From Treponema sp. (GTDB lineage: Bacteria; Spirochaetota; Spirochaetia; Treponematales; Treponemataceae): a DNA stretch of 60,939 nucleotides. This document shows, piece by piece, positions 1-60,939 of this stretch. Position numbers and translations under genes: made by a program. The stretch lies in the NCBI GenBank assembly GCA_024683675.1, contig JAIKYB010000123.1, forward strand, positions 1-60,939, given 5' to 3'. Positions within the stretch are counted from its first letter, which is position 1. Each line of letters starts with the position of its first letter. Below the pieces are notes generated by a model. That model did no database searches. It was not told where the DNA came from and saw only the letters and a program-made list of their open reading frames with translations.

Positions 1-973
1 TGAGCATAATTTGAAAAACGTAAGCATTCAGATTCCTCTTGGAACCTTTACCTGTATAACCGGCGTTAGTGGTTCTGGTAAATCTACCCTTATGAGTGAT
101 GTAATGTATCCGGCCCTAAGTAATCGGGTTATGCGTACAAACTATGATGTAGGCGAGTGCGAAGGGGTGGAAGGCGCAGAGTTTATAGACAAGGTAATTA
201 ATATAGACCAGTCTCCAATAGGCCGTTCTCCTCGTTCTAATCCTGCAACTTATATTGGCGTTTTTGATGCTATTCGTGACCTTTATGCTAGTCTGCCTGA
301 AAGTAAGGCAAGAGGATATCAAAAAGGCCGCTTCAGCTTTAATGTAAAGGGTGGCCGCTGTGAAGCCTGTCAGGGTGCTGGAGAAAATGTTATTGAAATG
401 AACTTTTTGCCTGATGTTTATGTTCAATGTGAAGTTTGTCAGGGAAAAAGATTTAATAAGGAAACTCTTGAAGTTCAGTTTAAGGGTAAATCAATTAATG
501 ATGTTTTGAATATGTCTATTGATGAAGCCTGCGACTTTTTTGCAAGTATTCCTCATATTTCAAGAAAGCTTGAAACCTTAAAATCTGTAGGCTTAGGCTA
601 TATACAGCTGGGACAGAATGCCCTTACCCTAAGTGGTGGTGAAGCCCAGCGAGTAAAGCTTGCAAATGAACTTGCCCGTGTTTCTACGGGAAAGACACTT
701 TATATTATGGATGAACCAACAACAGGACTTCACTTTGCCGATGTAAAGCTTCTTATGGGAGTAATTCAGCGCCTTGTAGACCAGGGCAACACTGTTGTTA
801 TGATTGAACATAATCTGGATGTAATTTGTCAGGCTGATTATCTGATTGATCTGGGACCAGAAGGCGGTTTCCGCGGTGGAAATATAATTGCCACTGGAAG
901 TCCTGAAGAAGTTGCTCAGGTTGCTGAAAGCTTTACAGGGAACTTTGTTAAGCCTATGCTTGAAAAAAGGTGA
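1..973 (+). CDS. uvrA: Excinuclease ABC subunit A, C-terminal part
   Basis: UvrA is the damage-sensing ATPase of nucleotide excision repair; it loads UvrB on distorted DNA. The gene enters the window already open (reading frame from base 2, beginning E-H-N-L-K-N) and about 324 residues are visible, covering the second ABC half. Visible motifs are the Walker [11 protein letters not shown], a zinc finger of two CxxC pairs (CEAC and CEVC, bases about 360-445), the ABC signature TLSGGEAQR and the Walker [12 protein letters not shown]. The stop at 971-973 lies 4 bases before the proposed start of the LptD-like gene, so the two are probably co-transcribed. The N-terminal half lies outside the window. 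Confidence 0.97.
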
Positions 974-977
974 TTTT

Positions 978-3900
978 GTGAACAAAAAGCTTCTTCTTGC
1001 TCTAACTTCTATTTTTCTCACATTTTGTCCTCTTTTTGCTGAAGAAGAGGTTGAAGTTACAACTATCACAATAAGCAATGCAAGGGAAACTAATTATAAA
1101 AAATCAGAAGAAACCGGAAATGACACAATTGTCCTTGAAGGTTCTGTAGAGCTTTCTGTTACTAAGGGCTCTACCAGTTCTGAGATTAAAGCAGACAGAA
1201 TTACTTATGACAGAAAAACAGAAATGCTTTATGCAGAAGGAAATGTAGAAATTGTAACAAAAACTTCTTCTTCCGGTGGTGAAACTACCACAGCAAACTC
1301 TCTCTTACTTAACACTTCTACTCTGGAGGGAGTATTCGACGATGGGCGCGTAGTTCAGACCCAGTCAGATGCCTTAAATCTGCCTAGTGGTTCTACTCTT
1401 ATTGTATTTTCAGATCTTATGGGTAAGGGTAGCGATAATGTAATTTCTTTCAAGGATTCAAGTCTTACCTTCTGTGATGATGAGGACCCCCACTGGCATA
1501 TTGACGCTACAAGAACCTGGCTTCTACCGGGTGGTGAATTTGCTTTTTTTAATGCTTTACTTTATGTAGGTTCTGTTCCGGTTATGTATTTTCCGGCCTT
1601 TTATTATCCAAAGGATGAAATTATTTTTAATCCGGTTTTTTCTTATCGTAAAAGGGAAGGTTATTCTATTCAAACTACAGCTTATGCTTATGGAAGAAAG
1701 CCTTTGAACAGTTCAAGCTCCACCTCATCCTCATCTTCTTCTACAGATACCTCAACTTCTGCAGAATCTCTTAAGGCTCTTTACAACTTTATGAAGCCTA
1801 CAAGTCTAAAGGAACAAAAGCTAGAAGGTATAGTTCTTCATAATCTTGATGAAGATTATACCGGAAATACTTCAAATTACCTGAAGGTGATGGGAGACTG
1901 GTATTCAAATCTTGGTATTATGGCCGGTTTGGACGGAAGTTTTCAGCCTTCAACAACTTATTTAACAAATCTTGCCTTTAATGCCTACCTGGGCTTTAGT
2001 AATACAATCTTTTTGGATAGTACTAGTGGTGATTACTTTCCTTTTTCTTCTACTGGCGTTACTTATCAGGATGAGTCTACATTTCTGGGACTTACTTTGC
2101 CTTTCCGTTATGGAGCGAATATTAATTTAACTCTTTCCAAGCCTTTTAGATTTACCTTATCTATGCCAATTTATTCTGACCCATATTTTGCCTATGATTT
2201 TAAGAATAACCGAAGCGAAAATATGGATTGGATTTCTTATATGCTGGACAATACTTCTGAGGATGATGATGAGGTTACAATTTCAGAAGTTTCTTCTCTT
2301 ACCTGGCAGATGACATCTTCTGTTAGTCCAACTTTGCCTTCCATAATTAAGCCTTATATTTCATCAATTTCTGCATCTCTTAATTCATCTGTAAACATAT
2401 CTTCAATGTCAACAACTTTTTCATATACAGATTCTTCAACAAACGAAAAGGTTTACACCTACGACACTGAAAAATACGAAAGCTCCTGGACCTCTTATAC
2501 TCCTAGAAAGAAGTTTTATTATCCATCTCTTGTAACTCCGGCAACCTTTTCATTTTCAATGAGTGGAACTCTTTTTTCCTGGCCTATTAAGGCAAGTTCT
2601 ACTTCAACTCCATCTTATGTAGTATCTCCTAATAAACCCGATGCTTTAAAAACCGAAGCTGAGCTTGAAGCAGATCGCTTAAAGCGAGAAGAAGAGGCAA
2701 AAAAGGCTTCAGAAGATGTTGAAGAAAGCGAAGACACTGAACAAGATTCTGAACTTGCCCTGACAGAAGAAGCTGATGAAGAGGAGTCCGAAGAATCTGA
2801 AGAGGAAGAAGGTTTTAATTTCTTTTTGCCTTCTTTAGATTATACAGCTTCAAAGGAAAGCGTGGCAGACGGGGTTACCTACAACCTTACATATTCTGCT
2901 GCAGCTAATTTTACCAGTCAGCTTGCTTATGCCTCTTCTCATTTGAAAACTTCAAATGATTTTGACTGGGCTAATTACCGCTCCTTTATGTATACCTTAA
3001 AAACTCCTGTTTCCTTAGCAAGTAATTTTAACTATGGGGGCTCTTTCTTTTCAGTTGTAAATAAGCTTTCTTATAGTCCAATTTACCAGAAGCACCCATA
3101 TATTTCTTATGATGAAGACACCGGAGGTTATACAGAAGCTTCTGCAAACAGCCTTGTACTTGCCGACTATAAAGCCGAAAGTCAGGATATCGTAAATACA
3201 AATTCAATTACCTTAAAGCCTTTGTATTATCTGGATTTCCTTTCTGATTCTTCTGTTTCCTGGAATTCAACAATTAAACTTTATAGACGGGAATTTTCAG
3301 GTGATGCTGATACTCCTGACTGGGAATATTATGGAGTTGACTGGGAGGATGACGACTGTATAACAGTAAACTCTCTTTCTGCTGTTGTAAGTGCCGCTGA
3401 ATTTGAAAAGAAACTTACTCAATCACTCAGCTTTACGGCAATAATGCCACCTTTATTAAGACAGTATACTGCAACCTTAAGTCTTGGCTTTCCTTTTGTA
3501 ACAGCAACTTTAAGTACAGGTTATCAGGAAACTACTCATGAAGATGTTGATAAAGAAGAAAAATGGAAAAAATCTCCATTAAGTCAGACCTTTACTTTTT
3601 CTTTACCACTTTCAACCTTTAATTCAAGCTTTACTTCTACTATAAAACTGACAGAATCTTTTTCTTATAATCTGGAAGATGATAATGCTGACAGCTTGAA
3701 ATTTACTGCTTCCTGGACTTCCTTCCAGCTTTCTTATATTATGTCTTACACTTATGGCTATGATTTTGATGATGGCTGGACTGTTAGAACAGAAAAAGAA
3801 TTCCTTCCATATTCACTTTCTGTTTCTTATTCGCCTTCAACAAAAACCTATTATAAATGGTCCAATAGAATTTCAGTTGCTCCAGGTCTTTCAACAAGCA

Positions 3901-4358
3901 TTACAGCTGACTTACTTAGACCTACAAACTCATATTTCCTTTTTTCACCTTCAATTACCTTTAAGATTGCAGAATTTCTGGACTTAACCTTTTCTTCTAC
4001 CTCAAGAAACTCTGTTTTGTACTGGTATTTTAAGAATGGAGATGGTGACTTCTATAGTGAATGGGGCGGTTTCCCTGGCAATATATTAAAAGACCTTATA
4101 GATTCCTTTAGATTTGATGACGAATCAAAAAGAGAAAGCTCCGGCTTTAAGTTAAAATCCTTAAATATGAAGATTTCACATGACCTTCATGACTGGACCT
4201 TTAATTTTACTTTAAAAGTAGAACCTCGTCTGGTTACTGAAAATAATAAAAAGAGATATGACTTCAACCCTTATATAACTCTGGGCATTGTCTGGAATCC
4301 TATGGAAAGTATGAAAACTTCTATTATCGATGAATACGGAGAATGGTCTCTTGAATAG
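978..4358 (+). CDS. lptD: LptD-like outer-membrane assembly protein
   Basis: Predicted 1126-residue outer-membrane protein of the LptD/OstA family, which inserts LPS or related glycolipid into the outer leaflet. I chose the GTG at 978: it is preceded by AAAAAAGG with good spacing and gives a clean signal peptide (MNKKLLLALTSIFLTF..., cut near LFA-EEE). The in-frame ATG at 888 would put a basic stretch inside uvrA. After the signal comes an OstA-type domain of beta repeats (A-D-x-I-T-Y, A-E-G-N-V-E), then PHWHIDA and VPVMYFPAFYYP, typical of the start of the LptD barrel. The rest is aromatic and serine/threonine rich, as in a barrel. A serine run (about bases 1710-1760) and a Glu-rich stretch (about 2680-2815) are probably loops. 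From memory, T. pallidum also has an LptD orthologue next to uvrA. The substrate in Treponema is uncertain. Confidence 0.85.
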   Translation: MNKKLLLALTSIFLTFCPLFAEEEVEVTTITISNARETNYKKSEETGNDTIVLEGSVELSVTKGSTSSEIKADRITYDRKTEMLYAEGNVEIVTKTSSSGGETTTANSLLLNTSTLEGVFDDGRVVQTQSDALNLPSGSTLIVFSDLMGKGSDNVISFKDSSLTFCDDEDPHWHIDATRTWLLPGGEFAFFNALLYVGSVPVMYFPAFYYPKDEIIFNPVFSYRKREGYSIQTTAYAYGRKPLNSSSSTSSSSSSTDTSTSAESLKALYNFMKPTSLKEQKLEGIVLHNLDEDYTGNTSNYLKVMGDWYSNLGIMAGLDGSFQPSTTYLTNLAFNAYLGFSNTIFLDSTSGDYFPFSSTGVTYQDESTFLGLTLPFRYGANINLTLSKPFRFTLSMPIYSDPYFAYDFKNNRSENMDWISYMLDNTSEDDDEVTISEVSSLTWQMTSSVSPTLPSIIKPYISSISASLNSSVNISSMSTTFSYTDSSTNEKVYTYDTEKYESSWTSYTPRKKFYYPSLVTPATFSFSMSGTLFSWPIKASSTSTPSYVVSPNKPDALKTEAELEADRLKREEEAKKASEDVEESEDTEQDSELALTEEADEEESEESEEEEGFNFFLPSLDYTASKESVADGVTYNLTYSAAANFTSQLAYASSHLKTSNDFDWANYRSFMYTLKTPVSLASNFNYGGSFFSVVNKLSYSPIYQKHPYISYDEDTGGYTEASANSLVLADYKAESQDIVNTNSITLKPLYYLDFLSDSSVSWNSTIKLYRREFSGDADTPDWEYYGVDWEDDDCITVNSLSAVVSAAEFEKKLTQSLSFTAIMPPLLRQYTATLSLGFPFVTATLSTGYQETTHEDVDKEEKWKKSPLSQTFTFSLPLSTFNSSFTSTIKLTESFSYNLEDDNADSLKFTASWTSFQLSYIMSYTYGYDFDDGWTVRTEKEFLPYSLSVSYSPSTKTYYKWSNRISVAPGLSTSITADLLRPTNSYFLFSPSITFKIAEFLDLTFSSTSRNSVLYWYFKNGDGDFYSEWGGFPGNILKDLIDSFRFDDESKRESSGFKLKSLNMKISHDLHDWTFNFTLKVEPRLVTENNKKRYDFNPYITLGIVWNPMESMKTSIIDEYGEWSLE

Positions 4359-4359
4359 A

Positions 4360-4388
4360 TTGACAATTAAAGTTTGATAAAAGATAAT
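4360..4388 (+). promoter_or_regulatory. Sigma70-type promoter of the phoH operon
   Basis: TTGACA at 4360-4365 is followed after exactly 17 bases by GATAAT at 4383-4388, close to consensus at both boxes. Transcription should begin near 4395, which leaves a leader of only about 9 bases containing the GAGG just ahead of the TTG start at 4404. The -35 box begins two bases after the lptD stop, so this promoter separates phoH from uvrA-lptD. Confidence 0.75.
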
Positions 4389-4403
4389 AGATGTGAGGCT
4401 TAG

Positions 4404-5345
4404 TTGGACGAATATACGATAATAGTTCCTGATAATGAGGTTTTGTCCTGTATATGCGGAACTAATGATAGAAATTTACAGCTCATTGAAGATCATCTTG
4501 GTGTTCCTGTTTTTACACGAGGAAACGAAATTTCTGTAGAAAATAATAATCCCGAAATCTGTCAGAAATTTCAGTTTATCGTAGACCGTGTTATAGATGA
4601 AATAAAAGCAGGTGGACGCGACTGTGAAGATGTAATTCATACTGTCTTGAATACTAAAAAAAGGGCTTCTACAGAAGAAATGGTAATTATGATTCCTGGT
4701 GCCCTGCGCCGGGTTTACCCAAGAAGTCAAAATCAGGCTGAATATATTGATATGCTGCAGAATAAGGATATGGTTTTTTGTACCGGTTCTGCAGGAAGCG
4801 GAAAAACATATCTTGCAGTTGCAGAAGCTTTACGTCTTATCCTTTCTCATAAAAAAAATAAACTGATTATTACGAGGCCTGTTGTAGAAGCAGGAGAAAA
4901 TCTTGGTTTCCTTCCTGGTAATCTTGAAGATAAAATAGATCCATATTTGCGTCCTTTAAGAGATGCAATGGAAGCAATTTTACCTGTAGAAAGTGTAAAA
5001 AGACTTTTTGATGCTGGAATTATAGAAGTTGCTCCTCTTGCTTATATGAGGGGGCGAACACTGAATAACTGTGTCGTAATTCTTGATGAGGCACAAAATG
5101 CCACTTATGCACAGATAAAAATGTTTTTGACCAGAATGGGTGAAAATTCTAAAATGTATATCACAGGAGATCCTACTCAGGTAGATCTTCCTAAAAAAAC
5201 AGCCTCCGGGTTAATGCATTCAATTGAGATTTTGTATAAAATAGATGATATTGGTTTTATGGAGCTTACTTCGGAAGACGTTGTCCGCAACGGCTTGGTT
5301 AAAAAAATAGTAAGGGCTTATGAAAATGAAAAAGAACAATTCTAA
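4404..5345 (+). CDS. phoH: PhoH family ATPase (YbeZ-like)
   Basis: 313-residue cytoplasmic P-loop protein of the PhoH/YbeZ family, linked to RNA metabolism and usually encoded beside ybeY, as here. The N-terminal 100 residues look KH-like (SCICGTNDRNLQLIEDHLG). The ATPase part follows with Walker A GSAGSGKTYLAVAEAL, then ITRPVVEAGENLGFLPG and Walker B VVILDEAQN, with ITGDPTQVDLP after it. Length is normal for the family. The start is a TTG preceded by GTGAGG; the first ATG lies far downstream, inside the conserved region. It overlaps the next gene by about 20 bases, so translation is probably coupled. Confidence 0.93.
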   Translation: MDEYTIIVPDNEVLSCICGTNDRNLQLIEDHLGVPVFTRGNEISVENNNPEICQKFQFIVDRVIDEIKAGGRDCEDVIHTVLNTKKRASTEEMVIMIPGALRRVYPRSQNQAEYIDMLQNKDMVFCTGSAGSGKTYLAVAEALRLILSHKKNKLIITRPVVEAGENLGFLPGNLEDKIDPYLRPLRDAMEAILPVESVKRLFDAGIIEVAPLAYMRGRTLNNCVVILDEAQNATYAQIKMFLTRMGENSKMYITGDPTQVDLPKKTASGLMHSIEILYKIDDIGFMELTSEDVVRNGLVKKIVRAYENEKEQF

Positions 5346-7110
5346 AAAGGGTAACGAAAAGAATGCCTTTGTGGCAGGAATGGAAACTCTTGGAAATTAT
5401 GTAAAAGAAAAATATCAGTTTTTACTTCTTATGCTTGCTGGTATTCTGGTCGTATCTGCTTTGTGCTTTATTAAAATAAGCACTGCACAGACAATAGCAT
5501 CTTTTTCTATTTATGATTTTGAAATAGGACAGATTGCAGACAGAACAATTATTGCAGACAGAACTCTTTCTCCTGATGATTTTGACCCGGTTTCAATTCA
5601 GAAGGGTGAAAAAATTATTAAAAAGGGCTTTGCAATTACAGAAGATGCCTATGCAAAATTAAAGAAAATGTCTTCTTCTCCTGTTTATATTGATTACAGG
5701 GCCTTTGCAAATAATGAACTCTACATTCTGCTTATAGCTCTTGTATGGTACCTTTTATATACCTTTGTACCAATGAAAAGAACAATGCTTTTTAGGGAGC
5801 ATTTCTTAAATGTAGTTTTCTTTGTTTTTGTATATGCAATGACAGCCTTTTGTGGGAAACTCAGCATTTTTTCTTCTCCCTATGCAGTTTGTATAGTTAT
5901 ACCTTCTGCTCTGGTAATTATGCTTGTAACAATTTTGTACGGCAACTTTTCTGCTGAGTTGTTTTCCTTTATTTTGTCTTTAGGTGTACTAAATGCAAGC
6001 AACTGGCAGCTTCCAACCTTTATTTTCACTCTTTTTATCTGCCTCTTCTCATCTGTTCTTGTAAGAAAAATTGAGCGCAGGTTGGATTTAGTTTTTGCCT
6101 CCATTATATTAGCCCTGCTTGAAATGGTTTTAATCCTTTTAATCATGGTTATTTTTAATGAAAACTTCACAGATTTGCCAAAACTGCTGGTGGGAATTGC
6201 AATCAACGGCTTCCTTTCTGGTATTTTAACACTGGGATTTTTAACTCCTCTGGAAATCCTGCTAAATACAGCTTCGGTTTTCCGCCTTATGGATTTAAGT
6301 GACCTTAATACTCCTCTTATGAGAAAAATGCTGGTAAGTGCAGGTGGAACCTATAATCATTCTATGATGGTTGCCCAGCTTGCAGAAAATGCCTGCCGTT
6401 CTATTGGAGCTAATGCTCTTATTGCCCGTGTTGGAGCTTACTATCATGATATTGGTAAGATTGAACAGCCAGAATATTTTGTTGAAAATCAAAAGGGGCA
6501 GAATAAGCACGATAATATTTCTCCGACTCTTTCTGCTTCAGTTATTAAGAGTCACGTACGTAAGGGAGTTGAAAAGGCCCGTCAAATGCACCTGCCTGAA
6601 GTTATTATTGACATAATTGCAGAGCATCATGGTAATAGCGTAATTGCATATTTTTATAATGAAGCAAAGGAAAAGGATCCAAGTCTTTCTCCGGAAGATT
6701 TTTCTTATCCGGGACATCCTCCTACATCAAGGGAATCTGCTGTTGTAATGCTTGCTGATACAGTTGAGGCTGCCTGTCATACTTTGGAAAATCCTTCAGT
6801 TCCTCGTCTTGAAAAGTTTATTACAACTTTGATAAATGGAAAGGTGGAGCATAAGCAGCTTGATAACTGTGGTCTTACCTTTACTGATGTTTCAAAAATA
6901 AAAGAAGCCTTTGTTCAGGTTCTGGCCGGCTACTATCATACAAGAATTGAATATCCAGACCAGAAGGATCCTGCTGAAGAAGCTAAGGAAAGCAAGGAAG
7001 CCAAGGATACAAAGGATGTAAAAGAGGCCAAGACTTCAGAAGTAAAAAGAACAGAAGCAAAGGGGTCTGAAGTAAAAAGCCCTGGAGTGGAGAAAAAAGA
7101 TGGCAAATAG
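5326..7110 (+). CDS. 7TM-HD phosphodiesterase (PgpH-like)
   Basis: Membrane protein of the 7TM-HD family, whose known members (Listeria PgpH) hydrolyse cyclic di-AMP. One hydrophobic segment near residues 30-50 is followed by a short external stretch, about six clustered membrane segments (residues about 125-310), then a cytoplasmic HD domain with YNHSMMVAQLAENA, YYHDIGKIEQP and AEHHGN as metal ligands. The external part is only about 75 residues, much shorter than in Listeria. The C-terminus ends in a Lys/Glu/Ala-rich tail (about bases 6955-7100). ATG at 5326 is 9 bases from TAAGGG; ATG at 5320 is also possible. Substrate is inferred from family. Confidence 0.88.
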   Translation: MKKNNSKKGNEKNAFVAGMETLGNYVKEKYQFLLLMLAGILVVSALCFIKISTAQTIASFSIYDFEIGQIADRTIIADRTLSPDDFDPVSIQKGEKIIKKGFAITEDAYAKLKKMSSSPVYIDYRAFANNELYILLIALVWYLLYTFVPMKRTMLFREHFLNVVFFVFVYAMTAFCGKLSIFSSPYAVCIVIPSALVIMLVTILYGNFSAELFSFILSLGVLNASNWQLPTFIFTLFICLFSSVLVRKIERRLDLVFASIILALLEMVLILLIMVIFNENFTDLPKLLVGIAINGFLSGILTLGFLTPLEILLNTASVFRLMDLSDLNTPLMRKMLVSAGGTYNHSMMVAQLAENACRSIGANALIARVGAYYHDIGKIEQPEYFVENQKGQNKHDNISPTLSASVIKSHVRKGVEKARQMHLPEVIIDIIAEHHGNSVIAYFYNEAKEKDPSLSPEDFSYPGHPPTSRESAVVMLADTVEAACHTLENPSVPRLEKFITTLINGKVEHKQLDNCGLTFTDVSKIKEAFVQVLAGYYHTRIEYPDQKDPAEEAKESKEAKDTKDVKEAKTSEVKRTEAKGSEVKSPGVEKKDGK

Positions 7111-7579
7111 AATACTTATCAGTATGTATGATGAAATGCAGGCTCCTGTTTGGTTTGATAAGCTGGAGCCTTTTGTACAGACTGCTATGAAGACTTTGGG
7201 CTTTGATGGTCAGGAAATCTCTATTCTTTTATGTAATGATGAATATATCCGTGAATTAAATAATGCCTATCGCGGAATAGATAGTCCTACAGATGTTCTT
7301 TCCTTTGAAAATGATGAAGAGTATCAGGATGAAGAAGGCAGCTGGAAGTGCATAGGAGATATTGCTATAAGTCTGGATACACTTCCTGTAAATGCTGAAT
7401 ACTTTCAGGTTTCAATAAACAATGAGATGAAAAGACTTATTGTTCATGGCCTGCTTCATTTGAATGGTATGGACCATGGAGAAGAGCATATTGAAAAGGG
7501 CAAAGAGCCTGAATGCGAAATGCTTAAGCTGCAGGAAGAAACACTTTTAAAGTTAAAGGATGAAATAATTATCAAATGA
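7100..7579 (+). CDS. ybeY: Endoribonuclease YbeY (rRNA maturation)
   Basis: 159-residue metal-dependent RNase needed for 16S rRNA 3' end maturation and ribosome quality control. The family signature HGxLHLxGxDH is intact as VHGLLHLNGMDHGEEH, supplying the three zinc-binding histidines. YRGIDSPTDVLSFEN is the conserved segment upstream of it. The gene overlaps the HD gene by 11 bases and the CBS gene by 4 (ATGA). Its place downstream of phoH matches the ybeZ-ybeY pair of many bacteria and supports a joint role in RNA processing. Confidence 0.96.
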   Translation: MANRILISMYDEMQAPVWFDKLEPFVQTAMKTLGFDGQEISILLCNDEYIRELNNAYRGIDSPTDVLSFENDEEYQDEEGSWKCIGDIAISLDTLPVNAEYFQVSINNEMKRLIVHGLLHLNGMDHGEEHIEKGKEPECEMLKLQEETLLKLKDEIIIK

Positions 7580-8364
7580 GTTTGTTTAAGAAAAAAAAGA
7601 AGACTTCTGCTTCAGAAGAAATTGATACTGTCCAACAGGAAATATTAAACGAAGAAAAAAAAGATATGATTCAGGGGGTAGAGGACCTTTCAAAAACTTC
7701 TGTAAAAGAGGTTATGGTTCCTCGTATCGATATAGATTTTATAGCCTCTGATATTAATCAGGAAGAGCTTTTTGCAAGCATCTTGAACAGCGGACATTCC
7801 AGACTTCCTGTTTATACAGATTCTATTGATAATGTAATTGGTGTTCTTTATGTAAAAGATATAATCAAGTATATGGCAGAAAAGAAGGACATTGATTTAC
7901 AGAAAATTGTCCGTAAGGCCTATTTTGTTCCTGAAACAAAAAGAATTGATACGCTGCTTCGTGAATTTAAGCGCCGCCATTTGCATATTGCAATTGCTAT
8001 AGACGAATATGGTGGAATATCAGGTCTTGTTACCATGGAAGATATTATTGAAGAAATTGTTGGCGATATTCAGGATGAATTTGATAAGGAACAGGAAGAT
8101 ATTCTGAAAATCTCTGATAATGTCTGGATTTGTGATGCCCGGGTAAATCTGGGGGATTTAAATGAAGCTCTGGGAACAGCCTTCCCTGATGAAGATTTTG
8201 ACAGCCTTGGCGGATTTGTATTTGATTTATTTGGTAAAGTGCCTGTAAAATATGAAAAAGCCACCTGGAATAATTTTGATTTTATTATTCAGGATATGGA
8301 AGGTCATCGTATAAATTACGTGAAAGTAATAAAAAATCTAGAGGATGAAGAAGCTGATGAGTAA
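7576..8364 (+). CDS. CBS-domain protein of the CorC/TlyC family
   Basis: 262-residue protein with a tandem CBS pair (about residues 45-165; SVKEVMVPRIDIDFIASD begins the first) and a C-terminal CorC/HlyC domain (GGFVFDLFGKVP). No membrane segments are visible, so it resembles soluble CorC rather than the membrane-anchored CNNM-like forms. CBS pairs bind adenine nucleotides. Family members act in magnesium/cobalt export or are labelled hemolysin C; the hemolysin name should not be taken as function here. Same operon as ybeY, as in E. coli (ybeZ-ybeY-ybeX/corC). Confidence 0.88.
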   Translation: MSLFKKKKKTSASEEIDTVQQEILNEEKKDMIQGVEDLSKTSVKEVMVPRIDIDFIASDINQEELFASILNSGHSRLPVYTDSIDNVIGVLYVKDIIKYMAEKKDIDLQKIVRKAYFVPETKRIDTLLREFKRRHLHIAIAIDEYGGISGLVTMEDIIEEIVGDIQDEFDKEQEDILKISDNVWICDARVNLGDLNEALGTAFPDEDFDSLGGFVFDLFGKVPVKYEKATWNNFDFIIQDMEGHRINYVKVIKNLEDEEADE

Positions 8365-10420
8365 AAAAGTCTTTGTATTTTCCCTTTCTATTCTTTTGAC
8401 CCTTTCTGCAAGCTTTGCTGCGACAAGCCCAAAGGAGCTTTACAATAAAGCCTTTGATTTTGAGTCTGAAGAAAACTGGTATGAAGCTTCTCAATACTAT
8501 CTTGAGGTTGTGAACGAAAACCCGGCCTATAGTGATGCCTGGTTCCGTCTTGCAAACTGCTGTTACCGGCTGGGGGAATATGACCTTGCTTTTCAATACT
8601 TAGAAAACGCTGAACGCTATGAAAAAAGCAATTCTAAAATCCAGAACATGAAGGGAATGATTCTTCTTGCTCTTGGACAGATAGAAGATGCTCGTCAGAT
8701 TTTTACAGAGGTCCTAAAGGTTTATCCTAATGATATTGATGCTCATTTTGGTCTTGCTGAAATTGAATTATATGATGGAAAATATTCCGGGGCAGAGCTT
8801 CAGTATACAGAAGCCTTAAAAAGACAGCCTTCTAATAGAAAGGCTCTGCTTTCTCTGGCTCTTTTGTGCGCAGAAGGAAAACGCTTCAGTCAGGCTGAAA
8901 AATATTTACGCCAGGCAATGCAGTATTATTCTGGTGAAGCAGAGGTGCATTATCTTGCGGCTGTAATTTACAATATGAAGGGTGACTATCCAAGTGCAGA
9001 AAAGCACGAAAGAATTGCCGTAGAAATTCGGGGGGACTACGAGCCTGCTTACGAACTGCTTGCAACAACCCTTTACAGTCAGAAACGATACAACGAGGTA
9101 ATAGACCTTTGTGACTATCTTATTTTGAAAAATCGTAAAAATGCTTCAGCCTGGTATCTTAAAGGTGTAGCTCAGGACAAGCTGGGCCTTTCTTTAGATG
9201 CCATTGCTACCTGGAATACAGGTCTTCAGGTGCTTCCTCAGGATGAGCTTATGAGAATGATGCTGGAGCTTAGTGTTCGCAATAATCTTCCTTTTGATGA
9301 CGCTCGCCGTAAGACCTGGGCTAATTATCATATTGATATAGCCAGACAGTATGATAGCCGCTATGACAAGGCAGGAAGCACTTACGAGTATCAAAGGGCC
9401 CTTATTTTAGATCCAAACAATCAGGAAGCACGATTAGCCTATGCTGATATTCTTGAGTTAAATGGAATGCATGAACTTTATCTTTCTCAGTTAAAGTTTG
9501 TAAGAGATAATTCTGAAACAATTCCAACCTCGCTTTCAGATACTATAGAAGCCTATTCGTCCTTGCTGTCAAATACTCTTGCAAAAAAATGGAAGGTAGA
9601 ACCCTTCTATTTGGATAAAATCCGCTGGAATATTGCTGTTTTCTATACAGAAGAAGCTTCTCTTATGAATCATGCAGAGGCTAATAGACTTACAGCCCTT
9701 GCTGCAGGTGATATATTTTCCGGAGTGGCAATTACTTCTGTAAAAACACAGGTAACTCCGGTTTCTGGTTATGGCGAAGCCTTCAAAAATGCCCGGGCCA
9801 ATAATTTTGATTATTTTGTAATTCTTTCTATGAGCGAAGGCTCAGATGACCTTACGCTTTCTTCCGCTATGTATTCGGGCAGAACAGGGGCAGAAGTTTC
9901 TAAAGAACGCTTTTATGCTACCGGAAATAACAGATTTTCTACAGTTCTAAGACGTTTCAGAAATTCCGTTCTGGAAAAGCTTACTGTCCGGGGAAAAATT
10001 ATAAATAGAAATGGCAAGACTGTTCTTATAGACTTAGGTCGTTCTGAAAACATAGTAAAGGATGCGGAATTTAAGATTATCAGAAAGAATTGTCTTAAGG
10101 CTTCTGATTCAGGAATTGGACTTTTTTATAAGGACGAAGATCTTTTGGGTATTCTTACAGTAACAGAGGCTGGAGAAGAGGTTTCTGAGGCTGAAATTAC
10201 TAATCATGGTTTTTACGACCGCATAAATGTTGACGATGAAATTGTACTTATCCATCAGCCAGATCAAAACAGTGAAGCCGGAATGGATACAGTTCCAAAT
10301 GCAGATGAAGAAGGAAATCCTATCGTAAATAACGATGTTAAGGGAAGCGAGCTTGTGTCTGAAATTAAAAAGGCTGTAGAACGTCCAGCCCTTTTAGATT
10401 TCCTGCGTTCTATTTACTAG
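8357..10420 (+). CDS. Secreted TPR-repeat protein
   Basis: About 687 residues with a signal peptide (MSKKVFVFSLSILLTLSAS, cut near FAA). Residues about 25-380 are a run of TPR repeats, recognisable by alternating Y-x-x-A, A-x-x-x-Y and P-x-x-A spacing (for example NPAYSDAWFRLANCCYRLGEYD). The remaining 300 residues form a different, beta-rich domain I do not recognise. ATG 8357 lies 12 bases after GAGG and gives a compact signal peptide; ATG 8345 is an alternative. The gene overlaps the CBS gene, ending the operon. I recall a TPR protein in the same position in T. pallidum. Probably a periplasmic scaffold; function unknown. Confidence 0.85.
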   Translation: MSKKVFVFSLSILLTLSASFAATSPKELYNKAFDFESEENWYEASQYYLEVVNENPAYSDAWFRLANCCYRLGEYDLAFQYLENAERYEKSNSKIQNMKGMILLALGQIEDARQIFTEVLKVYPNDIDAHFGLAEIELYDGKYSGAELQYTEALKRQPSNRKALLSLALLCAEGKRFSQAEKYLRQAMQYYSGEAEVHYLAAVIYNMKGDYPSAEKHERIAVEIRGDYEPAYELLATTLYSQKRYNEVIDLCDYLILKNRKNASAWYLKGVAQDKLGLSLDAIATWNTGLQVLPQDELMRMMLELSVRNNLPFDDARRKTWANYHIDIARQYDSRYDKAGSTYEYQRALILDPNNQEARLAYADILELNGMHELYLSQLKFVRDNSETIPTSLSDTIEAYSSLLSNTLAKKWKVEPFYLDKIRWNIAVFYTEEASLMNHAEANRLTALAAGDIFSGVAITSVKTQVTPVSGYGEAFKNARANNFDYFVILSMSEGSDDLTLSSAMYSGRTGAEVSKERFYATGNNRFSTVLRRFRNSVLEKLTVRGKIINRNGKTVLIDLGRSENIVKDAEFKIIRKNCLKASDSGIGLFYKDEDLLGILTVTEAGEEVSEAEITNHGFYDRINVDDEIVLIHQPDQNSEAGMDTVPNADEEGNPIVNNDVKGSELVSEIKKAVERPALLDFLRSIY

Positions 10421-10448
10421 TTTTGGATTAAGTTTTAGATTACTTGCT

Positions 10449-11312
10449 TTAGAGTCTGTCTAAAGAAGAATCCAGCCATTTTTTTACAAGAATAGGATAT
10501 GCTCTTTCTACCTTTACAAAGGTTTTTACTGCATTCTCATAATGTCCAAGGAAGTATTCAGCTTCACCCAGATAGAAAAAGGCTCTGTTTCTTGTGTTTT
10601 CGTTTATATTTGTTCCCGTCAGCTTTTGAATCTGCTCAACAGTTTCTTCATATTTTTGCTGAACAAAATAATTTTTTAATATTTCAAAAAGCAGGTAGTC
10701 ATCACCACCATCAGGAGAAATTAAATCCTCTTCAAAAACATAAGGAGTAAGCATGGCAGCCTTTTTTGGATTCTTTTTGATAAGTGAAGAGGTTGAAGAA
10801 ATGGCTTTTTCAGAAATTGTTTTTTCTTTATCTGTACCCTCTACAAAATCAATATAGGGAAGAGGAGTTTCTCTCATTGTTCCATCTGGATAGAACTTTT
10901 CATATTCCTCTTTTTTCTGTTCTTTGTGCTTTATTTCTGTTGTAACTCTAACACCTGTAACTGTAGAGTTAAAAGAAAGCAAAATTAAATCATAAGGGGC
11001 AGATGTTACTGCAATTACTGCGTAATAATGTTCGTTTAAATCAGGAGCTATATCTGTGTAGCCTGTATGGTCTGGTGAAAGATTTGCAATAGGATTCAAA
11101 TTTCTTAATTGTGAAAAGGAATTTATCTGTTTGTCGCTTCTGTATAGTCTAAGTTCTGTGATTTCTTCATCAGGATTTTCCGGAAGGGCCCAGAAAATGT
11201 TTATGCGGTTATTTTTACCAGGCAGAGCTTGAATGTCCTGGACGATTGGTTTTTCAGCAAAGGCTAAGCCTGTAACTAATAATAAGACAAGTGCAGAAAT
11301 AAACTTTTTCAT
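10449..11312 (-). CDS. Secreted protein with FnIII-like and TPR-like parts
   Basis: 287 residues with a clear signal peptide (MKKFISALVLLLVTGLAFA). Residues about 20-110 look like a fibronectin type III domain (NRINIFWALPENP, then ELRLYRSD, with HYYAVIAVT near its end). The C-terminal 75 residues read as a helical TPR-like pair (NRAFFYLGEAEYFLGHYENAVKTF). The middle is charged and probably disordered. A GTGAGGA ribosome site precedes the start. It is convergent with the TPR gene on its left and divergent from prfB on its right, so it is a single-gene unit. Likely periplasmic and interaction-related; no enzymatic motif is seen. Confidence 0.78.
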   Translation of the reverse strand: MKKFISALVLLLVTGLAFAEKPIVQDIQALPGKNNRINIFWALPENPDEEITELRLYRSDKQINSFSQLRNLNPIANLSPDHTGYTDIAPDLNEHYYAVIAVTSAPYDLILLSFNSTVTGVRVTTEIKHKEQKKEEYEKFYPDGTMRETPLPYIDFVEGTDKEKTISEKAISSTSSLIKKNPKKAAMLTPYVFEEDLISPDGGDDYLLFEILKNYFVQQKYEETVEQIQKLTGTNINENTRNRAFFYLGEAEYFLGHYENAVKTFVKVERAYPILVKKWLDSSLDRL

Positions 11313-11354
11313 AAATCCTCACAATATATATTCTATAATATAATATAGTTAGAA

Positions 11355-11383
11355 TTGCAGAAAATCAAGTTTACTGATATTCT
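11355..11383 (+). promoter_or_regulatory. Putative extended -10 promoter of prfB
   Basis: TTGCAG at 11355, 17-base spacer, then TGA-TATTCT with the -10 at 11378-11383 carrying the TGn extension. The predicted start point falls on or next to the prfB ATG at 11391, and no Shine-Dalgarno is present between them. Confidence 0.5.
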
Positions 11384-11390
11384 ATAGCGT

Positions 11391-12528
11391 ATGTTAGACG
11401 AAATTAAAATGCCAATTGAACAGTTAAAAGAAGATATTATGAATGTTTGGGGGCGTCTTTGACTCTGCTGCAATAGATAAATCAATAGCAGAAAAAGAAA
11501 AACTAACAGAAGCTCCCGGATTTTGGGATGATCACGAAGCGGCAGAAAGGGTAATGTCACAGATTAGACGACTTAAAGGTCGCGTTGAACCCTGGCGTAA
11601 ACTTCTTGCTGATATGGATGACCTTGATGCCATGTATGAGCTTGCAGAAGAATCCGGAGCCGCAGAGGATGAGCAAGAGGTTAATTCTCTTTACTCAACT
11701 GCCAAAGAAACTTTTGAAAAATTAAATATATTAAACCTTCTTTCTGGTGAAGTAGACCAGAGTGATGCCTTCCTTACAGTTCACGCAGGTGCTGGTGGTA
11801 CCGAAGCCTGTGACTGGGCTTTTATGCTTAGCCGCATGTATTTGCGTTGGGCAGAACGTCATGGTTATAAAACTGAAGTTGTTGATGAGCTTGAAGCAGA
11901 AGGTGGCTTAAAATCAATTACAATTCAAATTTCTGGTGATTTTGTATACGGTTATCTTAAGGGGGAAGGTGGAATTCACCGTCTGGTAAGAATTAGTCCT
12001 TTTGATGCAAATGCAAGACGTCATACAAGTTTTGCTTCAGTTTATGTTTATCCTGTTTTGGATGACACAATTGAAGTTGAAGTAAAACCTGAAGATTTGC
12101 GGGTTGATACTTACCGCGCAGGTGGAAAGGGCGGACAGCATGTAAACAAAACTGACTCTGCTGTTCGTTTTACACATATTCCGACAGGTATTGTAGTAGC
12201 CTGTCAGACAGAGCGAAGCCAGCTCATGAACCGACAGACTTGTATGAACATGCTTAAGGCTCGTCTTTATGAATATTATCGTGAACAGAAGGAAAAGGAA
12301 AACTCTAAGTTTATGGCAGAAAAAAAGGATATTTCCTTTGGAAGCCAGATTCGCTCCTATGTTTTCTGTCCTTACACAATGGTAAAAGATCACCGCACTA
12401 AATATTCTGTGGGAAATATTCAGGGAGTCATGGATGGAGACCTTGATGAGTTTATGAATGCTTATCTGGTAGCCAAATGGAAGGGACTTCCAATGGATGA
12501 TTCTGGGGACAATGACGAGGAAGTATAA
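11391..12528 (+). CDS. prfB: Peptide chain release factor 2 (programmed +1 frameshift)
   Basis: RF2 ends translation at UGA and UAA. The gene is in two frames: 11391-11459 encodes 23 residues (MLDEIKMPIEQL...VWGRL), then an in-frame TGA at 11460-11462. Reading resumes in the +1 frame at GAC 11461 and runs to 12528, giving about 378 residues, the normal RF2 length. The site is the classical CTT-TGA-C slippery sequence with a purine-rich TGGGGG upstream, as in E. coli. The stop-codon recognition tripeptide SPF (VRISPFDANARRH) and the catalytic GGQ (RAGGKGGQHVNKTDS) are both present. A single-frame call starting at 11443 would lose the true N-terminus. Confidence 0.95.
11449..11463 (+). promoter_or_regulatory. 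RF2 autoregulatory frameshift site
   Basis: TGGGGGCGTCTTTGAC: the internal Shine-Dalgarno-like G run sits just ahead of CTT-TGA-C. In the known mechanism, scarce RF2 slows termination at UGA, the ribosome slips +1 on CUU, and full-length RF2 is made. The arrangement here matches that of E. coli almost base for base. Confidence 0.93.
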
Positions 12529-14269
12529 AGTCAGTCAAAAAAATCTGATTGTTTCCGTTTTTATTTTTCTCTGCCTTTTTACGGCTCTTTCTGCAAGTGA
12601 TAGCAACTGGGTTATCGCTGCAGAAAAATTTTCTCTTGCCCGTGGACAAAAGGAAAGCTCTGTAACTCAGAATATTGCAGAAAATCTTCCTTCAAGTATT
12701 TTGGAAAAACTTGGAGAAAAGCAGTTTAGAAATGTAGAACCCTCTGAAAGACTGGAAAGAACACGTTATAAGTTGAAAACAGAAAGACAATCCTTATATC
12801 TTCAGCTTTCCAGTGAGTATAAAAAAAGGGATGCAATCTTTTTAAATGATTATTCTGATGCAAAGTTAAAAAAGAAGCTGAAGGAAGAAGATAAGAAAAT
12901 CAAAGCAATAGAAGACTCCTTAAAGGAAAATCTTGAAAGCCTGAAAGAGGAAGAAGAAAAAGCCCAGGAAGAAAGTGAAATTGCTGCAAAGCTTTTGGGT
13001 AATAATTCTTCTAATACTAGTGAAAATGAATTTTCTAAGTTTTCTGGTCTTTTGAAAAATATTTTTACAGATGAAGAATCTGTAATCAGTTTGGAAGCAA
13101 TAACTTTTTATAAGGGAGATGCCTACATCCTTTACAAACCTTCTGATAAGGCTCTGGAAGCAGGTTATGAAAGCTCACTTTTTGCCAAAGAGATTTATTC
13201 TGCTGGTGTAAATACCCTTATTACAGGAAGCTTTTCTGTATATGGAGAATATATTTCAGTTTCCCTAAACCTTTATCTTTATCCTCAGGCAGTCAAAATC
13301 GGCTCTGTAATGGAGGTCGGCAGCCTTGAAGATCTGGAATTGCTTACGAATTCTCTGGCAGGACAGCTGATTCCACTGCTTACAAATGCAATGCCCGTTG
13401 AAATTTCTATAGAACTATTGCCAAAAGAAGCCCTTCAAAAATGTCAGATTTATATTGATGATGTTTTACATAAAGAGCAGTTGACTGAAATAATTATGGA
13501 ATCCGGTCGTCATACCATTCAGATTTCTTCTGAAGAATATGAAAGCCTTTCTTTTAATGAATATTTTGATGGTAATGGAAAGTATAAAATAGAAATTGAC
13601 CTTGAAGAAAGAAAGGAAGCTTCTATTCAGATAGGCCTTATAAAGCCGATTATTGGAGACCTTTTTATAAACGGTCAGAAAAGTCTTCCAGTGTCTCAGC
13701 AGCGTTACATTGTTCAGTTAAATGGTAGTCATGCTTTGGGAGAATTTATAAATGCCGAAGATGAGACTGCTTTTTTTTATATTCCGGAAAAGCTTCTTAC
13801 TGATGGAAATAAGGTAAAAATAAAGCCAAAGGCTATGGATCGGGGAAAAAATATTGATACAAGAAGAAAGTGGATGTATGCCTCCTACAGTCTTTTAATG
13901 GTTTCTCTAATTCCATATTTTTACACTTATGGAAATTATTTAAATCGGGTTAAGCTTTATAATGATTATGAGGCAATTACCTATGAAGAAGCCATAAAAT
14001 GGCAAAAGGCTTCTAATATTTGTAGGGGAATTTCTGTTGCCTGTGGGGTTCTATGGGGAGTGGAGCTTGTAAGGTACTTTCTGGCGGCAAATTCTGTGCT
14101 TCCGCAAAAGGCTAAATCTGGTGATATAATTGAAATATTGCTGGAAGAAAGTGAAGATTCTGATGTGCAGGGCTCAGAGGAGACAGGGGCCACGGAGACT
14201 GAAGAGACCTCGGAAGTGCCTGAAGTGCCTGAAGGAGTTGAAGACCAAACTTCAAAACTGACAGATTAG
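12512..14269 (+). CDS. Membrane protein with PEGA-like domain, unknown function
   Basis: 585 residues. An N-terminal signal or anchor (QKNLIVSVFIFLCLFTALSAS) is followed by a Lys/Glu-rich segment likely to be coiled coil (about residues 65-160). Next comes a beta-rich region with a PEGA-like unit (QIYIDDVLHKEQL, then GRHTIQISSEEYES) and two hydrophobic segments near residues 455-530 (WMYASYSLLMVSLIPYFYTY; GISVACGVLWGVELVRYF). The tail is acidic. ATG 12512 has GGGGA about 6 bases upstream and overlaps the prfB end by 17 bases; ATG 12497 has no such site. I do not recognise a specific family. It sits between prfB and ftsY and is probably envelope-anchored. Confidence 0.75.
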   Translation: MTRKYKVSQKNLIVSVFIFLCLFTALSASDSNWVIAAEKFSLARGQKESSVTQNIAENLPSSILEKLGEKQFRNVEPSERLERTRYKLKTERQSLYLQLSSEYKKRDAIFLNDYSDAKLKKKLKEEDKKIKAIEDSLKENLESLKEEEEKAQEESEIAAKLLGNNSSNTSENEFSKFSGLLKNIFTDEESVISLEAITFYKGDAYILYKPSDKALEAGYESSLFAKEIYSAGVNTLITGSFSVYGEYISVSLNLYLYPQAVKIGSVMEVGSLEDLELLTNSLAGQLIPLLTNAMPVEISIELLPKEALQKCQIYIDDVLHKEQLTEIIMESGRHTIQISSEEYESLSFNEYFDGNGKYKIEIDLEERKEASIQIGLIKPIIGDLFINGQKSLPVSQQRYIVQLNGSHALGEFINAEDETAFFYIPEKLLTDGNKVKIKPKAMDRGKNIDTRRKWMYASYSLLMVSLIPYFYTYGNYLNRVKLYNDYEAITYEEAIKWQKASNICRGISVACGVLWGVELVRYFLAANSVLPQKAKSGDIIEILLEESEDSDVQGSEETGATETEETSEVPEVPEGVEDQTSKLTD

Positions 14270-14285
14270 ATAAATATGATATAAG
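14258..14285 (+). promoter_or_regulatory. Putative promoter of ftsY
   Basis: CTGACA at 14258-14263, 16-base spacer, TGA-TATAAG with the -10 at 14280-14285. The -35 lies inside the last codons of the preceding gene. The predicted start near 14292 would leave a leader of about 8 bases and exclude the GGAGG at 14287-14291, so that site may serve only readthrough transcripts. Confidence 0.45.
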
Positions 14286-14299
14286 TGGAGGATTTATAA

Positions 14300-15163
14300 A
14301 TGTCATTTAGTGATAAGTTGAAGGCTCTTTTTTCTAAGAGCAAAATTGATGAGGATTTTTATGATGATTTGACAGATACTCTTGTAGAAGGTGATATTGG
14401 AGCTAAGGCTGCCTATATGCTGGTAGAGGAACTGGAGAAAATCTGTACTAAAGAAAGAATTTCTGAAGAAGCTGAAGTAATGAAGCATTTGAAGCAGCTT
14501 TTGCTTTCAGATGTAAAGGAAATAGATTTACAGCCAGAAGAAGGAAAAAGAAATGTCTGGATGGTGCTTGGTGTTAACGGAGTTGGAAAAACAACTTCAG
14601 TAGCAAAGCTTGCTAATTATTTTAAAAATAATGGACTTGATAATCTTGTTCTTGCTAGCGCAGATACCTTCCGCGCCGCCGCAATCGAACAGCTTGCTAT
14701 GCACGGCGAAAAAATCGGAGTGCGCGTAGTAAGCCACCAGCACGGTTCTGACCCGTCGGCAGTGGTATTTGACGCAGCAGAAGCCCTTGCTGCCAAGGGG
14801 GCCGGTCTTGTTATTGCAGATACCGCCGGCCGCCTTCACAACAAGGAAAATCTTGTTCGCGAGCTGCAGAAAATAGACCGAATCTGTCGTTCCAAGGCCG
14901 ATCAGGGCTGTTATAAAAAAATCCTTGTAATAGATGCGACTACTGGTCAGAATGCCCTGCGCCAGGCCGAAGTTTTTAATGACGCAGTAGAATTAGACGC
15001 TGTAATTATGACAAAGTATGATTCAACAGCAAAGGGCGGCGTGGCAATTACCATAGGCAGGGAGCTTGGCCTGCCGGTTGCCTTTGTATGTACAGGAGAA
15101 AAGTATCCTGATATTGCAAAGTTTAATGCAGAAGAATATATAAACGATTTTCTGGGTATGTAA
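14300..15163 (+). CDS. ftsY: Signal recognition particle receptor FtsY
   Basis: 287-residue GTPase that docks SRP-bound ribosomes at the membrane. It is the short form: the acidic A domain of E. coli FtsY is absent and the protein starts directly with the N domain. GTPase motifs are intact: G1 GVNGVGKTTSVAKL, DTFRAAAIEQL (insertion box), DTAGRLHN (G3) and TKYDSTAKGG (G4/G5 region). GGAGG lies 8 bases before the ATG. Base composition jumps inside the gene: about 28% GC at 14581-14640 but 52-62% across 14641-14880, a marked island over conserved G-domain sequence. The lipoprotein gene starts 3 bases after the stop. Confidence 0.97.
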   Translation: MSFSDKLKALFSKSKIDEDFYDDLTDTLVEGDIGAKAAYMLVEELEKICTKERISEEAEVMKHLKQLLLSDVKEIDLQPEEGKRNVWMVLGVNGVGKTTSVAKLANYFKNNGLDNLVLASADTFRAAAIEQLAMHGEKIGVRVVSHQHGSDPSAVVFDAAEALAAKGAGLVIADTAGRLHNKENLVRELQKIDRICRSKADQGCYKKILVIDATTGQNALRQAEVFNDAVELDAVIMTKYDSTAKGGVAITIGRELGLPVAFVCTGEKYPDIAKFNAEEYINDFLGM

Positions 15164-15166
15164 AAA

Positions 15167-16474
15167 TTGAAAATTCTGCGGTCTTTTTTAATTCTTTTTT
15201 TTATTATTCTCCTTTCCTCCTGTTTCCTAAAGGGATTTTCACAGGAAGATCAGGAAAATAATACAGAAGTAAAATACTCAGAATTTATTTTTGAATTAAA
15301 TCAATATATTGTTAAAGGAATCACAAGTCTTTCTTCTCCGGAAAAGTTTTATATGCCCCAGTCCCTTAAGGCTCTGCTTTCAAGAAGGTTTATTGACTTG
15401 TCTAAAGAAGGTAAGGCCTTTGTTTATTATACCGGTGAATTATATTTCCCGGAAAAGCTTGGTGTAATTGATTCTCTTGGTTTTTACGATGCTGATTTTG
15501 AGGGCGCTGATTGGATAGAGGCCTGTCTTGCAAGAGTTGAAGAAGAAAGAATTGCTGCCCAGCTTGCTTTTATGGAAGAAGCCTTTGAAGGTTCTGAGGA
15601 ATCCTCTGCTGTTGATATGCAGGAAGTGGATAATAGCACAGAAGAAAATGCAAGTGTGGAGCCTGAAAGCCAGGAGCTTGCAAGTGAAGGGGCCGCAATT
15701 GAGGAGCCTGCTATAGAAGAGCCGGTAATTTCAGATGCGCCTTCTACAGATTATGTTGGTAAAGATGGGAAACTGCTTTTTTCTGAATTTGAAAAAGAAA
15801 AGCTTGTAAGTCAGGAAAAGGATGGTAAAAAGATTTTAATTTACTCTTCGGGTACTTCTGTAACAAGAAAATTTTATAACAGCAGTTTAATTCTGGAAAA
15901 GGAAGAGCTTTGGAATATAAAAAATGCTGATTCTGCTGATTTATTAAAAAGAACAGATTATTACTATCAGGCTGATTCTGCTATATTAAAAAGTAAAGAA
16001 GTTACCCAGGGAAATAAGCAGGAGCTTTATACTTATAACGATTTAGCTTTGATTTCTAAAATAGAATATTACCTTCTTTTTACAGAGGAAGAAAATGAAA
16101 AGGTTAAAAATACAGAAAAGGTTCTTACAAAGCTTCTTTCCCGCACTTATAATGATAATAAGGAGCTTATATCCGAAAGCTCTACGGATTATGTCTACAA
16201 GGACGAAGCTTATGAAACTTTAGACTATGCCTACCAGCAGCGATATGATTATTTTTATAATGAAGGAGATATCCCTGCTGATTTTAAATATTATGAAGAC
16301 GGAATATTAAAAATGTATAATAAGTATTCTCTGGAAAAGGGTTCTTATACCAGTCAGATTTATTTTGATGAAGCATATTCTGTAAAAACCTATTATGAAA
16401 ATAACTTAAGGGTTAGAGATGTCTATTATATAGACGGCCTTGTAAGGAGGGAAAAGCTTTATGAAAACAATTAA
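15167..16474 (+). CDS. Predicted lipoprotein with YwqK/MORN-like repeats
   Basis: 435 residues starting at a TTG 3 bases after ftsY. The signal peptide ends in a lipobox LSSC (Cys19), so this is a probable lipoprotein. A Glu/Ala/Pro-rich segment (about residues 125-190, with repeats such as IEEPAIEEPVI) links to a C-terminal region of Tyr-rich units spaced like YwqK/MORN-2 repeats (YYEDGILKMYNKYSLEKG; YYIDGLVRREKLYE). It overlaps the first LolCDE permease gene by 14 bases, suggesting a link with lipoprotein export. The overlap is seen; any role as partner or substrate of the exporter is inference. Confidence 0.75.
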   Translation: MKILRSFLILFFIILLSSCFLKGFSQEDQENNTEVKYSEFIFELNQYIVKGITSLSSPEKFYMPQSLKALLSRRFIDLSKEGKAFVYYTGELYFPEKLGVIDSLGFYDADFEGADWIEACLARVEEERIAAQLAFMEEAFEGSEESSAVDMQEVDNSTEENASVEPESQELASEGAAIEEPAIEEPVISDAPSTDYVGKDGKLLFSEFEKEKLVSQEKDGKKILIYSSGTSVTRKFYNSSLILEKEELWNIKNADSADLLKRTDYYYQADSAILKSKEVTQGNKQELYTYNDLALISKIEYYLLFTEEENEKVKNTEKVLTKLLSRTYNDNKELISESSTDYVYKDEAYETLDYAYQQRYDYFYNEGDIPADFKYYEDGILKMYNKYSLEKGSYTSQIYFDEAYSVKTYYENNLRVRDVYYIDGLVRREKLYENN

Positions 16475-17768
16475 AAATCCTATAGCTTCCCTCCGCTGGA
16501 TACTTATGGTTTCCAAACGCTTTGCCCGAGTAGATAGAAAGGGGCGGTCTGCTGCAACCTCTGTGCTTGCAACCCTGGGAATCGGCTTTGGGGTAATGGC
16601 CCTTATTGTTGTAATGAGTATTATGAATGGTTTTCAGATGAGCTTTATAGATTCGATTCTGGAAATATCTTCATACCATCTTAGAGTCGAAAATCTTGAA
16701 AGCTCTCAGACTGCTGATTTTCTGCAGGTCTGCCAGGATAATAATAAAATAAGCTGTGTCAGTCCTTTTTATGAAGCACAGGCTCTTATGACAGGTAATA
16801 AGGGGGGAGAAAGTGCTGTAATTATCAGGGCTATTGATTCTCAAGCCTATTATGAAGACCCGGGCTTTAGAAAAGAACTGAGGATGATTGCGGGGCAGTT
16901 TGATGTAAGCAAGAAGGATTCAATCATAATTGGAAGCAGTCTTGCAAATCATCTTGGACTTGGCCTTGGAGACAGCCTTGACTTACTGGTTATGAGTGGG
17001 GGTAGTGATGTTGCTCTTTTTTCAGATGATAGAGTCTTTACTGTAACCGGTATTTTCAGCTCTGGTTACCGAGAAATAAATGCCTCTTATTGCTTTGTGA
17101 ACTTTCAGGCCGCATCAGCTTATTTTGGAAAGGATTCCAAGCTTGTCTGGGGGCTTAAAATAAAAAATTATAATCATGATGCCCTTATTCGTTCTCATCT
17201 TGAAAAAGCCTTCCCAAATGCAAAGATTTCTGCCTGGCGTGATTATAACAAAAACTTTTTTGGTGTACTCAGACTGGAAAAGAACCTTTTACTTTTTATT
17301 GTTGCCCTGATTTTTGTAGTTGTCGGAATAAATATTTATAACGGTATGAGGCGCCTTGTATACGAAAGAAAAAATGAAATTGCTATTTTGTCTGCACTGG
17401 GGGTAAGCTCTGGCCAGGTAAAGGCCGTCTTTATAATGAAGGGCCTTTTAATGGGCCTTGTAGGTTCCATTTTTGGCCTTTTACTGGGCCTTTTAATCAG
17501 CTTTAATACAGATATCGTTTTTAAGCTTATGTCAGATATTCTTTATTTCTTTCAATATATCTTTACTGCAATTACAAGTCCTGAAAATCTTGATTATGTT
17601 CAGATGAATTCTTCATATACTTTATATGCTAATATCCCGGCAAGAATATTTGGAGGAGAGGTTTTGGGCATCACTTTGTTCGGAATACTTTCTCCTTTTA
17701 TTGCTGCCTGGAGCGCAAGTAAAAATGTTTTGAAAATGAGCGTTTCGGAGGTACTTCATAATGAGTAA
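16461..17768 (+). CDS. LolC/LolE-type ABC permease
   Basis: 435 residues with the FtsX/MacB permease plan: one membrane segment near residues 40-60 (GFGVMALIVVMSIMNGFQM), a periplasmic domain of about 220 residues, then three membrane segments in the C-terminal third. The N-terminal SVLATLGIGFGVM...MNGF pattern is typical of LolC/E, which extract lipoproteins from the inner membrane. GGAGG lies just ahead of the start. It overlaps the ATPase gene by 8 bases. With the genes at 17761 and 18429 it forms a complete two-permease plus ATPase exporter. Which permease is LolC and which LolE cannot be decided here. Confidence 0.9.
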   Translation: MKTIKNPIASLRWILMVSKRFARVDRKGRSAATSVLATLGIGFGVMALIVVMSIMNGFQMSFIDSILEISSYHLRVENLESSQTADFLQVCQDNNKISCVSPFYEAQALMTGNKGGESAVIIRAIDSQAYYEDPGFRKELRMIAGQFDVSKKDSIIIGSSLANHLGLGLGDSLDLLVMSGGSDVALFSDDRVFTVTGIFSSGYREINASYCFVNFQAASAYFGKDSKLVWGLKIKNYNHDALIRSHLEKAFPNAKISAWRDYNKNFFGVLRLEKNLLLFIVALIFVVVGINIYNGMRRLVYERKNEIAILSALGVSSGQVKAVFIMKGLLMGLVGSIFGLLLGLLISFNTDIVFKLMSDILYFFQYIFTAITSPENLDYVQMNSSYTLYANIPARIFGGEVLGITLFGILSPFIAAWSASKNVLKMSVSEVLHNE

Positions 17769-18432
17769 TATTATTTCAATTTCTAATCTGGAAAAAACTT
17801 ATAAAAGCGACAGCGAAACCCTTACAATATTACATGATTTGAATCTTGAAGTAGAAAATGGCCGTAAAATTGCCATTGTAGGCGAAAGTGGAAGTGGAAA
17901 AAGTACCCTGCTTAATATAATTGGCGGAATTGATAAGCCGACTTCAGGTTCTGTGCTTGCCGGAAAATGGCAGGTGGAAAGTTTGTCTGAAGCAGAAATT
18001 TCTGAATATCGTTCCAGCTTTATAGGTCTTATTTTTCAGTTTCATTATTTGCTAAAGGATTTTACCGCTCTTGAAAATGTATATATGCCAGCTATGATTG
18101 CCGGAAAAAATAAAAAGGAAGCCATAGAGCTTGCAAAAGAGCTTTTAGATGATGTTGGAGTTTCAGACCGAATAAATCATCTTCCTTCTCAGCTTTCTGG
18201 AGGTGAAAGACAGAGAGTTGCAGCTGCCAGGGCCCTTATAAATAATCCTCAGCTTATTCTTGCAGATGAGCCTACAGGAAATCTTGACCCGGCAAATGCA
18301 GAAAAAATTGGTGATTTACTCTTTTCTATGGTCGAAAAATACAATAAAACTCTGCTTTTAGTAACCCATGATACAAAACTTGCAGAAAAGGCTGACTGCT
18401 GCTACCGGATTGTAGAAGGACGGCTTCAATGA
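17761..18432 (+). CDS. lolD: LolD-type ABC transporter ATPase
   Basis: 223-residue ATP-binding subunit. Walker [18 protein letters not shown]-loop FQFHYLLKDFTALENV (the spacing typical of the LolD/MacB branch), signature LSGGERQRVAAARAL, Walker B LILADEPTGNLDP and H-loop THD are all intact. It lies between two LolC/E-type permease genes with overlaps of 8 and 4 bases. It powers release of lipoproteins from the inner membrane, a plausible need for spirochetes, which are rich in lipoproteins. A macrolide-type exporter is less likely because the permeases lack their own ATPase. Confidence 0.93.
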   Translation: MSNIISISNLEKTYKSDSETLTILHDLNLEVENGRKIAIVGESGSGKSTLLNIIGGIDKPTSGSVLAGKWQVESLSEAEISEYRSSFIGLIFQFHYLLKDFTALENVYMPAMIAGKNKKEAIELAKELLDDVGVSDRINHLPSQLSGGERQRVAAARALINNPQLILADEPTGNLDPANAEKIGDLLFSMVEKYNKTLLLVTHDTKLAEKADCCYRIVEGRLQ

Positions 18433-19733
18433 CCTTTTCTTCCTCATTATTTTTTGCAAAAAGTTTAATTTTCCCAAAGGCAGAAAAAAAATCCTCTGCA
18501 AGAAAAAGTCTTTTTGGCGCCATGCTTTGCATAGGATTAAGTATTGTCCCTCTTATTGTTGTAGTTTCTGTTACCAATGGCATGATAGAGGGAATGACTG
18601 ACCGCATTATAGGATTGTCCAGCAGCCACATGCAGGCCTATCTGGCAGATTCTATAGATCAGGTTTCCTCCCCGGAAAAGCTTCATGCTTATGCAAAGGG
18701 GCTTTTAGATATAGAAGGCATTAATACGGTTTATCCCCAGGTAGAAATTTCTGCTCTGGCAGTAGGAAAAAAAAGCCGCTCCGGAATAGAAATCAGGGCG
18801 ATGGATAAGGATATTTTTTCAAAGAACCCATCCTTTAAAGAGTTCTTTCAAATTCAGGAAGGCTCTCTTCAGGAATACGAGAGTTCAGAAGGAAAATATG
18901 CCGTTATAGGAAAAAAACTTGCAGATGATCTTGAGCTTCATGCCGGAGACAGCTTTAAAATTATTTCAACCAGACGTGTAAATGGAAAAATTTCACCTAA
19001 GCTTACAAGCTTTACTGTTTCTGCAATAGTTTCTTCTGGTTATCAGGAGTTGGATCAATTCTGGGTTTTCCTTCCAATAGAAATTGCCTACAGCTCGCTT
19101 TCGCTCGAGTCTGCCGGTTATACTATAATGATTGAAACTTCAGATGCCTTCTCTTCGAATCTGCCCCGACTTCAGTTTCAGGCCAGAAGCTATTTTGGCC
19201 GCTTTGCAAATGTTTACCGCTGGGACGAAATTCATGCAGCCGAATTCGAAAACTTTTCTTCTACAAAGGTAATGCTTATATTTGTAATGCTGCTTATTGT
19301 CCTTGTAGCTTCCGTGAATATTTCATCTGCTATTATTATGCTGGTCATGGAACGCCGCAAGGAAATTGCAATCTTAAAAAGCATAGGCGCAAGTCCCAGG
19401 GGAATAAAACGTTCCTTTTTGCTAGCAGCCTTAGCCTGTGCCAGCGGGGGAATCCTCTTTGGACTACCTCTTGGTCTTTTGCTGGCTGTAAATGCAAATA
19501 ACATAATCAAACTTATAGAAAATATAATCAATTTCTTTATACACCTTTTTTCTGGTAATGAAATTAAGCTTTTAGATCCAGCTTATTATCTTACGGAAAT
19601 CCCCCTGGAACTGCCTTTTGGACAAATACTAATAATTATAATTGCAACACTTTTATTATCCCTGCTTGTTTCCTATATTCCTTCAAAAAAGGCCGGGCGT
19701 GAAAAACCATTGGATATTCTGCGAACTTTATGA
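18429..19733 (+). CDS. LolC/LolE-type ABC permease, second subunit
   Basis: 434 residues with the same plan as the permease at 16461: N-terminal membrane segment (MLCIGLSIVPLIVVVSVTNGM), a periplasmic domain, then three C-terminal membrane segments (VMLIFVMLLIVLVASVNISS onward) and the FtsX-type ERRKEIAILKSIGASPRGI loop that couples to the ATPase. The two permeases are clearly paralogous but diverged, as expected for a LolC/LolE heterodimer. The start overlaps lolD by 4 bases. Its TGA stop lies within the putative promoter of mcsA. Confidence 0.9.
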   Translation: MTFSSSLFFAKSLIFPKAEKKSSARKSLFGAMLCIGLSIVPLIVVVSVTNGMIEGMTDRIIGLSSSHMQAYLADSIDQVSSPEKLHAYAKGLLDIEGINTVYPQVEISALAVGKKSRSGIEIRAMDKDIFSKNPSFKEFFQIQEGSLQEYESSEGKYAVIGKKLADDLELHAGDSFKIISTRRVNGKISPKLTSFTVSAIVSSGYQELDQFWVFLPIEIAYSSLSLESAGYTIMIETSDAFSSNLPRLQFQARSYFGRFANVYRWDEIHAAEFENFSSTKVMLIFVMLLIVLVASVNISSAIIMLVMERRKEIAILKSIGASPRGIKRSFLLAALACASGGILFGLPLGLLLAVNANNIIKLIENIINFFIHLFSGNEIKLLDPAYYLTEIPLELPFGQILIIIIATLLLSLLVSYIPSKKAGREKPLDILRTL

Positions 19734-19739
19734 TATAAA
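19711..19739 (+). promoter_or_regulatory. Putative extended -10 promoter of mcsA-mcsB-clpC
   Basis: TGGATA at 19711-19716, 17-base spacer, TGA-TATAAA with the -10 at 19734-19739. It overlaps the lolE-like stop codon. The start point predicted near 19746 leaves two or so bases before the mcsA ATG, with no Shine-Dalgarno. No CtsR operator-like heptad repeats are evident beside it. Confidence 0.5.
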
Positions 19740-19747
19740 CTATCCTT

Positions 19748-20038
19748 ATGAAAGTTTGCAGTGTCTGCGGAATGACATTTGAAGAAATTGTAAAGACTCA
19801 AAAAATTGGCTGTTCTCAATGCTATTACAGCTTTGAGCCCAAAATTATGGAAATCTTAATGTCTAAAAAGCTTCCTATGCCTTATCAAGGCTCTCTTCCA
19901 AAAAGGCTAAAGGATTACCAGTCACTTCTTGTTGATAAAATGACAATAAAAATCAAGCTGGAGGAGGCTGTTGCTGCAGAAGATTATGAAAAGGCAGCCT
20001 TTTACAGAGATTATCTAAAGGCAATGGAAGAAAAATAA
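19748..20038 (+). CDS. mcsA: McsA-like zinc-finger/UVR protein, shortened
   Basis: 96 residues. One zinc finger is made by CSVC (residues 4-7) and CSQC (22-25), and a UVR motif (LEEAVAAEDYEKAAFYRDYL) fills the C-terminus. In Bacillus, McsA is about twice as long, carries two such fingers, and activates the arginine kinase McsB. Here the N-terminal finger pair is reduced to one unit, though gene order mcsA-mcsB-clpC is kept. The start has no ribosome binding site and follows a -10-like box closely. The next gene begins immediately after the stop. Confidence 0.85.
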   Translation: MKVCSVCGMTFEEIVKTQKIGCSQCYYSFEPKIMEILMSKKLPMPYQGSLPKRLKDYQSLLVDKMTIKIKLEEAVAAEDYEKAAFYRDYLKAMEEK

Positions 20039-21121
20039 ATGGCAACAAATATAGATATTCATTCCTGGTATTCGGAAGAAGGGCCGGATGATGATATAAT
20101 TATTTCTACTCGCGCAAGGCTGGCCCGTAATCTTGCTGATTTCCTGTTTCCTGCAAAAATGACTGCAGACGATGCTCATAGAATTCAGTCTCTTATTTAT
20201 GATGCGGCTTCTTTTAATCCAAATTATACTATGATTGATTTAGAAAGCCTTTCTTCTGCCAGTCGTCGTTTACTTAAGGATAAAAATATGCTTTCCGGCA
20301 AGGTCCCTTCAGCCCTGCTTTTTTCCGGTGATAAGGAAGAATCCTTTTGTCTTATAAATGAAAGTGACCATCTTAAAATTGTTGAATTTTCAGCCGGCTT
20401 TGCCTGTGAAGAAGTTGCCAGACGCTGTTATCAGAAGGATGAACTCTTTCAACAGAAATTGCAGTTTGCTGGCAGCTTCGAATTCGGATATTTAACCTCC
20501 AGACTTGGGGATCTGGGCTCCGGCTTGAAGATTTCACTAAGAGTTTTTATTCCTTCAATTGTTCTTTCCGGAAAAATAAAAGAGCTTTCTGACCAGCTGA
20601 ATATTAAAAACTGCAGCCTGACTCCTTTATTTCCTTCAGTTTCTAATAAAGCAGATTTTTCTAATTTTCTCTTTGATATATATCCTCAAAATGCTTTTTC
20701 TGGAAGTGAAATTGATCAGATTGCCCAGATTGAAGCCGCCGGAAAATATGTTTTAAAAACAGAACGCAAGATTTCGGCAGAATTTGCCGATAATAATGCT
20801 ACGGTAGTGTTGAATTTTTTTAGGCAAGGTTATGCCAAGGCTATGCATTCGCTGCTGCTTTCCTATGACGAAGCCGTGGATATTATTTCCTGTGTGAAAT
20901 GGGGACTTTCAAATAATTTGATAAGTGGCATTTCTCATGAGGAGCTTAATTCCATGTACTATGCAACAAAGGACGGGTATCTTGATTATCTTTGTAATTC
21001 ATATCCGTTTGAATTCGAGCCGGACGTAAAGTCTGATATAGACCTTCAGTTAAAAAGACTCAGAGCTGTCGTAATTCAGCAAACCTTTGAGGGAATTACT
21101 AATGAAAAATCTGTCTCCTAG
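20039..21121 (+). CDS. McsB-like guanidino-kinase homologue, catalytic residues lost
   Basis: 360 residues, the usual McsB length, encoded between mcsA and clpC. McsB phosphorylates arginines to mark proteins for ClpCP. The first nucleotide-binding loop (STRARLARN, 23-31) is kept. Set against Bacillus McsB from memory, other key positions differ: NEEDH reads NESDH (Ser109 for catalytic Glu), the active-site Cys of TSCPTNVGTGLR is Arg155 in TSRLGDLGSGLK, the nearby Arg is Lys164, and the loop with the second catalytic Glu (RGTYGEGSE) is replaced by SLTPLFPSVSN. The C-terminal phospho-arginine site Arg residues also look absent. It is probably a pseudokinase that may still bind McsA or ClpC. 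The alignment was done by eye. Confidence 0.85.
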   Translation: MATNIDIHSWYSEEGPDDDIIISTRARLARNLADFLFPAKMTADDAHRIQSLIYDAASFNPNYTMIDLESLSSASRRLLKDKNMLSGKVPSALLFSGDKEESFCLINESDHLKIVEFSAGFACEEVARRCYQKDELFQQKLQFAGSFEFGYLTSRLGDLGSGLKISLRVFIPSIVLSGKIKELSDQLNIKNCSLTPLFPSVSNKADFSNFLFDIYPQNAFSGSEIDQIAQIEAAGKYVLKTERKISAEFADNNATVVLNFFRQGYAKAMHSLLLSYDEAVDIISCVKWGLSNNLISGISHEELNSMYYATKDGYLDYLCNSYPFEFEPDVKSDIDLQLKRLRAVVIQQTFEGITNEKSVS

Positions 21122-23711
21122 AGCTAAGAAAATCCTTTCACTTATGGCCCACGACGAGGCTCGTAAGTTTGGAAGTCCACAGGTTTTACCGGAGCATATT
21201 CTGCTTTCAATAATCAAAAGTGGAGAAGGAATAGGCTTCTTAGCCTTAAAAGAGCTTGGTCTTAATCCAGATGATTTAAAAAATAAGCTTGAAGAATATC
21301 TTTCTTCTATAAGCAATTCCCCAACTTTGGATGATATTCCAAAAAGCAGAAGATACCGAACTCTTTTAGATATTGCTGATATTGAATCTGCTGCTTTACA
21401 CAATAATTATATTGGAACAGAACATCTTCTCCTTTCTGCCTTGCGTGAAGAAAATAGCCTTGCTGCAAACTTTTTTGCTGACGCTCATTTTACCCTTAAG
21501 GATATTCGAGTTATGGTTATGGGCCTGCAGAATGAAAATAAATCTTCTGTAAATGACCCTGCTATTGAATCTATTGTAGACAGCGTATTTAGAAGTCTTT
21601 TAAATGATGATTTTGGAACTGGTCTCTTTGGGGTTTTTGATGAAAAGAAGGCTGCGAAGTCTGCTATACCTGTAGATAAGTCGGATTCTGCTCCTCAAAA
21701 GCAATCCTTTTTGGCTGAATACAGCCGTGATTTAACAAAAATTGCTGCAGAATCAAAGGATGATCCTGTTGTCGGTCGGGATAAAGAGATTCATCGTGTT
21801 ATTCAGATTCTTTCCCGCCGAACAAAAAATAATCCGGTTCTTACCGGGGAACCAGGAGTTGGAAAAACTGCAATTGTAGAAGGCCTGGCTCAGCATATTG
21901 CTGCCGGAAAAGTTCCTTCTGACCTGGTAAAAAAGCGCATTCTGTCACTTGATTTAGCAGCCATGGTTGCCGGTACAAAATATCGTGGTGAATTTGAAGA
22001 GCGCATGAAAAAGATGATGAAGGAGCTGCAGGAAAACAAAGACATTATCCTTTTTATAGACGAGCTTCATACAATAATTGGAGCTGGTGGACCAGAAGGA
22101 ACAATGGATGCTTCTAATATTATGAAGCCGGCACTTTCCCGTGGTGAAATTCAGATAATTGGTGCAACAACTACAAAGGAATATAGAAAACATATTGAAA
22201 AGGATTTGGCTTTAGAGCGTCGTTTCCAGGTTGTAAAGGTAGAAGAGCCTGGTGATAAGGAAACCGAAGAAATCCTGGAAGGTATTAAATCAAAATATGA
22301 GCAGTTTCACAGAGTCTCTTATGATGAGGATGTTATTCCTGCAATTGTAAAGCTTTCCCGTCGTTATATTCCGGAAAAGGTCTTGCCAGACAAAGCAATT
22401 GATATTCTGGATGAAGCCGGTGCTTCCAAAAAGATTCAGGAAGAAGAAAGACCTTGTGAACTAGCTGAACTTGAAAGCAGTATAGAAAAGCTTGTTGAAG
22501 AAAAGAAAAATCTTGTACAGAATCAGGATTATGAAAATGCGGCTCTTATTCGCGATAAGGTGATTGAATTAAAACGCCGTCTTGATATGTACAGTGACCT
22601 CTGGAAAAAGAATGTCTTTACAGCTAAAAAGAGAGTGTCTATTTCTGATATAGAAAAAATTATAAGTGAAATGACTGGAATCCCGGTTGAACAGCTTACT
22701 TCTTCTGAAACAGAAAGAGTCATTCACATGGAAAGTGAACTGCATAATACTGTAATCGGTCAGAATAATGCAGTAAGCGTTATTTCCGGTGCAATTCGAC
22801 GTGCCCGCGCAGGTATTTCTTCTCCAAAACATCCTCTTGGTTCCTTTATTTTCCTTGGACCTACAGGGGTAGGAAAAACTCAGCTTGCAAAGGCCCTTGC
22901 AAAATATCTTTTTGGCAGCGAAGAGTCTTTAATCAGAATTGATATGTCTGATTTTATGGAAAAGCATACTGCTAGTCGTCTGGTAGGAGCTCCACCAGGA
23001 TATGTAGGCTATGAAGAGGGTGGTGTCCTTACAGAAAAGGTCCGCAGAAATCCATATTCAGTAGTTCTGCTTGATGAAATTGAAAAGGCTCATCCTGATA
23101 TTTTTAATCTCCTGCTTCAGCTGCTGGAAGAAGGTGAGCTTAGCGATAATCTGGGCCACACTGTAAATTTCCGTAATACTCTTATTATTATGACAAGTAA
23201 TGCCGGTGCCCGCCAGATTACAAACGAAGGAAAAGTTGGCTTTGGTACAGAAGAAGGCCTGCTTTCTTATAGTGAAATTAAGGCTGGCGCCCTGAACGAA
23301 ATGAAAAAACTGCTCAGTCCTGAATTATTGAATCGTATTGATGATATTATTGTTTTCGATGCCCTTTCCAAGGCAGAGGTTGCAAAGATTCTTGAGATTC
23401 AGCTTTCAGAGCTTGAAGAGCGGCTTGCAGAAAAAGGCCTTTCTTTGGATGTAAAGCCAAAGGCCAGAGAATACCTTGTTGAACATGGTTATAATCCTGC
23501 AATGGGAGCCCGCCCTATGAGAAGGCTTATCCGTAAAGAAGTGGAAGATCCTCTTGCTATGGAAATGCTGTCTAAGCCTTACAGCAAAAATTCAATTGTA
23601 ACTATTGAGTCCTTAAAAGATGGTCTTAAAATAAAAATTAAAAATCCTTCTGAAGAGAAAGAATCTGTTCATCATGGATATTTAGGAAATGTAAAATGCG
23701 ACGTCTTGTAA
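21102..23711 (+). CDS. clpC: ClpC-type AAA+ unfoldase
   Basis: 869-residue HSP100 unfoldase that feeds ClpP. The N domain has two repeats, each with a Clp-N glutamate (LPEHILL and GTEHLLL; in Bacillus these bind phospho-arginine). AAA1 has GEPGVGKTAIVEG, a short M domain with a UVR-like motif follows, and AAA2 has GPTGVGKTQLAKAL. The VGF tripeptide that docks ClpP lies in NEGKVGFGTE. ATG 21102 is 8 bases after TGAGGG; TTG 21087 is rejected because it would contain that site. It overlaps the mcsB-like gene by 20 bases. No ctsR lies upstream, unlike in Firmicutes. Confidence 0.96.
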   Translation: MKNLSPRAKKILSLMAHDEARKFGSPQVLPEHILLSIIKSGEGIGFLALKELGLNPDDLKNKLEEYLSSISNSPTLDDIPKSRRYRTLLDIADIESAALHNNYIGTEHLLLSALREENSLAANFFADAHFTLKDIRVMVMGLQNENKSSVNDPAIESIVDSVFRSLLNDDFGTGLFGVFDEKKAAKSAIPVDKSDSAPQKQSFLAEYSRDLTKIAAESKDDPVVGRDKEIHRVIQILSRRTKNNPVLTGEPGVGKTAIVEGLAQHIAAGKVPSDLVKKRILSLDLAAMVAGTKYRGEFEERMKKMMKELQENKDIILFIDELHTIIGAGGPEGTMDASNIMKPALSRGEIQIIGATTTKEYRKHIEKDLALERRFQVVKVEEPGDKETEEILEGIKSKYEQFHRVSYDEDVIPAIVKLSRRYIPEKVLPDKAIDILDEAGASKKIQEEERPCELAELESSIEKLVEEKKNLVQNQDYENAALIRDKVIELKRRLDMYSDLWKKNVFTAKKRVSISDIEKIISEMTGIPVEQLTSSETERVIHMESELHNTVIGQNNAVSVISGAIRRARAGISSPKHPLGSFIFLGPTGVGKTQLAKALAKYLFGSEESLIRIDMSDFMEKHTASRLVGAPPGYVGYEEGGVLTEKVRRNPYSVVLLDEIEKAHPDIFNLLLQLLEEGELSDNLGHTVNFRNTLIIMTSNAGARQITNEGKVGFGTEEGLLSYSEIKAGALNEMKKLLSPELLNRIDDIIVFDALSKAEVAKILEIQLSELEERLAEKGLSLDVKPKAREYLVEHGYNPAMGARPMRRLIRKEVEDPLAMEMLSKPYSKNSIVTIESLKDGLKIKIKNPSEEKESVHHGYLGNVKCDVL

Positions 23712-24646
23712 TTCTTTTATTACTTTCTTTAACTATCTGCTTTTCTTCTTTTGCCCAAACAGTAAGAGTAGGAATTTTAAATGGTCCCAGCTGTGTGCCT
23801 CTTGCTCAGATGATGAACAAAAAATCAAATTACAGCTTTTCTCAGTATGCTGACCCACAGGCTCTACTTCCAAAGCTCTTAAAAAAAGAAGTAGACTGTG
23901 GTTTTTTACCGGTAAATGTTGCTGCGAAGGTATATAACTCTTCCTCTAAAGCTCTGGTTTTACTTGCCGTGAGCGGAAATGGAAATATTAAGCTCATAAC
24001 TTCAGATGCTTCTGTAAAACAGTTTTCAGATTTAATTGGAAAAACTTTATATGTTGCAGGTCAGGGGGCTACTCCGGATTATATAACCCGTTATCTGCTT
24101 GCACAGAATGATATAAAAACTGAAGGAAAGGATGGAATTGAACTTTCTTTTTCTGTTCCAACTCCTCAGCTGGCTGCCCAGCTTATTTCCGGAAAAATTG
24201 CTTATGTAGTTGTTCCTGAGCCTTTTTCTACAGTTGCTCTTTCTAAATCAGATAAGGTGATTGCAGCAATTGATTATCAGGAGGAATACAGACTTTATAA
24301 GGGTGCAAATGCCGATTTTCCTTTGACAGTTTTGGTTGCTACCCGAGAGTTTGCTGAAAACGCCGGAGATAGTCTGGACAAGTTCTTAAAGGATTATGAA
24401 AAATCCTATAAATGGACCCTTAAGCATGCTGTTCAGGCAGGAAATATTTGTGAAGAAAATAATCTGGGACTTGCCGCTGATATTGTTACAAAGGCAATTC
24501 CTGTTTCAAATTATGTTTATATTCCAGCCCAAGAGGCTCGTGCAAATATTGAGGATTTTCTGAAAATCCTTCTGGACTTTTCTCCAGAATCTGTAGGAGG
24601 AAAGCTTCCTGAAGCAGATTTCTATTATGCAAAAACAAATCCTTAA
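23696..24646 (+). CDS. ABC transporter substrate-binding protein (NMT1/SsuA type)
   Basis: 316 residues with a signal peptide (MRRLVILLLLSLTICFSSFA, no lipobox cysteine) and the NMT1/SsuA fold: GILNGPSCVPLAQMM at the start, a DCGFLPVNVAAKVY segment, TLYVAGQGATPDY in the middle and YVVVPEPFST in the second lobe. Such proteins bring taurine, nitrate, thiamine precursors or similar small molecules to a permease; the ligand cannot be told here. It overlaps the clpC end by 16 bases and the permease by 20, yet no ATPase gene follows. Confidence 0.88.
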   Translation: MRRLVILLLLSLTICFSSFAQTVRVGILNGPSCVPLAQMMNKKSNYSFSQYADPQALLPKLLKKEVDCGFLPVNVAAKVYNSSSKALVLLAVSGNGNIKLITSDASVKQFSDLIGKTLYVAGQGATPDYITRYLLAQNDIKTEGKDGIELSFSVPTPQLAAQLISGKIAYVVVPEPFSTVALSKSDKVIAAIDYQEEYRLYKGANADFPLTVLVATREFAENAGDSLDKFLKDYEKSYKWTLKHAVQAGNICEENNLGLAADIVTKAIPVSNYVYIPAQEARANIEDFLKILLDFSPESVGGKLPEADFYYAKTNP

Positions 24647-25379
24647 GCGGATTCTGGCTGTCATATTATTCCTTCTAATCTGGTATATGGCAGCACTTAT
24701 AATAAATGCACCTCTAATTTTGCCAAAGCCCCTGGCTGTAGTAAAAAGACTCTGGATTCTTCTTCAAGTTAAGACTTTTTGGCTTTCCTTTGCCTTTACT
24801 ATACTAAGGGTTTTTCTGGCTTATATGCTTACTCTTATTCTGGGCTTTTTTTTAGGGCTTCTTTCTGTTGATTTTCCGGGCCTGGACCCCTTTATTTCCC
24901 TGCCAATTTCTATTATTCGTTCAACTCCTGTTATAGCCTTAATTCTGCTGGCTCTTTTCTGGTTTAATTCTTCAAGTCTTCCAATTTTTGTTTCTCTTTT
25001 AATGACTCTGCCCGTAATGACTGCAGCTTCTAAAAAGGGATTTGAAAAAAATTCGGAAAATGAAAAAGTGCTTTTTATGGCCAAATGCTATTCTTTTACC
25101 GGCTGGAAGGCCTTTCGCTATATTAGATTTCCAAAGGCTCTTCCTCATTTACTTTCTGCTTCAGAAGCTGTCTTTGGAATGTCCTGGAAGGTAGTTGCAG
25201 CAGGTGAGGTTTTAAGTATTCCCAAATATGGGGCAGGGGCTCTACTTCAAAAAGCCCAGGTTCATCTTGAAAGCTCCGAACTGCTGGCTGTAACAATTAT
25301 GCTGGTTTTAATCAGTCTGATTTTTGAGAAAATCCTGAAAATCATAAATAGTAGTAAAATTCGAAAAATAGAGCTATAA
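24627..25379 (+). CDS. ABC transporter permease (SsuC/TauC type)
   Basis: 250-residue inner-membrane permease with about six membrane segments. The EAA-type coupling loop appears as KALPHLLSASEAVFGMSWKVVAAGEVL, followed by YGAGALLQKAQVH, typical of the SsuC/TauC/ThiX group. It pairs with the binding protein upstream. The cognate ATPase is missing from the operon: the next gene is a phosphoribosyltransferase. The ATPase must be encoded elsewhere or shared. The start lies inside the binding-protein gene without a strong Shine-Dalgarno, which fits translational coupling. Confidence 0.9.
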   Translation: MQKQILKRILAVILFLLIWYMAALIINAPLILPKPLAVVKRLWILLQVKTFWLSFAFTILRVFLAYMLTLILGFFLGLLSVDFPGLDPFISLPISIIRSTPVIALILLALFWFNSSSLPIFVSLLMTLPVMTAASKKGFEKNSENEKVLFMAKCYSFTGWKAFRYIRFPKALPHLLSASEAVFGMSWKVVAAGEVLSIPKYGAGALLQKAQVHLESSELLAVTIMLVLISLIFEKILKIINSSKIRKIEL

Positions 25380-25380
25380 T
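25375..25380 (+). promoter_or_regulatory. Putative -10 box of the phosphoribosyltransferase gene
   Basis: A perfect TATAAT at 25375-25380 overlaps the permease stop. A weak TAGTAA lies 17 bases upstream. The transcript would carry the AGAGG at 25394-25398 ahead of the ATG at 25404, so this gene can be expressed apart from the ABC genes. Confidence 0.4.
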
Positions 25381-25403
25381 TAATATTCTACAAAGAGGTT
25401 ATT

Positions 25404-26024
25404 ATGATAAAAGAATTTCTGCCTTACGATACAGTAAGAAATGATGCACTTAAATTAGCACATAAAATCTATAAAGATGGATTTATTCCAGATGTAATTT
25501 ATTGTTCTCTTCGCGGTGGTGCTTATATGGCAAATGTAATCAGCGAATATTTTAAGATAATTACAAAAGAAGAAAAACTTCACCCTGTTCTTTATGCGGG
25601 AGTTGTTGCCCGTTCTTATTCAGATATAGCCCAGCATACAAAGGTTTTTATTGATGGCTGGACTTATCCACCAGAAAATCTTCGTCCGGGAGATAAAATT
25701 CTTTTAGTTGATGATATTTTTGATTCAGGTCGTACAATTAATAGCCTGGTTGAAACTCTTATGAACAGCCGTGGTATGCCAAGAGAGGATATAAAGGTTG
25801 TCGTTCACGATTATAAATATTTTACATACTATGAAGAACAGCTTCCTATACAGCCGGATTATTACTGCCGTAAATTTGAAATTACAAAACCGGAAGAAAA
25901 CCGCTGGATTCACTATATGAGCCATGAGCTTGTTGGGCTTTCAAAGGAAGAACTTCAGAAATATTATTTTGATGTTGATCCGGAACTGAAAGATGTTCTT
26001 GGACCAATTTTGGGAAACAACTAA
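25404..26024 (+). CDS. Purine-type phosphoribosyltransferase
   Basis: 206-residue type I phosphoribosyltransferase. The PRPP-binding signature is LLVDDIFDSGRTINSL (two acidic residues then the Gly-Arg-Thr loop), and an N-terminal YCSLRGGAYMANVISEYF forms the pyrophosphate loop. The pattern is closest to xanthine/hypoxanthine-guanine enzymes that salvage purine bases, which fits a host-dependent organism, but the base specificity is not certain. AGAGG precedes the ATG with 5-base spacing. The stop lies just before the next gene. Confidence 0.85.
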   Translation: MIKEFLPYDTVRNDALKLAHKIYKDGFIPDVIYCSLRGGAYMANVISEYFKIITKEEKLHPVLYAGVVARSYSDIAQHTKVFIDGWTYPPENLRPGDKILLVDDIFDSGRTINSLVETLMNSRGMPREDIKVVVHDYKYFTYYEEQLPIQPDYYCRKFEITKPEENRWIHYMSHELVGLSKEELQKYYFDVDPELKDVLGPILGNN

Positions 26025-26028
26025 TAAA

Positions 26029-28131
26029 ATGAAAAAATCAAGCCTTTTACTTGTTATTTTAACCTTTCTCTTTTCGGGCATCTTGAGTGCAGAGATTTCT
26101 GTAATTAGTCCTGTAAAGGGAACTTGGGCTAATAAGCAGATGCTGGTAATTGAAACTACAGCCGGTTCAGGAGACTATTTTTATTCAATAGACGGCTCTG
26201 ATCCTCAGAAATTTGGTTTTGCTTATGACGGACCTGTCTTACTGGATGTTACCGGTAATGTAAAAGTTCAGATAGCAAAAATCCAGAAAGATGGTTCTAC
26301 AGAGCTTACTTCGGTTTCTTATACAGTCATTCCAAGTAGTGGTGAAAATACAGATTATAAGGGCTTTATTTCTATTTTTTATGAAAGTGGTATATTAAAT
26401 TACAGTTCTGGTTCAAGAATACAGATTCCGGGAAATCTTCAATACAGTCTTGGACTTCCTCCAGATTCTTTTATTCCAGGGCAGGTAATTAGTATAGCAA
26501 ATTATAATGTTTTGTCCCGTTATATACCCTGCACGATTCTTGATCCTGCCCATGATGTAAAGTGGCGTTTTATTATAAAAACCTTTCCTCAGACAGCTGG
26601 AGCTGCAGCCTACAGAGAAGTTCCTTTTACTGTAAATAATTGGGAAACAATTACCTTTACCAATCCAAATCTCTTATATAAGATTGATTCAGAGTTCTGG
26701 ACTCTGCCTACAGAAGAAAGAAAACTTGACCGTACAAAAAGTCATATGATTTTCTGGCAGCCCCTGGATTATTCAGCTGACAATGCTGTAGAGTTTTTTG
26801 TACTGCCTCCAAAACCAAGAATTATAAAAAAGCAATATGATGATGGAAGTATGCGCTTTTCTATTAAGGGTGATGAGTCTTATACCTTGAGCATACTTTC
26901 CCCGGAAAGTGGAAATTATCAGGAACAGTTTCCTGCAGTGGGGGTTGATGTTTTTTACGGAGATAAAATATCTGAAAAAATAACAATCGGAGTTTTTACA
27001 AATTCTGTATATCAGGGTAAGGTAACTACAACAGTTGAAATTGATAAACGGCCTCCTGTTCAGCCAGAAATTGAAAGCAGTGCAAGGGCCTTTTATTCCA
27101 GAGATTCTGTCCGTGTAGAGGTTTCTGCTGAAAAGGGAGCAGACCTTTATGTTGCTCTCAGTCAGCCTTATGCAATTAAAAAGACAAATGCAATTTATAC
27201 TGCAAATAATGAAGTATTTCAAAATATTCCTTTGGGAGAATTCCGCAAAACAAAAAGTAACAGCTTTAATATAAAATGGAATCCAAGAGGAAGTGGGGCT
27301 ACTTATTATAAGCTGCAGGCTTATGCAAAAAGTGGAAATAATATAAGCCTTATTTCTGAATACAGCATAATTATTGATCAGTCCAGTTATTATTTTGACA
27401 AAGATGCGGAAAGTTCAATTGCAGAAGGAACTGCTCTTCATCCATTTACAGATTTTGAGCAGTGCCAGGAACTGCTTAATTCAGTTCGTTCTGTGAACCT
27501 TAGACTAAAAGGCCAAATGAAAATAGATAAGGCCTATTCTGTTGGTGCAAATTTACAGATTATAAATGATGGTGGAGCAAGTATTCTTTTTGGGCCTAAG
27601 GGCAGCCTTGAAGTAAAGGGCGCTTCTCTGGATATTTCAAATTGTAGAATAACTAACAGCGCAAGCAATGAAGTTTCCACTATCATACCTATGATTAAAC
27701 TGGAAAATGCTGTCTGCAACTTAAAAAACTGTGAACTTTCAGCTGATTTTTCAAAAAATGGAACGGTAATTGACAGCTATAATTCAATCTTGAATATAAG
27801 TGACCTGATTGCTTCTGCAAATGCAGTTTCTTATGTAGCCTTTATTTCAGCTGTAAAATCCAGAATGAAAATAAATAATTCTGTGCTTGCAGTGTCTGCT
27901 GACACAGCGGCCCTTGTTTCTGCTTCTGAAGGAACTTTTGAAGCTGTAAAAAATTCTTTTTCTGTTACAGGTCGAACTGGCCGCATAGCAGAGCTTTTTG
28001 GAGTAAGGGCAAAAATAACGGATAATAAATTCCGTGGAAACTTTACAGATTATACTTCTGTTCCAGAAGCTTTATTTGCTGCTAAGGATACGGTACTTTA
28101 TCAGTCAAATAACGAAACTTTAGGTTTTTAG
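26029..28131 (+). CDS. Secreted protein, chitobiase-C-like domain plus beta helix
   Basis: 700 residues. The start at 26029 gives a clean signal peptide (MKKSSLLLVILTFLFSGILSA); the in-frame ATG at 25993 inside the upstream gene does not. Residues about 25-100 resemble the small C-terminal domain of chitobiases (YFYSIDGSDPQKFGFAYDGP). The middle is beta rich. The last 230 residues carry short repeated strands with Asn, Ser and Ile at turns (NLQIINDGGASILFG; LDISNCRITNSAS), as in right-handed beta helices. No catalytic motif is evident. It may bind carbohydrate at the surface or in the periplasm; this is inference. Confidence 0.75.
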   Translation: MKKSSLLLVILTFLFSGILSAEISVISPVKGTWANKQMLVIETTAGSGDYFYSIDGSDPQKFGFAYDGPVLLDVTGNVKVQIAKIQKDGSTELTSVSYTVIPSSGENTDYKGFISIFYESGILNYSSGSRIQIPGNLQYSLGLPPDSFIPGQVISIANYNVLSRYIPCTILDPAHDVKWRFIIKTFPQTAGAAAYREVPFTVNNWETITFTNPNLLYKIDSEFWTLPTEERKLDRTKSHMIFWQPLDYSADNAVEFFVLPPKPRIIKKQYDDGSMRFSIKGDESYTLSILSPESGNYQEQFPAVGVDVFYGDKISEKITIGVFTNSVYQGKVTTTVEIDKRPPVQPEIESSARAFYSRDSVRVEVSAEKGADLYVALSQPYAIKKTNAIYTANNEVFQNIPLGEFRKTKSNSFNIKWNPRGSGATYYKLQAYAKSGNNISLISEYSIIIDQSSYYFDKDAESSIAEGTALHPFTDFEQCQELLNSVRSVNLRLKGQMKIDKAYSVGANLQIINDGGASILFGPKGSLEVKGASLDISNCRITNSASNEVSTIIPMIKLENAVCNLKNCELSADFSKNGTVIDSYNSILNISDLIASANAVSYVAFISAVKSRMKINNSVLAVSADTAALVSASEGTFEAVKNSFSVTGRTGRIAELFGVRAKITDNKFRGNFTDYTSVPEALFAAKDTVLYQSNNETLGF

Positions 28132-28132
28132 T

Positions 28133-28714
28133 ATGATTTTAACTGTAGGTTTTGATGAAGCTGGCAGGGGGCCTTTAGCAGGTCCTGTTGCCGCAGCCGC
28201 TGTAATTCTTCCTCCTGATTTTCCTATTGAGATTCTTAATGACTCAAAAAAGCTTTCAGAAAAAAAACGCCTTTATGCAGAGACTATCATAAAAGAAAAA
28301 GCCTGCTGGGGAATCTCTCTTGTAGACCATGAAACCATAGACAAGATAAATATCCTGCAAGCTTCTATGCTGGCAATGAAAAATGCCTTTATCCAGCTGC
28401 AGGAAAAGCTTCCTGCCTGGGCTAGTGCTTTAGCTATAAATGATTTTATTCTTTCTGGAATTACAGATGGAACTCGATGTCCTGATGTCAATATTGAATG
28501 CCGCTGCGAACCCAAGGCCGATGGAAAATATCCTCAGGTTATGGCTGCAAGTATACTTGCAAAAACCGCTCGTGACCGTTTGATGTTAGAAATGGATAAA
28601 AAATATCCTGAATATGGATATGCTAAACATAAGGGCTATCCCACACCGGAACATAAAAAAATATGCCGCCGATTAGGACCATCCCCAATACAGCGGCTTT
28701 CTTTTAAGTATTAG
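28133..28714 (+). CDS. rnhB: Ribonuclease HII
   Basis: 193-residue RNase HII, which removes ribonucleotides from DNA-RNA hybrids. The catalytic motif FDEAGRGPLAGPV (Asp and Glu metal ligands) opens the protein, NDSKKLSEKKR follows, the later acidic residue is in the CEPKADGKYPQVMAAS segment, and AKHKGYPTPEH is the conserved C-terminal loop. It follows the upstream stop by one base. It is convergent with the PUR-domain gene; the 15 bases between them hold an A run but no convincing hairpin. Confidence 0.97.
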   Translation: MILTVGFDEAGRGPLAGPVAAAAVILPPDFPIEILNDSKKLSEKKRLYAETIIKEKACWGISLVDHETIDKINILQASMLAMKNAFIQLQEKLPAWASALAINDFILSGITDGTRCPDVNIECRCEPKADGKYPQVMAASILAKTARDRLMLEMDKKYPEYGYAKHKGYPTPEHKKICRRLGPSPIQRLSFKY

Positions 28715-28729
28715 CTTTAATAAAAAAAA

Positions 28730-29146
28730 TTACTCTTCTTCAAGGTTCTTTTTGCTGACAATGTGAATTACTTTTCCAGTTCTTTTAATTCCATCATCAG
28801 TTTTCTGATTTTTACCTTCAGATTTTACGCGGTAAATCTTCTTTCCGTCTGAATTTCCCTTACCGTATTTTGCATCCTTTGCGGCCTTCTTTTCTTTTGC
28901 AGCCTTTATGCGTTCTTTTCTATCCTTTTCTACAAAATCAAGAGATTTTTCCATTCCCTGAAGGAACTTCTGCATATCTTCAGCAAAAATAGCTATTTGA
29001 TGACGGTCTGCTTCTACACCATCACGATTCTTGCTTTCTACAATCTGCAGAAATACGTCGCCTGTTCTGTTTTCTTTTACATTGAAAAAATAAGATCTGT
29101 TGTCCAGATAGACTTGAGTGGTAAAAAGTTCTCCTCGTGCTCCCAT
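28730..29146 (-). CDS. PUR-domain nucleic-acid-binding protein (BpuR-like)
   Basis: 138 residues. The N-terminal 75 residues match the bacterial PUR-alpha fold, with MGARGELFTTQVYLDNRSYF, FFNVKENRTGDVFLQIVESK and DRHQIAIFAEDM, very like Borrelia BpuR, which binds DNA and RNA. A Lys-rich helical tail (RKERIKAAKEKKAAKDAKYG onward) extends beyond the Borrelia length and may add non-specific nucleic-acid affinity. A perfect AAGGAG ribosome site sits 6 bases before the ATG, with a hairpin directly upstream. It lies downstream of the cysteine desulfurase gene on the same strand, with a 109-base gap. Confidence 0.92.
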   Translation of the reverse strand: MGARGELFTTQVYLDNRSYFFNVKENRTGDVFLQIVESKNRDGVEADRHQIAIFAEDMQKFLQGMEKSLDFVEKDRKERIKAAKEKKAAKDAKYGKGNSDGKKIYRVKSEGKNQKTDDGIKRTGKVIHIVSKKNLEEE

Positions 29147-29152
29147 AAAAAT

Positions 29153-29191
29153 CTCCTTGGGAAGCGTTCACATATGAAAAAGAACCTTCCC
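29153..29191 (-). promoter_or_regulatory. 5' leader hairpin abutting the PUR-gene ribosome site
   Basis: Read on the minus strand, GGGAAG-GTTC (29191-29182) pairs with GAAC-G-CTTCCC (29169-29159) around a 12-base AU-rich loop, leaving one bulged base (29165). The 3' arm ends at 29159 and the AAGGAG ribosome site begins at 29158. A structure this close to the Shine-Dalgarno could control initiation. Pairing is seen; regulation is inferred. Confidence 0.5.
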
Positions 29192-29255
29192 TGATAATGT
29201 TGAAATGAATTAGTGAATGTATATTAGCAAATAAACTTCTTTTGCGCAAGATTTA

Positions 29256-30404
29256 TCAGGAATTGAACTGGGCATTAATTTCGCTGATTGCGTCAAAGAG
29301 TTTATCTACAGCTTCTGCCTTTGTATGAGGGCCAAAACTGAATCTTACTGCACTTTCCCTGATATCTGCACTTACATTCATTGCTTCAAGAATAGGACGA
29401 TTGTTTTTTCTGGTAGAGCAGGCTGAACCTGTTGAAATACAAATGCCCTTTGAATCAAGTGCCCTTAGCATTACATTCCCCGGAATATGAGCAAAGCCTG
29501 CCTGTACAACATAAGGAGAATAAAGCTCAGGCTTTTCAAGACGGCCCTGTGGTACAATCGTACAGCCCTTTAATCCTGAAAGCTTTTTTAAAAAAGCATC
29601 TGTAATTGATTTTTGCCCTGAATTATCTTTGTTGTAATAGCGTTCCAGACATTTAGAAAAAGCAACTGCTCCAAAAATGTTTTCAGTTCCGCTTCTAATT
29701 CCCTTTTCCTGACCGCCGCCTCTTAAAAAGGCTTCAATAGGCTCCTTTGAATAAAGCAGGCCAATTCCTCTAGGTCCGCAAATCTTATGGGAACTGAAGG
29801 CTGCGCTATCTATACCCTTATGGTTTAAATCAATATTGATTTTTCCTGCAGCTTGAACACAATCCACATGAAATTTTGGTCGTCTTTTTCCCTGACACTC
29901 TTTAATAAGTGCATCTGCAATTTCGTAAATCGGCTGAATAGCACCGGTTTCGTTATTTACTGCCATCACACAAATAAGCATTGTGTCATTTGTCAGCAGG
30001 GATAATATAGCTTCCGGCCTGATTATGCCGTATTTATCTGAAGGAATCTGTACAATATTCCAGCCGCAATGCTTCATAGCCATAGCCTGTTCTCTAACAG
30101 CCGGATGCTCCAGGGAACTTATCAAAACCGTACCCACAGAAGGCTTTGTCATTACAGAAAGCAGGGGAATCTGGTCACTTTCGGTTCCGCCAGAGGTAAA
30201 GTAAAGAGTGTCTTCCTTTACTCCCATAGCTTTTGCGGCTCTCTTTCTAGCTTCTTCTAAAAGGCTTTTTGCTTTTTTTCCAATTGCATGGCTGCTTGAA
30301 GGGTTTCCCCAGTTTTCAAGAGTTAGAGCAAGTGCTTCCTGCAATATATCTTCATCAGCAGGACTTGTTGCAGCCCAGTCAAAATATAAATCTTTTTCAG
30401 TCAT
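29256..30404 (-). CDS. Cysteine desulfurase (NifS/IscS family)
   Basis: 382-residue PLP enzyme that moves sulfur from cysteine for iron-sulfur clusters or tRNA thiolation. Motifs: YFDWAATSPADE at the start, YFTSGGTESDQ, the PLP lysine in SSHKICGPRGIGLLY, RSGTENIFGAVAF, and the active-site cysteine in STGSACSTRKNN. The short loop after that cysteine fits the NifS/IscS branch. No IscU, NifU or Fe-S partner is in the window. It starts 8 bases after aroB on the same strand and is probably co-transcribed with tmk, the small secreted protein and aroB. Confidence 0.94.
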   Translation of the reverse strand: MTEKDLYFDWAATSPADEDILQEALALTLENWGNPSSSHAIGKKAKSLLEEARKRAAKAMGVKEDTLYFTSGGTESDQIPLLSVMTKPSVGTVLISSLEHPAVREQAMAMKHCGWNIVQIPSDKYGIIRPEAILSLLTNDTMLICVMAVNNETGAIQPIYEIADALIKECQGKRRPKFHVDCVQAAGKINIDLNHKGIDSAAFSSHKICGPRGIGLLYSKEPIEAFLRGGGQEKGIRSGTENIFGAVAFSKCLERYYNKDNSGQKSITDAFLKKLSGLKGCTIVPQGRLEKPELYSPYVVQAGFAHIPGNVMLRALDSKGICISTGSACSTRKNNRPILEAMNVSADIRESAVRFSFGPHTKAEAVDKLFDAISEINAQFNS

Positions 30405-30412
30405 TTTCAGTT

Positions 30413-31537
30413 TTATTTTCCAAGAACAGAAAGAATTTCCTTGTCTTCAAATTCTTTTATAAAGGTATCACAAATATCCTTCTGTAAAATAATTCGAATC
30501 TTGTCTGTAAGGTTCTTCTTATCCTTGTGCATAACAGAAAGAAGTCTTTCTCCTACAGCTCCGCCCTGAATGCAAGAAGGCACCGGCTTATTATCCCAGC
30601 CATAAAATTCAAGAATATCAAGAATATCATCTTTAAATTTGCTGCTGCAGAAATCAAATTTATAGGCTAACTCTGCTGCCCGTCCAATTCCCCATGCAAC
30701 TGCAGCACCATGTGTTATTGCACCAAAGCCGGCAACAGATTCAAGGGCATGTCCAAAGGTGTGTCCAAGATTTAAGTAGGCTCTTACTCCTTGTTCTGTA
30801 AAATCTTCTTCTACAATCTTTGCTTTTGCGCAGGCACTTCGTTTTATCAAATCTACAAGCATGTCTGTGTCACGCTTATTAATCTTTTCTGCCTGAGATT
30901 TAAATATTTCGTACAATTCCTTATCAAATAAAAGAGCTGTTTTAAAGGCTTCTGCTAAGCCTGAATTATACTGACTTTCTGGAAGTGATTTTATAAACTC
31001 CGGATAAAAATAAATCTTTTCAGCAGGGTAAAAGCTGCCAATAATATTTTTGATATTATCATAATCACAACCTGTCTTTCCGCCAATAGAGGCATCTACC
31101 ATTGAAAGCAGGGTAGTTGGAACAAACTGAACCTTGGCTCCACGCTTAAAAATAGAAGCTGCAAAGGCTGTAATATCAGAAATTACACCTCCGCCAATTC
31201 CAACAAAAAGATCCTTTCTGGTAAAGCCGGCTTGAACTGCATCTGAAACAATTCTTAAAACACTTTCAATTGTCTTATATTTTTCGCCTGAGCCCAAAAT
31301 ACAAAGTATATCCTTACCATGAACTTCATCTGTAAAGGCTTCCATAAAGCTTTGCATACAAGGCAGACTTGCAACAGTTGCATCTGTAACAAAAATACGT
31401 CTGCGCTCATCATTTGCCTGACTCTCTTCTGTAAAGAAAAGCTTAGCTAAATCTGGAGTACCTTCAATAAAATAAATCTCTGATTTTTTTGTGCCGTTAT
31501 ATATTGCTGGATAAGAAATGTTCAGTTCTTTTTTCAT
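30413..31537 (-). CDS. aroB: 3-dehydroquinate synthase
   Basis: 374-residue NAD-dependent enzyme of the shikimate pathway, converting DAHP to 3-dehydroquinate. The core motifs are present: GIGGGVISDITAFAASIF, FVPTTLLSMVDASIGGKTG with substrate-binding lysine, and LNLGHTFGHALES, whose histidines bind zinc. Length is usual. It shows that this spirochete makes aromatic precursors, unlike the reduced T. pallidum as I recall it. The gene is 9 bases downstream of the small secreted protein gene. Confidence 0.95.
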   Translation of the reverse strand: MKKELNISYPAIYNGTKKSEIYFIEGTPDLAKLFFTEESQANDERRRIFVTDATVASLPCMQSFMEAFTDEVHGKDILCILGSGEKYKTIESVLRIVSDAVQAGFTRKDLFVGIGGGVISDITAFAASIFKRGAKVQFVPTTLLSMVDASIGGKTGCDYDNIKNIIGSFYPAEKIYFYPEFIKSLPESQYNSGLAEAFKTALLFDKELYEIFKSQAEKINKRDTDMLVDLIKRSACAKAKIVEEDFTEQGVRAYLNLGHTFGHALESVAGFGAITHGAAVAWGIGRAAELAYKFDFCSSKFKDDILDILEFYGWDNKPVPSCIQGGAVGERLLSVMHKDKKNLTDKIRIILQKDICDTFIKEFEDKEILSVLGK

Positions 31538-31546
31538 GTGGACATT

Positions 31547-32161
31547 CTAATATTTTTTATCCATTGTGTTAAGTTCTTTTATGTTATTTTCAAGTCGTTC
31601 TATTTCGCGAGTAAGCATTTTTTCGTAATTCAATTCACCACTTGCAATACGTTCTCTTTCATCTTCCCAGGCCTGTTTTCCGGTTATAAAGAGAAAATTA
31701 AATGATGCGGCGTTTGCCTTTTCCTGCCATATTTTTGCTTCCTGCCAGTAGTAAAGGCCAGCCTTATAACATGAAAGGGCTTTTTCCATATTTCTAAGAT
31801 ATTCATCTTTCCAGGGAGCATCATAAAAGTAGATGCATTTCTTGTCGTAAGTACGACCAAGTCTTAAATGCTGTTCAATCAGCTTAAGATTTATGTGCAT
31901 TTGAAAAAGGTATCTGTATTTTTCCCATTCTTTTTCGCTGGTGATTTTTATATCTGCAAATTGAGGATTACAAAAATCTGCCTGAGCTGCCTTTTCCAGC
32001 CAGTAAATGTTTTCCATGCAGTCATCGGGATATTGCTGGTAGTGAACATGATATAATTTGTACCAGTCTTCCTTGTATTTTACCATATAGGCATTTGCAT
32101 CCGGTGTAAAAGTGAGAAAAACTGTAACTAGAGTCAATAAAACAAAAAGAGACCTTTTCAC
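31547..32161 (-). CDS. Small secreted protein, unknown function
   Basis: 204 residues with a signal peptide (MKRSLFVLLTLVTVFLTFTP, cut near ANA-YM). The mature part is rich in Tyr, Trp, Lys and Glu and looks all-helical (WYKLYHVHYQQYPDDCMENI; ALSCYKAGLYYWQEAKIWQEK). Six or so cysteines could form disulfides in the periplasm. I do not recognise the family and see no enzymatic motif. It lies between tmk and aroB on the minus strand with close spacing to aroB, so it is probably co-transcribed with them. Confidence 0.7.
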   Translation of the reverse strand: MKRSLFVLLTLVTVFLTFTPDANAYMVKYKEDWYKLYHVHYQQYPDDCMENIYWLEKAAQADFCNPQFADIKITSEKEWEKYRYLFQMHINLKLIEQHLRLGRTYDKKCIYFYDAPWKDEYLRNMEKALSCYKAGLYYWQEAKIWQEKANAASFNFLFITGKQAWEDERERIASGELNYEKMLTREIERLENNIKELNTMDKKY

Positions 32162-32233
32162 ATTTTGATTATCGGTATTTGAGCTTATTATGTTAGAAGA
32201 AAATCCGCGAGAAGTTTTTCCTTTATGTGAAAT

Positions 32234-32839
32234 TTATTTGAAATAAGAAAATATTTCTTCTGATATCTCACTGATTTTCTTACTTGCATCAATTCTTATG
32301 ATTTTCATTCCGTCATTTTTTTCCGGCTTTTCATATTCATTGATGATTTTTTCGTATTGGGCTGCAATTTTTTGCTGTAAATCAAGTTTTTCGTAAATTT
32401 CTTTTTTTTCGTTTCTTGAATTTACCCGTCCAAGAGAAATTTCCGGATTAATCTGAAAGTAAAAGAGGATTTCAGGAAGAGGAAAGGCTGAATTTACCAG
32501 CTCAGGAAGCTCCTGTCCGCAGGAAATAGACTGATAGGCCAGACTTGAAAAAAAGTAACGGTCACTTAAAACTATTTTGCCTGCTTTTGTAAGCTCCTGT
32601 ATTCCACCTTTGCCGTAAATATGCTCACAGCGGTCGGCTGCAAATAAAAAGGCATTTGTTTTTTCATCAACAGTAAATTCTCCAGACAACATGCGTCTTA
32701 AAAACTTACCGGTTTCTCCGCCTGTAGGCTCTGCAGTTTTTACAAAAAGCTGGGGATTTTTTTCTGCCAGAAGCTTAATCTGTGTGGAAGTCCCGGCTCC
32801 ATCTATACCTTCAAATACAACAAAGTTCTTTAATACCAT
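32234..32839 (-). CDS. tmk: Thymidylate kinase, atypical P-loop
   Basis: 201 residues, normal length for dTMP kinase. FVVFEGIDGAG opens the P-loop, AEPTGGETGKFLRRM is the substrate loop, and DRYFFSSLAYQS is the conserved DR(Y/H) motif. The P-loop reads GIDGAGTSTQ, with Thr17 where the phosphate-binding lysine (GxGKST) is expected; the nucleotide sequence confirms this. I have a vague memory of other dTMP kinases with GAGTTTQ, so activity may be retained. The start is an ATG 6 bases after a perfect -10 box, without a Shine-Dalgarno. It is divergent from tamB. Confidence 0.9.
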   Translation of the reverse strand: MVLKNFVVFEGIDGAGTSTQIKLLAEKNPQLFVKTAEPTGGETGKFLRRMLSGEFTVDEKTNAFLFAADRCEHIYGKGGIQELTKAGKIVLSDRYFFSSLAYQSISCGQELPELVNSAFPLPEILFYFQINPEISLGRVNSRNEKKEIYEKLDLQQKIAAQYEKIINEYEKPEKNDGMKIIRIDASKKISEISEEIFSYFK

Positions 32840-32845
32840 GTTTTC

Positions 32846-32851
32846 ATTATA
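32846..32851 (-). promoter_or_regulatory. -10 box of tmk
   Basis: Perfect TATAAT on the minus strand (32851 to 32846), then six bases, then the tmk ATG. No ribosome site fits between them, so the transcript is predicted to start at or next to the start codon. No good -35 or TGn extension is seen. Confidence 0.5.
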
Positions 32852-32892
32852 ACTTGATGTTACAAAATGTACTATATGAATGTTTTAAATTC

Positions 32893-32901
32893 TGATATAA
32901 T
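32893..32901 (+). promoter_or_regulatory. Extended -10 promoter of tamB-bamA-skp-mutS
   Basis: TGA-TATAAT, a perfect extended -10 with TATAAT at 32896-32901. The start point is expected near 32908, leaving about six bases before the ATG at 32914 and no Shine-Dalgarno. No good -35 is seen, which an extended -10 may not need. It lies back to back with the tmk promoter in a 74-base divergent gap. Confidence 0.6.
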
Positions 32902-32913
32902 AGATGGACTAAA

Positions 32914-35900
32914 ATGGGCAAATTGTACAGTAGTAAGCGAATTCGCAGTTACATCCTCATCCTTCTGGCTTTAATCTCTTTGATTATTGCTGGGCCTGTA
33001 CGCCTTAAATTAAATTCCTTAGTTGATAAAAAGCTTGCTGAATTAACAGGTTTTATTCATGAAAAAACAGGCCTTTCTATCAGCTATAATTCTCTTTCTC
33101 CTTCGATTCTTTCAAATTTATATATAAAAGGAATTAATATTTTTGATGATAATGGCAGTTCTGTCCTTTCAATTGATAAAACAAGAATTAATTATAATCT
33201 GATAAAGCTCTTAAAAGGTGATTTTAGTTCCGGAATTACAAATGTTGTTGTAGACGGAATCCTTCTGGATATTGATGAGCTCATCACTTTAGTTAATCAT
33301 TTTTCAAAGTCTTCTTCAGAAAGCAAAAGTCTGGATTTTGTGGCTATAAAAGAAAATATTCCTGAAAATATCAGTTTAAGAAATATAGTTCTGCAATATA
33401 AACATGAGCTTTTAAATGCTGAAATAGGAATAAAGAATTTTTCTCTGACAAATAATGGGGCTAAAAATATGCTGGCAGTTCAGCTTGCTTCAAATGCAAG
33501 TGCCAGCTTGAAGGATCTTAATCAAACTATTTCCTGTAAACTGGAGCTTTCCGGAAATATTACAGATGTTCTGGATAATTCCCAGCTTAATATCAAAATA
33601 TCAGATTTGACAAATGGAGATATAAGACTGAATAAGCTTAATCTTCATGCTGATTTTGATAACAATGTAATAGGGCTTCATACAATTCAATCTGTAAATC
33701 CTATATCCATTGGTGCTGATATCAATCTTGCCACTGGTGATATAAATGCCCAGGTAAAAGCAGATAAGCTTAATCCTCTTTCTTTAGTAAATATAACCAG
33801 CCGACAAAAATCCTTGAAAAAGCTCAAGGCTTTTTCTATCACAACAGATACAATCTTGAAATTTAACTATCTGGAAAGCCTGGCCAGTTATGTTTCTGAC
33901 ACAAAGGGACATCTTCCTTCTCAAATCTTCCCTGAAGCAGCTGATTTTGATTTTTCTTTATACGGAAGTGAAAAAGCATTGGAATTAACAAGACTATCAC
34001 TGGAAGGAAAGCGCTGTTCAGCAAATGCTTCCTTATCCTTCATTTATAAAAATATGCAGCTTTCTGGCTTTTTTGATCTTCCTTTCTTTGAGCTTCCAAA
34101 TGGGAAAATTGTTTCTACAGAAATATATTTTGACAGCCTGGAAAAAGGCTTTAAGGGCTTTTCACCACAGATTTTCCTGGGAGATAAGGCTTTAACTGCA
34201 CTTGAATTATCCTTTCTTCCTCAAAATGACTCCTATGATTTTGTCCTGGATGTTTATGATTATGCACACTCAGAAGAAAGTATTCCAGGTCAACTCCATT
34301 TGGATGGAAGTTATCTGACGCAGTCAAATTATATACAGTCCAATGTTTCTCTTAATTCCCTTTATCTGGACAGTCTTGCTCTTTTTGCAGCTCAGGCTAT
34401 GGATGAAAAAAAATCAGAAACAATTACTTCATTCGTAAAGAATTTAGTTCCTTACGTACTTACTGGTGACCTTTATTTTTCAACTGATTTCAAATCGATT
34501 TCTTATAATGTTCCTTATGTACTACTTGCCAACACTCAAAAGGATAATCAGGCTCTTTTGCTTGCTGTTAATGGAACCGATCAGAATATTCAGCTGAATC
34601 AGTTTTCTCTTGTATTGGGAAGCTATGCTGTCGAGGCAACTGCCAGTCTGGATAAAAGCCCCGATTCTTCAGACCTCTTTTTTGATATGAACTTGAATAG
34701 TGCTTCTATTCCTTATCATCTGTCTGGAACAATTATGGATCAGCTTTGTACTGTAACCGGTGATTACGGCTTTGATTTTGTTTTCAGATATCCTACAAAA
34801 GAAGATTTTACCGGCCGCCTTGCCATGGAAAACTTTCCTCTTTCTTTTATGAATCATTCTTTTGTGTTTACAACAGATATGGATTTTAATTACGACAAGG
34901 AAAACGGCCCTGCCTTACATGTTGCCCGTTTTGAAGCAGAGGAGGCCGGATCTGCCTTTTCTGTAGCTCCCCGCATTATTATGTCGGGTTCAGCTACAAA
35001 GTACGGTGCCCAGATTAATTCTATTTCCTATACAGATTTTTATTCAGCCCTGGAAGGCACTGCAGATTTAATGATTAATATGAATGATAATGTTTTTGAC
35101 TCTGTCGGCATTATGATGAATGTAAAAAATCCTTTGTCTGAAGAAGGAGTTATTTTAGATGGAACGGTTTCAAATCCAGACCACCTTCCTTTAACAATGG
35201 AAAATCTGCAGAAATATATTTATATAAATTTACAGCTTCAAATGAATGCCTTCAGTTTGAACCGCTTTGTTTTACAGCAGCATGAAAACAACCTTATAAC
35301 AGGCTCTCTTTTTGCTTCTGGAACTCTGGAACATCCTTATGTTTCCTTAAATGTTGAAGGAGCCTCTGTTTTCCTTGCAAACAGCCTGCTTACCACAAGG
35401 GGAAACATAACCCTTGAAGAAAGAGATCTTACAGTTTCTGACTTAAACATAAATTACGAGTCCTTTACTCTTTCTGGTGTAAGTGGAACTGCTTCCTTGC
35501 AGGATATGTCCTTAAAGGCAGATGGCGATATTATCCTTGAAATGATGGATAAAAAACTTGATTTACCGGTTACTCTGGAAATTGGAAACTCTATTGTTCC
35601 TGAAAATAGTTTTATTCCAGATTCTTTTTCTGCCCGCCTTGTGGCAAATGATATAAAAGGAAATCTTATAAAAAAGAAATTCCCTATAGAGCTTTCTCTT
35701 TTATATTCAAACAAGGTCTTTTCTTTATTTTCATCTGATAACATAGGTCTTTCGGGTACTTATTCTTTAGATGGAATTCTCCAAACGAACCTGGATAATA
35801 AAAGCTTTTTGCAGGCCAAAATGGACGGCTTTGTGACAATGGAAACTACCAATATAGAGCTTTATGATTTAGCCCTGGACCTTAAAAAGCTTAACGATTA

Positions 35901-37293
35901 TTTGAATATTGATGATTTGATTGTTTTTGAAAAGGGAATTTTTTCTGGAACTGCAATTGTGACTGGTTCTTTTGTTGATCCTGATATAAACGGCTTCCTT
36001 TTGTTTGACAGTCCTGAAATTAGACTTCCTTCTGTAACTGGACAAAAGCTTTCTACTCAAAATATTGCCCTTAATATCGTTAATAATGAAATAACTATTC
36101 CTCCAACCATAATAAAAACTAAAAAAGGAAATCAGCTTGAGCTGGCCTTTAATCTTTTCCTTAATAAATGGGCTCTGGAACAGATGGAGGGTAGTGTAAA
36201 AACTCTTAAAAAGAATCTTTTCCCAGTAAATCTTGTAACTCCTTTTGCAAGCCTTGAAGGTGAAATCTCTACTGATTTAAGATTATATTATGAAGCACCT
36301 AATCTGGATGTTTCCGGTTATATATTTGGTGAAAATATAAACATTTCTTCGGGCATCTCTTCCTTGTCAGGGCTTTCTCAAAATAATTCAGAGGACCAGT
36401 ATAAAGAGCCTTCTGTTCTGGTTACAACTGACCTTGAGCTTGTTTTAGGAACTCATGCTGCAATAAACTTTGATCCTATTTTGCGTTGTGTTTTTGTTCC
36501 AAATACTACTATGAACGTAAAAATAAATCAGGATGCTGAAGAATATATTGTTGATGGAAATCTTCAGTTAAAGTCAGGCGATATTGCATATCTTAATAGA
36601 AGCTTTTACATAAAATCTGGTAACGTAAAATTTAATACCCGTGATATTGCAAATCCTCAGATTACAATTACTGCCGAAACTCGTGAAAAGGATGAAAGAG
36701 GGCAGAATGTAAAAATTACTATGGAAGTAGATAATCAGTATCTGGATGACCTTAATCCAAGATTTTCTTCTGTTCCCGCAAAATCGGAAAATGAAATACG
36801 CTCCCTCTTGGGACAGGTTGCTATTGCCGATTCCAGTTCTGCTACAAATTTCCTTTTCGCTGCCAGCGATTATGCAATTCAGTCTACAGTTATGCGTCAG
36901 GCAGAAAACAAGTTGCGTGACTTGCTTAATTTTGATATATTTTCAGTGCGTACTAATGTTCTACAAAATACGCTGAATATGGGTGTTTCAGGGGCTTTAT
37001 CTAAAGAAAATATCTCAATCGGTAACTTTTTAGACAACTCAACTGTTTATATAGGTAAGTACCTTGCAAATTCTTTGTATGTCGATGCTATGCTGCATGT
37101 TTCTTTTGAAGATGGCGGTGTAAATGACATCGGTTCTGCGGGTGCTTTACTCTTCCAGCCAGAATTTGGTATGGAACTGGAGTCTCCGTTTGCAAATATT
37201 CGTGTAAACATGGCTCCAAACATTAACGCATTATTACATAATCAATTTGTACCATCTCCGTCGCTTACGCTATCGTGGAAATTTGCATTTTGA
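32914..37293 (+). CDS. tamB: TamB-like (AsmA/DUF490) envelope protein
   Basis: 1459 residues. An N-terminal membrane anchor (YILILLALISLIIAGPVRL) is followed by a very long run of beta-strand repeats, as in TamB and other bridge-like lipid-transfer proteins spanning the periplasm. The C-terminal 350 residues are the conserved DUF490 region (YIVDGNLQLKSGDIAYLNRS; NPQITITAETREKDERGQN), and the last residues LSWKFAF end in phenylalanine. It stands directly upstream of bamA, a gene pair expected for the TAM route to the outer membrane, and no separate TamA is needed if BamA is the partner. Roles in barrel assembly or phospholipid transport are from the family. Confidence 0.92.
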   Translation: MGKLYSSKRIRSYILILLALISLIIAGPVRLKLNSLVDKKLAELTGFIHEKTGLSISYNSLSPSILSNLYIKGINIFDDNGSSVLSIDKTRINYNLIKLLKGDFSSGITNVVVDGILLDIDELITLVNHFSKSSSESKSLDFVAIKENIPENISLRNIVLQYKHELLNAEIGIKNFSLTNNGAKNMLAVQLASNASASLKDLNQTISCKLELSGNITDVLDNSQLNIKISDLTNGDIRLNKLNLHADFDNNVIGLHTIQSVNPISIGADINLATGDINAQVKADKLNPLSLVNITSRQKSLKKLKAFSITTDTILKFNYLESLASYVSDTKGHLPSQIFPEAADFDFSLYGSEKALELTRLSLEGKRCSANASLSFIYKNMQLSGFFDLPFFELPNGKIVSTEIYFDSLEKGFKGFSPQIFLGDKALTALELSFLPQNDSYDFVLDVYDYAHSEESIPGQLHLDGSYLTQSNYIQSNVSLNSLYLDSLALFAAQAMDEKKSETITSFVKNLVPYVLTGDLYFSTDFKSISYNVPYVLLANTQKDNQALLLAVNGTDQNIQLNQFSLVLGSYAVEATASLDKSPDSSDLFFDMNLNSASIPYHLSGTIMDQLCTVTGDYGFDFVFRYPTKEDFTGRLAMENFPLSFMNHSFVFTTDMDFNYDKENGPALHVARFEAEEAGSAFSVAPRIIMSGSATKYGAQINSISYTDFYSALEGTADLMINMNDNVFDSVGIMMNVKNPLSEEGVILDGTVSNPDHLPLTMENLQKYIYINLQLQMNAFSLNRFVLQQHENNLITGSLFASGTLEHPYVSLNVEGASVFLANSLLTTRGNITLEERDLTVSDLNINYESFTLSGVSGTASLQDMSLKADGDIILEMMDKKLDLPVTLEIGNSIVPENSFIPDSFSARLVANDIKGNLIKKKFPIELSLLYSNKVFSLFSSDNIGLSGTYSLDGILQTNLDNKSFLQAKMDGFVTMETTNIELYDLALDLKKLNDYLNIDDLIVFEKGIFSGTAIVTGSFVDPDINGFLLFDSPEIRLPSVTGQKLSTQNIALNIVNNEITIPPTIIKTKKGNQLELAFNLFLNKWALEQMEGSVKTLKKNLFPVNLVTPFASLEGEISTDLRLYYEAPNLDVSGYIFGENINISSGISSLSGLSQNNSEDQYKEPSVLVTTDLELVLGTHAAINFDPILRCVFVPNTTMNVKINQDAEEYIVDGNLQLKSGDIAYLNRSFYIKSGNVKFNTRDIANPQITITAETREKDERGQNVKITMEVDNQYLDDLNPRFSSVPAKSENEIRSLLGQVAIADSSSATNFLFAASDYAIQSTVMRQAENKLRDLLNFDIFSVRTNVLQNTLNMGVSGALSKENISIGNFLDNSTVYIGKYLANSLYVDAMLHVSFEDGGVNDIGSAGALLFQPEFGMELESPFANIRVNMAPNINALLHNQFVPSPSLTLSWKFAF

Positions 37294-37308
37294 TAAGTGG
37301 AGAAAATG

Positions 37309-39705
37309 ATGTATAGAAAAATTCTTTCTGTCCTTTTCATTTTATTTGGTTGTGCATTCTTTATGTCTGCACAGGATGATTCTGAATGGTATTGGGACCA
37401 GCCCATTACAAAAATTGACTTTGAAGGTCTTAAAAATGTAAAAAAGAGTGAATTGAATGGTTTGACCAGCTCTTTTATTGATCAGCCTTTTACAGTTGAT
37501 ACATATACAGAAATTGTAGATAGACTTTATGCTTTAGAGCTCTTTGACGATATTACTCCTTATGCAAAGCACGCTTCTACAAGCAATAATAACGTTCTGC
37601 TTGTTTTTGAAGTTGTAGAAAGACCTGTAATTTCTTCCATTAACTTTACTGGAAATAAAAAAATCCGTAATGGCGAGCTTCGTGAACAGATTAAACTTAA
37701 GACAAGTGATATTTATATTGAATCAAAGGTTTTATTGGATGAGCGTCTTATCCGTAATTACTATCTTGAAAAGGGTTATACAACTTCAAGCGTAAGTCAC
37801 ACAGTTGAAGAAAGCGAAAATGGAATGGAGGTTACCTTTGTAATTGAAGAAGGCTCCAGCACAGTAATTAAAGAAATCCGTTTTTCTGGCAATACAATTG
37901 CTTCCGACAGAACTCTTAAGAATAAAATTGATTCAAAGGAAGTTGGACTTTTCAAAGATGGTGCTTATCAGCCATCGACTCTTGAATTAGATAAGCAGAA
38001 GCTTATTACTTATTACCGTGAAAAGGGTTATGCAGATGTAAACATTCTGGATACCGATATTCAGACAGAATTAAACGAAGAAAAACAGAGAAATGAAATT
38101 ACAATTACCTTTGTTATTCAGGAAGGTGCTCAGTATACTTATGCAGGTCTTAGACTTTCTGGAAATGAAGTTTTCTCTGAAAAAGAACTTGTTAAGCAGC
38201 AGAAGCTTAAGGTTGGTGCCGTTTATAATGAAACAAAATTTCAGGAAGATTTGTCTGCAGTTGTAAATGTTTATTACGAAAACGGTTATATGAGCAATGA
38301 ATTTTATCCTTCTCCTGTAAAGGATGCAGACCGTCATGAAATATCTTATGATTTAGTAATTCGTGAGCATTCAAGAAGCCATATTGAAAATATAATTATA
38401 AAGGGAAATTCCAAGACAAAGGAATATGTTATCCGCCGTGAAATTCCTATTGAATCTGGTGATATCTATTCTAGAGATAAGATTGTAAATGGTCTTAGAA
38501 ACCTGATGAATCTTCAGTATTTCTCTAATGTACTTCCAGAATATCAGGCAGGCTCCGAAGAAAATCTGGTAGATTTAGTTTGGACTGTAGAAGAGCAGTC
38601 AACTTCATCCTTGAACTTTGGTATGACCTTCTCTGGAGTTACAGAACCTGATAGTATCCCAATTTCTCTTTTTGCAAAGGTTGAAAATTCCAACCTCTTT
38701 GGTGAAGGAAAAACAATTTCTTCTTCTGTTACATTCTCAAATACAGAACAGTCTCTTGATTTTACTTATGCTCAGGGCTGGATTGGAAATCTTCCAATTT
38801 CCTTTAGTCAGACCCTTTCTTTAAGCCATACAAACTCAACAACTCTGGTTAATTTCTGGGATCCAACACTTTCCTTAAATCAGAGATATTATTACATGAA
38901 TTACGAAGGCTTCTCTGCTTCCTTAAGTACAGGAATTGGTCGTCACTGGTCTCCTGATTATGCAATTATTTCTGTTGGAACAGGTATTACAAACTCTCTG
39001 CAGAATAATATTTATGATGAAGGACTTTATGTACCTGTAGATACTGGAGTTTCAATGTATGCAAACAGAATTGGTCTTATAAACTCTGTTTATGGAACTT
39101 TCTCTGTTGATAACCGAGATGTGGCTTATGACCCAACTAAGGGCTGGTTCGCAAGTGAACGCCTTACCTGGTATGGTTTGATTCCTTATTTGGAAAGAGA
39201 ATTCTTCCTGCGAAGCGATACTAAGCTTGAAGGTTATCTAAAGCTTTTGGATATTCCATTCTCTGAAGCCTGGTCATTGCAGTTTGTTCTTGCCGGCTAT
39301 ACAGGAATTCACTGTCTCTTCCCAACAGAATCTGGAATTAGTGAATCAAATAAGCTTTATATTGATGGTATGTTTAATGGACGTGGCTGGACAGAAGCTT
39401 ATCGTTCTACAAAGGGACAGTTTATGCTTTCTAATAGACTTGAGCTTCGTATGCCTGTAGTGCCTGGAATTATTGGTATTGATGGCTTCTTTGATGCAGT
39501 TGCAATTAAGGATACTGTTGCTGATGCTCAAAATCTTTCCATAGACGATTTCTATTTCAGCTATGGACCTGGACTTAGATTCCTGCTTCCTCAGTTCCCA
39601 TTGCATTTGCTTTTTGCCTGGAAGTTTAGAGTGCAGGATGGTGTTGCGGCATTTGATGACGAACCATTCCAGTTTGTACTTTCCTTTAATATTACAAATC
39701 GCTAA
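37309..39705 (+). CDS. bamA: Outer-membrane assembly factor BamA
   Basis: About 798 residues. A signal peptide (MYRKILSVLFILFGCAFF, cut near SAQ) is followed by five POTRA-like units (ITKIDFEGLKNVKKSELNGL; VISSINFTGNKKIRNGELR; IKEIRFSGNTIASDRTLKN; TYAGLRLSGNEVFSEKELV; IENIIIKGNSKTKEYVIRR). The barrel begins near residue 430 (SLNFGMTFSG) and includes an NLFGEGKTISSS strand and the AYRSTKGQFMLSNRLELRMP segment. BamA inserts beta-barrel proteins; T. pallidum TP0326 is the counterpart. ATG 37309 is 6 bases after GGAG; ATG 37306 and GTG 37297 are alternatives. Confidence 0.95.
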   Translation: MYRKILSVLFILFGCAFFMSAQDDSEWYWDQPITKIDFEGLKNVKKSELNGLTSSFIDQPFTVDTYTEIVDRLYALELFDDITPYAKHASTSNNNVLLVFEVVERPVISSINFTGNKKIRNGELREQIKLKTSDIYIESKVLLDERLIRNYYLEKGYTTSSVSHTVEESENGMEVTFVIEEGSSTVIKEIRFSGNTIASDRTLKNKIDSKEVGLFKDGAYQPSTLELDKQKLITYYREKGYADVNILDTDIQTELNEEKQRNEITITFVIQEGAQYTYAGLRLSGNEVFSEKELVKQQKLKVGAVYNETKFQEDLSAVVNVYYENGYMSNEFYPSPVKDADRHEISYDLVIREHSRSHIENIIIKGNSKTKEYVIRREIPIESGDIYSRDKIVNGLRNLMNLQYFSNVLPEYQAGSEENLVDLVWTVEEQSTSSLNFGMTFSGVTEPDSIPISLFAKVENSNLFGEGKTISSSVTFSNTEQSLDFTYAQGWIGNLPISFSQTLSLSHTNSTTLVNFWDPTLSLNQRYYYMNYEGFSASLSTGIGRHWSPDYAIISVGTGITNSLQNNIYDEGLYVPVDTGVSMYANRIGLINSVYGTFSVDNRDVAYDPTKGWFASERLTWYGLIPYLEREFFLRSDTKLEGYLKLLDIPFSEAWSLQFVLAGYTGIHCLFPTESGISESNKLYIDGMFNGRGWTEAYRSTKGQFMLSNRLELRMPVVPGIIGIDGFFDAVAIKDTVADAQNLSIDDFYFSYGPGLRFLLPQFPLHLLFAWKFRVQDGVAAFDDEPFQFVLSFNITNR

Positions 39706-39726
39706 AATAAATAAAAAGGATTTTGT

Positions 39727-40248
39727 ATGAAGAAAAAGATTTTTACACTTTTAGCAGTTTTTATGACATTTTCAATTCTTCCTGTATTTGCACAGCAGAT
39801 TACAAAATTTGGTGTAGTAGATACAGCAAAGGTTTATAGTGCTTATTATAGAAATTCAGCACCTATTCGTAATTATGAAAAGAAAAAGTCTGAATTTCAG
39901 GCAGAAATTGATAAACAAATGGAAGATTTGCGTAAACTCCAGCAAAAAAAGCTTGATTACGAAAATTCCGGAAATGATACAGCTGCCTTAAAAACTGAAA
40001 CTGAAATCTCAAAGAAGAAGGATTATCTTACAGAATATACAAATGCAAAAAATGTAGAGCTTGAGCTTTTGCAGAAGAATCTTCAGAATTCTGATGAATT
40101 TTACAAGACTCTTTACAATACACTTAATAAAATTGCAGAAAGTGGTGGATATAGTATGATTCTTAGTCTGCAGGATGCTAATGCAATCCTTTGGTACAGT
40201 TCATCTGTTGATATTACAGCTCAGGTAATTGCAGAACTGGGACTTTAA
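39727..40248 (+). CDS. skp: Skp/OmpH-family periplasmic chaperone
   Basis: 173 residues with a signal peptide (MKKKIFTLLAVFMTFSILPVFA). The mature protein opens with KFGVVDTAKVYSAYYRNSAP, the Skp family start, and then a long helical hairpin rich in Lys, Glu and Gln (residues about 50-130) that forms the tentacles holding unfolded outer-membrane proteins. The order bamA-skp is common in bacteria and supports the call. AAGGA lies ahead of the start. The stop overlaps the mutS ATG by one base. Confidence 0.9.
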   Translation: MKKKIFTLLAVFMTFSILPVFAQQITKFGVVDTAKVYSAYYRNSAPIRNYEKKKSEFQAEIDKQMEDLRKLQQKKLDYENSGNDTAALKTETEISKKKDYLTEYTNAKNVELELLQKNLQNSDEFYKTLYNTLNKIAESGGYSMILSLQDANAILWYSSSVDITAQVIAELGL

Positions 40249-42854
40249 TGGCAGAAGTGCATTCAGAAACCCCGATGATGATTCAATATCGGGGAATAAA
40301 AGAAAAGTATAAATCAGAAGTTGTTTTTTTTCGTCTTGGGGATTTTTATGAAATGTTTGATGATGATGCCCGGGACGTTTCTGCTTTATTAAATCTGACA
40401 CTAACACACAGAGCTGGTCAGCCCATGTGTGGTATTCCTTATCATGCAGCAAAAATCTATATAGCCCGCTTATTAAGGCTTGGAAAAAAAATTGTAATCT
40501 GCGAACAGGTTGGCGAAATCCCTAAGGGGGGGAAGGGCATTACAGAGCGCAAGGTAGTTGAAATAATAACTCCTGGAACAGCCGTAGAAGAAGAATATCT
40601 TGATGGTTATAAGGCTAATTATCTGGCAGCTCTTTCAATTTCTAAAGGAAGAGCTGGTTTTGCTTTTATTGATGTAAGTACCGGCAGCTTCAGGGCAACT
40701 TCCTGGCCTGCTTCCAGAATGAATGAAAATTTTGCAAAGGAATTAAATAGGGCAAAACCTAGTGAAATACTTCTTCCTTTATCCCTAAAGAAGAATGAAG
40801 CTATCCAGTCAGCTCTGCTGTCTTCAGGAAATTTATCTGTTTCTTATTATCCTGATTGGGATTTTTCACCAGACTTATCCTTTAAAAAGCTTACTAAACA
40901 GTTTAACACAGCAAATCTCAAGGCCTTTGGGCTAGAAGAGTCTTCTGCTGAAGTTGTTCCTGCCGGTTTTCTTATAGATTATCTGGAAAAAACAACTAAC
41001 TCAGAAATTCCTCATATAAATTCCATAAATGTTTATTCAGATGAACAGTTCCTTATGCTGGATGATTCTTCTAGAAGAAATCTTGAAATAACGGAAAATA
41101 TGAGGGATGGAACAATTCAATTTTCTTTATTTGAATGTGTGAACTTTACCAGAACTCCTATGGGGGGAAGACTGCTTAAAAACTGGCTCCTTTTTCCATT
41201 AACAGATTGTAAACAGATTGAAGCCCGCCAGCAGTATATTTCAACCTTTTATGATAACCGTAATCTTTTAGAAAAGTTAAAAAATGATTTATCAGAAATC
41301 TTAGATATAGAAAGACTTGCCGGAAGAATTGCAATGGATAAAGCTCATGCAAAAAATCTTCTTGCTCTTGCTTCAAGTCTTCGGGCCTGGAACAATATAA
41401 AAGAATACCTTAATGCTTATGATTTTTCATTTGTTTCTTCTGAACAGGCACTAGAAATCTGTACACTTATTGAAAATTCCATTTTGGATAATCCTTCAAC
41501 TTCTCTAACCGAAGGTGGAATAATAAAAGAGGGCTGGTCTGAAGAACTGGACCATTGGCGCTCTATTCATGACAACTTTAATCAGATTTTGGCTGATTAC
41601 GAGGCTGAAGAAAAAGAAAAAACTGGAATTACAACTTTAAGAATCAAATATACAAATGCTTTTGGTTATTTTATCGAGGTTTCAAAAGGCAAATTAGCTT
41701 CTGTGCCACCTCATTTTATTATGAGACGTTCTTTAGTTAATGGTGACCGTTATACTACAGAAAGACTTCAGGAGCTTGAGCAGGAATTAAATGAATCTTC
41801 AACAAAAATCCTTGAGCTTGAAAGAGATTTATTTGTAGAAATCAGAAATAACCTTCATAAATATATATCTTATCTTTTGCAGATTTCTGATGAGGTTGCC
41901 TACACAGATGTTGCTGTTTCGCTTGCAATTGCGGCTATTCAAAATAATTGGACCCGTCCGATAATCGATAATTCTACGGTTTTTGAAATAAAGGATGGAA
42001 GACACCCTGTAGTAGAAAAGCATCTTCCTATAGGGGAGTTTGTAGCAAATTCCTCTATGCTTTCTTCTGATGAAGATGGAAAGCCTTCCTTTGCACTTAT
42101 AACAGGCCCAAACATGGCTGGTAAAAGTACTTATCTTAGACAGAATGCTTTGATTGGACTTTTGGCTCAAACAGGCTCCTTTGTTCCTGCATCTTATGCA
42201 AGAATTGGAATTATAGATAGAATATTCTGTAGAGTTGGTGCTTCTGATAATCTTGCCAAGGGGGAGTCTACCTTCCTTGTTGAAATGACTGAAACTGCAA
42301 ATATCCTGCATTGTGCAACAAAGCATTCTCTGGTAATTATGGATGAAGTTGGTCGTGGAACTTCCACCGAAGACGGCCTTGCCATAGCACGTGCTGTTTC
42401 TGAATATCTTCTGGATAATATAAAATGCCGTACTTTCTTTGCAACTCATTATCATGAGCTTTCAAGAATGGAGCATCCTTCTTTAATTTTCCTTTGCATG
42501 GATGTTCTTGAACAAAATGGTTCTGTAGTATTCTTAAGAAAGGTAAAGGAAGGGGTAACAGGTAACTCTTATGGTATACATGTTGCCAAGCTTGCAGGCC
42601 TTCCTGTTGATGTAATAGAAAGGGCTAATCAAATTCTTGCTCATATACAAAAGCTTGCTTCAAATAATCCTCTTGTTCTAACTGATTTGCCAGAGGCTAA
42701 AGCTGCAAAAAAAGAAGAAGCTAGAATGCCAGGCTTATTTAGTGATGAAGAAATAATTATTTCAGAGATTCTTTCTGCTGATACTGATAATCTTACTCCA
42801 ATAAATGCCCTGCAAAATATAGCCCGCTGGAAAAAAACATTATCTGGCCTTTAA
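40248..42854 (+). CDS. mutS: DNA mismatch repair protein MutS
   Basis: 868 residues, normal MutS length. The mismatch-reading Phe-x-Glu motif is in GDFYEMF near residue 30. The ATPase has GPNMAGKSTYLRQ (Walker A) and MDEVGRGTSTEDGLAIA (Walker B and signature), with FATHYHELSRME after it. The C-terminus carries a helical region for dimer and tetramer contacts. The ATG overlaps the skp stop (TAATG), so it is probably the last gene of the tamB-bamA-skp unit. MutL is not in the window. Confidence 0.97.
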   Translation: MAEVHSETPMMIQYRGIKEKYKSEVVFFRLGDFYEMFDDDARDVSALLNLTLTHRAGQPMCGIPYHAAKIYIARLLRLGKKIVICEQVGEIPKGGKGITERKVVEIITPGTAVEEEYLDGYKANYLAALSISKGRAGFAFIDVSTGSFRATSWPASRMNENFAKELNRAKPSEILLPLSLKKNEAIQSALLSSGNLSVSYYPDWDFSPDLSFKKLTKQFNTANLKAFGLEESSAEVVPAGFLIDYLEKTTNSEIPHINSINVYSDEQFLMLDDSSRRNLEITENMRDGTIQFSLFECVNFTRTPMGGRLLKNWLLFPLTDCKQIEARQQYISTFYDNRNLLEKLKNDLSEILDIERLAGRIAMDKAHAKNLLALASSLRAWNNIKEYLNAYDFSFVSSEQALEICTLIENSILDNPSTSLTEGGIIKEGWSEELDHWRSIHDNFNQILADYEAEEKEKTGITTLRIKYTNAFGYFIEVSKGKLASVPPHFIMRRSLVNGDRYTTERLQELEQELNESSTKILELERDLFVEIRNNLHKYISYLLQISDEVAYTDVAVSLAIAAIQNNWTRPIIDNSTVFEIKDGRHPVVEKHLPIGEFVANSSMLSSDEDGKPSFALITGPNMAGKSTYLRQNALIGLLAQTGSFVPASYARIGIIDRIFCRVGASDNLAKGESTFLVEMTETANILHCATKHSLVIMDEVGRGTSTEDGLAIARAVSEYLLDNIKCRTFFATHYHELSRMEHPSLIFLCMDVLEQNGSVVFLRKVKEGVTGNSYGIHVAKLAGLPVDVIERANQILAHIQKLASNNPLVLTDLPEAKAAKKEEARMPGLFSDEEIIISEILSADTDNLTPINALQNIARWKKTLSGL

Positions 42855-42913
42855 TGTAAATAAAAATCCTAAAAAACAGCATGTTTTAACATATTTTTGC
42901 ATATTATATATAT

Positions 42914-43654
42914 GTGAATAAATTTGTTTTTGAAGCAAAGCACTTTTTACTCAAAGCCCTTCGTTTATTCTTCTATTCTGTCCGTGGTGGAAATACTTGT
43001 CTTATTTGTGGACTGCATACGTCTTTGTTCCCTGTGTGCAGGCAATGTAAATTAAAGTATTTTAAGCTGCCGGATAGGTGGGAAGAAGAACGGTGTTCTG
43101 TTTGTGGTAAAGAGCTTATATCTTCCAGAGACAAATGTATGAAATGCCGTCAAGATAGAGTGCTGGTTCATGTAGACAGACTTTATCCCCTTTATTCCTA
43201 TAGACTATGGAACAAAAGCCTTATGTTTAAATGGAAAATTAGTGGAGAAAGGTGTCTTTCTGAATTCTTTGCTCAATTAGCAGCTGATTTTTTGAAAAAA
43301 ATAAAAGTGTCAGAAATTATTCCTATTCCTCCTAGAAAAGGAAAAATCAGAAAAAAGGGCTGGGATCAGATTAATGAGCTTGTACTCTATCTTAAATGGC
43401 ACTATGGCTTTCAGATTTTAGAGGCTTTGGAAAGATGTTCTCAGGAGGAACAGAAAAAACTGGATCGACAGCAGCGCTTAGAGCATATAAAATCTGCCTA
43501 TAAATTAAAGCCTGGAATAAAAAAAATACCAGAGGAGGTGTGGCTTATAGATGATGTAAGTACAACTGGTTCTACCTTAGAAAGTTGTGCGTCTGTATTA
43601 AAAGCGGCTGGTGCAAAAAAAGTCTATGCACTTACATTGTTTACTGTCGATTAA
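42914..43654 (+). CDS. ComF-family phosphoribosyltransferase-like protein
   Basis: 246 residues. Four CxxC-type pairs (CLICG, CRQC, CSVCG, CMKC) near residues 25-85 form zinc fingers, followed by a phosphoribosyltransferase-like domain whose PRPP loop reads VWLIDDVSTTGSTLE. ComF helps DNA uptake in competent bacteria, but homologues are widespread and the role here is unknown; other competence genes are not in view. The start is a GTG directly behind an AT-rich -10-like stretch (TATTAT at 42902-42907) with no ribosome site. A small AT-rich inverted repeat lies upstream at 42873-42887. Confidence 0.88.
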   Translation: MNKFVFEAKHFLLKALRLFFYSVRGGNTCLICGLHTSLFPVCRQCKLKYFKLPDRWEEERCSVCGKELISSRDKCMKCRQDRVLVHVDRLYPLYSYRLWNKSLMFKWKISGERCLSEFFAQLAADFLKKIKVSEIIPIPPRKGKIRKKGWDQINELVLYLKWHYGFQILEALERCSQEEQKKLDRQQRLEHIKSAYKLKPGIKKIPEEVWLIDDVSTTGSTLESCASVLKAAGAKKVYALTLFTVD

Positions 43655-43673
43655 AAAATATCTTAGGTTTGCA

Positions 43674-43702
43674 TTGCAAATTCTGTATTTTCAGAGTATT
43701 AT
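43674..43702 (+). promoter_or_regulatory. Sigma70-type promoter of cheW
   Basis: TTGCAA at 43674-43679, exactly 17 bases, then TATTAT at 43697-43702. The start point is expected near 43709 and the leader holds AGGAG at 43722-43726, 5 bases before the ATG. In contrast with several genes here, this one has a conventional leader. Confidence 0.65.
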
Positions 43703-43731
43703 TATAAGATAGAATATTAACAGGAGTAGAT

Positions 43732-44211
43732 ATGGCAGGTGAATCTCAATTTCAGTTAGTAACTTTCCATCTTGGAGAGGAACTGTACGGTGTTAACATC
43801 ATGGATGTAAAGGAAATCGTCCGCCTACAAAATGTACGTGTAATTCCAAATGCTCCATTCTATGTGGAAGGAATCATCAATCTTCGTGGCGAAATTATTC
43901 CTATTATAGACTTACACAAACGCTTTAAGCTCCAGACTATGGCTCGTTCCTCAGATGATGATGTGGACATCGATGGTGGTTTTATTATTCTTAATATAGA
44001 TGGAAACAAAATCGGTATTATCATTGATAAAGTGGAACGTGTAGTTACTGTAAAAGCAGAAGAGGTAAAAGAGCCTCCTCAGATGCTCAGCGGAATTGGT
44101 ACTGAATATATTGAAGGTGTTGTTCGCGAAAAGCAGGGGTACCTGATTATGTTGAACACTCGTAAATTATTCAATGCAAAAGAATTGCAGAGCATTGTCG
44201 AAGTTCAGTAA
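43732..44211 (+). CDS. cheW: Chemotaxis coupling protein CheW
   Basis: 159-residue CheW, which joins methyl-accepting receptors to the kinase CheA. Visible family segments are QLVTFHLGEELYGVNIMDVKEI at the start, VRVIPNAPFYVEGIINLRGEIIPIIDL with the conserved arginine, and a C-terminal IEGVVREKQGYLIMLN. No CheA, CheY or receptor gene is adjacent, so this is a second, dispersed cheW locus. From memory the order cheW - DegT-like - NAD kinase - recN also occurs in T. pallidum (TP0439-TP0442). Confidence 0.96.
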   Translation: MAGESQFQLVTFHLGEELYGVNIMDVKEIVRLQNVRVIPNAPFYVEGIINLRGEIIPIIDLHKRFKLQTMARSSDDDVDIDGGFIILNIDGNKIGIIIDKVERVVTVKAEEVKEPPQMLSGIGTEYIEGVVREKQGYLIMLNTRKLFNAKELQSIVEVQ

Positions 44212-44213
44212 TA

Positions 44214-45269
44214 ATGATACCAACATACAGCACAACTATTCGTAGAAAAGAAATGGATGCTGTTTTAACTTGTATGGTCGATGAAAAAATTGGTCCAGGC
44301 GAGTTAAACAGCAAGCTTATCCAACAGGTAAAAGAATTTATAAAATGTGATGGGGCAGTGGCTCTTCGCAGTCCTTCTCTCGCACTTAAATATGCTCTTC
44401 AGGCAATGGATTTTGAAGCTGGAAAAAAAATAATGGTTTCAGCTTTGGCACCTGCCTGGCAGTATCAGACAATTCTTGACCTGGGGTATGAAGCTCTTGT
44501 ACTTGATGTAGATGAAACAAGTGGTCTTGTTACATCTGAAATTGTAGAAAATGGAATAAAAGAAGGTGGAAGCCTCCTGATTCTTCATGAAACAGAGGGA
44601 ATTATTCCTGACCTTCAGGCAATTTGTCAATTAGGTATTCCTGTCATAGAAGATATATCTCAGAGTGCGGGTGCATTACTTGCATTGAAAGATGAAAATG
44701 GAAATGTGACAGAAGAAAGTGTTCAAGCTGGTACTTTCGGCGTATTTACAATTCTTGGCTTGGAAGAGCGGGATGTTATTACTGCCGGTGGTGGCGCCAT
44801 CTTAATTGCACCTGGTCGTCGTGAATGGATAGTCTTAAAACATATCGTTGAGACCCTTCCTCTAACAGATTTATTGCCTGATATAAACAGCGCCTTGGCC
44901 TGGGTTCAGGTTCGTGAATATCCTAGAAATGAGGCAACTCGAAAAGAAATCTTTTCTTTGTACCAAAGAGCCTGCCTTGTAGGACGTCACAAAATGTTTG
45001 CTCGTGAATCAGAAAACGGTTCTACAGCCAGTTCTTTTCCACTGGTTTTGAGCAGTTCGTTTAAGGATGTAAAACAGTATACTGCAAAGAAAGATATAGA
45101 AATTAAGCCTGCTTTTGAAGGCTCAATTATTGCTTTGGATGAAGCCTTGTCTGAAAAGTGCATTCATGCAAAATCTTTGCTCCTTAGATGTGTACATTTT
45201 CCTTTGTATCCTCGACTGACTCATGCAGAAAGTGCAAAGATTGTGAAGGTTTTGGGCTCCCTGCCATAA
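44214..45269 (+). CDS. DegT/DnrJ-like protein lacking the PLP lysine
   Basis: 351 residues with the fold of sugar aminotransferases of the DegT/DnrJ/EryC1 family. The N-terminal GPGELNSKLIQQVKEFI and the cofactor-ring aspartate in VIEDISQSAGA (Asp147) are kept. The segment that should hold the Schiff-base lysine (K-x-I-T-T-G-E-G-G) reads R-D-V-I-T-A-G-G-G, so Lys is replaced by Arg186. Ordinary transamination is therefore unlikely. It starts 2 bases after cheW and is followed by NAD kinase. Function unknown; the coupling to cheW may mean a signalling or structural role, but that is inference. Confidence 0.85.
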   Translation: MIPTYSTTIRRKEMDAVLTCMVDEKIGPGELNSKLIQQVKEFIKCDGAVALRSPSLALKYALQAMDFEAGKKIMVSALAPAWQYQTILDLGYEALVLDVDETSGLVTSEIVENGIKEGGSLLILHETEGIIPDLQAICQLGIPVIEDISQSAGALLALKDENGNVTEESVQAGTFGVFTILGLEERDVITAGGGAILIAPGRREWIVLKHIVETLPLTDLLPDINSALAWVQVREYPRNEATRKEIFSLYQRACLVGRHKMFARESENGSTASSFPLVLSSSFKDVKQYTAKKDIEIKPAFEGSIIALDEALSEKCIHAKSLLLRCVHFPLYPRLTHAESAKIVKVLGSLP

Positions 45270-45280
45270 AAAGGGGTGAC

Positions 45281-46123
45281 ATGAAAAAAGTCCTTGTTAT
45301 TGTAAATATAAGCAAAGATGAATCTTTATCTCTTGCAGAAAAGATTGATCGTTTTCTAAAAAATCAGGGAATTGAAACCGTCCTCTATGACTTTGATGGT
45401 TTTGCAGGTGAGGTTTCTTTTTCCGGTTATGATTTAGTTATCACCCTGGGTGGAGACGGAACTGTACTTTTTGCAGCCAGAAATGCGGTTCCCGAGGAGA
45501 TCCCTGTTTTTCCTGTAAATTTAGGACAATTTGGATTTATTGCTTCTGTTCAGCCTGAAGCCTGGCAGCCTACCTTGGAGGCCTGCTTAAAAAATCAGGT
45601 TGTGTCAGAAGAACGTTCCCTTCTTTTATTAAAGGTTTTTAGAAAATCAGAATGCGTTTATTCATCTCTGGGGCTAAATGATGCGGTAATTTTTGGAAGA
45701 CCTGGCGCTTCTACAATTTCTCTTGATGTACAATATGATAAATTGCCCTTGTGTAAATTAAAATCAGATGGTGTAATTATAGCAACTCCAACGGGGTCAA
45801 CAGCTTATTCTGCAGCTGCAGGGGGGCCGATTCTTTCTCCAACCCTAAATGCCTTTGTATTTACACCTTTAAATGCATTTTCTCTTTCAAGTCGTCCTAT
45901 AGTGCTTGGAATGGAAGGTAAAATCGAAATAACTGTAGGCAAAAGTAGAACTAAGTATTATTTTGTATCTGTTGACGGGCAGGAGGCCTTTTCACTTAAT
46001 GTTGATGATAGAATAGAAGTTACACAATTTGATAAAAAGGTGAAGCTTTTATGTGCAACAGAAGAACAGTTTTATAGTGCTCTACGTTCTAAATTGAATT
46101 GGTCTGGAGGACCTTATGCTTGA
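45281..46123 (+). CDS. nadK: NAD kinase
   Basis: 280-residue enzyme making NADP from NAD. The catalytic GGDGT motif is in ITLGGDGTVLFAAR, NLGQFGFIA follows, and the second signature is ATPTGSTAYSAAAGGPILSP. I chose ATG 45281 because AAGGGGTG lies 4 bases upstream and the protein then starts MKKVLVIVNISKDE; the longer frame from 45188 runs through the DegT-like gene. It overlaps recN by 8 bases. Confidence 0.96.
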   Translation: MKKVLVIVNISKDESLSLAEKIDRFLKNQGIETVLYDFDGFAGEVSFSGYDLVITLGGDGTVLFAARNAVPEEIPVFPVNLGQFGFIASVQPEAWQPTLEACLKNQVVSEERSLLLLKVFRKSECVYSSLGLNDAVIFGRPGASTISLDVQYDKLPLCKLKSDGVIIATPTGSTAYSAAAGGPILSPTLNAFVFTPLNAFSLSSRPIVLGMEGKIEITVGKSRTKYYFVSVDGQEAFSLNVDDRIEVTQFDKKVKLLCATEEQFYSALRSKLNWSGGPYA

Positions 46124-47855
46124 AGATTTGACAATAAAGGATTTCGCCCTTATTGATTCTGATTATATTGAATTCAAAAAAGGATTTACTGTTCTTTCTG
46201 GAGAAACCGGAGCCGGTAAATCTATTCTTATAGGCGCATTGTCTTTTCTTTTAGGCGGTAAAGCAGATGTTCAGCAGATAAGAAGTGGTCGTCCGGAAGC
46301 TTCTGTTTCTGCAACATTTTTGCTTTCTGATACTTCTATAAGAAAGGATTTTAATCCTGAAGAGGAGGCCCAAAGTCCTGCTGAATGGTTGTCGGCCCAT
46401 GGTATTGAAATTGAAAATAACAGGGTAATATTACGTCGTTTTATTCGTGATACTGGTAAATCCGGAGCCTGGATTAATTCTGTTCCTGTAACAAGAGCAG
46501 ATTTAGCACAGTTCTCTGCTTTTCTTGTAGATATTCACGGACAGCATGAGCATCAATCTTTGATGAAGGTTACTGAGCACAGGAAATTTCTTGACGCAAG
46601 AGCCGGCATTCAAGGTGAAGTTGCGGATTTTACAAAAAAGTATGCTGAGCTTGTTGAAAAAAGAAAGAAGCTTGCGGAAATGTCTTTATCAGACCAGGAG
46701 CGACTGCGCAAGCTTGATATGATGAAGTTTGCTGTAGAAGAAATTACTGCTGCAAAACTCAAAGCGGAAGAAGACCTTCTGCTTGAAGATGAACAAAACA
46801 AGCTTTCTTCTTTTGAAAAAATCTTTTCTGAAGTTGAAACTGTAAATAATATTTTAAGTGACCAAGAAAGCTCACTGGTTCCTGTTTTAAAGAAGCTCTT
46901 GAGGGATTCTTCACATCTTAGTGAAATGGACAGAAGTCTTTCTCCTTTGCAGGAACGCTTGGAGTCAGCTTTTTATGAACTTTCAGATATTGCTGAAGAG
47001 TATTCTTCTTATCAGAGTAAGCTTGTTTTTGATCCTGGAAGATTACAGGAAGTTGAAGACAGGCTGTCTGTAATTTATAACCTTAAGAAAAAATATGCTT
47101 CTTCTATAAATGCCCCTTTATCAGAAGTTATAACTTATCTTGAAAATGCTCAAAGCTTTATTGAAGAGAATGAAGATTCAGATTCCTACAAAGAAAAGCT
47201 TGCTGCCCAAATCAAAGAGCTGGAAAGAGAAGTTTTACTTTTAGCAGATAAGCTTTCGAAAAAAAGAATTGCCGCTGCAGAGCTTCTTAATAAGGAAGTT
47301 TGCAATATTTTAGCAAAGCTTGGTATGGCTTCAACCCGCTTTCTTGTAAGCGTAAAACAAAAGGAAGGTTCTGCCCTTGAACAGCTTTGTGGTCCTTACG
47401 GTAAAGATGATATAGAATTCCTTATCAGCGCAAATCCTGGAAATCCTCCGCTTCCACTTTCAAAAATTGCCTCTGGTGGTGAACTTTCCCGTGTAATGCT
47501 GGCCCTTAAAACAATTTTTGCACAAAACGACTCTGTTGATACTTTAATATTTGATGAAGTAGATACTGGTATTGGAGGTGAAGTTGCTGTTGCTGTAGGT
47601 GCTCATATGAAGAATTTAGCAAAAAACAGACAGGTTTTTGCAATAACACACCTAGCGAGCATCGCAGTTTATGCCGATAATCAGATTAAGATAGAGAAAA
47701 GTGTGTCTGGTCAAGTAACTTCTTCAAATGTCTTCATTGTAGAGGGGCAGGATAGAGTTGCAGAAATTGCCCGTATGCTTTCTGGTGATTCTGATACAGA
47801 GCAGTCTCTGGAGCATGCACGTTCTCTTCTTGAAAAATATAGCGGAGGAATTTAA
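46116..47855 (+). CDS. recN: DNA repair protein RecN
   Basis: 579-residue SMC-like ATPase of double-strand break repair. The N-terminal Walker A is GETGAGKSILIGALSFLLGG, a VDIHGQHEHQSLM segment follows, then long coiled-coil arms (residues about 165-390), then the C-terminal ATPase half with SGGELSRVMLALK and LIFDEVDTGIGG, and FAITHLASIA. GGAGG is 5 bases before the ATG. It overlaps nadK (8 bases) and the next gene (1 base), which ties all four genes into one operon starting at cheW. Confidence 0.97.
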   Translation: MLEDLTIKDFALIDSDYIEFKKGFTVLSGETGAGKSILIGALSFLLGGKADVQQIRSGRPEASVSATFLLSDTSIRKDFNPEEEAQSPAEWLSAHGIEIENNRVILRRFIRDTGKSGAWINSVPVTRADLAQFSAFLVDIHGQHEHQSLMKVTEHRKFLDARAGIQGEVADFTKKYAELVEKRKKLAEMSLSDQERLRKLDMMKFAVEEITAAKLKAEEDLLLEDEQNKLSSFEKIFSEVETVNNILSDQESSLVPVLKKLLRDSSHLSEMDRSLSPLQERLESAFYELSDIAEEYSSYQSKLVFDPGRLQEVEDRLSVIYNLKKKYASSINAPLSEVITYLENAQSFIEENEDSDSYKEKLAAQIKELEREVLLLADKLSKKRIAAAELLNKEVCNILAKLGMASTRFLVSVKQKEGSALEQLCGPYGKDDIEFLISANPGNPPLPLSKIASGGELSRVMLALKTIFAQNDSVDTLIFDEVDTGIGGEVAVAVGAHMKNLAKNRQVFAITHLASIAVYADNQIKIEKSVSGQVTSSNVFIVEGQDRVAEIARMLSGDSDTEQSLEHARSLLEKYSGGI

Positions 47856-48658
47856 TGGCAAAGGTTACAGAAGAAGCCCGTCTTCACTTTAACGAGGCAA
47901 TCCAGCCCTACAAGGATAAAATTAATCAGACCTTGGAAAAAGAAAAGACCATGTCTAATGGTATGCATGAAGGCGATATGGATTTTGAAAATAAGAAATT
48001 GCTTTTGTGCGAGGATATGATTTATGTTTCCTCACTTTATATGGCTCTTAATAGTCTTTCATTAAAGGTAATGGACGTAAAAAACAATGATGCCCTGAAT
48101 GATGCCAGAAAGATTCTTTATAAAGCTGTAATTTATCTTGAAGATATTGTTTCCGATGGTATTGATGTTCCATATTCAGATTTAACAGAAAGACTTGAAA
48201 AAATAAGTAATGTCGCAATTGCAAGACGCTATATGATAGTTAGAAAATTGGGACTTGCCATTAGTCTTTTAAAAGATGCCTTTGGTGATAACAGTAAATG
48301 GCGCTGGTCCTTTGTTGAACTTGAAGGCAGATTTACAACAGTTGCAAAAAATCTTCTGGATATGAAGGACTGCGTAAAGGATTATTTTGATCCATCCAGT
48401 CTTCATTATGAAACAACTGTTCTTTATGTTCGAATGGTAGCAAAAATGCTTAGCGATTCTGCAACTGCTTATCGTGATAAATACGAAATGTCTACCCGTC
48501 GAATTGATGATATGAGAAATGGAATCCGCTATCTTTTAGCTTTGCGTAAACTTAATATTGCAATTGGAAATGCAGAACAGGCTGAAGAAGCTAAGCGTAA
48601 GGCTCTTGTCTGGAAGGATAAAATGGATTCTGACCATAAGAAAGGTTTGAGCAACTAG
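47855..48658 (+). CDS. Conserved helical protein, unknown function
   Basis: 267 residues, predicted cytoplasmic and almost entirely helical (LNSLSLKVMDVKNNDALNDA; RYLLALRKLNIAIGNAEQAE). No signal, membrane segment or catalytic motif is seen. GCGGAGGA precedes the start, which overlaps the recN stop. I recall a hypothetical gene at this place in T. pallidum, so it is probably an old spirochete family rather than a recent arrival. I do not recognise a named domain. Confidence 0.75.
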   Translation: MAKVTEEARLHFNEAIQPYKDKINQTLEKEKTMSNGMHEGDMDFENKKLLLCEDMIYVSSLYMALNSLSLKVMDVKNNDALNDARKILYKAVIYLEDIVSDGIDVPYSDLTERLEKISNVAIARRYMIVRKLGLAISLLKDAFGDNSKWRWSFVELEGRFTTVAKNLLDMKDCVKDYFDPSSLHYETTVLYVRMVAKMLSDSATAYRDKYEMSTRRIDDMRNGIRYLLALRKLNIAIGNAEQAEEAKRKALVWKDKMDSDHKKGLSN

Positions 48659-48661
48659 TAT

Positions 48662-49882
48662 ATGAACAAAGAATTTGCACATAAGATTTTTGAAGGCTTT
48701 TCAATTCAGCGCTGGAATGATTTAATCAGGCCCTTTGATTTAGTTGAAATGGACAAGGCTGCTGAAAAAATGGTTCTAGCCTATATAATTGGGAAATATG
48801 AAGAAAATAATGGCAAAGAAATTGACTGGCTTTGGATTATTTACGCTTCTTTTTTTGACCTCTTAAGAAAAATATCTTTGTGCGATATAAAAGCTCCTGT
48901 TCAGCAAATGTTAAAAAGGGAATTCCCAGATGAATATATGCGGCTGAATGAATGGGTTCTCAACCAATACAGATCTATTATTGAAGATGAAGAGCTTTTT
49001 TCTAATTTTACAATTTATGTTGGCCAAAAGGCCGGTTCATTTTCTCTTCCAAAGGAATTAGAACCTTCTTTAAAGGTTTATAACGCAGCCCATAAATATG
49101 CTACAATCAGGGAAATGGAAATGCTTTCTTTGGTAAATGAAGGAGAAAGACTTTCTGAAATTAGGGTAGAGCTGGAAGCAGAAATTCAGCCATATCTGGA
49201 GCTTGAAGGCTTGCAGAAGCTGATGACTCATCAAAAGGCTTTTCATTTTCTGCTTAAAATTGAACAATTGCGTTTTCAAACCCGCTGGAATCAGACTCCA
49301 AGAGTTCCTGCAACCTCTGTTTTGGGCCATTGTTTTTATGTTGCTATTATGACTCTTTTACTGGGGCGAGAAGCAAATCTAAACATGTGTAAAAGAAGGG
49401 TGGTCAATAATTTTTTTAGTGCCCTTTTTCATGATTTACCTGAATCTGTTACCAGAGATATTATTTCTCCTGTAAAGCAGGCTACTGACGATTTACCAAA
49501 TATCGTAAAAAAAATTGAAGATGAGATAGTAAATAAAGAGTTAGTTCCTCTTATGGAGCCATTTTTTGAAAAGGAAATTATTTATTACACCAGTGATGAA
49601 TTTACAAATCGTATTTTAGATAAAAATGGAAATATTTTACATGTTTCTTGGGAAGAATTAAACGAAAAATATAATTCAGATAAATTCAATCCTATAGATG
49701 GAAAATTAGTCAGAATTGCAGATCATTTTTCTGCCCTTATGGAGGCTGACATTTCTATTAAGCATGGAATCACATCTTCTCATTTAATTGGTGGACGAGA
49801 AGGCACTTTAAACCACTATAAAGAAGGCGAGATTATCAACGGAATTGATGTTCATGATTTCTTCACCCGTGTTATTTTGTAA
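48662..49882 (+). CDS. HD-domain hydrolase (YfbR/HD_3-like)
   Basis: 406 residues. The metal-binding motif is His in GHCFYVAIMTLLLG, His-Asp in FFSALFHDLPESVTRD, and Asp in VRIADHFSALMEADI, the arrangement of YfbR-type 5'-nucleotidases and other HD_3 proteins. An N-terminal helical extension of about 190 residues precedes the HD domain, longer than in E. coli YfbR (about 200 in total). The substrate is unknown; a nucleotide phosphatase role is a family inference. It follows the unknown gene by 3 bases and ends the cheW operon. Confidence 0.82.
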   Translation: MNKEFAHKIFEGFSIQRWNDLIRPFDLVEMDKAAEKMVLAYIIGKYEENNGKEIDWLWIIYASFFDLLRKISLCDIKAPVQQMLKREFPDEYMRLNEWVLNQYRSIIEDEELFSNFTIYVGQKAGSFSLPKELEPSLKVYNAAHKYATIREMEMLSLVNEGERLSEIRVELEAEIQPYLELEGLQKLMTHQKAFHFLLKIEQLRFQTRWNQTPRVPATSVLGHCFYVAIMTLLLGREANLNMCKRRVVNNFFSALFHDLPESVTRDIISPVKQATDDLPNIVKKIEDEIVNKELVPLMEPFFEKEIIYYTSDEFTNRILDKNGNILHVSWEELNEKYNSDKFNPIDGKLVRIADHFSALMEADISIKHGITSSHLIGGREGTLNHYKEGEIINGIDVHDFFTRVIL

Positions 49883-49905
49883 TAAAATTATCTGAATTAT
49901 CTGCC

Positions 49906-49911
49906 GATAAT
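49906..49911 (+). promoter_or_regulatory. Putative -10 box of the LysM gene
   Basis: GATAAT at 49906-49911 ends six bases before the ATG at 49918, and no Shine-Dalgarno is present. No convincing -35 is seen. It fits the near-leaderless pattern of other genes in the window. Confidence 0.35.
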
Positions 49912-49917
49912 TATTGC

Positions 49918-50817
49918 ATGAATATGAAGAATCTTAAAAAATCACTGATAATTGCTGCTACCCTTATTATTTCTACTCCTTTTTTTGCTGATTCAACTTA
50001 TAAGGTTGAAAAGGGAGATACATTATTTTCTATAAGCCGTAAATATCAGATAACTGTTGCTGAACTTCGTGCTGCTAATAATCTTTCTGAAAAGGATGTG
50101 TTAAAAGCTGGTCAAAAGCTTATTATTCCTGATGCAGATATTGGAACTGCAGCCGCACTTTCAACATCAAATACCTCTAGTCAGCCAAAAACACAAGAAA
50201 TTAAAACAGTTGTTTACACAGTTCAAAAGGGCGATACTCTTTATAGAATTGCCAGAAATAATGGCCTTACAGTTCCAGAATTACTAGCAATTAATAATTT
50301 GGATTCCTCTGCAGTAATCAAGGTTGGCCAGAAATTAAATGTCAAAGCTTCAAGTAACCCGGTTGCTTCAAAGCCAAGTGTAGAATCAGAAACTGTTATA
50401 AAAGTGAATGAGACAACTCCTCCTGATACTAGAAATTATGGTTCTACAGTAAATGCTGATATGAATACAAAATGGCCTGTATCTAATCCTAAAATTACCC
50501 AGATAAAAGGAAAGGTATCCGGAGTTCAGCTTTCTGCAAAAGAAAATGAAAGTGTAATATGTATTCACGAAGGAACTGTAATGTATGTTGGTACATATCG
50601 TGGCTTTGGCCAGGTTCTTTTTATTCAGACAAAAACAGGCTTGATTTATGCCTATACCGGAATGGGAAGTGTAAAGGTAAAGAAGGGTGACTATGCTTTA
50701 TCTGGTTCTGAGTTAGGTACTGCTGGAATCGATTCTATAAGTGGTAAACCTCAGATTACCTTTATGGTATTCCAAAATGGTCAGCCAATCGACCCAGCAA
50801 AGGCACCTAGAAATTAA
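49918..50817 (+). CDS. LysM protein with degenerate LytM (M23-like) domain
   Basis: 299 residues. After a signal peptide (SLIIAATLIISTPFFA) come two LysM domains, YKVEKGDTLFSISRKYQ (about 27-70) and YTVQKGDTLYRIARNNG (about 99-142), which bind peptidoglycan. The C-terminal 90 residues have the M23/LytM shape, but each expected zinc ligand is missing: YAYTG where Y-x-H-L is usual and ITFMVFQNG where LHFEV-NG is usual. Like E. coli EnvC or NlpD, it may regulate an amidase rather than cut. It overlaps the convergent exonuclease gene by 4 bases. Confidence 0.88.
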   Translation: MNMKNLKKSLIIAATLIISTPFFADSTYKVEKGDTLFSISRKYQITVAELRAANNLSEKDVLKAGQKLIIPDADIGTAAALSTSNTSSQPKTQEIKTVVYTVQKGDTLYRIARNNGLTVPELLAINNLDSSAVIKVGQKLNVKASSNPVASKPSVESETVIKVNETTPPDTRNYGSTVNADMNTKWPVSNPKITQIKGKVSGVQLSAKENESVICIHEGTVMYVGTYRGFGQVLFIQTKTGLIYAYTGMGSVKVKKGDYALSGSELGTAGIDSISGKPQITFMVFQNGQPIDPAKAPRN

Positions 50818-51401
50818 AAAAGAAAAAGCTGCCCGTTATCGCCATCAGGATACATGCATTTCTTAAAAAGATGCATGCAGGTCCTGGCGTCATCTAAAGC
50901 TCTATGGGATGAGCCCTTATCTATTGAAAAATAATCAGCCAGATATTCAAGCTTATGACTACTTAGCGAAGGAAAGCTAGTTTTTGAAAACTGTAAAGTA
51001 TCTATAAAACTATTATTTGTCCTTTTTAATCCATTTTTAGCACATTCAGAATTCAGAAATTCAATATCAAATTGCGCATTATGGGCTACAATTACAGTAT
51101 CACTTAAATACTCTAAAAATTCACAAAGCTTTTCTGAAAGAGGAACTTTATCTGTGAGCATTTGGTCTGTAATATGTGTTATTTGTGTAATTTGAGGGGG
51201 AAGTGGACTTCCCGGATTGAAAAGTCCACTCCATGTTGATATTTCGCCATTCCTGTCAAATTTGACAGCTCCAATTTCTATAATAGTTGAATCGAATGGC
51301 CGTAAACCAGTTGTTTCTGTATCGAATGCGGTGAAAACTGTACCAGCCTCATAAAGCTGATACAGTTTTTTATAATCGCATAATTTTTTATTTTGCTGCA
51401 T
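50814..51401 (-). CDS. DnaQ-like 3'-5' exonuclease
   Basis: 195-residue DEDDh exonuclease of the DNA polymerase III epsilon type. Exo I is FTAFDTETTGL (Asp, Glu), Exo II is VIVAHNAQFDIEFLNSE and Exo III is SHRALDDARTC with the catalytic His and Asp. It is shorter than E. coli DnaQ and lacks a clear polymerase-binding tail, so it may be a proofreading subunit or a standalone RNase T/DnaQ-type nuclease. It overlaps the phosphohexomutase gene upstream by 14 bases and the convergent LysM gene by 4. Confidence 0.88.
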   Translation of the reverse strand: MQQNKKLCDYKKLYQLYEAGTVFTAFDTETTGLRPFDSTIIEIGAVKFDRNGEISTWSGLFNPGSPLPPQITQITHITDQMLTDKVPLSEKLCEFLEYLSDTVIVAHNAQFDIEFLNSECAKNGLKRTNNSFIDTLQFSKTSFPSLSSHKLEYLADYFSIDKGSSHRALDDARTCMHLFKKCMYPDGDNGQLFLF

Positions 51402-53130
51402 CGATGATCTTCTGAATGTCTGCAGTTATTCCGTCACAAAGTGTAGCGGCCTGCTTTCTTGCATCTGCCAGCCATGCATCTGTTCCATTTCCTGCAGGAA
51501 CCATTGAGTTGATGTAGAACTTAATCTTTGGTTCAGTTCCAGAAGGACGGGCACTAACAATTGTTCCGCTTTCAAGATAGAACTGAAGTACATTGCTCTT
51601 AGGAAGATTAGGATCATTCATACAATCTCGGATTTTAACAACCTTTTCTCCACCCAAAGTTTTTGGAGGATCAGCACGCATAGAAGACATCATGTTCTTC
51701 ATTGTTTCTCCACCAGAAGCTCCTGGGAAGTTCTGTGAAATAGCTCTGTCTTCAAAATATCCGAATTCTTTGTAAAGTTCATCAAGATGTTCAAGAAGGC
51801 TCTTTCCCTGAGATCTCCAGTAAAGAATCATTTCGGCACACATTGCTGCTGCAGAAACGCCATCCTTATCCATTACTTCTTTTTCAACCTTGTAACCGTA
51901 GCTTTCTTCCAGACCAAATACGTAATCTGCAGAATTATCAGCTTCAAACTGATCTTCAATTGCTGCAATCCACTTAAAGCCTGTAAGACATTCCATCATT
52001 TTTACACCGTATTTTTTACAGATGTAATCACCAAATGGAGAAGTTACTATAGAACGGATAACTGCTGGTTTAGAAGGCATTTTTCCGAACTCTTTGCGAG
52101 AAAGAAGAACATAGTCCATAAGAAGAGCACCCATCTGGTTTCCGCTCAAAAGAACAAAGTTTCCATCCTTATCTGGGAAGGCGGTTCCAAAGCGGTCTGC
52201 ATCTGGGTCAGTTGCCATAAGACCATCAGCCTTTTCTTTTGTTGCAAGTTCTACAGCAAGCTTAAGTGCAGGCTTTTCCTCTGGATTTGGCTTTTCTACA
52301 GTAGGGAAGTTTCCATCTGGTTCTCTCTGCTCTGGAACTGTGATTACTTTAAGTCCCAGGTCACCAAGTACCTTTTCAACGTGCATAGCTCCAGTTCCGT
52401 GAAGTGGAGTGTAAACAATGCGTACATCCTTTGCCTTTTCTTTAATCAATTCAGGACGGAAAAGTTGTGCCTTACACATTTCCCAGAATTTCTCATCAAT
52501 TTCTTTATCGATAATTTTGAGCATTCCGGATTTAAGAGCTTCTTCCTTAGACATTGTTTTTACAGTAGAAACCTTATTTACTTCTTCAATAATACCTTTG
52601 TCATGAGGCTCAATAACCTGAGCTCCATTATCCCAATATGCCTTATATCCATTGTACATTCTTGGGTTATGTGATGCTGTAACTACAACACCAGTCTGAG
52701 CTCCAAGCTCCTTAATTGCAAAGGAAAGCTCTGGAGTTGGGCGAAGTCCACTAAAGAGATAAGCCTTAATTCCATTAGCGGCAAAAATAAGTGCTGTTGC
52801 TTCTGCAAATACATCTGAATTGAGACGGCTATCATATGCTACTACAGCACTAAGACTTCCGTCCTTTGCCTTTTCTGGGAATGCTTTTAGAACATAATTA
52901 GCAAGTCCCTGTGTTGCCATATTGATTTCAAGGGTATTCATACGGTTTGTTCCGCCACCCATGATTCCACGTAATCCACCTGTTCCAAACTCCAGTGTCT
53001 GATAGAATCTGTCTTCAAGTTCTTTATAATCTTCTTTGGCAATAAGTTCTTTTACTTCATTGCTGAAACGCTGATCTTTTTCTGCCTCGATGTAGGCTTT
53101 TGCACGTTTCAAGATTTCTTCTTTATCCAT
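51388..53130 (-). CDS. Phosphoglucomutase/phosphomannomutase (PgcA-like)
   Basis: 580-residue alpha-D-phosphohexomutase, similar in length to Bacillus PgcA. The phosphoserine loop is VVTASHNPRMYNGYKAYW, metal binding is ATDPDADRFGTAF, and the phosphate-binding loop near the end is SARPSGTEPKIKFYI. It interconverts hexose 1- and 6-phosphates for glycogen, cell-envelope sugars or glycolysis. AGGAGG lies 9 bases before the ATG. It follows another hexomutase gene on the same strand by 38 bases; the two are not close copies of each other. Confidence 0.93.
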   Translation of the reverse strand: MDKEEILKRAKAYIEAEKDQRFSNEVKELIAKEDYKELEDRFYQTLEFGTGGLRGIMGGGTNRMNTLEINMATQGLANYVLKAFPEKAKDGSLSAVVAYDSRLNSDVFAEATALIFAANGIKAYLFSGLRPTPELSFAIKELGAQTGVVVTASHNPRMYNGYKAYWDNGAQVIEPHDKGIIEEVNKVSTVKTMSKEEALKSGMLKIIDKEIDEKFWEMCKAQLFRPELIKEKAKDVRIVYTPLHGTGAMHVEKVLGDLGLKVITVPEQREPDGNFPTVEKPNPEEKPALKLAVELATKEKADGLMATDPDADRFGTAFPDKDGNFVLLSGNQMGALLMDYVLLSRKEFGKMPSKPAVIRSIVTSPFGDYICKKYGVKMMECLTGFKWIAAIEDQFEADNSADYVFGLEESYGYKVEKEVMDKDGVSAAAMCAEMILYWRSQGKSLLEHLDELYKEFGYFEDRAISQNFPGASGGETMKNMMSSMRADPPKTLGGEKVVKIRDCMNDPNLPKSNVLQFYLESGTIVSARPSGTEPKIKFYINSMVPAGNGTDAWLADARKQAATLCDGITADIQKIIDAAK

Positions 53131-53168
53131 TTAGAATATCCTCCTATTCTATTGTTCCCATTTTAATA

Positions 53169-54938
53169 TTATTTATCAGCTTTGTTAATAAGCTCACTTT
53201 CCCATTGCAAGAGCTCTTCTTCCCAATCTTTATGATTACCTTTTACATCACATAAGATTCTGAAAACCGGCTCTGTTCCACTTCCTCTCATCCAGATATA
53301 AGCAAGAGCTTCTTCATTTTTATCTTTAAATAAAACTTTTAAGCCTCCCTTTTTTGATAAAGAGAAATCTTTAACATTGCGGCTTTCTTTTGTTCCATTT
53401 GTAATTATTGCTTCCCAAGAGTATATGCCGTATTTTTTTTGAAGTTCTGATTTTTTCTTTTCGTAATCAGCTTCAAATTCCTTCTGGAAGGCGGCCTTTA
53501 ATTTTTCATGGTCATTTGTTTTTATTTTAAGTACTGCTCTTTTTTCTGAAACACCCGTTGTGCTATATACAGGAAGAGATGCTAAAACATCATTTAATGT
53601 AAAATCACTCTTATATGGAATACCAGCTTTTTTGCACCAGATTTGATAAAGTCCATTTTCTCTGATAAAAAGCAGTTTTATTATAGCAAAAATTGTATTT
53701 AGAGGATCTCTTACGGCTGCAGGATGGGTAATAGTTCCTCCATTTGAGCCTTCTCCAAGAATTCTAACATTATATCCTTCTGCACGTTTTTCTTTTGCAA
53801 GATTAACAACGTTTGCTTCCCCAACTTCTGCCCTGAAAACCTTTGCTCCAAGCTTTCCTGCTATTTCTTCTATGCGCATTGAAGTAGGGCAGTTTACTGC
53901 AACTGCTGGTTTAAAATCAGGCTTATTTCCATTCTGCCAGATAGAGAAGGTAAGTTCAGCAAGAACCGAAAGACTGAAAACTTCCTGAGCCTTTAGAATT
54001 TCTGCCTTCTGATTTTTTTCATCCCAATAAACTATATTTCCTCGGTCTCCATCGCAGTCAGGCATATAACCAAGTAAAACATTTTTATAGCCTTCTCTAT
54101 GAAGCTTTTCCATTTCTGCAGCAACATATACAAGATTTTCTGCTTCTGGAATAATTTCATGAGCAATTTTGAATTCATTTATTGAATGAAAGTGAATTTT
54201 ATGGGCTGCAAAATATTCACGGTCGATTGAAAGGTAACGAGAACTTCCATTAAAATCACAAACAATTCCAATTCCTTCCGGATTTTCTGCAATCGCTCCA
54301 TCCAGCAATTTAAAGAAACTTTCTATTTCTTCTTTATCATTTGTTCCACTTATGGTTTCATCTGCAAAGGCTTTATAAGCTCTAAGTGCATTGTGTTTTG
54401 AACTTTCTTTTATCTGGTAAACCTTTTGTAGCTCCGAAGTTGTACAGCCTGCTGCAAGTTTTATATCAGCCGCAAGGGCATCTTCATCTGCTAGTCTTTT
54501 TAAGAAAGCATCTGTTATAACTTTGTTTTCTGCTGCATTTAATACGCCACCGTCATTTAGTCCGAATTTTATACCATTGTGGCCTATAGGATTATGACTT
54601 GCTGAAATATAAATAAAACCGTCTAGTTTTCTAGCGTAAGCCATTATTTCTGGTGCAGAAGTAACGGCAGAATACTGAATTAAGGCACCTTTTTTTATGA
54701 GAGCCCTGATCATTGCATCTGCAAGGGCTGGGCCTGTTGGTCTGGAATCTGTGCCCAAGGCAATAACGGGCATGTCTTGTCCACTTTTTTCCCTTACGTA
54801 ATCAAAAAATACATTTGCAGCGGTGACTGCAAGAGCCCAATCTGATTCTGTGATATCTGGTGATGAATCCTGTTCATTTCCTGAAACAGCAAAAACCTTG
54901 CGCCAGCCGGAAGCTGATAAAATCATATTATGTTCCAT
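53169..54938 (-). CDS. Second phosphohexomutase, distinct subfamily
   Basis: 589 residues. The phosphoserine loop is IYISASHNPIGHNGIKFG, the metal site is MPDCDGDRGNIVYW, and the C-terminal loop is WMRGSGTEPVFRILC, so all catalytic elements are present. Relative to the neighbour at 51388 it has a different spacing, with an additional segment of about 100 residues between the serine loop and the metal site. The start at 54938 follows CGGAG by 7 bases and gives MEHNMILSASGWRKVF; the longer frame from 55001 has no ribosome site. Substrate preference (glucose, mannose or glucosamine) cannot be told. Confidence 0.88.
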   Translation of the reverse strand: MEHNMILSASGWRKVFAVSGNEQDSSPDITESDWALAVTAANVFFDYVREKSGQDMPVIALGTDSRPTGPALADAMIRALIKKGALIQYSAVTSAPEIMAYARKLDGFIYISASHNPIGHNGIKFGLNDGGVLNAAENKVITDAFLKRLADEDALAADIKLAAGCTTSELQKVYQIKESSKHNALRAYKAFADETISGTNDKEEIESFFKLLDGAIAENPEGIGIVCDFNGSSRYLSIDREYFAAHKIHFHSINEFKIAHEIIPEAENLVYVAAEMEKLHREGYKNVLLGYMPDCDGDRGNIVYWDEKNQKAEILKAQEVFSLSVLAELTFSIWQNGNKPDFKPAVAVNCPTSMRIEEIAGKLGAKVFRAEVGEANVVNLAKEKRAEGYNVRILGEGSNGGTITHPAAVRDPLNTIFAIIKLLFIRENGLYQIWCKKAGIPYKSDFTLNDVLASLPVYSTTGVSEKRAVLKIKTNDHEKLKAAFQKEFEADYEKKKSELQKKYGIYSWEAIITNGTKESRNVKDFSLSKKGGLKVLFKDKNEEALAYIWMRGSGTEPVFRILCDVKGNHKDWEEELLQWESELINKADK

Positions 54939-55031
54939 AATTGTGCTCCGTTTTATGTAATATTTCAAAAATATGGTATCACAAAAAGTGAGATTTAACA
55001 AATATTTTTATGGTTATAAAATATCTGTAAA

Positions 55032-55895
55032 TTAATAAACAGTAACGTTGTAATTTAAGTGGCGGCTGGTGTTTAAAATATCTTCACTATACAAGGTTAA
55101 AGTTGCTCTTCCTGATGATAAAACAGCCTCTCCAATCAGCTGAAGATTATCAGTTGGATAAATATCTTTGCTGGTGTATTTCTTTTTTCCGGTTACACAA
55201 AGCTTTCCGTTTTCCTGTGATATAGTGTCATAAGAAATCTGATCAACCATAGTTCCGTTAATTGCAATAGCGGTTCTGTATGGAGCTGCGATCAAATTTC
55301 TTCTCTGATAGATTCTGTAAATGCCGGAGGCATAAGTTCTCGAAACATTAATATCGTATAAGGTTCCAGATTTGTTCTCTATATAAATACCGGAAAGGCT
55401 TAAGGGCATTTCTTTATTTAATCTTGGCATAAGTATTTTTGGATTTATTGCTGATTTATTTTTTGCGTCTATTACCTGAAATTCAAGATTACCTTTTTCA
55501 TTCTGCCAACCTGTATTTCCGCTCTGCCCAAGAGTTGCCTGAGCATCAATATATTTTTCATTTTCATCATTTAGGGTTATGGTGTCACTTTCCAGATTAC
55601 CGTAAACAGAAAGCAGATTGTCTTCATGAGATAGAATTATAGAGCTTCCGAGTGTAGAAGGAAAGAAGTCGGTATCATCCAGCTGTTCTGTCATTACAAT
55701 TAAAATATAACCATTATCAGCAGCCTTTATTTCTGCAGGTTCTCCGAATACCATTGAGGTGCTTAAAATATCTCCTCTGTTTTGACCAAAATATGAGCTG
55801 CAGGATTCTTCTGTAACCTCAGCCTGAGGCCAGTCAAAAGCAAAGCTTGTGTTTATGATAAATAAAGATAATAAAACAAAAAAAGTCTTTTTCAT
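55032..55895 (-). CDS. Secreted LytM-like protein, degenerate
   Basis: 287 residues with a signal peptide (MKKTFFVLLSLFIINTSFAF). Residues about 45-150 have the lysostaphin/M23 shape: ADNGYILIVM, SIILSHEDNLLSVYGNL, ATLGQSGNTGW and NLEFQV...INPKILMP. The ligands are lost: SVYGNL where S-x-Y-x-H-L is expected, and the His of LHFEV is absent. The last 110 residues form a beta-rich domain I cannot name. AAGGGG is 5 bases from the ATG at 55895. It starts 10 bases after the propeller gene, likely co-transcribed. Probably a peptidoglycan-binding or regulatory protein. Confidence 0.78.
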   Translation of the reverse strand: MKKTFFVLLSLFIINTSFAFDWPQAEVTEESCSSYFGQNRGDILSTSMVFGEPAEIKAADNGYILIVMTEQLDDTDFFPSTLGSSIILSHEDNLLSVYGNLESDTITLNDENEKYIDAQATLGQSGNTGWQNEKGNLEFQVIDAKNKSAINPKILMPRLNKEMPLSLSGIYIENKSGTLYDINVSRTYASGIYRIYQRRNLIAAPYRTAIAINGTMVDQISYDTISQENGKLCVTGKKKYTSKDIYPTDNLQLIGEAVLSSGRATLTLYSEDILNTSRHLNYNVTVY

Positions 55896-55905
55896 TATGT
55901 TCCCC

Positions 55906-56970
55906 TTATTCCTGTGATACCGAAAGTCTGGAAATGGTATTGTCTTTTCCAATATAAAGATTATCCCCATCTGTGCTTATAAAGGCAGAATCTGATTCAA
56001 AAGTAAAAGTCCCTTCCAAAGTATCTGTTTTTTCAATAACTGCGACAGTATATTTGCTTTTGTTTTTACTAAGCATATAAACAAAATTGTCGTTTTCTTT
56101 TATAGAGATAACCTTGTCTTTAATAGGAATTACAGTATTTTTATTAAGCCTTAAATCATAAATTCCAACAGCTCCCTGGTAATTATACAAAACTCTGTTT
56201 CCGTTTTTACAGAAGTGAACAAGAGTCCTGTGTGGGGTATCTGTATCTAGGAAGGTATGATAAATAATTTTCTGCTGATTGTCTTCACGGCGGGAAAGGG
56301 TGAATCTCTGTTGGTTGTGACCTGAAATTGCGGCAACATATTGACCGTCTGAAGAAATATCAAGCCCTAAAATAATAGGGTAGTCACTTCCTCCCGGCGC
56401 AAAATTAATTTCAACAGCTCCGTTTGTATTATTAAACACTTTAATTGTTCCATCAGCAAAGCCAACTGCTGTATATTTTTTCTTTGCAGAAAAAGCTGTA
56501 ATTGGAAGAATCCCTTCGTATGTCCAGCTTACATTTCCGCTTTCATCACATTTAGAAAAAGAAGAACCGCCTGGGAGAAATACGTAAATCATATCATCTT
56601 TAAAGAAAGGATAACCGCTGGCTTTTATAGTTCCAACTTCCTGGCCTTTGTTATTATAAAAAGGAATATCAATAGCCTGAGAATCATACAGGGCAAAATA
56701 ATTATCAGAAATTGCAACACGATCAGGGAAGGTTTTGAAAAAAGAAATCCTTCCATCTTCTGTAAAATATCCCAGTGTTTGTCCAAGATGAAAGCAGCGA
56801 AGCTTTTCGCCTTCATTTGCTTCACTTATAGCAGGATTTGCAGTACTAATTTTCCAAATAGGAGTAAACTGGTATTCCTTTGCTAAAGGTTTTGCTGCTA
56901 AAAATATATAAAGAATTGTAAAAATCAAAGTAATTATAATATAAAGGGGAATCAATTTTTTCATTTTCAT
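55906..56970 (-). CDS. Membrane-anchored beta-propeller (WD40-like) protein
   Basis: About 354 residues. One N-terminal membrane segment (LIPLYIIITLIFTILYIFLA) anchors a domain with repeated WD40/PQQ-like strands (KYTAVGFADGTIKVFNN; LDISSDGQYVAAISG; NGNRVLYNYQGAVGIYDLR), which suggests a propeller facing the periplasm. No ribosome site precedes the two near-adjacent ATGs (56970 and 56964). It is probably co-transcribed with the LytM-like gene downstream, and the pair may form a cell-wall assembly; that link is inference. A Borrelia or T. pallidum counterpart may exist but I do not recall one. Confidence 0.78.
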   Translation of the reverse strand: MKMKKLIPLYIIITLIFTILYIFLAAKPLAKEYQFTPIWKISTANPAISEANEGEKLRCFHLGQTLGYFTEDGRISFFKTFPDRVAISDNYFALYDSQAIDIPFYNNKGQEVGTIKASGYPFFKDDMIYVFLPGGSSFSKCDESGNVSWTYEGILPITAFSAKKKYTAVGFADGTIKVFNNTNGAVEINFAPGGSDYPIILGLDISSDGQYVAAISGHNQQRFTLSRREDNQQKIIYHTFLDTDTPHRTLVHFCKNGNRVLYNYQGAVGIYDLRLNKNTVIPIKDKVISIKENDNFVYMLSKNKSKYTVAVIEKTDTLEGTFTFESDSAFISTDGDNLYIGKDNTISRLSVSQE

Positions 56971-57021
56971 ATTTATTATATTACTGTATAGCTTTGTAAA
57001 ATTCAATGTTCAATGTTAATC

Positions 57022-57050
57022 TTGACAATATACCGTAAAAAATGCAAAAT
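57022..57050 (+). promoter_or_regulatory. Putative promoter of the HTH-EIIA gene, with tandem repeat
   Basis: TTGACA at 57022-57027, 17 bases, then CAAAAT at 57045-57050 (weak -10). Just upstream CAATGTT is repeated in tandem at 57004-57010 and 57011-57017, a possible activator or repressor site. The transcript would carry a leader of about 60 bases with TTGGAGAA 7 bases ahead of the ATG at 57116. Confidence 0.4.
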
Positions 57051-57115
57051 ATTCTAAGGTTTTCAAACAAATGGGAGCCTGTCATATCTATAAAAAAGTT
57101 AGTTGGAGAATTAAA

Positions 57116-57763
57116 ATGGAAGACGATATCCTTACGATTGAAGAGGTTGCTAAATACCTTAGGGTTTCTGATAGAACTGTATATGACTGGGCTCAGAAAG
57201 GGGAAATTCCTGCTGGAAAAATTGGAACAGTTTGGCGTTTCAAGAAATCTGAAGTGGAAAATTGGGTAAATGCCAAGCTTTCTTCAGAATCAAGCAGACA
57301 GGCCGAAATGAGCATTCAGGTAAGAAATGTTCTTTCTCAGGAACGTGTAGTTTTTATTAATCACACTTCTAAAAGAGATGCTATTGTTGAGCTTTCTCAG
57401 GTACTTGCAACAGCTCCACAGGTAAAAAATGCTGCGGAGTTGACACAGGAAATCCTTAAGCGTGAAGAACTGATGTCTACCGCTATTGGTCGTGGAATTG
57501 CTATTCCTCATGTAAGACTTGCATCTGTAACTGATCTTGTTATGGCTGTAGGGGTATGTAAAAAGCCTATTGCAGATTTCCAGACACTTGATGATGAGCC
57601 AATCAGATTGCTCTTTATGATTGCTGCAGCTTATAATCAGCATTCATATTACCTTAAGACAATTTCACATTTTAGTGCAAAACTTAAGGACAGTGATCTT
57701 CGTGCAGCAATTACAACTTCATCTTCCGAACAGGAAATCTACACACTTCTTACTAGAGCATAA
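57116..57763 (+). CDS. EIIA-Ntr (PtsN-like) protein with N-terminal HTH
   Basis: 215 residues. The first 55 are an excisionase/MerR-like helix-turn-helix (LTIEEVAKYLRVSDRTVYDW; IPAGKIGTVWRFKKSEVENW). Residues about 66-215 are a PTS EIIA domain of the nitrogen-regulatory type, with the phospho-accepting histidine in GIAIPHVRLASV (His132). HPr-type phosphorylation could thus control a DNA-binding head directly. Treponemes are known to keep regulatory PTS parts without sugar-import EII complexes, as I recall. ATG 57116 is chosen because GGAG lies 7 bases upstream; the 57071 frame has none. Targets are unknown. Confidence 0.9.
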   Translation: MEDDILTIEEVAKYLRVSDRTVYDWAQKGEIPAGKIGTVWRFKKSEVENWVNAKLSSESSRQAEMSIQVRNVLSQERVVFINHTSKRDAIVELSQVLATAPQVKNAAELTQEILKREELMSTAIGRGIAIPHVRLASVTDLVMAVGVCKKPIADFQTLDDEPIRLLFMIAAAYNQHSYYLKTISHFSAKLKDSDLRAAITTSSSEQEIYTLLTRA

Positions 57764-57777
57764 AAATATATCAGGAT

Positions 57778-58950
57778 TTACGGCAAAATGACAGGAACCC
57801 ACTTGTTTCTGTCGCCGTGGTCCTGAGCAATCATTCCCCAAGTCACATTAGCTGTGGTTTCTCCCATCAAATATTCTTTATTCCCATCCTTTAATAAGTA
57901 CGTTTGTCCTGGTGCTTTTATTGCAGTTCCTACCATTGCATGAGAATAGCTTGGCGAAAACAAAAAGATACTGTCTATTCCTACTGACTTCAGCAAAACA
58001 CACATCAGCATACTTCTACTGTCACAATCATTTCCGCTTCCTGTAAGCATTGCAGGAAGATTTGTGAAATCACTGGATTTAGCATCTTCCGCTCTTTTAT
58101 AATGGAAGCCCTGTACCCAGGAAAGTAATTTCTGTGCATAAGCTATTTCCGGATTTTCAGGATTTTCTGCTTTTGCTATAGGGTAGAGCTTGTTAAAAAG
58201 ATCTGAAGAGAAATTTGAAAGTCTGGAATAACTGTCTCTGTATATCAATCTGTAATATCTTTCCCAGGCCTGCATAACTTTAGGATGATTTGCATACATC
58301 ATTAAAACACTATATTCAATATTTACAAGACATTCTGCAGCATCTTCGTCTGAAGCATCAATTATAGACTTAATATCCTGACCTGCAATTCTTGCATTTA
58401 CAGTCTTGTTTCCGCTTTTTGGAAAGGCATAATCCATAAAAATTCCCGGGCTGTCATGCAATTCATCATTAATCGATAAAGAATTTATTGTTGAAACTAT
58501 AAAATATTGGCATTGCTGAAAAATACTTTCTGGTGAATAGCATAAAAGAACCAGATAACTGTCTAATTTTATAGGAGCTCCTGCAGCCCAGCCTTTATAT
58601 TTTTGGTCAAGGTCCATTTCAAAGGTTGAAACAGCACATTTTTGACCTTCCCATTTTAATTCATCTGTACTTGCCTTAGCCGAAAGCTTATTCAATGCTG
58701 CGTCCAGACTTTCAATAGAGGACTTATATCCTTGCTTATAGTAAATCTTTACAGCTAAAGTTATATCTATATTTGGATGAGTAAATAAAATTGAAGTTCC
58801 ATCCTCTGTCGCATCTGCTACTTCAAAGCCTTCTGGTATATCCAGTGAAAATCCAAAATCTTTGTCATATATCATTTCAGCTGGAAGAATAAGTGTGAAA
58901 GTTATCAGTGTAATCAGGCTTGCTATAAACTTTTGAAAGTGTCTTGCCAT
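57778..58950 (-). CDS. Secreted transglutaminase-like protein
   Basis: 390 residues with a signal peptide (FIASLITLITFTLILPAEM). The N-terminal half is a beta-rich domain of unknown type (FGFSLDIPEGFEVADATE). The C-terminal 100 residues carry a transglutaminase/bacterial cysteine-protease-like triad: Cys309 in SGNDCDSRSMLM, His337 in SPSYSHAMVG and an acidic partner (Glu364) in EYLMGETTA. Such domains often act as proteases or amidases on proteins or peptidoglycan peptides. AGAGGAT lies ahead of the start. It is convergent with HTH-EIIA and divergent from the pseudouridine synthase gene, 29 bases apart. Confidence 0.75.
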   Translation of the reverse strand: MARHFQKFIASLITLITFTLILPAEMIYDKDFGFSLDIPEGFEVADATEDGTSILFTHPNIDITLAVKIYYKQGYKSSIESLDAALNKLSAKASTDELKWEGQKCAVSTFEMDLDQKYKGWAAGAPIKLDSYLVLLCYSPESIFQQCQYFIVSTINSLSINDELHDSPGIFMDYAFPKSGNKTVNARIAGQDIKSIIDASDEDAAECLVNIEYSVLMMYANHPKVMQAWERYYRLIYRDSYSRLSNFSSDLFNKLYPIAKAENPENPEIAYAQKLLSWVQGFHYKRAEDAKSSDFTNLPAMLTGSGNDCDSRSMLMCVLLKSVGIDSIFLFSPSYSHAMVGTAIKAPGQTYLLKDGNKEYLMGETTANVTWGMIAQDHGDRNKWVPVILP

Positions 58951-58972
58951 TTTAAAAATCCTCTATTATATT
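58944..58972 (+). promoter_or_regulatory. Promoter of the RluA-type gene
   Basis: TTGCCA at 58944-58949 (5 of 6 to consensus), exactly 17 bases, TATATT at 58967-58972 (5 of 6). The start point is predicted at or next to the ATG at 58980, with no Shine-Dalgarno between. The -35 overlaps the start codon of the divergent gene, whose own TATAAT (58970-58965, minus) overlaps this -10. Confidence 0.6.
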
Positions 58973-58979
58973 ATTTCGG

Positions 58980-59627
58980 ATGAATCAGGTTACTATTTTA
59001 TATGAGAATGAGGAAATATTTGTAATTGATAAGCCTGCAGGCCTTGCTGTTCAGGGAGGTCAGGGGATTTCACATTCTTTAGATGTGGATTTTGCAAAGC
59101 AGACAGGTCAAAAAGTATATTTGGTTCACAGACTGGATAAAGATACCAGAGGCTTAATGCTTGTTGCAAAAAGCCCTCAGGCCGCTTCAAAATGGACTAA
59201 GCTCGTTGCTTCAAAAATGGTTCAAAAAGAATATATAGCCCTTTGTGTAGGAAGATTGAACGAAAAAAAAGGCCTTATAAAAGATAGCCTTATACAGCAT
59301 GGAAGTGAAAAAGCTGCACTTACTCATTATCAGGTAGAAAAAGAAGCCTTGCTTACTTATAACTCAGATTCTACAGGAGAGCTTTTAATACCCTTAAGTC
59401 TTATCAGATTGAAGCTGGAAACCGGCCGTATGCATCAGATTCGTATTCATCTGGCAAAAAATGACTGTCCTATAGCAGGGGATGATCAACATGGAAATTT
59501 TAAAATAAATAAAATCCTAAAAAAGGCTTCCGGAATAAAAAGATTACAGCTTGCAGCAGTAAAGCTCACAATTCCTCTTGAAAATGGTGAAAAAGTTTTT
59601 GAACTACCTCTTCCTTTTGAATTATAA
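58980..59627 (+). CDS. RluA-family pseudouridine synthase
   Basis: 215 residues. The catalytic aspartate motif is VHRLDKDTRGLMLVAKS, with FVIDKPAGLAVQGG at the start and LETGRMHQIRIHLA near the C-terminus. There is no S4 domain, so it belongs to the short group such as RluA/TruC/RluE-like enzymes that modify rRNA or tRNA uridines; the target is unknown. The ATG falls right where transcription should begin, implying a leaderless mRNA. Confidence 0.92.
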   Translation: MNQVTILYENEEIFVIDKPAGLAVQGGQGISHSLDVDFAKQTGQKVYLVHRLDKDTRGLMLVAKSPQAASKWTKLVASKMVQKEYIALCVGRLNEKKGLIKDSLIQHGSEKAALTHYQVEKEALLTYNSDSTGELLIPLSLIRLKLETGRMHQIRIHLAKNDCPIAGDDQHGNFKINKILKKASGIKRLQLAAVKLTIPLENGEKVFELPLPFEL

Positions 59628-59628
59628 T

Positions 59629-59653
59629 TCACTTTGTAAAGCCGAAAAAGTGA
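59629..59653 (+). terminator. Inverted repeat after the pseudouridine synthase gene
   Basis: TCACTTT (59629-59635) and AAAGTGA (59647-59653) are a perfect 7-base inverted repeat around an 11-base loop, starting 2 bases after the stop. The stem is AT rich and no long T run follows, so termination is only a possibility; it could also be an operator ahead of rmlB. Confidence 0.3.
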
Positions 59654-59688
59654 TTTGGTCTATCTACTTTCCAAATCTACTATATATG

Positions 59689-59697
59689 TGATATAAT
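59689..59697 (+). promoter_or_regulatory. Extended -10 promoter of rmlB
   Basis: TGA-TATAAT, a perfect extended -10 (hexamer 59692-59697), followed by seven bases and then ATG at 59705. The -35 region (59669-59674, TTCCAA) is weak, as often with extended -10 sites. The upstream ATG at 59696 overlaps the -10 itself, so the transcript should start with the second ATG. Confidence 0.6.
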
Positions 59698-59704
59698 GGC
59701 CTTT

Positions 59705-60826
59705 ATGAGAAAACTTCACAATATTCTTATTACAGGCGGAGCCGGATTCATAGGCTCAAATTTCATTCACTATTTATTCGGGATGTCTTCGGCAGAAGGC
59801 AATCTATTTAATGATGCAAACTTTGACGGTACAGTTGTAAACGTAGACTGTCTTACATATGCAGGAAACCTTGAATCTCTTAAGGATGTAGAGGCTCAGT
59901 TTGGCGGCAAGCGATACTTCTTTGAAAAGGTAGATATCTGCGACCGCGAAAACATTGAACGCATCTTCAAAAAGTATGATATTGATACAGTAATTCACTT
60001 TGCTGCAGAAAGCCACGTAGACCGTTCAATTCTTGGTCCGGAAGCTTTTATGAAGACCAATGTAATGGGAACTTTTACTCTTCTTGATGTAGCCCGAAAT
60101 TACTGGAAGAAGGAAGACGGAAGTATTCGTGATGACGTACTCTTCCATCATATTTCAACTGATGAAGTTTATGGTTCTCTTGGCGAAACAGGCTACTTCC
60201 GCGAGGATACCCCTTACGACCCAAGAAGCCCTTATTCTTCATCAAAGGCAAGCAGCGACCACGTTGTAATGGCTTATTTCCACACATACGGTCTTCCAAT
60301 CACACTTTCTAACTGTACAAACAATTATGGACCGTATCAGTTCCCTGAAAAACTCCTTCCACTTATGATAAGCAATATCCGCGATGGAAAGAATCTTCCT
60401 GTATATGGAAAGGGAGACAATATCCGCGACTGGATTTATGTAGAAGATCACAACAGAGCTGTATGGCTGATTGTAAACAAGGGAGTAACCGGCGAAAAGT
60501 ACAACATTGGCGGTGAAAACGAATGGCAGAACATCAAACTGCTTCATAAAGTTATTGAACTTACTGCGGCAGAGACCGGTAAAAAAGTTGAAGAAGTAGA
60601 AAAGACAATCACTTACGTAAAGGACCGCCCTGGCCACGACAAGCGCTATGCAATTGACTGTACAAAGATTAAGACAAAGCTTGGCTGGGAGCGCAAGATG
60701 ACCTTTGAAGAAGGCTTACAGGAAACTGTAAAGTGGTATCTTAAGAACAGCGACTGGATTAACCACATTTTGAGCGGTGATTACAAGAACTGGATCAGCA
60801 AAAATTACACAGAACAAGGTAGATAA
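59705..60826 (+). CDS. rmlB: dTDP-glucose 4,6-dehydratase
   Basis: 373-residue short-chain dehydrogenase of the dTDP-rhamnose pathway. The NAD motif ITGGAGFIGSNF opens the protein, DTVIHFAAESHVDRS follows, the catalytic region has STDEVYGSLGETGYF and the YxxxK pair is in DPRSPYSSSKASSDH. The start is ATG 59705: the ATG at 59696 lies inside the -10 box. Codon choice is more GC-rich than in neighbouring genes, perhaps due to higher expression or different origin. It is followed by rmlA after 94 bases containing two hairpins. Confidence 0.95.
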   Translation: MRKLHNILITGGAGFIGSNFIHYLFGMSSAEGNLFNDANFDGTVVNVDCLTYAGNLESLKDVEAQFGGKRYFFEKVDICDRENIERIFKKYDIDTVIHFAAESHVDRSILGPEAFMKTNVMGTFTLLDVARNYWKKEDGSIRDDVLFHHISTDEVYGSLGETGYFREDTPYDPRSPYSSSKASSDHVVMAYFHTYGLPITLSNCTNNYGPYQFPEKLLPLMISNIRDGKNLPVYGKGDNIRDWIYVEDHNRAVWLIVNKGVTGEKYNIGGENEWQNIKLLHKVIELTAAETGKKVEEVEKTITYVKDRPGHDKRYAIDCTKIKTKLGWERKMTFEEGLQETVKWYLKNSDWINHILSGDYKNWISKNYTEQGR

Positions 60827-60833
60827 TGTGTAA

Positions 60834-60892
60834 GGCCGCTGGCGGCCGGTGTTTAATAGCAAAGCGTTAAAAAAATTGCGAAAGCAATTTTT
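60834..60892 (+). terminator. Two stem-loops between rmlB and rmlA
   Basis: GGCCGC-TG-GCGGCC (60834-60847) is a very GC-rich palindrome in AT-rich DNA. It is followed by AAAAATTGC-GAAA-GCAATTTTT (60871-60892), a perfect nine-pair stem with a GAAA tetraloop ending in five T. The second could end or pause transcription in either direction, or protect the rmlB mRNA 3' end, since rmlA follows on the same strand. Confidence 0.5.
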
Positions 60893-60920
60893 AGCTTTAC
60901 CACATAAAAAGGAGTTTATT

Positions 60921-60939
60921 TTGAAAGGAATTATACTTG
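60921..60939 (+). CDS. rmlA: Glucose-1-phosphate thymidylyltransferase, first codons
   Basis: Only six codons are visible, TTG-AAA-GGA-ATT-ATA-CTT (M-K-G-I-I-L), matching the standard RmlA start that continues A-G-G-x-G-T-R-L. AAAAAGGAG (60906-60914) gives a strong ribosome site 6 bases ahead of the TTG. Its place after rmlB supports the call: RmlA makes the dTDP-glucose that RmlB uses. The rest lies outside the window. Confidence 0.7.

Follow-up and report, generated by a model that had tools for sequence, protein, structure and literature searches.

Results

The PUR gene and its leader

The window, i.e., the whole 60,939-nt stretch of Treponema sp. DNA that was analysed, carries on its minus strand a gene coding for a PUR-domain (DUF3276) protein of 138 amino acids (28730..29146, with the ATG start codon at 29144-29146). 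The ORF product matched Pfam families PF11680 (DUF3276, 1e-13) and PF04845 (PurA, 9e-6), and its best PDB sequence match was 3nm7 (E 5e-14); the solved structure 3n8b was also matched. Both Pfam families and 3nm7 relate its domain to BpuR, the PUR protein of Borrelia burgdorferi. The protein starts with MGARGELFTTQ, an N-terminus that is kept throughout the genus, and its gene is present in a single copy in the window genome. The PUR and RNase HII genes are convergent, with ∼15 nt between their stop codons (28714-28730).

Upstream of the gene, an intergenic leader (29147..29255, minus strand) extends from the stop codon of a cysteine desulfurase gene (29256) to the PUR start codon. On the minus strand the order is AGGGAAGGTTC-TTTTTCATATGT-GAACGCTTCCC-AAGGAG-ATTTTT-ATG, the leader sequence being ...ATTATCAGGGAAGGTTCTTTTTCATATGTGAACGCTTCCCAAGGAGATTTTTATG. 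The Shine-Dalgarno (SD) sequence AAGGAG occupies 29153..29158 (minus strand), adjoining the 3′ arm of the hairpin described below. A possible promoter, TTGCGC-17 nt-TAATAT (29221..29249, minus strand), was read from the sequence as a weak match that falls below the consensus threshold; it would yield a leader of ∼65-70 nt. PUR leaders were gathered genus-wide and from GTDB genomes, which gave 121 distinct leaders. A promoter-like TATGNTA box was observed in 58/121 of them, relative to 11% of shuffled sequences, often 27-57 nt upstream of the purine motif. Judging from this box in the leaders of relatives, the PUR gene is apparently transcribed from a promoter of its own.

A local hairpin abuts the ribosome site

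A sequence-only reading of this locus had placed a ten-pair stem with one bulge at one base from AAGGAG. The stem is present: a local hairpin of 33 nt, termed H1 (29159..29191, minus strand), pairs GGGAAG.GUUC with GAAC.G.CUUCCC, and is composed of a 5′ arm (GGGAAGGUUC, 29182-29191), a loop of 12 nt (29170-29181) and a 3′ arm (GAAC-G-CUUCCC, 29159-29169) in which the G at position 29165 is bulged. The gap to the SD, however, is of 0 bases, as the last C of the stem abuts position 29158. When the 3′ half of H1 was shuffled and its 5′ part was kept fixed, 4/200 sequences folded equally well (z -2.4). For a wider stretch of 157 nt the fold had no advantage over shuffled versions (z 0.14), and H1 is not the minimum-energy fold of that stretch. 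Taken alone, the hairpin of the window is only mildly unusual. Since the evidence from this single genome is weak, the case for H1 has to be carried by its conservation.

Other candidate functions of the region were tried and rejected. An intrinsic terminator or attenuator does not fit, because the stem is followed by AAGGAGA with no U-run, and no terminator-like site was found. An upstream leader peptide that would use GGGAAGG as its SD was discarded, since suitably spaced start codons are not conserved, and an H-type pseudoknot, in which H1 would coexist with base pairs between its loop and codons 4-7, was dropped because the inner helix of H1 occupies the same UUC(UU) bases. Rfam covariance models gave no match at the gathering score, and none at E 1 over 29080-29260.

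H1 is conserved among related Treponema leaders

The hairpin is a leader module shared by 38 PUR leaders of Treponema, and almost all of these come from one T. bryantii-type clade of gut Treponema. In these leaders the 5′ arm, AGGGAWGGUUC, is nearly invariant, whereas the 3′ arm is variable yet still complementary, with modest covariation. The homologous local fold has the 5′ arm AGGGAAGGUUC(UU) and the 3′ arm (AA)GGGCUNUCCCU, and the GAAC-G-CUUCCC of the window is one version of the latter. The mean H1 energy of the 38 leaders was -12.4 kcal/mol, compared with -7.8 for versions with a shuffled 3′ part (sd of the set mean 0.36; relatedness uncorrected). In a model-fitted alignment, 19 cells were changed on both sides of the stem relative to 12.4 in shuffles (6/500 of which reached 19), and the in-register structure scored above slid ones. 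An outer-pair test made use of flanking pairs, e.g., CAA/TTG, TCA/TGA and TA/TA, that took no part in anchoring the alignment; each matched better with its own partner than with a swapped one (p 0.03), and the result was the same with 29 representatives. RNAalifold returned almost no consensus structure (0 pairs with the MAFFT alignment and 3 pairs with the model-fitted one), because the 5′ arm is invariant and the 3′ arm is gappy, and support for the structure hence rests on the energy tests and on the outer-pair covariation.

Leaders of related Treponema keep the stem, and some of the changes in it are compensating, but the contact of the stem with the ribosome site, to which the sequence-only reading had drawn attention, is not kept. 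In the 38 leaders, 37-89 nt separate AGGGAWGG from the AUG, and the motif is followed by the pyrimidine-rich arm and then by a separate SD. In most relatives the hairpin is thus well upstream of the SD, and the contact is not the conserved feature.

A covariance model of the hairpin gave a single strong match in the window genome, in the PUR leader (E 2e-6, next-best 0.27), although the model, by the way it was built, should match its own training leaders. A wider out-of-sample check, within the 200 available genomes of the genus, turned up one further hairpin leader (G103), which by eye keeps both H1 and the long-range pairing described in the next section. In six leaders of a T. bryantii-type subgroup (L007, L035, L037, L039, L047 and L053), an extra pairing (GGGCU/AGCCC plus CCCG/CGGG) was observed between the hairpin and the SD, and it is predicted that it would compete with the 3′ arm of H1.

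That the 3′ arm varies and stays complementary points to a paired RNA. This argues against the idea that the conserved sequence acts at the DNA level or at the 5′ end of the transcript (as an operator, an initial transcribed region or an RNA stability element), with the hairpin being incidental. PUR proteins bind DNA too (PMC3764826), and the TATGNTA box, where present, usually precedes the motif by 27-57 nt, which speaks for this idea; the distance between motif and box is variable, however, and we consider this explanation unlikely.

The 5′ arm of H1 can also pair with the coding sequence

In the minimum-energy fold of the window leader, the strand GGGAAGGUUCUUUUU (29177..29191, minus strand), which overlaps the 5′ arm of H1, pairs with GAGGAGAACUUUUUACC (29120..29136, minus strand), located inside the coding sequence at codons 4-9. 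Since the same strand pairs either in H1 or in this long-range helix (H2), the leader has two mutually exclusive predicted folds. The leader strand, which in many relatives reads GGGAAGGUUCUUUACG, is complementary to codons 4-8 (CGU GGA GAA CUU UUU). For most leaders H2 is predicted to be the minimum-energy fold. This holds for the window leader too, with P(H2) = 0.94 and P(H1) = 0.05, and H2 is more stable than H1 in 29/37 leaders.

Complementarity along H2 had a sharp maximum in register (7.9/10 pairs, relative to 2.2-5.6 at other offsets), and the duplex between the strand and the coding sequence scored -15.3, compared with -10.7 for synonymous shuffles. The consensus strand gave -15.9 with the coding starts of hairpin-bearing genes and -12.0 with those of MGAR-type genes that lack the element (Mann-Whitney p 5e-7, with no correction for relatedness). 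Of the 38 genes, 36 have GGA as codon 5, whereas GGA accounts for 43% of Gly codons at the same loci. In one subgroup (L021, L081, L187, L188 and G103) both sides of H2 are changed, with CUUCGC in the leader and GCGGAG in the coding sequence. An own-versus-swapped test of H2 gave p 0.06 on 26 unique combinations, and uncompensated changes were found in L052, L011 and L122; the H2 pairing is hence only suggestive.

The accessibility of the AUG and the SD showed no consistent difference between H1 and H2 across leaders, and the assignment of H1 as the 'on' and H2 as the 'off' state on this basis was abandoned. H1 need not be the repressed form, since the competing pairing of its 5′ arm to codons 4-8 is predicted to be more stable. 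These data bear on the proposal that the structure works without any protein, either because H1 would free the start region from the pairing of the strand with codons 4-8, or because H2 would dampen translation according to temperature, transcription speed or ribosome traffic. The greater stability of H2 and the synonymous-site bias in codons 4-8 are in its favour, but it leaves unexplained the near-fixed sequence of the 5′ strand and the retention of the motif as SD in species that lack the hairpin, and accessibility does not change consistently. We regard it as rather unlikely.

A purine motif is specific to PUR leaders

The invariant columns of the hairpin leaders define a purine motif, AGGGAAGG (29185..29192, minus strand), which contains GGA-A-GGU (GGAWGGN in general), i.e., two GGN triplets with one base between them, a type of site to which PUR domains bind. 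GGAWGG was found within positions -100 to -1 of 92/121 PUR leaders, but in only 3/58 SD-containing leaders of neighbouring genes, and the 13-mer AGGGAAGGTTCTT occurs once in the window genome. A purine-rich site of the GGN type is thus specific to the PUR gene's own leader, and the purine strand of the stem is a PUR-gene-specific motif. Compared with the hairpin, this sequence signal is the stronger result.

Three types of PUR leader could be distinguished: those with the displaced motif (the 38 hairpin leaders), those with the motif as SD, and those with neither. The second type comprises 54 further leaders with GGAWGG, which in nearly all of them lies 11-16 nt before the AUG and constitutes the SD itself. 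A(R)GGAWGG is hence characteristic of Treponema PUR-gene leaders, and is the SD in most species that have it. An ordinary SD as the explanation of the motif fails in the leaders with a separate SD; in all 38 leaders where the motif is not the SD, its second GG is retained. A structure-tolerant search for degenerate copies of the motif or hairpin in relatives classed as lacking it revealed none that was clear. In L223, a single-contig genome of 1.14 Mb from the same family that lies far outside the hairpin clade, the SD of the PUR gene is AAGGAAGGTACAGC-ATG, with the motif at the SD position. In four close relatives (L004, L005, L008 and L031), the PUR start codon is preceded by GGGGGC instead of a usual SD. 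From the comparison of these sequences, AGGGAAGG is a concrete 8-nt candidate for a PUR binding site.

The retained second GG is also relevant to a factor other than the PUR protein, chiefly CsrA, of which one dimer could bridge two ANGGA-type sites, AGGGA upstream and AAGGAG at the SD. The csrA gene is present in the window genome and in 35/39 searched genomes, and AGGGA or AAGGA occurs in both leader types. ANGGA is common in any SD, however, and the second GG, fixed in all 38 non-SD leaders, is not a CsrA requirement; furthermore, the GGA lies within the H1 stem rather than in a loop, and the published consensus RUACARGGAUGU (PMC4347634) is unmatched in the window. CsrA is a live rival, weaker than autogenous control by the PUR protein, and we judge its involvement to be quite improbable.

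Nearly all hairpin leaders belong to one clade

In a tree of 94 PUR genes, 34/36 hairpin leaders fell in one well-supported clade of 53. The distribution is consistent with an early gain of H1, followed by its loss in a nested subclade that retains the PUR gene. In that subclade, GGGAAGG stands at the SD position in L048, L057 and L062. With nearly all hairpin leaders in one clade, most of the statistics above are non-independent, and shared ancestry inflates the tests; a phylogenetic independent-pairs test was left with only 2 supported pairs and had no power. This close relatedness and the mildly unusual fold of the window hairpin (4/200) would fit an account in which only shared ancestry and an SD-like sequence are at work, with a purine-rich strand, close to a pyrimidine-rich leader, that pairs by chance with coding and SD-like sequence and regulates nothing. 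Such an account is very unlikely, as the motif is PUR-gene-specific, the module is unique in the genome, and it persists while the surrounding leader sequence diverges.

Discussion

PUR proteins are found from spirochaetes to humans, and to our knowledge few natural RNA sites of bacterial PUR proteins have been defined. The leader that carries H1 is a good candidate for a site through which such a protein controls its own production. Our preferred reading, for which we see evenly balanced chances, is that H1 is part of a 5′-UTR module by which the PUR protein limits its own translation. The precedent that the sequence-only reading had invoked, self-limitation by BpuR, is stated in reviews: one describes BpuR as binding its own transcript and repressing translation from it (PMC9112904), and another places the binding in the 5′ region of that mRNA (PMC4347634). 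BpuR prefers purine-rich RNA (KD 13 nM) and separates DNA strands (PMC3764826), and in vitro it anneals and remodels RNA (PMC13285594); Pur-alpha recognises GGN and unwinds duplexes (PMC4764581).

We infer that a dimeric PUR domain would bind the two GGN triplets of GGAWGG. Where the motif is the SD, the bound protein would directly exclude the ribosome; in leaders of the hairpin clade it might instead shift the balance between H1 and H2 around the SD and the start codon. A more elaborate version, which we find doubtful, is a two-state RNA switch, in which the RNA-remodelling PUR protein would bind the GGAAGGU strand and set H1 against H2, and which would have arisen when an ancestral SD site moved upstream into a hairpin. 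The Treponema leaders offer a natural experiment, in which one motif is found at the SD in some species and within an upstream hairpin in others, and the leader with two folds is testable. If autogenous control by the PUR protein is correct, the self-control known from BpuR would extend to Treponema, and an autogenous site could be moved without being lost.

Autogenous ribosomal-protein leaders are mRNA leaders of the protein's own gene with alternative folds that involve the SD and the start region. The Treponema PUR leader resembles them in that the protein's own leader is structured at the SD and start region, but the protein and the sequence are unrelated, and there is no Rfam match at E 1. 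With CsrA-repressed leaders it shares a GGA upstream and another at the SD, as well as the presence of csrA, and it differs from them in the stem position of the GGA, in its invariant second GG and in lacking the CsrA consensus.

The closest comparison is with B. burgdorferi BpuR, a homologous PUR protein, whose own mRNA is likewise expected to have a purine-rich site in its 5′ region, and where translational control near the ribosome site parallels our reading of the Treponema leader. The Treponema site sequence is absent from the Borrelia bpuR leaders: eight Borreliaceae leaders have GUGGAGGA or close variants of it. In these bpuR leaders (L234-L241) the SD is a conserved GUGGAGGA, followed by a purine-rich coding start, AUGGGCGAGAGAGGGGAAG. 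Hence Borrelia has GUGGAGGA at the SD without GGGAAGG, whereas Treponema has a discrete motif and, unlike Borrelia, one clade with a hairpin and a competing long-range helix. A self-controlled PUR mRNA is already known in Borrelia; what the comparison of sequences adds here is a different candidate site.
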